DNA of 38,650 bases from an archaeon (GTDB lineage: Archaea; Thermoproteota; Nitrososphaeria; Conexivisphaerales; DTJL01): assembly GCA_021811935.1 (NCBI GenBank), contig JAKAPW010000006.1:1-38650 (forward strand), in the 5' to 3' direction. This document shows, one piece after another, positions 1-38,650 of the stretch. A program made the translations under genes and the position numbers. The stretch's first letter is position 1. Each line of letters starts with the position of its first letter. Under the pieces are notes generated by a model, which saw only the letters and a list, made by a program, of their open reading frames with translations, had not been told where the DNA came from and searched no databases.

Positions 1-41
1 AACGGCGGAGATCACAGGTTCAAATCCTGTCCGGCCCACCA
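1..41 (+). tRNA. 3' portion of a tRNA (T-arm, acceptor strand, encoded CCA); isotype not determinable
   Basis: acagg-TTCAAAT-cctgt T-arm followed by ccggccc-A-CCA; the 5' part lies outside the window. Confidence 0.85.
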
Positions 42-70
42 CTCCTCGGCCCGCGGTGGGCCCCTCAGTG

Positions 71-1933
71 TCAGGCCAGTATCTGGTAGATGAGTTGACC
101 ATCGCTGTCCCGGGGCGCGGGTATGCCCAACATGCCGGCTATGGTGGGAGACACATCGCGCAGCTGCGGTCGCAGCCCTGCCGCCGGACCGGTAGCTACG
201 CCGCGCCCCGAGAATATCGTGAAAGAATGGTTTTCGAAGCAATCCTGCGTCTCCGTGGGAAGGTAGGTCGTGTGGTGTCCCCCCACTTCCTGGCTTTCCA
301 CGACGGGTTCTTCCAATCTTGAAGCCTCCACTTCGTCGAACCTGAGGGAGCCTATGGAACCGTTCCAGTTGTTGTAACCCGGCTCGAAGAAGAACAACAC
401 GTCGCCGAACCTGTCTTCGCTCGCGCCCCTGCTCCACGACGATTTCCGGACGGCCAGCTTTATCACGCTGTTTCCCTTGTCCGGGTCTCCTATCGAGCGG
501 AGCACGTCTATCGCCGCTTCGACCGTGCTGTCGTAATCGCGGGGTTCCACCACTCCCCCCTTCTCCCTCCCCTTCAGGTTGACCCACAGGTGCAACGGGT
601 CATGATACGGGAAGACGACGCTACGCCCGGAGTCGAACCGCAGCAGCCCGTTCGGGAGCCTTTCGTATTTCATGAGGCCGGCCTTGGCCAATGCGGACTC
701 GATCGACACGTACATCCAACAGGGCAGCGCGGAATGGTCCGAGGTGATGACCACGGTCGTCTCCTTGTCCATCCTTTCAAGCAGCCCGCCGATCATCCCG
801 TCTACTATGGAATACGACTTCGAAAATATGGATTCGACTTCTTCCGCAGTCTTCTCATCATATGCAGGGTTGCGCCTGCTCAGGAGGGAAAGGTAGGTGT
901 GGTTTATCGCGTCTATCAGGTGGTAGTGCATTATCAGGGCGTCGTATCCCCCCTCCCCGATCAGGGTCGAGTTGGCGCCGACGAACCAGTCCGCCTGCAT
1001 CTGGGCGTGCTCCAGCACCAGATTCGGCGCCAGGTTCGAGGGCCCATAGGGCCTTCTGGGGTCGTTGGAGACATACGGGGTCTCCAGTCCCTCCACGTAA
1101 GGCCCCGCCTGGCTGCAAACCTTCTCTTCCAGGCCAGCGGGGTGGGCCCAGCCCGAAGCCCTGAACGCCTGTGTAACGTAAACCACCACGTCGTCAGGCG
1201 GCCGGAACGAGTGCAGTTTTATCCTGTAAGAAGCCTTTCTTTCTCCCTCTCCAGCGTACAGCCACGGAGACCACCCGCCCTCCGCCAAGGCGAGTTCTCT
1301 GCCCTCCCACTTCATGTCGAGCGTCGGATCGCCCTTTTCCTCGAACGAGCATGCAAGCTTCAGACCCAAGGCGTCATGGACCAGTGTGAAGGAGCCGCCA
1401 CCGCCGTTCCGGACCACTTCTATGGGGACGTGGTTGGGGCCGGTCCCCTTCAGGCGGTTGGCTATGGAATCCGGTTTCCCGACAGAATATATCATGGGCT
1501 TCGATATTCGCCAGAGGTCACCCCCCGGGGTCAGCCCGCCTATCACGAAGCCGTCTCTGACCTGGGGCGGCCAACCCACCGGGTAGTTCAGCACGGCCGG
1601 CTTCAACCCGTTCCTTTCTAAGGTGGACCAGAAGAACTCTGCCCTGCTGAACCCCGAATGCTGCGTCCTGCGGACGTACTGCCCTTCCTGTGGAAGCTCT
1701 CCTGGCAGGTGGGTGGTGAAACTCACGACCCCATGGGTGAAGGAGTCGGCACCGGTCATCAGGGTAGTCCAGTTGGTAGGCGTATCGACCGGTAACGAAG
1801 GGGTGGTGTTCAGGAAGCACCCTTCCTCGGTCGCCCGCGTTATGTTCGGCAGCATCCCGTCCTTGGAGTATTTCTTGATGAAATAGGCCATGGCCCCGTC
1901 TATGCCGATGAAGAGCAGTCTTCGACCTTTCAC
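71..1933 (-). CDS. Type I phosphodiesterase/nucleotide pyrophosphatase-like protein (alkaline phosphatase superfamily)
   Basis: 620 aa ORF; N-term LLFIGIDGA, TPTNWTTLMTG and internal TSDHS motifs typical of the superfamily. Confidence 0.8.
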   Translation of the reverse strand: MKGRRLLFIGIDGAMAYFIKKYSKDGMLPNITRATEEGCFLNTTPSLPVDTPTNWTTLMTGADSFTHGVVSFTTHLPGELPQEGQYVRRTQHSGFSRAEFFWSTLERNGLKPAVLNYPVGWPPQVRDGFVIGGLTPGGDLWRISKPMIYSVGKPDSIANRLKGTGPNHVPIEVVRNGGGGSFTLVHDALGLKLACSFEEKGDPTLDMKWEGRELALAEGGWSPWLYAGEGERKASYRIKLHSFRPPDDVVVYVTQAFRASGWAHPAGLEEKVCSQAGPYVEGLETPYVSNDPRRPYGPSNLAPNLVLEHAQMQADWFVGANSTLIGEGGYDALIMHYHLIDAINHTYLSLLSRRNPAYDEKTAEEVESIFSKSYSIVDGMIGGLLERMDKETTVVITSDHSALPCWMYVSIESALAKAGLMKYERLPNGLLRFDSGRSVVFPYHDPLHLWVNLKGREKGGVVEPRDYDSTVEAAIDVLRSIGDPDKGNSVIKLAVRKSSWSRGASEDRFGDVLFFFEPGYNNWNGSIGSLRFDEVEASRLEEPVVESQEVGGHHTTYLPTETQDCFENHSFTIFSGRGVATGPAAGLRPQLRDVSPTIAGMLGIPAPRDSDGQLIYQILA

Positions 1934-2052
1934 AATCCAGCATGGTCAGACACCTTCCTCTAAATATGCTTCGAGCAGCATACGCCAGTTACCACATGGC
2001 ACGTCAGACAATAGTAGTCTTTTTATGGAAACCTGCGGGAGGTCGTACCACA

Positions 2053-3435
2053 ATGACTTCTGTGGGAATCGACGCGATGTACATTCACACGCCGGAGTTG
2101 TACGTGGACACAACGGAGCTCGCGACCGCCCGCGGAGAGGACCCGAAGCATTTCACGGATGGGATAGGCATAACCAAGTTCGCCATCCCGCCAGCCAACG
2201 AGGACCAGGCCAGCATGGCAGCCACAGCGGCTTACAGGCTGCTCGAAACGTACAACATACCCCCGGAGGAGATATTCAGGATAGACACCCCCACGGAAAG
2301 CGGTCTGGACGCCTCAAGAGCCCTGGTGTCGGATGTCGTCGGGATGCTGGAACAGGTGTATGGAAAAGGCAGCCTTTCCCACGTGCTGGGATACGAGCAG
2401 AAGTTCGCCTGTGTCAGCGGGATGGAACGCTTCCTTGACTCTTCGGCCTGGTTCGCCGCGGGCTGGAACCCGAGAAGATATGCCCTTGTGCTTGTCACCG
2501 ACATAGCAAAATATGAGTTGAAGAGCAAGGAGGAGCCGACCCAGGGAGCGGCCGCGGCGGCGCTTCTTATTGGGGAAGATCCGAGGCTGGTCAAGGTCAT
2601 ACCCAAGGCCGTCGGGTCGGGCCTCAGGTATGAACAGGGAGATTTCAAGAAGCCCGGCGGAAGGACCATAGCCCTGGTGGACACGATAGGGAAGGGCAGG
2701 TCCTACGCCGCATACCTGAGCGAGATGAAACAGGCATGGTTGAACTTCTCGTCCGCGGTGAGGTCGCTCGGCCTGTTGCAGCTCGGCCGTGACGAATCTC
2801 TTGTCGACAAGATAGACAAGGCCGGCTTCCACAACCCTCACAAGAAGATGGTGCTGTCCGCCTTCGCTTCTCTCTTGATTCATGAATGGAGGACGCTGCC
2901 CAAGTGGTCCAGGATAGCGGACGCCATAGGGCAGGAGCCCAACAGGTCGGGGACGGACGACGTCGAATACTACATGAGCAAGGAGTATAACGACTACAGG
3001 AGGAAGTTCATGGCCCTCCCGGAGATATCAGAATACTTCGACAAGAAAATCAACAGCTCTCTGGTGGCCCCAGAAATAGTGGGCAACTGCTATGCCGCAT
3101 CCGTCTTCGTCGGATTCGACAGCATATTCGAGAACGATCGGGACGACCTCGCAGAGAAGGTAATCACGCTCTGCGGCTACGGCAGCGGCAGCCACGCGCT
3201 GATACAGGCCACCAGGGTCTCCGAGACCTACAGGGAGGTCAAGTCCAAGCTGGACCTCATGAACAGGCTAGCGCGGAGGAGAAAGGTCTCTATAGAGGAG
3301 TATGAGACGCTGCATTCTGGCACGCCGTCTCCCGATGGCCAGCCGGTCCTCTCCACCCCCAGATTCACCCTTTCAAAGGTGGGCAGGCAGGACACGCCCG
3401 AGGAAGGGAACAGGGAATACGCGTTCATGAAGTGA
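2053..3435 (+). CDS. Hydroxymethylglutaryl-CoA synthase family protein
   Basis: MTSVGIDAMYIHTPELYVDTTELA N-term, candidate catalytic Cys in FACVSGMERFL, CGYGSGSHA C-terminal motif; ATG at 2053 preferred over the longer ORF start. Confidence 0.85.
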   Translation: MTSVGIDAMYIHTPELYVDTTELATARGEDPKHFTDGIGITKFAIPPANEDQASMAATAAYRLLETYNIPPEEIFRIDTPTESGLDASRALVSDVVGMLEQVYGKGSLSHVLGYEQKFACVSGMERFLDSSAWFAAGWNPRRYALVLVTDIAKYELKSKEEPTQGAAAAALLIGEDPRLVKVIPKAVGSGLRYEQGDFKKPGGRTIALVDTIGKGRSYAAYLSEMKQAWLNFSSAVRSLGLLQLGRDESLVDKIDKAGFHNPHKKMVLSAFASLLIHEWRTLPKWSRIADAIGQEPNRSGTDDVEYYMSKEYNDYRRKFMALPEISEYFDKKINSSLVAPEIVGNCYAASVFVGFDSIFENDRDDLAEKVITLCGYGSGSHALIQATRVSETYREVKSKLDLMNRLARRRKVSIEEYETLHSGTPSPDGQPVLSTPRFTLSKVGRQDTPEEGNREYAFMK

Positions 3436-3494
3436 AGCGAAGCGGCATCGCCCCTGGACGACATATGTGCGCGCGGGGCCGTCGGCCTTGACAT

Positions 3495-4010
3495 TCACCT
3501 TACGACAAGGACGGAACAATGAGCGTGGGTCACCACGCCGCCCGACACGCTTCCCAGCAGGAGCTTCTTGAATCCTGCCAGTCCCCTGGTCCCGACGACC
3601 ACCAGGTCGGCCTTCTCCTCCTCTGCCAGTCGGGTTATCATCTCGACCACCGAGACAGAACCGTCGGCGAACCTGCCGACGACATCGACGCCCTCGGCCT
3701 TGGCCTTGCTCGCCACCCTGTCCACCAGCTTCTTGGCTCGTGTACGCGAGTTCTTGTAGTACTGTTCGGTCACCACCGCGCTCTGAGGGGTCGCGCTCTC
3801 CGACGCGAGCATGAGCCCCCCGGGGGGCGGCACTATGTTGACCACGACCAGCTTGGCTTGGTATCGCTTGGCGATTTCGATCGCCGTGTCGGTTGCCCTC
3901 TCGGCATTCTCCGAGCCATCCGTCGCGACCAGCACCTTCCTGAACCCCACCAATTCGACAGGCAAAGTCAGGTAGGTTGCCAGGGTTCCTCCTTTTAACG
4001 ATGCCGTCAT
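3495..4010 (-). CDS. Universal stress protein (UspA family)
   Basis: VLVATDGSENAERATDTAIEIAKRY ... DLVVVGTRGLAGFKKLLLGSVSGGVVTHAHCSVLVVR nucleotide-binding motif. Confidence 0.93.
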   Translation of the reverse strand: MTASLKGGTLATYLTLPVELVGFRKVLVATDGSENAERATDTAIEIAKRYQAKLVVVNIVPPPGGLMLASESATPQSAVVTEQYYKNSRTRAKKLVDRVASKAKAEGVDVVGRFADGSVSVVEMITRLAEEEKADLVVVGTRGLAGFKKLLLGSVSGGVVTHAHCSVLVVR

Positions 4011-4426
4011 CGTTCTGACAGGAGCTCCCAGCTGACCAGCTTCGCCCTGACCGCGTCCCTGACCTGCCTTTCCCTGTGCGTGAAACCGGACGAGCCCGTC
4101 TTGACCTCGATGAACACCACCCCCTTCAGCCGGCCCTCGTCCAGCCCGTCGAAGACCACCAGGTCCACCGGGCTTCCCAGGAACCTGGCGTCCTTCGGGT
4201 TGTATTTCGACAGGAAGTTGGGGAGCAGTGGAGCGAGCTGTTCAGCGACCCTGCCGGTGACGGACGACCTGCTCCTGCCGATCGCATCTTCTCTTATCTC
4301 GGCCTCCTTATCCAGAATCCAGCTTCTGAACTTGGCCTTGAAATACACCAACCCGAACGCCAGCCCCAGCGCCGCCCCTCCCATCACGGCCAGAAGCGCC
4401 ACGGCATAGTCCGCGAGCGACATCAT
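4007..4426 (-). CDS. Membrane-anchored predicted endonuclease, Holliday-junction-resolvase-related family
   Basis: N-terminal TM helix plus SPVDLVVFDG...VVFIEVKTGSSGFTHRERQVRDAV (PD-(D/E)XK-like core). Confidence 0.75.
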   Translation of the reverse strand: MMSLADYAVALLAVMGGAALGLAFGLVYFKAKFRSWILDKEAEIREDAIGRSRSSVTGRVAEQLAPLLPNFLSKYNPKDARFLGSPVDLVVFDGLDEGRLKGVVFIEVKTGSSGFTHRERQVRDAVRAKLVSWELLSER

Positions 4427-4554
4427 GGCAGCCAGCCGGCAACCATATTTATTGTGCCCGAGTCAGGCCGCGGTCCCGGAACGGCGCGCGCCGCCCCATG
4501 CCCCGGATTTGGGATGCGGACGGGATCGCCCCGCCCGTGAGACCAGGAAGAAAC

Positions 4555-4566
4555 AGTATTATAAAA
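4555..4566 (+). promoter_or_regulatory. Putative TATA box upstream of the ThyX-like pair
   Basis: agtattataaaa about 30 nt upstream of the ATG at 4590. Confidence 0.5.
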
Positions 4567-4589
4567 GGCAGAATCCTAGTACTCAGACT

Positions 4590-5021
4590 ATGAAGGCAAG
4601 CATAATCTGGCACACTCCGGAGCCGGAGAAGACGATAGCCACTGCGATGAGGCGTTGCTACAGCACCAAGCCGCTCCAGGAGATACAGGCAGAGCTGGAC
4701 GAAAAAGGGGAAGATTACTGGAGGCACCTGATAGGCCTGGCCCTGCGCGACAAATCCTTCGACGTGATAGAGCACTTCTGCCTTGAGGTGTTGCTGGAGG
4801 GGTTGAAAGAGGGCGAAGTCGGGAACATCACCATGGTCTATCCTTTCGCCCACTTCCTTTCGCTGGGTGGAGACTCCTGGCTCCTTTCGGTCAACGCCAG
4901 GACGTTGCTGGAGATGTGGCATTCTTCAGAACACAAACACCTTGTCCATACCATAACGGACGCCATGAAGGAGAAGGGAATAGGCGCCATATATTCGTCC
5001 GTCGCGTTCGGGGGGTCCTGA
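4590..5021 (+). CDS. ThyX-like protein lacking the RHR signature (partner subunit?)
   Basis: TPEPEKTIATAMRRCYS, SFDVIEHFCLEVLLEG and LLSVNARTLLEMW resemble ThyX N-terminal and NaR segments; no RHRX7S. Confidence 0.65.
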   Translation: MKASIIWHTPEPEKTIATAMRRCYSTKPLQEIQAELDEKGEDYWRHLIGLALRDKSFDVIEHFCLEVLLEGLKEGEVGNITMVYPFAHFLSLGGDSWLLSVNARTLLEMWHSSEHKHLVHTITDAMKEKGIGAIYSSVAFGGS

Positions 5022-5022
5022 A

Positions 5023-5544
5023 TTGCAGCTGGTGCTCCTGTGGCACACCGACCACGAAGCCATAAAGAAGGTGCTGGAATCGAAGGGGGTCCACCCCCAC
5101 AAGGAAGCCCTCCTGCGCCACATGGTATACATGTTCAGCATAGAGGACATCAGCAGGGTCACGACGCACCAGCTGATAAGGCACCGCGTGGCTTCCTATG
5201 ACCAAGAGTCGCAACGCTTCTCATCGGCTTCCAGGGAGTCCTTCGTCATCCCCCCATCGATAGCGGAGAGGCCGGAGGCGGTCAAACTCTACGATGAGGC
5301 GCTCCAGGTAGCCGCCAAGACCTTCGAAGCCATGATTGCGCTCGGCGTGCCCAAGGAAGACGCGCGCTACGTGATGCCCCACGCCATAAAGACCAAGCTC
5401 GTCATGACGCTCTCCGGATGGAGCCTCAAACACATAGCCGAACTCAGGACGGCCCCCGAAGCGCAGTGGGAGATCAGGGAGCTCGTGTCGAAGATGTACC
5501 AGATGGCGGCCGACGCCACCCCCGACCTGCTGCAGCAGGACTAG
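5023..5544 (+). CDS. thyX: Flavin-dependent thymidylate synthase ThyX family (signature-bearing subunit)
   Basis: ISRVTTHQLIRHRVASYDQESQRF signature; TTG start directly after the upstream stop. Confidence 0.85.
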   Translation: MQLVLLWHTDHEAIKKVLESKGVHPHKEALLRHMVYMFSIEDISRVTTHQLIRHRVASYDQESQRFSSASRESFVIPPSIAERPEAVKLYDEALQVAAKTFEAMIALGVPKEDARYVMPHAIKTKLVMTLSGWSLKHIAELRTAPEAQWEIRELVSKMYQMAADATPDLLQQD

Positions 5545-5876
5545 GCAGGAAGGTAAGGCTCCCCCTCGTATTTTCGCAGCCCCAACCCCTCAAGCTTCTT
5601 GGTCACATCGTCAACGGCCCTGGGGTGCAGGAACTGGGACATCGCCTTGGCGTTTCCCCCGGCGTCGCACAGCACCACGACCACGGACGGCGGGCGCAGG
5701 CTCACCACAGCGTACATGTTCTCCTCTCCCACGGGCTCGAACGAATCGCTTTCATGCCTGAGGAAGACGGCGCTCTTGGCGTATCCCGTCACGCTCCCCA
5801 GCAGCTGGGCCGACCTCTCCGTCCTCTCCTGCCCTATCTTGGAGGCTTCGAAATACTGCACGCCGCATCTTGGCAT
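5541..5876 (-). CDS. Conserved hypothetical protein
   Basis: 111 aa ORF filling the gap between thyX and tRNA-His; no motif recognised. Confidence 0.5.
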   Translation of the reverse strand: MPRCGVQYFEASKIGQERTERSAQLLGSVTGYAKSAVFLRHESDSFEPVGEENMYAVVSLRPPSVVVVLCDAGGNAKAMSQFLHPRAVDDVTKKLEGLGLRKYEGEPYLPA

Positions 5877-5920
5877 TTCAGGGCCATATTTTTGATTGTC
5901 GTGAAAGCGTGGTCATGGGA

Positions 5921-5992
5921 GGCCGCCAAAGGGAATCGAACCCTTGCCCAGGACTCCACAGGCCCCGATACTACCACTATACGATGGCGGCC
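5921..5992 (-). tRNA. tRNA-His (GTG)
   Basis: Reverse complement folds as GCCGCCA acceptor, anticodon loop CTGTGGA, T-arm aaggg-TTCGATT-ccctt, G-1:C73. Confidence 0.93.
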
Positions 5993-6092
5993 ACTTCGCT
6001 GCCTCCCGCCTTAACTGGGGCCATACTAAAACTGTTATGGGGACGCCGCGGAACCGAGCAGGATAATAGATTGTTCATGATGGAGGCTCCCG

Positions 6093-6314
6093 ATGGCAGA
6101 CGGGTGCAAGCTGTGCCACAGGGCGGCCGTTTCGGACGGTTACTGCAGCTATCATGGTTCGGCGGTGCAAAAGGTCAAAGAGAGCTTTGCCGCGTGGAGC
6201 CAGGCCTACGGAGGCCTGGGATGGGAAGACTACCTGGACAGGTTGACCAAGACCGACGGAACGGGGAAATGGGTCCTTGAAGTGATCAGGGACATGAAAT
6301 CGGCGGGAGCCTAA
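6093..6314 (+). CDS. Small zinc-finger-like conserved archaeal protein
   Basis: CKLCHRAAVSDGYCSYH Cys/His cluster; GWEDYLDRLTKTDGTGKWVLEV. Confidence 0.65.
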   Translation: MADGCKLCHRAAVSDGYCSYHGSAVQKVKESFAAWSQAYGGLGWEDYLDRLTKTDGTGKWVLEVIRDMKSAGA

Positions 6315-6652
6315 GCGTACTGCCTCCAGGTGTGGTCGCACTTGGTGCACCTGTAAAATTGAGTGGGCGGCTCGTCGCCGCTCCGGGTCTGAACGAACCA
6401 CCACTGGGCTTCCATGTTGTGGCATTTCGGGCATTCGACGGTGGTGACGGGCATGGCCTTGAGCGCGTCCGCTTCTTCTCCTACCACCTTGATGGAAGTG
6501 CCCCCTTCCATCTCCTCTGAAACAGAGACCCTGTTACCCGCCGCCTGAGAGGTGTAATCACACCGCAAGCACGCAAGGGCGACGGTCACGGATTCCTCTT
6601 CCTTCAGCTGCTTCGGCTTCAGGCGGGACCCGCATTTAGGGCAAAAGTCCAT
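6311..6652 (-). CDS. tfs: Transcription factor S (TFIIS/RPB9-like)
   Basis: MDFCPKCGSRL N-term zinc ribbon; C-term CPKCHN...QTRSGDEPPTQFYRCTKCDHTWRQY with the DE catalytic dipeptide. Confidence 0.93.
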   Translation of the reverse strand: MDFCPKCGSRLKPKQLKEEESVTVALACLRCDYTSQAAGNRVSVSEEMEGGTSIKVVGEEADALKAMPVTTVECPKCHNMEAQWWFVQTRSGDEPPTQFYRCTKCDHTWRQYA

Positions 6653-6655
6653 ATC

Positions 6656-6946
6656 TCAACCACCGACGTTCTCTTGAAGCGTCTTGACCACGGAGTCTTC
6701 GAGCTCCTTGGCCTTGGCCAACGCCTTGTCGCAGGCCGCCTGGAAGGCCTTCCTGGGCTTCCCCTCCTTGACTATCAGGCTCATCGTCTGCCTGTTGAGC
6801 AGGGGATGAGGCTTGTTCGTGGCCGCGAACTCCACGCGTTCATCTGCAAGGAGCTCTTGCTGTATTATCTGTAGGACGGACTGGTCAGCATCGAGAATTT
6901 CGAGATCCAAACGCTTCTGGTCTTCCCTGACGACCTTTACTTCCAT
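6656..6946 (-). CDS. rpoL: DNA-directed RNA polymerase subunit L (Rpb11-like)
   Basis: MEVKVVREDQKRLDLEI...HPLLNRQTMSLIVKEGKPRKAFQAACDKAL; internal Met chosen as start. Confidence 0.88.
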   Translation of the reverse strand: MEVKVVREDQKRLDLEILDADQSVLQIIQQELLADERVEFAATNKPHPLLNRQTMSLIVKEGKPRKAFQAACDKALAKAKELEDSVVKTLQENVGG

Positions 6947-7004
6947 ACCTTCCGACAGCGACACTCGGCGGTGCACGTTTAAGTGTTTCTGAATCTGTTG
7001 AGCT

Positions 7005-7643
7005 TCAGCGCGGCCCCATGTCATGGGGGCGGCGCCTCCTGAAGCCGAAGCGCCGGTCGCCCCTGCCGCGCCCGAAGCCCCTGCCGAACTCCCTCTTCGG
7101 GGGGAACGGCCTGAAGCCGATCAGTTTTCTAGTATCGGAGAATCCGCAACCTTCGCATCTGACCCTGTCCGGCGGGAGCGGCTCCACGGGGCCGCCGCAG
7201 ATGCCGCACGCCGTCCTCATGACGCCCAGATTCTCGTCGCCTATCCCGAGCCACAGGTTGTTGTTGGTGGTGTTGGTGACGGTGCACCTCACCATGTCCC
7301 CCAGCCTCACCGGGTTGCCCCGTACGTCTCTTACACGGAGCGTCCCGGACAGGTCGCTGGAGACTTCGACGCCGTTGACCATGTATATCCTGACGGCCCC
7401 ACCGGCCCCGGTGATCGCCTCTATGGTCCCTTCCACCACATCGCCCAACCTGGGGAAGGGGCTCTTGAGCGCCGTCCCGGCGACGCCGATCGTCCTGTTG
7501 CTCCTGTCCAGCGCTACCTCGCCGATGCCCATCGCCCTTACGTCCCCCGACTTCTCGTATGTCATGTATGAAGAGGAATATTCCTCTATCACCCCGAGCT
7601 TCTCGCCCGGGACCGCCAGGCGTGTCTTCCTTTCTCCACTCAT
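7005..7643 (-). CDS. Exosome complex RNA-binding protein Csl4 with Arg/Gly-rich C-terminal tail
   Basis: VPGEKLGVIEEY N-term, S1-like domain, CGICGGPV...RCEGCGFSDTRKL zinc ribbon, RGFGRGRGDRRFGFRRRR tail. Confidence 0.87.
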   Translation of the reverse strand: MSGERKTRLAVPGEKLGVIEEYSSSYMTYEKSGDVRAMGIGEVALDRSNRTIGVAGTALKSPFPRLGDVVEGTIEAITGAGGAVRIYMVNGVEVSSDLSGTLRVRDVRGNPVRLGDMVRCTVTNTTNNNLWLGIGDENLGVMRTACGICGGPVEPLPPDRVRCEGCGFSDTRKLIGFRPFPPKREFGRGFGRGRGDRRFGFRRRRPHDMGPR

Positions 7644-7646
7644 AAG

Positions 7647-8666
7647 CTACACCCAGAACGAGTAGTCGAACACGTCGCCCATCTCCTGTCCCTTGAACAG
7701 CCTGACCAGGCCCATGCCCTGCTGATACGACAAGACCGGCCTGTCAAAGTCATAATTATCCATCGAAACTCTGGGGCAGGCGGTCTCTATAAACGCATCT
7801 ATCCCCCTCAGGGCTTTCAACCTCTGCGCGGTTATCTCTCTGAGGGAGAACAGCTGGACCACCTTGCCCAGCTTCTCCAGCTCCTGCTTCAGTTCCAACG
7901 CCTGCTTCCTGAACAGCTGGCCCTCCTTCAGGCTCATGATTATGCCGAAGGAGCGGGCGTCCCGCGCCTTGTATATCGAGAGTATGGCCTTCTTCTCGAA
8001 GAGGGCCGCTTCCGGGGCGATGTTGACCACCTCGTTGAAGAACGGATCCAGCATGAAGGTCGGCTTGCGCGTGCTCAGGCAGACGCCCAGGCTGTGGAAC
8101 CTGCTCTGGCCCATGAAGAGAAACGCCTGCACGTCGCCGATTATCTTCCGCGCCGAATGGAAGTTGCACCCGAAGACCTGCCCATCGAAGAGAGGCCCCT
8201 CCGCCTCGCCCTTCTGCGCCTCAATCCCCTTCTGCCTGAGGTATTCTATGGCGGCGTCTAGCTGGGATTTGTGGTTGCTTATCGTGACCACCCCGACCGA
8301 GGAGTAGCCCGACTTCCTGAGCAGCTCCACCGCCCTGTCAAGGACGGGACGAAAGTCCGCCCTATATTCTGCGTCTATGAGGTACGTATGACGGCCGAGC
8401 TTCTCGACGCCGATGGAGTGTCCTATGTTGAACACGAGGTCCACCCCGAGCCTCTTCACGTCGAAGTTCACAAGGTCGCAGGTCCCCCAGGTGTTGTCCA
8501 ACAACACCACGGTCTCCACGCCGTGCTTCTTCGTTATCTCCTGGGACAGCCTGAGCAGGTGGTCAAGAAGGCCGTCCGGCGCTTCGAGCCCCACCCTTTT
8601 GGGCTTCTCTCTTTCTATTATCTTGTCTATCTGATCTCTGCCGATTACCAGGCTCACTTCAAGCAC
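7647..8666 (-). CDS. dph2: Diphthamide biosynthesis protein Dph2 (2-(3-amino-3-carboxypropyl)histidine synthase)
   Basis: GLEAPDGLL, DNTWGTCDLVNFDVKRLGVDLVFNIGHS, ACPRVSMDNYDFDRPVLS motifs with conserved Cys residues. Confidence 0.93.
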   Translation of the reverse strand: MLEVSLVIGRDQIDKIIEREKPKRVGLEAPDGLLDHLLRLSQEITKKHGVETVVLLDNTWGTCDLVNFDVKRLGVDLVFNIGHSIGVEKLGRHTYLIDAEYRADFRPVLDRAVELLRKSGYSSVGVVTISNHKSQLDAAIEYLRQKGIEAQKGEAEGPLFDGQVFGCNFHSARKIIGDVQAFLFMGQSRFHSLGVCLSTRKPTFMLDPFFNEVVNIAPEAALFEKKAILSIYKARDARSFGIIMSLKEGQLFRKQALELKQELEKLGKVVQLFSLREITAQRLKALRGIDAFIETACPRVSMDNYDFDRPVLSYQQGMGLVRLFKGQEMGDVFDYSFWV

Positions 8667-9171
8667 CGGAAGCCTTCGCGGCCACCCCGACCTCCTCCAC
8701 CCTGGTCTGCACGGGGAGTTTGCTGGCCGCCACCCGCAGGGCGTCCTGCGCGTCCTTGACCGCCTTGCCCTTTATCCCCAGCTCCAAGATCACGGTTCCC
8801 CTGTTCACCCTGGCTGCCAGGCCGGTCGGTTTCCCGAAGGATTTCCTCATGCCCTCCTGAAGCCTGTCGGCCCCCGCCGTGGCTATCATCTTGTTCTCCT
8901 TGAGTATCACATGCGGATAGACTCTGATAGCGAGGAAGTAGTTTGTCTCGCCCAGGGTCGTCGCTATCTTGTTCACCGATATTCTGCAGGCCTCCAGGGC
9001 GTTGTGCCTGATCTGGGCCCTTTCAAGGGAGACGAGCCTGTAGACATGGTCGTACGCGTCGCTCGGGTTCCCAGTGGTGAACCGCGCTATCTTCGGCTGG
9101 GGCGACCCGTGGATGAACTCCTTTCTGGTGTACGGCTGCCCCACCGCCGCCCTGTAGTTCTTACCGTGCAA
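8659..9171 (-). CDS. rpl10e: 50S ribosomal protein L10e (uL16 family)
   Basis: NYRAAVGQPYTRKEFIHGSPQPKIARFTTGN...AGADRLQEGMRKSFGKPTGLAARV. Confidence 0.94.
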   Translation of the reverse strand: MHGKNYRAAVGQPYTRKEFIHGSPQPKIARFTTGNPSDAYDHVYRLVSLERAQIRHNALEACRISVNKIATTLGETNYFLAIRVYPHVILKENKMIATAGADRLQEGMRKSFGKPTGLAARVNRGTVILELGIKGKAVKDAQDALRVAASKLPVQTRVEEVGVAAKASGA

Positions 9172-9273
9172 AATTCGTCAACCCGTCTCCCTGGCATGTC
9201 TTTAAAAGCATATTGGTGGCTTCGTATATGAAGCAACAAGATTCAAAACCCGGGGGTCCCCCGGTTCCTGCAG

Positions 9274-10467
9274 GTGCCCTACCTCCTTCCCCGCAACCGG
9301 GCTTCGACCAGCCTCATCCTAGTCGGTAGCTTCGGACGGCTTTCCTACCTCGAAGCGTGCTCCGTGCTCGGGCCGTGGTTGAAGAGCTGCACCGTGCCGT
9401 GCGAAGGGATAATCGCGGTGGAGCTGTCCGGCCATCAGCCGGTGCGGCTTCAGCGCCTCAGCGGCGTCTACAAGATAGCAATACGCCTGGGGGCGTTTTC
9501 AGACGAAGCCGAACTGGCCGGGAAGCTGCGTGAAACGTTCGATGAAGCGTATTCACACGCCAATTTCTCGGTGAGCCTCTACGGCTCGCCCGTCGACGAA
9601 TATTCCGGGGTGGCCTCGACGGTGCTCGGAGCCCTGAGGCGCGCGGGTCTGAAGAAGGCCAACATGCTCAGGCCCGATCGGGGGTCCGAGCTTCGCGCGG
9701 AGCAGATACTGTCCAGGAATGCGGTGGACCTGGTGGTCTTCGGTGGCGGCGGAGAGGAAGGATACCAGGCGGGCGCCACGTGGTACGTCCCGGACGCGAA
9801 GGAGATGCGCCTCCGGACGAAGGAGCGGCCCGTGCCAAGCCCCGAGATATCCATGTCGCCCAGGCTCGCCGGAACCCTGGTCAACCTGGCCGGCCTGCAG
9901 GAGGGTCAGACGCTCCTTGACCCCTTCTGCGGATCGGGCACCATCCTGATGGAAGCGTTGCTGCGGGGGATAGGCTGCATAGGGGTGGACAGCGACCCGG
10001 CCCGGGTCAGGCATGCCCGGCAGAACATCGGCTGGCTCCTTGGGAAGTATGGCCCGCGAAAGGCAGGCTGGGACGTCAGGACGGGGGACGCGAGGAGCGT
10101 TCATGAGACGCTCGGCGCTTCGCGTGTGGACGCGGTGGTCACCGAGCCCGTCCTCCTTCCGAAGTTCACGGCGCTTCCCACGAAAGAGAGGGCGGAAACG
10201 GCAGCGGAGGCGGCCCTCGACACGTATATGGCGGCCCTTCGTTCGGTCAGGCGCGTCCTGAAGCCAGGAGGCAGGGCGGTGATAGTGGTCCCCGTAATAA
10301 GGACGGCCGAAGGCGGCGAGATATCGCTGGCCTTCACAGATCCGCAGGAGCTGGGGTTGAAAGAATACCAGCCGGACCCCTGGCCGAGGGTCGGATATCC
10401 CGTCAGGATGGCCTCGGAGAGCACAAGGTGGATAAGGCGAGGCGTCTATGTCTTCGAGGTAGTCTGA
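9274..10467 (+). CDS. TrmG10/THUMP-type tRNA (guanine-N2) methyltransferase-like protein
   Basis: LLDPFCGSGTILMEALLRGIGCIGVDSDPARVRHARQNI SAM motif; catalytic motif position reads VTEPVLLPKF. Confidence 0.82.
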   Translation: MPYLLPRNRASTSLILVGSFGRLSYLEACSVLGPWLKSCTVPCEGIIAVELSGHQPVRLQRLSGVYKIAIRLGAFSDEAELAGKLRETFDEAYSHANFSVSLYGSPVDEYSGVASTVLGALRRAGLKKANMLRPDRGSELRAEQILSRNAVDLVVFGGGGEEGYQAGATWYVPDAKEMRLRTKERPVPSPEISMSPRLAGTLVNLAGLQEGQTLLDPFCGSGTILMEALLRGIGCIGVDSDPARVRHARQNIGWLLGKYGPRKAGWDVRTGDARSVHETLGASRVDAVVTEPVLLPKFTALPTKERAETAAEAALDTYMAALRSVRRVLKPGGRAVIVVPVIRTAEGGEISLAFTDPQELGLKEYQPDPWPRVGYPVRMASESTRWIRRGVYVFEVV

Positions 10468-11192
10468 TTCCGACGCTGGCGCTCCGGAAGCCGCATGTCC
10501 ACCCTTCGGAACAGCCCGAGGAGCGACTCAAGGTGGTCGTCGCTTATGCCGGACTGGACAACGAGCTTCTTCATTATGGCTGCGACGCGCCTCCTTTTGT
10601 GGAGGGGCATGCCGGACTTCTCGGCCATGTCAATGACGTACCCGTTCATGACGTTCGTCAGCTCCCTCCGCGGGCCGGCCGAGCGGCCGGCGGGTCCCGT
10701 CCTCCGCATCGCGTAGAGGAGGACCGCCAGGGCATGGGATATGTTGAGCGTGGGATAACCACTCCAGGTGGGTATGTGCACCACGGCGTCGCACATGGCG
10801 AGCTCTTCGGCGGTGAGCCCCGTCGTGTCCCTTCCCAGCAGGAGCACCGCCTTCTCCGGGGCGAAGTTGAACCCGGCCAGCCTCTCGGGCGAGACGGTAT
10901 GCCTTTCGACCTTCTTCCCCTTCGCTATGGCCGTGCTCCCTACCACGAAGTCAAACCGTTTCAGAAGGTCTTCGAAGGAAACGCGCTTCGCGCCCAGAAG
11001 CACGTCCTGCCCATGGGAAGCGTAGACCAGCGCCGTCTTCCCGAACTCCTTGGAGTCGACCAGGTAAAGGTCCTTCAGACCGAAGTTCTTCATCACCCTG
11101 GACACATAGCCTACGTTTATGCCGAACCTGGGAGACATCAGGGCGACGGACATCTTCTCCAAGCGTATGCGTGCACCGCCCTGCCGACGCAT
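10446..11192 (-). CDS. SPOUT-class RNA methyltransferase (TrmJ/TrmH-like)
   Basis: MSVALMSPRFGINVGYVSRVMKNFGLKDLYLVD...VLLLGRDTTGLTAEELAMCDAVVHIPTWSGYPTLNISHALAVLLY; start uncertain (11153 or 11192); the upstream ORF extension is a shadow. Confidence 0.88.
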   Translation of the reverse strand: MRRQGGARIRLEKMSVALMSPRFGINVGYVSRVMKNFGLKDLYLVDSKEFGKTALVYASHGQDVLLGAKRVSFEDLLKRFDFVVGSTAIAKGKKVERHTVSPERLAGFNFAPEKAVLLLGRDTTGLTAEELAMCDAVVHIPTWSGYPTLNISHALAVLLYAMRRTGPAGRSAGPRRELTNVMNGYVIDMAEKSGMPLHKRRRVAAIMKKLVVQSGISDDHLESLLGLFRRVDMRLPERQRRNQTTSKT

Positions 11193-11209
11193 GTATGAAA
11201 AGCGCCCGG

Positions 11210-11746
11210 TCACCTCTTGACCACCCTGTATACCATCAGCCTCTCGAAGAACAACCTTTCTTCTGACACCCCCGTCACCTCCCCGTGGGAGGCGGCTCCC
11301 CGGACCAGCGCCCCATAATCGCTGTGGGAAGACGTCACGAAAAAAAGAGACCCGCCCACCTTGAGAGCCCTGATCCCGTCCTCGACCATCCGCCGGGGGA
11401 TCTGCACTCCTCCTTCTCCGCCATAGACGGCGGGGTCGCTTGCGGAATCCCCTTCCAGGTAGGGCGGGTTGACCACGACCAGATCGAACGCCTCCTCCCT
11501 GAAGGGGGCGGCGCAGTCGCACTGTACGACCTCCGCCCGCAGGCCGTCCGTCCTGTCTCTGGCCTCCTGCGCCGATTCGACATCGATGTCCGTCCCGACG
11601 CCTTCGGAACCCGGCCTTCCGCCCACCAGATGCCCGAGGACGAAACCGGAACCCGTACCGATCTCCAACACGAACCGGAATGGAGTAGTTTCGGCCGACC
11701 GCAGCAGGAGCATGCTGTCCTGAGAGGGCAGATAGACGCGCTTCAC
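11210..11746 (-). CDS. HemK/PrmC-like N5-glutamine methyltransferase
   Basis: VLEIGTGSGFVLGHL and FDLVVVNPPYLEGD (NPPY) motifs. Confidence 0.9.
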   Translation of the reverse strand: MKRVYLPSQDSMLLLRSAETTPFRFVLEIGTGSGFVLGHLVGGRPGSEGVGTDIDVESAQEARDRTDGLRAEVVQCDCAAPFREEAFDLVVVNPPYLEGDSASDPAVYGGEGGVQIPRRMVEDGIRALKVGGSLFFVTSSHSDYGALVRGAASHGEVTGVSEERLFFERLMVYRVVKR

Positions 11747-12495
11747 GCCGCCCCATCCCTAATACTGATGGCCAGCCTCAGGGCGTCCGGCGGCTCCAGC
11801 TCCGCTACCCTGGCGGCTCGATCGAATCCCTCCTGAGGCATATTCGACCCTCTTTTCGAAAGGTGCTTGATGGCTGCCCCGACCGTCTTCCCCCTGAAAC
11901 TGAACAGTGTCTTGAGCGCCTGCACGGTCGGCGCGGCGTCAGCCATCTCTCGCTTCCTGTGAAGAGACATTATCTGTGAAAAGACCTTCGGCCGAGGGTC
12001 GAAGGCCGCCGGGGGGAGGACGTCGAGGGGCGTCGCCTGAAAGCACGCGTCGACCACCACCGAATACGGGCCATACTTGGCCGAGCCCGGGCGCGCAAGG
12101 AGCTTGTCCACGAACTCCTTCTGCAGTATCACTGCTGCCCTAGGCGTCTTCTGCGCGCAGAACCATGTGATGAAACGGCTGGAGATATAATACGGCAGGC
12201 TCGACACCACTGCGTCAAACCCGCCGGCATCGTGTTTCAGGGCGTCTCCCCTGACCAGCTCGACGTTGGACAGCCTGGGAAGCCATCCGGCCGCTTCCTC
12301 ACAGAGCGCGTCGTCCAGCTCATGCGTCCGGACGAACGAAACCCGCAGAGCCAGCTCCCGGGTCACCATGCCATGCCCCGTACCTATCTCGAATACGGTA
12401 TCCTCAGGCCTCAGCGACGCGCGGTCAGCCAACAGCTTCGCCGATTGCTGGCTGGCCAGGGAGTGCTGACCGAACCTGAATCGACGGGGATTCAT
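11743..12495 (-). CDS. ksgA: rRNA adenine N6-dimethyltransferase KsgA/Dim1
   Basis: RFGQHSLASQQ, DTVFEIGTGHGMVTRELA, FDAVVSSLPYYISS, AVILQKEFVDKLLARPGSAKYGPYSV. Confidence 0.92.
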   Translation of the reverse strand: MNPRRFRFGQHSLASQQSAKLLADRASLRPEDTVFEIGTGHGMVTRELALRVSFVRTHELDDALCEEAAGWLPRLSNVELVRGDALKHDAGGFDAVVSSLPYYISSRFITWFCAQKTPRAAVILQKEFVDKLLARPGSAKYGPYSVVVDACFQATPLDVLPPAAFDPRPKVFSQIMSLHRKREMADAAPTVQALKTLFSFRGKTVGAAIKHLSKRGSNMPQEGFDRAARVAELEPPDALRLAISIRDGAA

Positions 12496-13058
12496 CGTTT
12501 CACGAATATGTTTATCCTTTCTTGGCCGGCTATTTCGCTGTAGAGGCGTTTTGCTATCTGCTTGCCGGGGTCCTTCAGGCCCCCCCTCTTTTCCACGTCG
12601 GCAAAAGTCTCAAAGGGCTTCTTCTCCCTCTGGTCCAGTATGCCCACGGTCAGTGTCCTTCCTATCCCAGGTATCAGCTCCAGAGAGTGCAGTCTGGGAG
12701 TTATGGGCTGGAGGTTGTTGAAGTATGCCACGTATTTCTGCTCCTTGGCCTGCACCATCTGCTCCAGCACGCTCTGCAGCTCCTGCTTGGCCCCGGGCGG
12801 CAGGTCGTCGAAGTTCAGCTTGCCGAGGACGCTGACTATCTTCTCCCGCCTGTCCTTTCCTATGTATATCCTCTCCCCCATGCCGAAGGTCGCGGTGTCA
12901 AGCGCCAGCAACTCCAGGAGGGTGAGGTACTCCTCTCCGACCACCTGCACTATGAGCCCCTCCCTGTTTTTCACCAGCTTCGACCTGGACCTCTGCATGT
13001 AGTCCAGCACGTACGCGTATTCCTCGTACCGCTTAACTGGCGCCGAGTAATTCATCAT
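12492..13058 (-). CDS. DUF655-family HhH nucleic-acid-binding protein
   Basis: KRYEEYAYVLDYM N-term, LIPGIGRTLTVGILDQREKKPFETFADVEKR helix-hairpin-helix; typical neighbour of rpoF/ksgA. Confidence 0.88.
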   Translation of the reverse strand: MMNYSAPVKRYEEYAYVLDYMQRSRSKLVKNREGLIVQVVGEEYLTLLELLALDTATFGMGERIYIGKDRREKIVSVLGKLNFDDLPPGAKQELQSVLEQMVQAKEQKYVAYFNNLQPITPRLHSLELIPGIGRTLTVGILDQREKKPFETFADVEKRGGLKDPGKQIAKRLYSEIAGQERINIFVKR

Positions 13059-13207
13059 GTCAATGCGCTCCTGCTTCTGGCTAGACTGGGACCCTGACCG
13101 ACGGCCTACACCTTGACACAGACGCCATTTCAGCGCGCATTCTTCGACTTCTCGAAAGATATCCTCGCACTATGATTTAAGTGTTGACCCGCGAGAAGCC
13201 GCGTCTT

Positions 13208-13555
13208 CTACGCCTTGGGGGCTTGGACGTAAGTGGAGATTATCTGCAGTATCTTATCCAGCGTCTCGGTGGGAGAAAGCTGCCTCCAGCCGACGGTGAA
13301 CGTCCTCAACTCTTCCCGCGTCTTGGGGAGCACGTTCACCACTTCTACCGCCTGAAGCTCCGTGAGACCGGCTTCCTCCACGAGCTTCTCCACCACCTCC
13401 CTGGCTTCCTTCGACTCGAGCTTGGAAAACTTCGACATGTAGTCCAGCGTCCGTTTCTGGATCTGGTCCGCCTTCTCCTGGTCCACCTTGGCCAGCAGGT
13501 CCTTCGCCTCATGGACCGTAAGAGGTTTTCTCGACACTTCTGTGACCAAAGACAC
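13208..13555 (-). CDS. rpoF: DNA-directed RNA polymerase subunit F (Rpb4-like)
   Basis: TLDYMSKFSKLESKEAREVVEKLVEEAGLTELQAVEVVNVLPKTREELRTF; between DUF655 and L21e. Confidence 0.9.
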   Translation of the reverse strand: MSLVTEVSRKPLTVHEAKDLLAKVDQEKADQIQKRTLDYMSKFSKLESKEAREVVEKLVEEAGLTELQAVEVVNVLPKTREELRTFTVGWRQLSPTETLDKILQIISTYVQAPKA

Positions 13556-13837
13556 TCATCCCTTCAACGGCTTCACATGTTCGAACCTTGCTATGAGCTT
13601 CTTGTTCTTGTCGCCCACGGGGACGTTTATGACAAGCGACCGCCTTCTCACTTCTTCGACGTCGCCGACGTGCCCCTGGAACCTTCTGTGAGGCATTCCC
13701 TTGCTCTGGGAGGGCTCGATGTCTATCACTACCTTCTGTCCTTCCTTGTATTCAACCATAAGACTGGAAAGGCCTGGAGAATGGTCGGACGTCAGCAGGC
13801 TCCTGGTCTTCCTCCTAAAACCTTTGTGCTGAGGCAT
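13556..13837 (-). CDS. rpl21e: 50S ribosomal protein L21e
   Basis: GFRRKTRSLL...VVIDIEPSQSKGMPHRRFQGHVGDV. Confidence 0.94.
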   Translation of the reverse strand: MPQHKGFRRKTRSLLTSDHSPGLSSLMVEYKEGQKVVIDIEPSQSKGMPHRRFQGHVGDVEEVRRRSLVINVPVGDKNKKLIARFEHVKPLKG

Positions 13838-13885
13838 GGTTGCGCGCTTGCACCACGAATATGGGTGCCCATAATAAAGGTTTAT

Positions 13886-15028
13886 TCACTCGTGTGCCCA
13901 GGCGAAGTCAAGTATGTCGTAGCACGCCTTCAGTACACTTCCGCGGCCCAGCAGGCCGGCGATCCCCTCTTCCCCCTCCTTCAGGCCAACCACGCGCCAT
14001 GGGCTTATGCCGTTGTCCATCTCCGCCACCGCCTTCACCTTCCTTCCCCGGTTCTCCGTAATCCTGAGCCAATGGACCTTCTTCACCCTTCTGGATGCCG
14101 AGGGCAGGCCCTTTTCCCTGAACGACGATTCGATCATGGCGAGGGCGTCCTGCCCCGCCTCTCTGTCGAGTTCGACGTCGAACCTCACCACCTTCCTGAG
14201 TCCGTCGAAGAAGCCGGGGTCGAAGTCCTTCGATTCTACCTGCACGAGCTGCACCGGCCCCCCGATCAGCCTGTCCAGCCGCTCGAACCCGCCATTTCTC
14301 CGCATGGGGCTGACGACCTGGACGAATACGGGCCGCCCCCTTCCGAGGACCATCGCGTCGTCGTCTTCGCTCCCCGACCAGCTTATCTTGACCCCGGCCG
14401 CCTCGAACGCCTGCTTGAACGCCTTGACCAGAGAACGTTCCACGCTGGGATGCTCGGCGGACACCCCCATGTCGTCGCAGGCCTGACAGCCGTCCCCTCC
14501 GCAGCCGGCGCACGCTACCCCCTTGGTCTTGACCCCCTTGAGCAGCTTCACGTACCTGACCATGAACGACATGTTCCTGCTCCGCACGGAGAACGACTCG
14601 TCCGAAAGGTCTATCTTGAGAGCTGCGTCGGCGTTGCCCAGCAACACCTCCTTCCCTAGGACATCGAGTATTTCTCTGCGAAAGAGTGACACGAGCGCCT
14701 TCTTGATGCCTATGCCCGAGCTCAGTCCGAACTTGGCCCTCAATTCGTCCTCGGCGTCCACCTGACTGGCGGGCACCGCGACCCCGACCTGCAGGCTGGA
14801 GAACTCGAACTTGTCCAGGGCCGCCGCCGCCTTCGCCGCTATCTCCTTGCGCTTCTTGTACGCCTCCCTGCAGAGCGCGCAGGACCCTCCCCCAGCGCCC
14901 TCCCTTGGCACCTTGGACCCCCACGATTCCGCGTCCAGGACGCTGCTGACGAACTGCCGCCCGAGGCACCAGTCGCACAGGCTGACGCTGGAGGCTACGC
15001 CTCTGGCCCTCTCCGGCCCTCTCTTCAA
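13886..15028 (-). CDS. pus10: tRNA pseudouridine synthase Pus10
   Basis: LCDWCLGRQF, CALCREAYKKR, GREDVDVRMLG-equivalent segment GSEDDDAMVLGRGRPVFVQV, C-terminal KVHWLRITENRGRKVKA. Confidence 0.9.
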   Translation of the reverse strand: MKRGPERARGVASSVSLCDWCLGRQFVSSVLDAESWGSKVPREGAGGGSCALCREAYKKRKEIAAKAAAALDKFEFSSLQVGVAVPASQVDAEDELRAKFGLSSGIGIKKALVSLFRREILDVLGKEVLLGNADAALKIDLSDESFSVRSRNMSFMVRYVKLLKGVKTKGVACAGCGGDGCQACDDMGVSAEHPSVERSLVKAFKQAFEAAGVKISWSGSEDDDAMVLGRGRPVFVQVVSPMRRNGGFERLDRLIGGPVQLVQVESKDFDPGFFDGLRKVVRFDVELDREAGQDALAMIESSFREKGLPSASRRVKKVHWLRITENRGRKVKAVAEMDNGISPWRVVGLKEGEEGIAGLLGRGSVLKACYDILDFAWAHE

Positions 15029-15031
15029 GGC

Positions 15032-16357
15032 CTAGGCAGCACCGGCTCCCTTGAACTGTTTTAGCAGTTCCCTGTTCATCCTGAGCTTTCGCATGTTCTT
15101 CATCATCTTCTTCATCTGTTCGAAAGAGGTGAGCATATCCTTGACGTCCCTTTCCGCCGTCCCCGATCCCTTGGCGATTCTCCTTATGCGCCCGCCTCCG
15201 ATCAGGGAAGGGTCCTTCTTCTCCTCCCCCGTCATGGATTTCATTATGGCCCTCCACTTCCCCACGTTCTTCTCGGCCTTCTCCAGCTGTGAATCCTCCA
15301 CCTTCGGCAGGCCGGGCAGCATCTCCAGGACCTTCTGCAGGGGACCCAGCTTCGTCATCTGGGTCAGCTGCACCTCGAAGTCATAGAGGTTCATCTTCCC
15401 CGAGGCCACCCTCTTCGCCACGTCCTCGTCCACCTCCGCCAGCTTCACCCTCTCCACCAGCCCCTTCAGGTCTCCCATCCCGAGCATCCTGCCGGCGAAC
15501 CTGGACGGGGAGAACTCCTCGATGTCGTCCACCCTTTCCCCGTTCGAGACGAACAACATCTTGGCGCCCGTGGCCGCGGCGGCGGCCAGCGCCCCTCCCC
15601 CCTTTCCGGTACCGTCCAGCTTGGTTACGGCTATCCCTCCCAGCTTCGTCGACTGGGAGAATGCCAGGGCCTGTTGGTAGGCCTGCTGGCCTATCGTCCC
15701 GTCTATGACGAGCAGCGTAAGGTCGGGCGAGACCGCCTCCTCCATCTTGGCCATTTCCCCGAGCAAGGACTTCTCTTCCTTGTGCCTGCCCGCCGTGTCG
15801 ATTATTATCAGGTTCTTCCTCTGGGATATCCATCGGGCCTTTCCTTCTCTGGCCGCCTTCACGGCGTCCTTCCCTCCCTCCCAGAATACCTCGGTGGACG
15901 CCGCCTGGCCCATCGTCCTCAGCTGCTCATAGGCACCCGGCCTGTAGACGTCGGCGCAGACCAGGCCGGTCCTGTAGCCCTTCCGGACGAAGTATTTCGC
16001 CAGCTTGGCCGCGAAGGTGGTCTTCCCCGAGCCCTGTATGCCGACCAAGAGTATGGTCCAGGGCCTCTCCTGGGGGGGTGCCAGCCTCGTCTCTTCGCCC
16101 ATTATCTTTACCATCTCGTCGTAGAGCAGCGTAACCGCGCGTTCCTTCACGGAGATGCCGGGCTTGGTCCTCTCCGACATCAGCTTGCTCTCGACGTTCT
16201 TGCTGAGCTCGAAGACTATCCTGACGTTCACGTCGGCCTGCAACAGCTCCCTCTGGACGTCCCTGACGAATTCCTTGATCGCGGCCTCGTCCACTATGTC
16301 CCTGTCCAGCAGCTTCCTTATGGCCGACTGCAGACCTTCCTTGACCCTTTCAAACAT
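15032..16357 (-). CDS. srp54: Signal recognition particle 54 kDa GTPase
   Basis: VGIQGSGKTTFAAKLAKYF G1, DTAGRH, TKLDGTGKGGGAL, M-domain. Confidence 0.96.
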   Translation of the reverse strand: MFERVKEGLQSAIRKLLDRDIVDEAAIKEFVRDVQRELLQADVNVRIVFELSKNVESKLMSERTKPGISVKERAVTLLYDEMVKIMGEETRLAPPQERPWTILLVGIQGSGKTTFAAKLAKYFVRKGYRTGLVCADVYRPGAYEQLRTMGQAASTEVFWEGGKDAVKAAREGKARWISQRKNLIIIDTAGRHKEEKSLLGEMAKMEEAVSPDLTLLVIDGTIGQQAYQQALAFSQSTKLGGIAVTKLDGTGKGGGALAAAAATGAKMLFVSNGERVDDIEEFSPSRFAGRMLGMGDLKGLVERVKLAEVDEDVAKRVASGKMNLYDFEVQLTQMTKLGPLQKVLEMLPGLPKVEDSQLEKAEKNVGKWRAIMKSMTGEEKKDPSLIGGGRIRRIAKGSGTAERDVKDMLTSFEQMKKMMKNMRKLRMNRELLKQFKGAGAA

Positions 16358-17048
16358 CGACCTTGTCCTTCAGCGACGCTCTTTTAATCTTTAGGAGGCC
16401 CCTGTCCTTCTGCCACACCGTCTCCGATTCGTCTATGACGAGCTCCTTGCAGTAGTGCGGGGCATCGAGGACCAGCGTCTCGCCTTCGCCGCCTTCCAGG
16501 GACGCGTTGAAGCCGAACCTGACGGAGCGCTCGACCAGCCGCTCGACCATCTCCCCGTCAAAGACCCTGCCCAGCCATTCGGGGCCAAGACCGTGCGCAG
16601 AAACGCTGGTCATGATGAACCTGAAACCCGAGCCCACCAGGTCGTGCAGGTACCCGGCCTCGTCGACCCCCCAAAGGGGGCTGTGGACCCCGACGCCTTC
16701 CGCGGCCATCACGCCGCCGAAGGCCCTCCTCTGGTAGTCGCTCTTCAATCCCCCCGTGACCACGACGTCGAACCCGAATTCCTTCCTGGCCCTGGAGACC
16801 AGCCCTCGGAGAGCCTCGGTTTCGCTTCCCCCCTCCTCGATCGGCTCGTACACGATCGGCAGCTTAAGGGCCTCGGCTTGGAGCCTGGTGACCCAGACGT
16901 TGGGGTAGTGGAAGAGCATGCTCTCGGGCGTCCCCGGATCCAGGGTCAGGAGGCAGGCCACGTCGTAACCCTCCTTGCTCGCCAAGAGAAGCGAATAGTT
17001 GCTGTCCTTGCCGCCCGAAAAGAGGGCCGCGGCCCGCACGCCAGTCAA
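16350..17048 (-). CDS. dph6: Diphthine-ammonia ligase (Dph6-like ATP-binding protein)
   Basis: AALFSGGKDSNYSL PP-loop; VVTGGLKSDYQR; EGGEGETLVLDAP. Confidence 0.9.
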   Translation of the reverse strand: MTGVRAAALFSGGKDSNYSLLLASKEGYDVACLLTLDPGTPESMLFHYPNVWVTRLQAEALKLPIVYEPIEEGGSETEALRGLVSRARKEFGFDVVVTGGLKSDYQRRAFGGVMAAEGVGVHSPLWGVDEAGYLHDLVGSGFRFIMTSVSAHGLGPEWLGRVFDGEMVERLVERSVRFGFNASLEGGEGETLVLDAPHYCKELVIDESETVWQKDRGLLKIKRASLKDKVDV

Positions 17049-17211
17049 CCTCTATGACCTATCAGCCGTGAAGCCAATCATTACACCATCATACTGCTCT
17101 TCCGTAGACATCATTTAGGTCGGGCCCCGTGTCCACGTTACCCTAAATAAATCTGCGGCTTCAAACCTTTATTTAGCGAAACGGTCGCATGGACGGCCAG
17201 GCTTCCTTTCT

Positions 17212-18036
17212 TTGAAACGAAGATCTATCAGGCGGCTCGCCGTCAACGTCAAGGACGGCCTGGAGGACTCCAACGTGTTCAGGGACGTCATGGAGGTGCT
17301 CTCGCGCGACTTCGAGCTGTCCCTGATAGGGCCGGTCTCCTACCAAGGGACAGAGCGGCTGGACTCCTTCAAAAAGGTGTCTCCGTCGAGGCACGACCTG
17401 ATGGTGAGCCTCGGGGGCGACGGCACGCTGCTACACGTAGCCAGGGAGGCGCCGGCCGGGGTGCCCATACTCGGGATCAACCTGGGCGGAAGGGGGATAC
17501 TGAACGAGCTGGAGCCCACCGACCTGCCCATAGCCGTACGCCAGCTCAAGGAGGGGCGATATTACATAGAATCCAGGACAAGGCTCGGCGCTACGATGGG
17601 GAAGAAGACGCTCCCTCACGCGCTGAACGAAATATACATGATCCGTTCCGGATATGTAGACACGCCCACATTCTACATCAAGTCGATGGGCCAGACGCTC
17701 GGGGCCAGGATGGACGGGATAATGGTCTCGACCCCCACCGGGTCGACGGGCTATTCCTACTCGGCCGGCGGCCCGGTCATAGCCGAGTCGCTGGAAGCCT
17801 ATATAATCACGCCCGTCCTGCCCATATACAGGGTGCCCTCCCTTGTCGTCCCGGTTTCGGAAATAATTATATCGTCGGACGCGGCGTGCGATGTCATGGT
17901 CGACGGGGTGCGGGCGGCGTCCGGCCAGACCGACGCCGTGGCGATAACCAAGGCGCCCCCCTCGTCCTTCTTGAGGTTCAGGCCCAGGCCGTTCAAACAG
18001 CTTAGGAAGCTGCTGAGTGAGAATGCCATCAGGTGA
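17212..18036 (+). CDS. nadK: NAD kinase
   Basis: VSLGGDGTLLHVAREAPAGVPILGINLGGRGIL; MVSTPTGSTGYSYSAGGPVI; TTG start. Confidence 0.93.
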   Translation: MKRRSIRRLAVNVKDGLEDSNVFRDVMEVLSRDFELSLIGPVSYQGTERLDSFKKVSPSRHDLMVSLGGDGTLLHVAREAPAGVPILGINLGGRGILNELEPTDLPIAVRQLKEGRYYIESRTRLGATMGKKTLPHALNEIYMIRSGYVDTPTFYIKSMGQTLGARMDGIMVSTPTGSTGYSYSAGGPVIAESLEAYIITPVLPIYRVPSLVVPVSEIIISSDAACDVMVDGVRAASGQTDAVAITKAPPSSFLRFRPRPFKQLRKLLSENAIR

Positions 18037-18583
18037 AAGGCCAAGGGCGATAGTGCTCGACACCTCGGCCGTGCTGGCAGGCATGCTGGATGTCCCCCTA
18101 GAGCCGACCCCCTGCATGACCACCCTAGTGCTCAACGAAGTGCGCGCCAAGGCGTCGCGCTCCACCGTGGACGTCGGGCTGGGCACCCTGCACAGGGTCT
18201 CCGTGATGGACCCGCCCCCCGCCGCGGTCGAGGAGGTGAGGAAGAAGGCGGCGGAGCTGGGCGAAGCGCTCCGGCTCTCTGAAGCCGACATGTCCATCCT
18301 TGCCCTGGGCGCGGAGCTGCGCCGCACCCGCGGCTCTCCGGTCGAGATATTCTCCGACGATTATTCTCTTGAAAACACGGCGTCGCACATGGGGCTCTCC
18401 TTCAGGTCTCTTTCGAGCAGGGGGATAACCCACGTCATGGAATGGAGATACTTCTGCAGAGGGTGCAGGCGCGAATACAGGAACGTCCCTCGCGGGGGCA
18501 TATGCGAAATATGCGGCTCCGAAATCAGAAGAAGGCCCACTTCGAAGAAGGCCCACGCCAGGACACAGCAACCGCCGGAGTAA
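18017..18583 (+). CDS. nob1: Nob1-like PIN endonuclease with zinc ribbon
   Basis: IVLDTSAVLAG PIN start, FSDDYSLENTA, YFCRGCRREY...CEICGSEIRRR. Confidence 0.9.
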   Translation: MRMPSGERPRAIVLDTSAVLAGMLDVPLEPTPCMTTLVLNEVRAKASRSTVDVGLGTLHRVSVMDPPPAAVEEVRKKAAELGEALRLSEADMSILALGAELRRTRGSPVEIFSDDYSLENTASHMGLSFRSLSSRGITHVMEWRYFCRGCRREYRNVPRGGICEICGSEIRRRPTSKKAHARTQQPPE

Positions 18584-18638
18584 ACCCCGGCGCGGGCGAC
18601 CAAACGGATTTAAGCCGTCAGAAGCGCCGAAGACGACC

Positions 18639-19469
18639 GTGGCCTCCGGGGGTACGTTGGGCATGGCGCTGATCGCCCTGGGAACAGCGTTGGCCCTGGC
18701 CGACATGGCCGCGTGGACGGGCCTGCAATATGCCTTCTACACGAACTATGAAGCGGGCTCCGTCATGGCGGCCGCGGGAGCGTTCTATATCGTCCAGGCG
18801 TCGGCCGTGTCTCTCGTGGCCGGGGGCTTCGTCTCCGCCTATCTGTATTTCAGGGACAGGCCGAGGGCGGGCGCCACGCTGGCCGCCGTCGTATCCGAAG
18901 TACTCTCGTCCAGGAGGGACGTGCTCCGGGGGGTGGCGGCGGGAATCGCCTACGCCGTCTTCTACGCCTTCGCCTCCAGCGTCATAGTCTATCAGCCGAC
19001 TGTGGACTTCGCCCAGGCCTACGGCGTGACAGCCCCGGGCTGGCACATCGCTGCGTGCTGCGGCAGCATGGGGACGGTCCCCGCGGTGGAGCTGTACGTG
19101 CTCCCCTCCTATCACCTGGGGGGGCAGGTCCTCCCGCTGGACGTGCTGCTGTCGCTCGTCATCCCCGTCCTGGTGGGCTTTAACGTGGCCATAGCTTCCT
19201 GTGCCGTGCGGAACAGGCCGTCTGGCAACGGAGGCAGGTGGCTGGCCGGCGTGGGGGCTTTCGTCGGCGTCTTCACGGGGTGTCCCACCTGTGCCGGCCT
19301 CTTCCTTGCCGGCGCAGCGGGCGGACTGGGCGCGGCCGGCCTGGCCCTGGCCCTCCAACCCTATCAGGCGGCCTTCATCTCGCTCAGCATACCGATCCTG
19401 GTGGCGGGCGCGGTCGTCGCGCTTCGGAGCCTCGGGAAGCTCATGTACGGAAGCTGCGCGATAGCGTAG
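18639..19469 (+). CDS. Multi-pass membrane protein with paired Cys motifs (CCGSMG, TGCPTCAG)
   Basis: Several hydrophobic helices with AACCGSMGTV and FTGCPTCAGLFLAGAAGG; directly upstream of the metal-regulator/CopA genes. Confidence 0.7.
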   Translation: MASGGTLGMALIALGTALALADMAAWTGLQYAFYTNYEAGSVMAAAGAFYIVQASAVSLVAGGFVSAYLYFRDRPRAGATLAAVVSEVLSSRRDVLRGVAAGIAYAVFYAFASSVIVYQPTVDFAQAYGVTAPGWHIAACCGSMGTVPAVELYVLPSYHLGGQVLPLDVLLSLVIPVLVGFNVAIASCAVRNRPSGNGGRWLAGVGAFVGVFTGCPTCAGLFLAGAAGGLGAAGLALALQPYQAAFISLSIPILVAGAVVALRSLGKLMYGSCAIA

Positions 19470-19483
19470 CTATTCCGGACAGA

Positions 19484-19504
19484 TTTATATCTCGGGCAGA
19501 TATA
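19484..19504. promoter_or_regulatory. TATA box overlapped by inverted repeat TATATCT-N5-AGATATA
   Basis: tttatatctcgggcagatata; perfect 7-bp arms at 19486-19492 and 19498-19504, just upstream of the PadR-like ORF. Confidence 0.6.
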
Positions 19505-19521
19505 TCACCACAAGACTGTAC

Positions 19522-19974
19522 TTGAAGCGCGTCCCAGGGATGAGCTCTATGGTGAACGACTTTTCGAAGTTTTACGTCATGCTCCTGCTCTCGGAGGGGC
19601 CGAAGCATGGGTACGAGATAATGTCCCAGATGGAGGGGAGGCTCGGGAGGAGGGCCAGTCCGGGCCAGGTCTACCCGTTCCTGAGCGCGCTGCGCTCCGA
19701 GGGGATGGTCGCCTTCGTGGAGGAGGGGACAGGCAGAAAGAAGAGGAAGGTCTATTCCTTCACAGCCGAAGGGAGACGCCTCTGTGACAGGCTTTTCGCC
19801 CAGTTCACCGCCCTGGTGTCGAGCGCCATCAGGCCCAGCATACGTGTCTGCTCACATTGCGGGTGCAGCGTCTTCAGGGACGCGCACGTGGAAGAGGTGG
19901 GCGGAAGGAGGCTCTCCTTCTGCTGCAGGTATTGCGCGGCGTCATACAGGAAGTCGACGGTCGGGGGGGGCTGA
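19522..19974 (+). CDS. PadR-like transcriptional regulator with C-terminal TRASH-like metal-binding domain
   Basis: FYVMLLLSEGPKHGYEIMSQMEGRLG...SPGQVYPFLSALRSEGMV winged helix; C-term CSHCGCSVFRDAHVEEVGGRRLSFCCRYCAASY. Confidence 0.82.
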   Translation: MKRVPGMSSMVNDFSKFYVMLLLSEGPKHGYEIMSQMEGRLGRRASPGQVYPFLSALRSEGMVAFVEEGTGRKKRKVYSFTAEGRRLCDRLFAQFTALVSSAIRPSIRVCSHCGCSVFRDAHVEEVGGRRLSFCCRYCAASYRKSTVGGG

Positions 19975-19980
19975 AGCGGG

Positions 19981-22035
19981 TTGCCCACCGACCCGGTCTG
20001 CGGGATGTTCGTCCAGGAGTCGCCCGACGCCCTCCACGCGGCAGTCAGGGGGGCCACCTACTACTTCTGCTCCGAATACTGCATGAAGACGTTCACAGCG
20101 CCGGAGCTCGAACTGCGCCTGCTGAAACGGATGACCCTCCTCGGCCTCCTCCTCGGAGTCCCCATACTGATCCTGTCGTACGTCGCGGTCGCCCCCGGCT
20201 GGGTCCTGCTCCTCCTGGCCACGCCGGTGCAGTTCGTGGCGGGGTGGAGGTTCTATCAGGGGGCATGGAACGCGATAAGGATGCGCTCCTCGAACATGGA
20301 CTTCCTGATAGCCGTGGGGACCTCGGCCGCATACTTCTACAGCCTCGCCTATGTCCTGTTCCCGACGGAATTCCCGTACGGCGGGCTCTATTTCGACACT
20401 TCGGCGGCCATCATAACTCTCATCCTGATGGGGAAGCTGCTGGAGCACACCGTCAGGGGGAAGGCGACAGACGCGATAACCAGGCTGCTGCGGCTCCAGC
20501 CCACAACGGCCACCGTCGTCAGGGACGGGGGGGCCCATGAGGAGGTGCCTATCGAAGAGGTCCAGGTGGGCGACGTCTTCCTGGTGAGGCCCGGCGAGAA
20601 GGTGGCCACGGACGGCACGGTGGTGGACGGCCACTCCTCGGTGGACGAGAAGATGGTGACCGGGGAAAGCGTCCCGGTCGAGAAGGCGGGGGGCGCCCCG
20701 GTCATCGGAGGCACGCTGAACGGCACGGGGGCGCTGAAGGTCAGGGCCGCCAGGGTAGGGGCCGACACCACGCTGGCCAAGATAGTCCAGGTAGTCCAGG
20801 ACGCGCAGACGTCCAAGGGGCCCGTGGAAAGGCTGGTCAACACTATCTCGACCTATTTCGTCCCCGCCGTGGTCCTGACGGCCCTGGTTTCGTTCGTCTC
20901 CTGGACCGCGATAGGCCACAAGCCGGTCAGCTTCGCCTTCACCGCGGCCGTGGCCGTGCTGATAATAGCGTGCCCGTGCGCCCTCGGGCTTGCCACCCCC
21001 GCGGCTATAGTGGTCGGGGCAGGGAAGGGAGCCGAAAATGGGATACTGATCAAGGGAGGGGAATACCTGGAGAGGATGCAGAAGGTCGACACGGTGGTCT
21101 TCGACAAGACGGGGACGCTCACCGAGGGGACGCCCTCGGTCACCGACGTAATCAGCCTGGACCCCTCCTTCTCGGAGGGCGACGTGCTGAAGCTGGCCGC
21201 CGTGGCAGAGACGCGTTCAGAGCACCCGCTCGCGTCGGCCGTGCTGAAGAAGGCCGGAGAGGAGCTCGGTCTGGTGCCGGAACCCGATTCGTTCGAATCC
21301 GTCCCGGGCGAAGGCGTGCGCGCCTCCTACGCCGGGATGCAGGTCTTCTTGGGCAGGGCCGCGGAGCTCGAGGGGGAGCACGCGGCGACCCTCGACCGCC
21401 TGGCCGGCCAGGGAAAGACCACGATGCTGCTGACTGTGGACGGCAGGGCCGCCGGGCTGGTGGCCGCGGCCGACACGCCGAAGCCCTTCGCAAAGGAGAC
21501 GGTGCAGGCGCTCGCGAAGATGAAGCTGGACGTGGTGATGCTGTCGGGCGACGACGAACGGACGGCCGCGGCCATGGCATCACAACTGGGGATAGGGAGG
21601 TGCATCGCGGGCGTTTCTCCGGCGGGGAAGTCAGAGACGATCAAGAGGCTGCAGGAAGAGGAGGGGAGGAGCGTGGCGATGGTGGGGGACGGCATAAACG
21701 ACGCGCCTGCGCTGGCGCAGGCCGACGTCGGCATAGCGATAGGCTCCGGCTCCGACATAGCGATAGAGACGGGCGGGCTCATCCTGATGCGGGACGACCC
21801 CAGAGACGTGGTGGCAGGCATACAACTCGCGCGCAGGACGATGGGCAAGGTCAGGCAGAATCTCTTCTGGGCATTCGTATACAACGTCGCGCTGATCCCG
21901 GTCGCGGCCGGGCTGCTCTATCTGGTGGTCGGCGTCCTGCTCAACCCGATACTCGCCGGCGCGGCTATGGCCATGTCCTCCGTCACGGTGGTCACCAACT
22001 CCCTGACGCTCAGGAGGTTCACCCCCAAGATGTGA
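19981..22035 (+). CDS. copA: Cu+-type P1B ATPase with N-terminal YHS/TRASH-like domain
   Basis: PTDPVCGM...YYFCSEYCMKTF N-term, TGES, IACPCALGLATPAA, DKTGTLTEG, MVGDGINDAPALAQADVGIAIGSG. Confidence 0.93.
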   Translation: MPTDPVCGMFVQESPDALHAAVRGATYYFCSEYCMKTFTAPELELRLLKRMTLLGLLLGVPILILSYVAVAPGWVLLLLATPVQFVAGWRFYQGAWNAIRMRSSNMDFLIAVGTSAAYFYSLAYVLFPTEFPYGGLYFDTSAAIITLILMGKLLEHTVRGKATDAITRLLRLQPTTATVVRDGGAHEEVPIEEVQVGDVFLVRPGEKVATDGTVVDGHSSVDEKMVTGESVPVEKAGGAPVIGGTLNGTGALKVRAARVGADTTLAKIVQVVQDAQTSKGPVERLVNTISTYFVPAVVLTALVSFVSWTAIGHKPVSFAFTAAVAVLIIACPCALGLATPAAIVVGAGKGAENGILIKGGEYLERMQKVDTVVFDKTGTLTEGTPSVTDVISLDPSFSEGDVLKLAAVAETRSEHPLASAVLKKAGEELGLVPEPDSFESVPGEGVRASYAGMQVFLGRAAELEGEHAATLDRLAGQGKTTMLLTVDGRAAGLVAAADTPKPFAKETVQALAKMKLDVVMLSGDDERTAAAMASQLGIGRCIAGVSPAGKSETIKRLQEEEGRSVAMVGDGINDAPALAQADVGIAIGSGSDIAIETGGLILMRDDPRDVVAGIQLARRTMGKVRQNLFWAFVYNVALIPVAAGLLYLVVGVLLNPILAGAAMAMSSVTVVTNSLTLRRFTPKM

Positions 22036-22230
22036 GCGACCGTCTGGCCTTCGACATCCACGGGCTTGGATGCGCCGCCTGCACCCCATCTTCAAGAGGG
22101 GGCTGGAGGACGTGCCGGGCGTCCGCGGGGTCAGGACGCCCGCCATGCTGAACCGGGTGGTCGTGGAGTTCGACCCGCTGACAGCGCCGGAGGCGTCCGT
22201 GAAGCCGGCCGGGTGCTCCCGGAAGCAATA
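22032..22230 (+). pseudogene. Frameshifted HMA/CopZ-like copper chaperone
   Basis: GTG overlapping the copA stop gives SDRLAFDIHGLGCAAC; the homology-like reading continues in another frame as PIFKRGLEDVPGVRGVRTPAMLNRVVVEFDPLTAPEASVKPAG. Confidence 0.75.
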
Positions 22231-22309
22231 GTGGCCTGCCCTGTTGAACAGGTGCATCTGGCTCCTCTCCACGCCGCCGCTCGGCACCCTGTAGAGGTTT
22301 ATCCCTCTC

Positions 22310-22704
22310 TCAACCACCGCCGACGGGGTCGTCCGGGGCCAGGGTGCCGCTGTCGACCACCACCAGCCTCCTCACAAGCTCGGGTTGCTCCAGCGCTATG
22401 CGGGCCGCCACGAACCCGCCTCTGGAATGCCCGACCAGGTTCACGCCCATCGTCCGGAGAAGGCCGACTGCGTGCCGGACCTGCGAGTCCATCTCGTAGC
22501 CGTCGGCCGGGTTGAAGCCCATCCCCAGCCTGTCGAAGGCATAGACGTGGAACCCCTTCCGACAGGGCGTCGAATTTGAGGGACCAGCGTACGAACCGTA
22601 GAATTGCCGGGATTACCGCCGTGAATCAGGACAGCATCGTGGCCCGACCCGGCCTCGAAATATCCGGTGCTTGTCCCGCCGAACTTCGCTTCTTCCGGGT
22701 TCAT
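22310..22704 (-). pseudogene. Degraded alpha/beta hydrolase (MhpC-like fold)
   Basis: ATG overlaps the stop of the lactonase ORF; MNPEEAKFGGTSTGYFEAGSGHDAVLIHGGNPGNS, then frame shifts to WSLKFDALSEG and GFHVYAFDRLGMGFNPADG...NLVGHSRGGFVAARIALEQPELVRRLVVVDSGTLAPDD, then early stop. Confidence 0.8.
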
Positions 22705-23459
22705 GCCACCCTGACCACACGCCTGTCCCCCCAGGTGGATATGTCGTGCCCCGGTATCACCATGTCCGCCGAGGAGGCCTCGGCCTTCGCCCTCTCCAGG
22801 GCCAGCAGGCATTCCCGGAGGTCCCAGAAGTAGCCCACGGGCTCTTCCTTGTCTATGTTGTAGCGGAGGTAGGCGTTGTCGCTGGCGAGCACGGCGGTCC
22901 CCCCGGCCGTCGCCACCGACACCATCTGGAGCCCCGGGGTGTGCCCGCCCGCCAGCATCACCTTGACCCCCGGCGCCACCTCCGCGTCGCCGTCCACCAC
23001 GACGACGCGCCCCCCGGACATCATGTCGACCAGATCCAGCATCATCGTCCTGTTCGCGGCCCTCCTGGCCGCCTGGAACCTCATGATGTCCCCCCTCCAG
23101 AAGTCGATCTCCCTCTTCTGTATGTAGAACCTCGCATTCGGAAAATGCCTGTACCCCGTGAAGTGGTCTATGTGCAGGTGGGTGACGACCACCTTCCTGA
23201 CGTCTTCCTTCTTCAACCCGAGCCCGGCGAGCAGCTCTCCCGGGTCCCTGTAGTCCTTCCCGTTCGCCCATTCGCCGGCGACGTCCTCACGAAAGGCCGT
23301 GTCCACGAGCACCGGCTCCCCGTCCCCCAAGATGCACCACACCGGATAGGGGACGCGGTTCTCCTTGCCCACGTCCGACCTCAGGACGGGGGATATGCCC
23401 GAGCCGTGCCAGCTGGGAGAGGAGCCGACCATGATTCCGTATATGGAACGGTTGACCAT
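22701..23459 (-). CDS. Metallo-beta-lactamase-fold hydrolase, N-acyl-homoserine-lactonase-like
   Basis: VVVTHLHIDHFTGYRHFPNARFYIQKREIDFW; GGHTPGLQ; ASDNAYL; MVIPGHD metal ligands. Confidence 0.85.
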   Translation of the reverse strand: MVNRSIYGIMVGSSPSWHGSGISPVLRSDVGKENRVPYPVWCILGDGEPVLVDTAFREDVAGEWANGKDYRDPGELLAGLGLKKEDVRKVVVTHLHIDHFTGYRHFPNARFYIQKREIDFWRGDIMRFQAARRAANRTMMLDLVDMMSGGRVVVVDGDAEVAPGVKVMLAGGHTPGLQMVSVATAGGTAVLASDNAYLRYNIDKEEPVGYFWDLRECLLALERAKAEASSADMVIPGHDISTWGDRRVVRVA

Positions 23460-23516
23460 GACGACCTCACCTCCGCATCACAGATAAGCCTTGCACGACG
23501 GAGAGCGCCCTGCCGC

Positions 23517-23530
23517 TAAAACATATATAG
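23517..23530 (+). promoter_or_regulatory. Putative TATA box of the CoA-transferase operon
   Basis: aaaacatatataga about 30 nt upstream of the ATG at 23555 (leaderless spacing). Confidence 0.5.
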
Positions 23531-23554
23531 ACTGAGCCGGGCCGCCCTTTCGAC

Positions 23555-24505
23555 ATGGTTCTGGATTTCGTCGAAGCGAGGAAGCAGATAGAGGCGAAGG
23601 ACCATTCTATGCGCGACAAGCTGATGCCGCCCGAGGAGGCCGCGAAGCTCGTCAGGGACGGCGACCACATGGCGATCGGCGGGATAATGTACTCCAGGAC
23701 GCCCATGGCCATGATAAGGGAGGTCATAAGGCGCGGCGTCAAGGGGCTCACGGCTTCCAGGCTCCTCTTCTCATTCGAATCAGACATGCTGTTCGTGGCC
23801 GGCAGCGTCGACAAGGCGGTGACGAGCTGGATAAGCATGGCCGTCACATGGGGCGTGTCCAAGATAATGCGCAACTATGTCGAAGGAGGCAAGGTCAAGC
23901 TGGAAGAGTGGAGCCACGCGGGGATCAACCTGAGGTACAAGGCGGGGGCGATGGGGGTGCCCTTCCTTCCGACGCTGTCGATGCTCGGGTCCGACCTGAT
24001 GAAGTACAACGGTGCGAAGGAGATGGACTGCCCGTTCACGGGCAGGAAACTCTGCCTGGTCCCCGCCCTGTATCCTGACGTCGCGGTCATCCACGTCCAG
24101 CGGGCGGACAGGTACGGTAACGTCCAGGTGGACGGGATGCCGTTCGCGGACGCGGACCTGGCCAGGGCCTCCGGCAGGGTGATCGTTACGGCCGAAGAGA
24201 TAGTGAGCACGGACCGGATAAGGAGGGAGGGGGACAAGACGGTCATCCCCTTCTTCTGTGTCGACGCCGTGGTCGAAGCCCCCTTCGGCTCGTACCCCCA
24301 TGAGTGCCCGGGCCTCTATCAGGCGGACTACGAACACTTCCATCGTTACGCGGACACGGTGGCGAAGAAGGGGGTAGACGGCGTCAAGGAGTACCTGCAG
24401 GAGTACGTATACGGCCCCGCGTCTTACTATGACTACCTGCAGAAGTTCCACATCGCGAACCTGATGAAGAACGTCGGGCTGTCGAGGCGGCTGGTGAGCG
24501 ACTGA
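23555..24505 (+). CDS. CoA-transferase subunit A (glutaconate CoA-transferase GctA / IpdA-like)
   Basis: DKLMPPEEAAKLVRDGDHMAIGGIMYSRTPMAMIREVIRRG; followed by subunit B. Confidence 0.83.
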   Translation: MVLDFVEARKQIEAKDHSMRDKLMPPEEAAKLVRDGDHMAIGGIMYSRTPMAMIREVIRRGVKGLTASRLLFSFESDMLFVAGSVDKAVTSWISMAVTWGVSKIMRNYVEGGKVKLEEWSHAGINLRYKAGAMGVPFLPTLSMLGSDLMKYNGAKEMDCPFTGRKLCLVPALYPDVAVIHVQRADRYGNVQVDGMPFADADLARASGRVIVTAEEIVSTDRIRREGDKTVIPFFCVDAVVEAPFGSYPHECPGLYQADYEHFHRYADTVAKKGVDGVKEYLQEYVYGPASYYDYLQKFHIANLMKNVGLSRRLVSD

Positions 24506-24506
24506 G

Positions 24507-25277
24507 ATGCCAGGCTACACGACGGCGGAGCTGGTGACCGTGATGGCCTCCAGGGAGCTGGAGGACAGGAAGACAGCGTTCGTGGGAGCCGGCCTGCCGC
24601 TCATTTCGGCAGCGCTAGCGCAGAAGACGCACGCCCCCGACCTCACCATAATCTTCGAAGGCGGGGCGGTCGCCCCCCTGATCCATCCCACGCTCGCCCC
24701 CTACTCCACAAACGAGGCCAGGGCGACCAGGTTCGCGCTGATGGTCTCCTCCCCGTCCGACCTGTTCAACCTGCTGCATCGGGGCTACATAGACTACGGC
24801 TTCCTCGGCGGCGCCCAGATAGACAAATACGGGAACATCAACACCTCGGTGATAGGGGACTTCGAACACCCCAAGGTCAGGCTCCCAGGGAGCGGCGGGG
24901 CCAACGACATATCGTCGCTCTGCACCAAGACCATGATAGTCACCCACCACGAGAAGAGAAGGTTCATCGAGAAGATAGACTTCCTGACCAGCCCGGGCTA
25001 CCTCGCCGGGGGCGACAGCAGGAGGGCCGCCGGGCTGATCTTCGGCAAGGTGGACAGGCTGGTGAGCCACCTCTGCGTGATGGACTTCGACGAAGAGAGC
25101 GGGGTCATGCGGGTGAAGAAGCTGCATCCGGGGGTGACGATAGAGGACGTGCTGGAGAACACGGGCTTCGCGCCTCTGGTGGCGGAGAAGCTGGAGACCA
25201 CCAGCCCCCCGACGGAGAGGGAGCTGAAGATACTCAGGGAGCTGGACCCCGAAGGGATGTACGTACCGCACGCTTAA
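24507..25277 (+). CDS. CoA-transferase subunit B (GctB / IpdB-like)
   Basis: AFVGAGLPLISAALAQKTHAPDLTIIFEGGAVAP; GFLGGAQIDKYGNINTSVIG. Confidence 0.83.
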   Translation: MPGYTTAELVTVMASRELEDRKTAFVGAGLPLISAALAQKTHAPDLTIIFEGGAVAPLIHPTLAPYSTNEARATRFALMVSSPSDLFNLLHRGYIDYGFLGGAQIDKYGNINTSVIGDFEHPKVRLPGSGGANDISSLCTKTMIVTHHEKRRFIEKIDFLTSPGYLAGGDSRRAAGLIFGKVDRLVSHLCVMDFDEESGVMRVKKLHPGVTIEDVLENTGFAPLVAEKLETTSPPTERELKILRELDPEGMYVPHA

Positions 25278-25298
25278 TTATCCTGAAGCGGTCCGCCG

Positions 25299-26150
25299 AT
25301 GCGGGGCTTGAAATACATAGACTGCCACGTACACATCACCCCCAAGAGGATGCTCCAGGAGGAGTCGTTCAGGCTCTACCTCCAGGGGAAGAAGGACGCG
25401 GACGCGATAAGGAGGGCGACGGAGGATCCAGCATACTTCGTCTCCATCCTGGACGAGGCGGACGTGGAAAAGGCGTTCCTGATCTCCATAGTCTCGCCGG
25501 ACATAGAAGGAATGCCGTTCGAATACAACGACTTCCTCGCCAAGTACGCGGCGGAATTCCCGGACAGGCTTGTCCCGATAGGCTCCATCCACCCGCTCTA
25601 CACGAAGGACGCGAAGAAGGACTTCGAGCACATCGTGGACGGGCTGGGGATGAAGGGGATCAAGGTCCACCCGCCGCACCAGTCGGTCTATCCCAACGAC
25701 CATCGGAACGGCAACAAGGCATTGACCACGATATATTCCATGGCGCAGGACAGGAAGATACCCGTGATCATCCACACCGGGACGTCGATCTTTCCCAAGG
25801 CCAGGAACGTCTACGGCGACCCCATCTATGTGGACGATGTGGCGGTGGACTACCCCGACCTGAAGGTGGTGATGGCCCACGGCGGCAGACCGCTCTGGAT
25901 GCAGACTGCGTTCTTCCTGGTGCGTAAGCACCCGAACGTCTACCTCGACATATCCGGGATACCCCCCCGCGGCCTCCTGGGCTACTTCCCGAGGCTGGAG
26001 GAGATATCGGAGAAGACGATGTTCGGCTCCGACTGGTCCGGCCCCATGGTGCCCGGTATCAAGGAGAACATAGCGTCCTTCCTGGAACTCCCGCTTTCCT
26101 CCCGGGCGAAGGAGTCCATCCTTCGCCGGACCGCCCTGAAGATGCTGTGA
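25299..26150 (+). CDS. Amidohydrolase-2/ACMSD-like metal-dependent (de)carboxylase or hydrolase
   Basis: YIDCHVHITP HxH motif, GMKGIKVHPPHQ, VIIHTGT, VVMAHGGRP, MFGSDWSG. Confidence 0.85.
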   Translation: MRGLKYIDCHVHITPKRMLQEESFRLYLQGKKDADAIRRATEDPAYFVSILDEADVEKAFLISIVSPDIEGMPFEYNDFLAKYAAEFPDRLVPIGSIHPLYTKDAKKDFEHIVDGLGMKGIKVHPPHQSVYPNDHRNGNKALTTIYSMAQDRKIPVIIHTGTSIFPKARNVYGDPIYVDDVAVDYPDLKVVMAHGGRPLWMQTAFFLVRKHPNVYLDISGIPPRGLLGYFPRLEEISEKTMFGSDWSGPMVPGIKENIASFLELPLSSRAKESILRRTALKML

Positions 26151-26226
26151 ACCGCCGCGGGGCTTCCAACAGGACGAGGCCGGAACGCACCAGTCGCGGG
26201 GGGGCCTTCCACGCGTCCGCGGGTCC

Positions 26227-27594
26227 CTACAGCTTCCCTTCCCTCTTCATCTTCTCGATTTCTTCCAGCGACGGTATCCTGGCCCTCTCGGGGAAGGGGG
26301 CGTGGAGCGGTCGGGTGGCGTCTATGAGCATCAGGCTCCAGACCCTGGCCTCGTCCTCGCCTTCGCCGGACGGGTCGAGCATCTGGCCGTATGTGTGGGG
26401 TATGATTATCGTCCCCTTGCTCGGGTCGCACCTCGTAGCGATGGCCCAGAGCACCTCTTCCGGGTTCCTGGTGTTTATGTCGTCGTCGACCGCGACGCAA
26501 TACTTGATGCTGTCGTTGGCACCCACCGCAGACAGCATGGCCTTCCTGCCGTCCCCTTCGCGCTCCTTCTTCAGCGAAATGACGTAGAAGAAGGTGTGCA
26601 GGAAGTTGGCCGACTTCACGCCCGGCACGTCCTCCTTGATCCTCTCCTGCGTCAGGACGGTCTTGGCTATGAAATAGTAACCGACCTCCGAGGACCTGGC
26701 CGTGATGCTGTAGTAGATCGGGTCGCGCCTGTGGGTGATCCTCTTGACCACCACCACCGGCCGCATCCCCTGGACGCCGTAGTAGCCCGTGTATTCGCCG
26801 TACGGGGCCTCCTTCTCCCTGACGCGAGGGAGTATCTCACCCTCCATCACTATCTCCGCGTCGGCGGGGACCAGCAGGTCGGACGTTTCGGCCCTGATGA
26901 GCTGGATAGGGCTGCCGACCAGGGAGCCCGCCAGGGCGTATTCGTTCCTGCCCAGGGGGAGCCCCGTCGCAGCCGCCATCCCCACGGCCGGGTGATACCC
27001 TATGACTATGGCTATCTTCAACGGCTCGTTCCTGGCGTCCGCCTTGTTGTAGATGTGCCACAGGTGCCTTGGCTCCAGCAGCACCCCGAACTTGTTCTTG
27101 CCCTTCAGCAGGAACCTGTGGAACGACATGTTCTGCTCCCCCGTCTCCGGGTCCCTGGCCACGACGAACCCGCCGGTCAGGTAGGGGCCGGCGTCCTTCT
27201 CGTGCATGGTCACTATAGGGAACCTGGTGAGGTCCACTTCGTCCTCCCCGACCACGACCTCCTTGCAGGGCCCGGTCTCGAGCACCACGGGCTCCACCTC
27301 CTTCCTCACCCTCTTCACCAGCTCTTCGTTCAGCTTTTCGAAGGTCACGTCGGCCGGCAGCCCCAGGCCCATGGCCAGCCTCTTCCTGGTCGACAGCATG
27401 TTCACCAGGACTGGCATGTCGAAACCCTTCACGTTCTCGAATAGCAGAGCGGGGCCCTTCTCAGCCTGTACCTTCATGTGGATGGCGGCTATCTCGAACT
27501 TCGCGTTGACCTCCCCGGTCTCCCTCTTCAGTTCGCCGCTCTTTTCGACAAGATTCAGATAACTCCTGAACGTGGATGGGGATTCGCTGAACAT
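26227..27594 (-). CDS. UbiD-family decarboxylase
   Basis: FRSYLNLVEKSGELKRETGEVNAKFEIAAI; DAGPYLTGGFVVARDPETGEQNMSFHR; EAPYGEYTGYYG; RNPEEVLWAIATRCDP. Confidence 0.93.
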   Translation of the reverse strand: MFSESPSTFRSYLNLVEKSGELKRETGEVNAKFEIAAIHMKVQAEKGPALLFENVKGFDMPVLVNMLSTRKRLAMGLGLPADVTFEKLNEELVKRVRKEVEPVVLETGPCKEVVVGEDEVDLTRFPIVTMHEKDAGPYLTGGFVVARDPETGEQNMSFHRFLLKGKNKFGVLLEPRHLWHIYNKADARNEPLKIAIVIGYHPAVGMAAATGLPLGRNEYALAGSLVGSPIQLIRAETSDLLVPADAEIVMEGEILPRVREKEAPYGEYTGYYGVQGMRPVVVVKRITHRRDPIYYSITARSSEVGYYFIAKTVLTQERIKEDVPGVKSANFLHTFFYVISLKKEREGDGRKAMLSAVGANDSIKYCVAVDDDINTRNPEEVLWAIATRCDPSKGTIIIPHTYGQMLDPSGEGEDEARVWSLMLIDATRPLHAPFPERARIPSLEEIEKMKREGKL

Positions 27595-27605
27595 CGCACG
27601 TGGCG

Positions 27606-27632
27606 CGCCTTTTTCGCATATAAATAGGTTTA
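27606..27632 (-). promoter_or_regulatory. Putative promoter of the UbiD gene
   Basis: Reverse complement contains aaacctatttatatgcg, TATA-like, about 25-35 nt upstream of the start. Confidence 0.5.
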
Positions 27633-27642
27633 CGGATGCCGT

Positions 27643-29235
27643 TCAGAACCTGTACGAATCCCCGACGACCCCGCCTTCCTTGAGGGCCTTCCTCATCACC
27701 TTTCCCGTGACTGTCTTCGGGAGGGCCTCCACGAAGACCATCTCTTTTGGGACCTTGTAGCCGGCCACCCTGCTGGCCACATGGCGCCTTATCTCCTTGG
27801 CCAGCTCCTCCGTCGGCCCCCTCCCCTCCGCGAGCACTATGAACGCGGCCACCCTTTCGCGCAGTTCGGGGTCGGCGAGGCCGACCGCCGCCGACTCGAG
27901 CACGGCCTGGTGCTCCTGCAGGACGTCCTCCACCTCCTTCGGCGCGACGAGATATCCCCTGCTCTTGATCAGGTCGTCGGTCCTCGATATGTACCAGAAG
28001 AAACCGTCTTCGTCCACCTTCGCGTAGTCCCATGTCAGGTACCACCTGTCCCTGATCCTGGCGTTCCACTCCTCCTCCAGGCCCAGGTAGCCCGGCGTGA
28101 GGCCGACGAACCCCTTGTCGATGGCGAGGTACCCCGTCTCGTTTTCGTCGCATTCCGTCCCGTCCTCCCTCACCACCGTTACCGGGATCCCGGGCAGGGG
28201 CTTCCCCATCGAGCCCAGCCTGACCGTCCCCGGCCTGGTAGAGCAGAAGACGTGGGACTCGGTCTGCCCTATGCAGTCGTAGATTTCGCAGCCGAACCTG
28301 TCCTTCCACTCGTTGAAGAGCTCAGGCGCGAGCGTTTCGCCCGAGCTGAAGGCAGCCCTGAGCGCCGGGCGCTTCCCTCCGACTTCGATCCTCAGCAACC
28401 TGCGGTATATCGTCGGGTTTCCCACGAAGTGCGTCACGCCGTATTTCTCCATGTATCGGATCGTCTTCTCCGGGTCGAACCTGCCGGAGTAGACGCAGGT
28501 GGCCGCGCCGCTGTACATGGTGTACCATATGCAGTAGCCCCAGGGCCACATCCAAGTCATCTCGCTCGGCGTCATCACCCTGTCGCCTCCCCCCGTGCAC
28601 ATCACCACGGCGGCGTTCGGCTCGCCCATCGCCACAAGCCATCTGTGCGCGTGGGGGACCCCCTTCGGGAAGGCGGTGGTGCCCGACGTGTAGAGTATGA
28701 ACGCGAGGTCGTCCGCCGACGTGTCGTGCGCCAGCAGCCGGTCGCTTTCGTCCTTCGACGCCTCCTCGATCGGCCCCTTCCCGCCCGCCACGAAGAAGAC
28801 TTTCTCCAGGCCCTTCGCTTCGCGGCGGACCTCTTCCACCGCGTCCGCGAACTCCGGCATCGTCACGGCCACCTTCGCCCCTGAATTGTCCAGTATGTAT
28901 CGGAGTTCCCTGCTCCTGAACAGGGTACTGGTGGCCACGGCCACAGCGCCGACCTTGATTATCGCCATGTTCAGCGCGATGTACAGGGGGTGGTTGCTCA
29001 TCCTGACCAGCACCCTGTCCCCCGGCTTCACGCCGTTCCCGAGCAGGAAGTTTCCGAGCCTGTTTACGGTGCCCTGGAGCTGCCGGTAGGTGATGACCTC
29101 GTCTTCGCTGTAGATGGCCGGCCTCCTGACGCCGTCCGGCTTGTCCGCCCACCTGTCCAGCACCATAGAAACCATGTTCATCCTTTGGGGCGGCAAGATC
29201 CGGAAATGCTGCTCGTTCACGGATTTCCGCTTCAT
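27643..29235 (-). CDS. AMP-forming acyl-CoA synthetase (aryl/benzoate-CoA-ligase-like)
   Basis: FILYTSGTTAFPKGVPHAH, GQTES, GWYLTWD-equivalent DRWYLTWDYAKVDEDGFFWYISRTDDLIKSRGYLVAPKEVE, LPKTVTGKVMRKAL. Confidence 0.92.
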   Translation of the reverse strand: MKRKSVNEQHFRILPPQRMNMVSMVLDRWADKPDGVRRPAIYSEDEVITYRQLQGTVNRLGNFLLGNGVKPGDRVLVRMSNHPLYIALNMAIIKVGAVAVATSTLFRSRELRYILDNSGAKVAVTMPEFADAVEEVRREAKGLEKVFFVAGGKGPIEEASKDESDRLLAHDTSADDLAFILYTSGTTAFPKGVPHAHRWLVAMGEPNAAVVMCTGGGDRVMTPSEMTWMWPWGYCIWYTMYSGAATCVYSGRFDPEKTIRYMEKYGVTHFVGNPTIYRRLLRIEVGGKRPALRAAFSSGETLAPELFNEWKDRFGCEIYDCIGQTESHVFCSTRPGTVRLGSMGKPLPGIPVTVVREDGTECDENETGYLAIDKGFVGLTPGYLGLEEEWNARIRDRWYLTWDYAKVDEDGFFWYISRTDDLIKSRGYLVAPKEVEDVLQEHQAVLESAAVGLADPELRERVAAFIVLAEGRGPTEELAKEIRRHVASRVAGYKVPKEMVFVEALPKTVTGKVMRKALKEGGVVGDSYRF

Positions 29236-29370
29236 CTCCTTCTGATAAAAACGTAATCCCCGGCGGGGCCCCGGACGATAGCCCCCGGGTGTCACCGCAA
29301 GGCGGTCCGAGGTCGACGCAGGAGAGCTCGGGCGTCCTCCGCGCGTCGCGCCGCTCCAGACTGGGGGCGC

Positions 29371-30177
29371 TCAGGCTACTCTCCGCCCGACCACCACCGC
29401 CCGGGTCTTCACGAAGCCACCGACCCTCGCTCCGTCGAATTTGAGATTCATGAGCGCATTCACCCTGTCGGGGAACTCCACACAAGCCCTGACTATGGCC
29501 CTCTCCTCCTCCCCCCCAGGAGGCACCGGGGACAACCACCGCTCGAATGAGATGAATTCGGGCATCAACTCGGCGCTCATCACCTCCAGCCCGGCCGATT
29601 CGAAGGTCCCGGCCCACTCCTTCAGGGTCAGGGCGCGGGCGTGGCTCGAATCCCTCAGTGTCTCCATCAGGTTGACGTGGTACTGCGTCCCTTCGACGGG
29701 CGACATGTCGGCGATCCCCAGCCTCCCGCCCGCCTTGAGGACCCGCGTCGCCTCCCGCATGAAGGACGCCACGTCCGGGAAGTGGTGGGGGGCCCTCCGG
29801 CTGGTCACCACGTCGAAGGCTCTGGATTTGAACGGCAGGTGCGTGGCTTCTCCCTCCCCGAAGGCGAGGTTCGAGATCCCTTCTCTGAGCGCCATCTCCC
29901 GCGCCTTTGACAGCATTTCGGCAGTGATGTCCACCGCCTCCACGCTTCCTGCCAGACGCGCCAGGGCCATGGCAGTGAACCCGGTCCCTGTGGCGACGTC
30001 CAGCGCCCTGGCATCCGGCGTCGGGGCAAGGAGCTCCATCAGGCGCGAGAGGTCCCCACCCTCCGCATGGCTCCTGCTCCTGGCGTAGTCATCGGCGTGC
30101 CGAGAAAAGAAGTCCCTCACCCGGCGTTCGGACAATCCACGGCCCGGACCCGCTTGGCCCGATATAAGCAGATGCAA
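29371..30177 (-). CDS. Class I SAM-dependent methyltransferase (UbiE-like)
   Basis: ALDVATGTGFTAMALARLAGSVEAVDITAEMLSKAR; APHHFPDVASFMREATRVLKAGGRLGIADMSP; true start uncertain. Confidence 0.82.
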   Translation of the reverse strand: MHLLISGQAGPGRGLSERRVRDFFSRHADDYARSRSHAEGGDLSRLMELLAPTPDARALDVATGTGFTAMALARLAGSVEAVDITAEMLSKAREMALREGISNLAFGEGEATHLPFKSRAFDVVTSRRAPHHFPDVASFMREATRVLKAGGRLGIADMSPVEGTQYHVNLMETLRDSSHARALTLKEWAGTFESAGLEVMSAELMPEFISFERWLSPVPPGGEEERAIVRACVEFPDRVNALMNLKFDGARVGGFVKTRAVVVGRRVA

Positions 30178-30391
30178 CGATCGAAGCGGGGACTTGGCCG
30201 GTGGTACGAGCGTGTCCTACCCGAGAAGATGCGTCAAGGAGAAGGTACAAGGAGCTTCGATTTGCCTTAAAAACCACTCTTCAAACGATGTTTTTTCTAT
30301 ATACCCATGCACCCTCTCGTGCTCTGTCTCTCAGGCGCTCTCTCGGTCTCTCACGCGGGCACAGGCAAAGAAGAGAGAGAGGTTTACATGG

Positions 30392-30494
30392 TGCGGGGGG
30401 TGGGATTTGAACCCACGAACCCCTACGGGATGAGGTCCTGAGCGTCGTGGCGCATCGCGCACTCACGCCTTTGGCCAGGCTGGGCGACCCCCGC
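30392..30494 (-). tRNA. tRNA-Leu (CAG) with non-canonical intron in the anticodon stem
   Basis: Reverse complement GCGGGGGTCGCCCAGCCTGGCCAAAGGCG-TGAG[18 nt]G-CTCAGGA-CCTCA...GGGTTCAAATCCC...CCCCCGC-A; removing 30444-30461 restores a 5-bp anticodon stem. Confidence 0.88.
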
Positions 30495-30582
30495 AGCGCA
30501 TCCTGCTCCAATCCCCAATTTCAAAAGCCTTCCGCTCGCCCGCCGGGCAACGTTTTAAGGGGGCCCCGCCCCTCCCCCGGCT

Positions 30583-30909
30583 ATGCCGAAGTTGGACAGG
30601 GACGCCGTCTACGAGCTCACGAGGCAGATACCCGCCGGCAGGGTGACCACGTACGGGGCCCTCGCCGCCGCAGCCGGAAACCCGGGGGCCGCCAGGGGGG
30701 TGGGGATGCTCATGCACACCAACCCGGACGCGCCCAGGACCCCCTGCCACAGGGTGGTCTACTCCGACGGCAGGCTGGGCGGCTACGGAGCGAAGGAAGG
30801 GACCGGCCTGAAGGTCGAAAGGTTGCATGCGGAGGGGGTGGAGGTGGACGGCGGCAGGGTGAAGCTCTTCGCCGACCGGTTCTTCGCCGACTTCAAGCGC
30901 ATCCGTTGA
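30583..30909 (+). CDS. Methylated-DNA-protein cysteine methyltransferase family protein (C-terminal DNA-binding domain only)
   Basis: IPAGRVTTYGALAAAAGNPGAARGVG...TPCHRVVYSDGRLGGYG (PCHR active site). Confidence 0.9.
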   Translation: MPKLDRDAVYELTRQIPAGRVTTYGALAAAAGNPGAARGVGMLMHTNPDAPRTPCHRVVYSDGRLGGYGAKEGTGLKVERLHAEGVEVDGGRVKLFADRFFADFKRIR

Positions 30910-30947
30910 AAGGTTTATGAATCGCTGACCGAAACCCCGAACTCAAA

Positions 30948-31418
30948 TTGCAGGCAACAGGCAGGAGGCGGGTGAAGGTCGACCTGCCGCTCGTGGTCAT
31001 CATAATCATAGGGCTGATAACCGTCTCCGGGTTCGTCGCCACGGCGCTGAACTACGGCCAATATCAGATCTACCCGCCCTGGTTCAAGCCGGACCTGCAC
31101 AAGCCGGCCATGATCTCCGTCCCCGTGGTCAACGGCACCGTCCCCCTCTCGGCCACCCTCTACGACGCGTATGGCAACCCGCTCGCCAACCTCACCCAGG
31201 TCTCCACTAACTCGTCCTTCGTCACCTTTTCTACCGGAAGCTTCGAGATAGTGCCGAACTACGCCTACAAGGTGTGGGTCCCCCAGCAGAACACCACCTA
31301 CGACTTCGGCCTGCAGTCCCCCCCCATAGACCAGGCCAACGCCCAATACTATCATGTGACGCTGAACACGAACATGGTCGACCAGTTCTGGCGCCCCGAC
31401 GTCATCCTTTCAGTTTGA
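30948..31418 (+). CDS. Membrane-anchored hypothetical protein
   Basis: N-terminal hydrophobic LPLVVIIIIGLITVSGFVATAL followed by a beta-rich extracytoplasmic-like segment; start uncertain. Confidence 0.6.
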   Translation: MQATGRRRVKVDLPLVVIIIIGLITVSGFVATALNYGQYQIYPPWFKPDLHKPAMISVPVVNGTVPLSATLYDAYGNPLANLTQVSTNSSFVTFSTGSFEIVPNYAYKVWVPQQNTTYDFGLQSPPIDQANAQYYHVTLNTNMVDQFWRPDVILSV

Positions 31419-32604
31419 CCTTCCTGAAGGCCAGGTAGACGGCCACGTCGTACGCCGTCTTCAGCCCGCCGGCCACGAAGAAGGGCGTGGACATCATGGC
31501 CTGCTGCAGGACGTACCCCGCCATGCTCGGGCCGAAGGCGGCGCTTACGTTTCTTGACAGGGTGGTGAAGGAGGAGGCGGGCGTCCTCGCCTCCGGCTCC
31601 ACCACCTGCACTATGTACGCCTGCCTGGTGGGGACGTCCATCTGCGACATGGACTGCCTGGCGAAGAGCAGCGCCGCGGCCCAATGGAAGGTGGGGGAGA
31701 GCGGGATCGCCATCAGCAGCAGGTTCGACGGTATGTGGGTGAACACCATCGTCCTCAGCAGCCCTATCCTGTCCGCTATCTTCGCCGCCGCCAGGAACGA
31801 GGCGGCCGTAATCAGGTAGGCCACGGCGAATACATCGCCGACGGAGGAGATGCCGACGCCGAAGGTCAGGTAGAACCAGAGGGATATCACGCTCTGCACT
31901 ACGAAACCGCCGCCGAGGGCGTCGACCGCGAATAGGCCGGAGAGCCTGGCTATCGTCGCCCGGGATTCCGGGGTCAGCTTCCGCCCCGAAGCGGCCGGGG
32001 CGGCCGGCTCTATCCCCTTCCCCATCGACAGGTAGAGCAGGCAGAGCACGACCCCCGCCGCCGTGTACGCGACGAAGAGCGGCCTGAACGCGGCCGCCAC
32101 CTCCAGCCCCGACCCCTGGAGCCGCTCCGGTATCCAGGCGAGCGTGGAGCCGAAGGAGGAGCAGGCGTACCCGACCAGGTTGTAGACCCCGAAGGCGACG
32201 TTCCTCCTCTTCTGCTCCACCGCCTGCGGCAGTATGGCCTGCTCCAGCGAGGAGAAGGGGCCTGCCTCCGTCCCCGTAACGCTCAGGCTTCCGAGGAAGG
32301 CGGCCACGGCCACCGTCGCGACGTCGGAGGAGATGGAGAGGAGCGCTCCCCCCAGGGTCATCAGCACGGAGAACGCCACGAGCGTCCGGCGCCTCCCCAA
32401 CCTGTCGGCGAAGAAGGCGACCAGCGCGGTGGAGAAGGCGCTCCCGAGCATAGCGAGCATCAGCACGGCGCCCACTACGAAGACCGGGGCCCCGAGCTCG
32501 TGCAGGTAGATGCCCAGGGCCACCCCCAGGTACCCGAAGAAGACGGTCCTCGTCGCCTTCGAGGCGTGTATCAGCTTGCCGTCCCTGCTCATCCATCCCA
32601 GCAC
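31402..32604 (-). CDS. MFS transporter
   Basis: About 12 hydrophobic segments; FFADRLGRRRTLV motif A-like. Confidence 0.8.
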   Translation of the reverse strand: MLGWMSRDGKLIHASKATRTVFFGYLGVALGIYLHELGAPVFVVGAVLMLAMLGSAFSTALVAFFADRLGRRRTLVAFSVLMTLGGALLSISSDVATVAVAAFLGSLSVTGTEAGPFSSLEQAILPQAVEQKRRNVAFGVYNLVGYACSSFGSTLAWIPERLQGSGLEVAAAFRPLFVAYTAAGVVLCLLYLSMGKGIEPAAPAASGRKLTPESRATIARLSGLFAVDALGGGFVVQSVISLWFYLTFGVGISSVGDVFAVAYLITAASFLAAAKIADRIGLLRTMVFTHIPSNLLLMAIPLSPTFHWAAALLFARQSMSQMDVPTRQAYIVQVVEPEARTPASSFTTLSRNVSAAFGPSMAGYVLQQAMMSTPFFVAGGLKTAYDVAVYLAFRKVKLKG

Positions 32605-32638
32605 GCAGCCACACCTTCTCCAGTCATATCTTCTGTCG

Positions 32639-33748
32639 TCACACCTTCACCCTGGCCATCAACAGCAGGGGGAGGGCCGAGCCCACGCCCAGCACCGCCC
32701 ACCCGACCTCCCAGGAAAAGACGGCGGATGTGAAGGAGAGGACGGGGAAGAAGAGCATACCGAGCGTTATCTGCACCGTGTTGATCATGGCCAGCGCCGC
32801 GGCGGCGCCCGAGGGGACCCTGTCGTTGACGAAGGCGTAGAACATGGATATCGCCATCTCGTTGAAGAAGCCCATCGCCACCAGGGAGGGGAGGATCAGG
32901 GCGCCGCCCATCGCCCCTATGAGCACGATGGGGAGGACCGCGAGCGCGCCAGCCGACAGCATCAGGAGCTTCCTGCGCCCCGTTCTGTCGTAGACCGCGG
33001 AGGACAGCCCGCCCACTATGCTCGAAAAGAGGAGCAGCGACGTCTCCAGCCCGGAACGCGCGACGCCGCTCCCGAGCACCGTCTGCTGGTACGCGGGCAG
33101 GAGCTGCCCCACTGCGAAGTAGCTCCCCCATGTCCCAGCGAAGGCCAGTGCGGGGACGACCAGCCCCCTGTCCCCGAGCATTTTCACGGCGTCCCGGGCG
33201 CTGTATCTCCCCTTCACGTCGACCCCGCGGACGAACCCGTAGTTGACCGCCGCCACGGCCATCCCCAGCAGCCCTCCGAGCGCCACCCCCGCCTGCCACC
33301 CTATCGCCTGGTGCACCGTCCCCCAGAGGAGGCCACCGGCTCCCCCCAGCCCGAAGGCCGTGTTGTACAACCCCATCATCAGCCCCGGCCTCTCTGGGTA
33401 CAGTCCGAGCAGCACCCCGGCCGCCGAAGCGAAGAAGAATGCGGATCCCACACCGGACACCACCCTGGTCAGCATCACCCATGCGGCCGACGGGTCCAGG
33501 GGGAGCAGGACGTTCCCCGCCGAGAGCACCGCGAGCCCGATGACGTACGTCCTGACGGCCCCCAGCCTGCCGGAGAGCGCCCCCGAGGGAATCTGGAAGG
33601 CGCCCGTGGAGAGGAAGAAGGCGAACGGGATGAGGCCGAGCGCCCACAGTGGTATCCTCCCCGCCGAGGCTATGTCGGGGAGTGCGGGGGAGATTATGAA
33701 CCAGTTGAGGCTGTACACGAACCTCCCGAGCAGCACGAGGGACAGCAC
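32639..33748 (-). CDS. MFS transporter
   Basis: Hydrophobic 369 aa protein; GALSGRLGAVRTYVIG and YDRTGRRKLLML MFS loop motifs. Confidence 0.82.
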   Translation of the reverse strand: MLSLVLLGRFVYSLNWFIISPALPDIASAGRIPLWALGLIPFAFFLSTGAFQIPSGALSGRLGAVRTYVIGLAVLSAGNVLLPLDPSAAWVMLTRVVSGVGSAFFFASAAGVLLGLYPERPGLMMGLYNTAFGLGGAGGLLWGTVHQAIGWQAGVALGGLLGMAVAAVNYGFVRGVDVKGRYSARDAVKMLGDRGLVVPALAFAGTWGSYFAVGQLLPAYQQTVLGSGVARSGLETSLLLFSSIVGGLSSAVYDRTGRRKLLMLSAGALAVLPIVLIGAMGGALILPSLVAMGFFNEMAISMFYAFVNDRVPSGAAAALAMINTVQITLGMLFFPVLSFTSAVFSWEVGWAVLGVGSALPLLLMARVKV

Positions 33749-33864
33749 GGCCCCCCTTTTTCCGATCAGAAGAGGTCGACCATCCCCGGCTGGGCCGGCG
33801 TGTGTTATTAAGGTCTGGGCGCCGGCCAGATTGATTTAAAGGCGGCCCGAATCACCACCCACGC

Positions 33865-33991
33865 GCCGGGGTGGCGGAGTGGCTATGGTGACGCACCACC
33901 ATAGAACGCGTCAGCCTCGAGATCTTACGAACAGGGCTGGCAAGCTGATGGGCCCTTGCGGCCCCCATGGGTTCAAGTCCCATCCCCGGCG
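33865..33991 (+). tRNA. tRNA-Ser (CGA) with two apparent introns (D-loop and canonical 37/38)
   Basis: GCCGGGG/CCCCGGC acceptor, T-arm atggg-TTCAAGT-cccat, anticodon stem TCAGC/GCTGA with loop CTCGAG^A; extra sequence at about 33886-33905 and 33922-33942. Confidence 0.88.
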
Positions 33992-34040
33992 CCATCAACA
34001 TGGTTAATGTAGCCCTCCCCCCTGCAGGCCGTCGCGGCAA

Positions 34041-35612
34041 TTGGACAGCAGAAAGATACCGAAGACAATGTCGACCCAGCACCCGGACAACGCCACCGTC
34101 CCGCCCTGGGCCGACGGCGAAGCCATACAGGAGGAGGCGGAGCTCCACGAGGCCTTCCACGCCTACCGGGAGTTGGGGTGCAACGAAGTGATGTGGGACT
34201 CCGAAGGGAAGGACGTCGACACGAACGTCGTCAGGAAACTGCTGAGCAACTACCCGGACTATTTCCGGGAGCACGTCATAGGGGAGGACGTCTTCCTGAC
34301 CTACAGGATTCCCAACCCGCAGATAGAGACGGCCGAAAGAAAGATAGTGACGGAGACGCTTCAGACCATACCCCTCAGCGCGGACGTCGCGGGCGTCTTC
34401 TACAACAGGACCTCCACCCCCGTCTTCGAAGTGATACTGCCGTTCACCACGAGCGGGAAGGAGCTGGTCTACCTGCACGAATACTACCACAGGGCGATAG
34501 TCGGCGTCGAGGACATGGTGCTGGACGGCTCCACCAGGGTGAGGGACTGGATAGGGACTTTCCACCCGAAGAAGATCGCGCCGATACCCCTCATAGAGGA
34601 CAGCGACAGCCTGCTCAACGCCGATTCGATAGTCCGGGGCTACCTGTCCGCCGCGAAGGTCACGGGGGTCAGGGTCTTCATAGCGCGCTCCGACCCGGCG
34701 CTGAACTACGGCATGGTACCCGCCGTCCTGCTCTCGAAGGTGGCGCTCTCCAGGCTGGGCTCGCTGGAGGAGGAGACGGGCGCGCGCATATACCCGATCA
34801 TGGGGGTGGGGACGATGCCCTTCAGGGGGCACCTCTCCCCCGAGGACCCGGGGCGATTCCTGGAGGAATACAGGGGGGTGTACACGGTGACCACCCAGTC
34901 CGCCTTCCGCTACGACCACCCGGCCGCCGTCGTGAAGGCCGCCATCTCCACCCTTAACTCCGGCCTGCCGAGCGGCAGGCCGGTCTCCACGGAGGGAGTC
35001 GAGCCGCACCTGAAGTCGGCCATGGCCGGGTTCACGCGCGCCTACCAGACCAGGGTCGAGGAGCTGGCCCCGCTGATCACCGCCGTCGCTTCGCTCGTCC
35101 CCAGGCGGAGGGCGAGGAAGCTCCACATAGGGCTCTTCGGCTACGGGAGGAGCGTAAAGGGCGTCTCCATGCCCAGGGCGATACCCTTCGCCGCCGCTCT
35201 GTACACGCTGGGGATACCACCCGAGCTGCTCGGGGCCGAGGCGATGAAGGGGCTGACGAAGCCAGAATGGGATGCGCTCGGCGCGCATTACCTGAAGATG
35301 AAGGACGACTTCGGGTTCGCCGGGGGGCTGGTCTCCTGGGAGAACATCAATTTGCTGGCCGACAGGCGGACCGACGTGGCCAAGGCAGTGGGGACGAAGG
35401 CGGAGACCGTGAAGTCTTCCCTGGGGATGGTGATGTCCGACCTGTCCGCCGTCGAGGAGTCGCTCTCGGTCAGGCTGGGGCCGACGGGCGGCAGGTTCAA
35501 GAAGCACGAGAACTTCGTCAACAACTTCCTGATATCCTACCTGGAGGGGGAAGAGGCGGAGGCGAGGGCCGCGCTGATGGAGGCGGCGGAGCTCCGCAGG
35601 TGCCTCGGGTGA
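34041..35612 (+). CDS. ppcA: Archaeal-type phosphoenolpyruvate carboxylase
   Basis: RKIPKTMSTQHPDNATVPPWA N-term; ELGCNEVMWDSEGKDVDTNVVRKLL; HIGLFGYGRSVKGVSMPRAIPFAAALYTLGIPPELLG; TTG start (or ATG 34068). Confidence 0.93.
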   Translation: MDSRKIPKTMSTQHPDNATVPPWADGEAIQEEAELHEAFHAYRELGCNEVMWDSEGKDVDTNVVRKLLSNYPDYFREHVIGEDVFLTYRIPNPQIETAERKIVTETLQTIPLSADVAGVFYNRTSTPVFEVILPFTTSGKELVYLHEYYHRAIVGVEDMVLDGSTRVRDWIGTFHPKKIAPIPLIEDSDSLLNADSIVRGYLSAAKVTGVRVFIARSDPALNYGMVPAVLLSKVALSRLGSLEEETGARIYPIMGVGTMPFRGHLSPEDPGRFLEEYRGVYTVTTQSAFRYDHPAAVVKAAISTLNSGLPSGRPVSTEGVEPHLKSAMAGFTRAYQTRVEELAPLITAVASLVPRRRARKLHIGLFGYGRSVKGVSMPRAIPFAAALYTLGIPPELLGAEAMKGLTKPEWDALGAHYLKMKDDFGFAGGLVSWENINLLADRRTDVAKAVGTKAETVKSSLGMVMSDLSAVEESLSVRLGPTGGRFKKHENFVNNFLISYLEGEEAEARAALMEAAELRRCLG

Positions 35613-35640
35613 CCGCCGGCGTCCGCCGAACGACGTAAAG

Positions 35641-35648
35641 CCTTATAT
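35641..35648 (+). promoter_or_regulatory. Putative TATA box of the rRNA operon
   Basis: ccttatat about 190 nt upstream of the mature 16S 5' end. Confidence 0.4.
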
Positions 35649-35836
35649 CGCCCATCCCGGTAGGCTTTCTGCACGCTGTTTTGGCGGCATCGATGCCAAG
35701 GCGGGTCTCGCCCGGCTGTGAAGCATCGATCTCCCGGTGTGCATACATCATGAGGGTTCGACCTGTAATGGATCGAATCTGACCATACAGGTTGTTTGCT
35801 ACCACGCAAAAGCCGGTAGTGCTGTACTCCCGATCG

Positions 35837-37498
<1,662 letters not shown>

Positions 37499-38169
37499 AC
37501 GATAAAGGGAGCCTTGCAGCACTACCGGTTGCGAATTGTGGCAGACAACCTGGATGTCAGGATGCAGCCATGCATCATAGATGCATGGCGAAGGGCGTAG
37601 CAGGCGGCCCCGCCGGGCCGTCCTGCGATTAACGCCGTGTATAGGAATGCGCAAGCCTTAACGTATCGCTCCCGATGGGTGCTACGACGCCATCTGGTGG
37701 ATGGCTTGGCTTGGGTGACGACGAAGGGCGTGGCAAGCTGCGATATGCCCCGGGGAGATGCAAGCAGTCTTCGATCCGGGGACGCCCGAATGGGACTTCC
37801 CTCCCAAGGGAAACCTTGGGAAGCCGGGCCGCAAGGTCCGGCGGTGAACCTCCCGAAGGGAAGCATCTGAGTAGGGAGAGGAAAAGAAATCAAATGAGAT
37901 CCCCTGAGTAGGGGCGACCGAAACGGGGAGAGCCCAAACCGAATCCCGTGCGGCAACGCATGGGAGATGTAGTGTGCCCGGCGGCGTTAGCTGGCCTGAT
38001 CCTTTAGCTGAAGTGGCCTGGAAGGGCCCGGAATAGATGGTGAAACCCCAGTAGGCGAAAGGGGAGAGGGTCGGTGCCGCCGGGAAGAGTACCTGGCCTT
38101 GGCAGTGGCTAGGGAAGATGGGGGAAAGCAGCCTCCAAGGCTAAACACAACCCAAGACCGATAGCGCAA

Positions 38170-38201
<32 letters not shown>

Positions 38202-38329
38202 GGAAGGGGGGTGAAAAGAGCCTGAAACCAGATGGTTACAGACGTGTGCCGCCTGGAAGGACTCAGAATCCTGTTGCCGGTCCGCAAGGGCCGGCTGCTG
38301 GACGAGGGTCCGGGGTGGCACGGTCCGTC

Positions 38330-38564
38330 TAGAAATCACCCGAGGTGCATAAATATGGGCGTCGTGTGAGAGCTTGTGATCCTGAACGAGACTTCAGCTT
38401 ACATTCTAGGATTCGTCTTGGGAGATGGACACATCTCCAAGGCCGTCCGACTCTTCAATTACGGTGATTGGTCCGTCTTCCGGCTCAATGGCCGGGGACA
38501 ACTGAAGCTCGTCTCAAGACACTTGTTTCTCAGACATCCACGTCTGTTGCGTGCCCTCGGTGAC
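38330..38564 (+). other. 23S rRNA intron (about 235 nt) with mini LAGLIDADG ORF
   Basis: ccgtctagaaa | ... | ctagaaacacggg; junction ambiguous within the shared ctagaaa; ends pair tcaccCgagg/cctcggtga. Confidence 0.85.
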
Positions 38565-38567
38565 TAG
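38376..38567 (+). CDS. Miniature LAGLIDADG homing-endonuclease-like ORF (63 aa, probably internally deleted)
   Basis: SAYILGFVLGDGHIS LAGLIDADG-type helix; C-term LFLRHPRLLRALGD; GTG start. Confidence 0.65.
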   Translation: MILNETSAYILGFVLGDGHISKAVRLFNYGDWSVFRLNGRGQLKLVSRHLFLRHPRLLRALGD

Positions 38568-38650
38568 AAACACGGGCCGGGGAGTTCATCTTCATGGCGA
38601 GCTTAAGGGTTAGAAGCCCGAAGGCGGAGGGAAACCGAAACCTCGCAGCG

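Follow-up and report, generated by a model that had tools for sequence, protein, structure and literature searches.

Thymidylate synthase ThyX carries out an essential step in DNA precursor synthesis and has been described as a homotetramer in which three identical subunits contribute to each active site. What, then, should be made of two neighboring archaeal genes that each resemble only a part of this enzyme? The pair lies within a stretch of archaeal DNA of 38,650 nucleotides (the window), and it had originally been proposed from the letters alone that the two genes encode a ThyX that is divided between two chains.

A pair of adjacent ThyX-like genes

Just as the original prediction had described two adjacent ThyX-like frames with a stop at 5021 and a TTG start at 5023, ORF1 (positions 4590 to 5021, forward strand, 143 amino acids; hereafter alpha) is followed after a single base by ORF2 (5023 to 5544, forward strand, TTG start, 173 amino acids; hereafter beta). 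A TATA-box-like TATAAAA that can be read from the sequence at 4560 to 4566 of the forward strand is a probable promoter of a near-leaderless mRNA. Its location 27 nt upstream of the ORF1 ATG at 4590 supports this start over that of a longer frame from 4425, and A+T-rich boxes lie at similar distance 5' of ORF1 in most relatives from the window's own family f1 and from family f11, which we take to be the Gagatemarchaeaceae (group I.1c) because the genome of SubAcS15-57, which the study of that group lists, appears to belong to it, with contig number and ThyX coordinates in agreement. The junction (5010 to 5025, forward strand) comprises a G-rich stretch, the ORF1 stop codon TGA at 5019 to 5021, one base and the ORF2 TTG at 5023. 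Judging from overlaps and short gaps between the two frames, ORF2 is probably made as a separate protein whose translation would be coupled to that of ORF1.

ORF1 matches the N-terminal third of the Pfam Thy1 profile and ORF2 covers the remainder. For ORF1, residues 5 to 71 align to profile positions 2 to 65 (E 1.7e-5) at 25.1 bits, only just above the cut-off of 24.8 bits, and its score of 17.0 bits with TIGR02170 stays below the cut-off of 87.9 bits for this NCBIfam thyX equivalog, which ORF2 surpasses with 120.6 bits. The Pfam match of ORF2 extends over residues 26 to 167 (profile positions 49 to 190, E 8e-46).

The motifs that had been read from the two frames are borne out by their sequences, both what each contains and what each lacks, with one refinement concerning the N-terminus of ORF2 (see below). 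ORF1 carries MRRCYS (codons 20 to 25; 4647 to 4664, forward strand), which corresponds to the folate-loop region of ThyX and is invariant among the alpha proteins of f1 and f11, as well as IEH and LSVNART, in which N102-A-R104 (4893 to 4901, forward strand) is the equivalent of N163-A-R165 of Thermotoga maritima ThyX, which contacts FAD from the subunit in role B (see below) according to PMC6514825; ORF1 is devoid of RHR, S88/R90, the active-site loop, R147 and R174. ORF2 carries the ThyX signature RHRVASYDQESQR (codons 53 to 65; 5179 to 5217, forward strand) and has RHR, the active-site loop (S88, R90), R147, R174, Q180 and W181, with the folate-loop block absent and S-G-W in place of N-A-R, that is, with both N163 and R165 lost. 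Neither frame alone therefore holds the full set of motifs, whereas the pair taken together meets the features of ThyX, with RHRX7S and the dUMP-side residues R147, R174 and Q180 in ORF2 and the folate-loop region and the equivalents of N163/R165 in ORF1.

Predicted fold of ORF1

A phmmer search of ORF1 against PDB sequences gave no match, and its kinship to these proteins is hence visible only by comparison of folds. AlphaFold2 modelled ORF1 from 33 alpha sequences with a pLDDT of 96 and a pTM of 0.88, and the best 50 matches listed by Foldseek for this model in the PDB were all ThyX (best E 1.9e-4; TM 0.54 to 0.70 on query length among the matches listed). We thus predict from the model that ORF1 has a ThyX fold. 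The original prediction would have fallen if ORF1 had borne no structural similarity to ThyX, and it withstood this challenge.

Complementary deletions and sorting of conserved residues

Compared to T. maritima ThyX, whose reference sequence agrees with the portions of PDB chains compared, ORF1 can be aligned over residues 1 to 80, 90 to 96, 154 to 174 and 182 to 210 and ORF2 over residues 1 to 16, 46 to 108 and 116 to 205. In this numbering, the two chains have opposite internal deletions of around residues 97 to 153 in alpha and 17 to 45 in beta, and the first beta strand is present at the start of both. The claim that ORF2 has no N-terminal segment thus needs to be narrowed, because this first strand is retained and only the block of helix 1 and folate loop is absent from the alignment. 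Since both chains share the first strand and have opposite deletions, alpha and beta are better understood as duplicates of ThyX than as halves of one gene that was cut. Complementary parts are indeed found in the two frames as the idea of a split enzyme had implied, but not through a simple split: fission of one gene is ruled out by the shared first strand and by the fact that each chain covers parts of both ends, leaving duplication of ThyX with internal losses that complement each other.

The partition of conserved ThyX motifs that had been suggested for this one pair holds across 39 sets of alpha and beta, 35 encoded as two genes and 4 as natural fusions, drawn from six families of archaea, and fits the subunit roles known from solved structures. 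E58 is found in all 39 alpha sequences and in 2/39 beta sequences, N163 in 35 and 8, respectively, and R165 in all 39 and in 22. H59 is always present in alpha and is the exception to the drift in beta of residues that alpha has kept. Conversely, Q75, R78, H79, R80, S88, R90, R147, R174, Q180 and W181 are present in 39 of 39 beta sequences, and single-chain ThyX proteins have all residues counted in this sorting (22/22). In f11, f65 and f79, R165 persists in numerous beta proteins, for which the loss of the corresponding role (role B, see below) is inferred from the absence of N163 and of the N-terminal block. H53 on the folate side is missing from alpha of f1 and f11 and also from the single-chain ThyX of families f13 and f19. 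Pairwise dN/dS is 0.04 to 0.20 for alpha and 0.03 to 0.12 for beta, with the caveat of saturation in one pair and dS above 1 in several. These low values indicate strong purifying selection on the two genes and show that both are maintained.

Occurrence in relatives

A scan of GTDB contigs with the ORF1 alignment yielded 19 loci, most of them titled Thaumarchaeota or Nitrososphaeria besides one Bathyarchaeota, one "bacterium" and two plain "archaeon". Both ORF1 and ORF2 are present at 18 of them, and the remaining one (L067) has a single ThyX. In a sample of 400 genomes of the class, full ORF1 matches were found in 4 genomes of f1 and 17 of f11. A search across the phylum additionally showed that G693, a genome of family f79, has an ORF1-like gene as a separate frame. 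ThyX matches occur in 16 of the 18 genomes of its genus and are of the split type; in its class, f81 and f65 also have pairs, and ThyX is a single full-length protein in many other families. We refer to these archaea as Bathyarchaeia-type based on the MAG BA_9, which is titled Bathyarchaeota and belongs to the G693 genus. Similar pairs are widespread among archaea of the Nitrososphaeria and of the Bathyarchaeia type.

The junction between the two genes differs among relatives, ranging from overlaps of 11 or 4 nt to gaps of 1 to 8 nt, with locus L061 as an exception at 1571 nt. Recurrence of the pair in many relatives with such different junctions indicates that it is not a product of chance or of sequencing error, and the variation, including the distance at L061, suggests that two proteins are made separately. 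Around 1.5 kb with other ORFs lie between ORF1 and ORF2 at that locus (L061:4442-6000), one of which encodes, by inspection, a putative membrane-anchored transcriptional regulator; the same genome (G073/G338) has an additional, adjacent ORF1/ORF2 pair on contig L100.

A few occurrences call for caution. The locus titled Bathyarchaeota (L054) belongs to a genome with a Gagatemarchaeaceae-like pair and another, different pair, for which reason the former is probably a binning contaminant. Short contigs L010 (G003:C19) and G750:C33 (L103) bear a second, foreign-looking ThyX pair, a probable case of binning contamination of these MAGs. As a separate observation, the beta gene of four genomes of the f79 genus (L099:4829-6628; L154:2125-4098; G744; G748) has an intein-like insert of ca. 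350 to 400 amino acids inside the ThyX signature, directly N-terminal to the serine that corresponds to S88 (SFSQQ|C...GN|SQRY).

Subunit roles and the proposed heteromer

Every active site of solved ThyX structures lies between three subunits (PMC3498832, PMC11940539), of which A provides RHR and the R174 equivalent, B the equivalents of T55 and R165, and C contributes S88, R90 and the lid tyrosine (PMC6514825). In published ThyX structures, FAD is held by the Ser/Thr of role B on the side of helix 3 together with R165, and the active-site loop comes from C. The equation of Ser71, Arg190 and Arg199 of the Mycobacterium tuberculosis enzyme with T55, R165 and R174 of T. maritima is our own reading of the motifs. 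Set against these roles, the sorting of residues places alpha in the role of the third subunit and beta in the other two; by sequence, alpha retains role B only and beta retains roles A and C.

We consider it very probable that ORF1 and ORF2 are two subunits of one obligate heteromeric ThyX, with the qualification that assembly, FAD binding and activity are inferred and that there are no biochemical data. An ancestral gene for a homotetrameric ThyX would have been duplicated in tandem, and the copies would then have lost opposite parts. In a tetramer with 222 symmetry, a site takes subunit i as A, its partner over one axis as B and its partner over another as C; with two beta related through the A-C axis and two alpha opposite across the A-B axis, exactly two complete sites would form. 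Most simply, the assembly may thus be alpha2-beta2 with two sites, in which the residues lost from each chain would no longer be needed, though this is a geometric inference and not a computed model. Neither subunit by itself would be expected to bind FAD properly or to make dTMP. That both parts are naturally fused in family f2 is in line with this interpretation. An artificial ORF1-ORF2 single chain that was made for modelling only (pLDDT 83, pTM 0.63, active-site loop disordered) was uninformative and supports nothing firm about the interface.

Alternative explanations

The range of motifs in beta leaves some room for the idea that ORF2 alone forms an active, minimal homotetrameric ThyX with ORF1 as a regulatory or stabilising pseudo-subunit, given that ORF2 retains the signature along with every residue on the dUMP side and exceeds the equivalog threshold. 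We regard this as unlikely, since ORF2 is without the block of folate loop and helix 1 and here also without N163 and R165, precisely the elements that are conserved in ORF1, and the parts missing from ORF2 are retained by every single-chain ThyX that we examined. A frameshift, either programmed or caused by an error of sequencing or assembly at GGGGGG near 5010 to 5015, might instead conceal one fused ThyX: reading 5' from 5023, the frame of ORF2 stays open into ORF1, the two would be joined by a +1 shift, and family f2 has a natural fusion. We give this hardly any credence, because the two ORFs of relatives are in differing relative frames with junctions of -11 to +8 nt and no common slippery site, the ORFs of L061 are far apart with others between them, and in most relatives ORF2 opens with a start codon and a first strand of its own. 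Differences among the junctions, together with the distance between the two genes at L061, largely refute this possibility, and we reject it.

It is also conceivable that a duplicated gene is in decay, with ORF1 and ORF2 as its remnants, and that thymidylate comes from salvage or an undetected synthase. The own genome of the pair is only 85% complete, and within this limit the search for another thyA or thyX that had been suggested revealed no ThyX match beyond the pair and no ThyA (PF00303). No ThyA match was found in any of the own-family or split-pair Nitrososphaeria genomes searched. Among these were two overlapping sets, 12 genomes of f11 and 18 other MAGs of Nitrososphaeria type with a split pair, in which ThyX matches occur only in such pairs; in two of these MAGs, an extra pair or an additional beta match is present. 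Three Bathyarchaeia-type genomes of f81 with a split pair (G902, G907, G908) show weak partial matches to the ThyA family (PF00303), which could be counted in favor of decay. Against it stand the dN/dS of 0.03 to 0.20 in both genes, the invariant catalytic residues of beta, and the f11 relative G114, whose closed and 100%-complete genome has neither ThyA nor any ThyX besides the split pair, and we deem decay highly improbable. Separately, we note that several relatives (G005, G012, G015, G017 and others) have no match to ThyX or ThyA; most of these genomes are incomplete, but G046 among them is listed as 99% complete. An obligate heteromer of alpha and beta remains our preferred interpretation.

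Evolutionary origins

In the alpha tree and the beta tree, both of which include single-chain ThyX, alpha and beta of f1 and f11 group with the single ThyX of f13/f19 (support 100/99 and 95/99), beta of f79 joins the single ThyX of f17 (93/93) and beta of f2 branches with the single ThyX of f5/f16, with beta of f81/f65 apart from these. A single origin of all split-pair beta was rejected (AU p 3.7e-6), as was one origin of beta from f79, f2, f81 and f65 (AU p 7.6e-4). Alpha of these four families forms one clade joined by long branches, and a single origin of alpha is not rejected at 0.05 (p 0.064), so it stays possible that one alpha gene was passed to several lineages of ThyX. By rejecting one origin of beta, the trees support that two-gene ThyX would have arisen at least twice, and its exact number of origins is not fixed. 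We lean toward a broader proposal in which homotetrameric ThyX of archaea became an obligate heteromer encoded by two genes on at least two and possibly three or four independent occasions, via duplication and loss of opposite roles, with exactly two complete sites per alpha2-beta2.

Relation to known ThyX enzymes

The pair shares the fold, the RHR-containing signature and the residues contacting dUMP and FAD with homotetrameric ThyX (PF02511, TIGR02170; T. maritima TM0449, M. tuberculosis, Helicobacter pylori), the three-subunit active site of which is the basis for its partition. Unlike this enzyme of four sites and identical subunits, it has two genes whose products each lack one block and complementary residues and is predicted to form an alpha2-beta2 heteromer with two sites, and a homomer of either chain should lack a complete site. 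Its nearest relatives in the trees are the single-chain ThyX of f13/f19 Nitrososphaeria (L156, L157, L158, L171-L173), to which beta of the window is 42% to 47% and alpha 33% to 34% identical. In contrast to the pair, these have one gene of ca. 205 codons with all motifs and likely represent the state before duplication.

The fusions of 383 to 421 amino acids (L013, L016, L019, L020) come from f2, a family in the same taxonomic order as the window. Their first part is of alpha type, with the internal deletion also seen in alpha, and their second part is of beta type, yet they are single polypeptides. They are probably neither a direct ancestor nor descendant of the window pair, because their beta part branches with the single-chain ThyX of f5/f16. 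Long tandem ThyX of ca. 440 to 550 amino acids from the same class (L021-L031; f6, f7, f8) have two ThyX-like domains with motifs that are, by inspection, divided between them, but they differ from the pair in being one gene, in that both domains are near full length and in how the motifs are divided; in L022, domain 1 has Q-S-M-R and N-A-R and domain 2 has R-Q-R and D-G-W. Transition from homomer to heteromer after gene duplication is a general phenomenon of paralogs (PMC7480870, PMC6711710), and the pair differs from such cases in that its division follows the subunit roles at the active site, comes with internal deletions that complement each other and has recurred in distinct lineages.

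No description of a split, heteromeric, two-gene or tandem ThyX was found in the open-access literature, though a description elsewhere cannot be excluded, and ThyX goes unmentioned in the main text of the paper on Gagatemarchaeaceae genomes. Annotation by the signature alone calls ORF2 a ThyX and misses its partner ORF1. If real, a two-gene ThyX would be a ready-made system for separation of function in an enzyme of unsettled mechanism, particularly regarding which subunit serves folate, FAD and NADPH, and its repeated origins, if true, would cleanly exemplify how a homomeric enzyme becomes an obligate heteromer through complementary loss.
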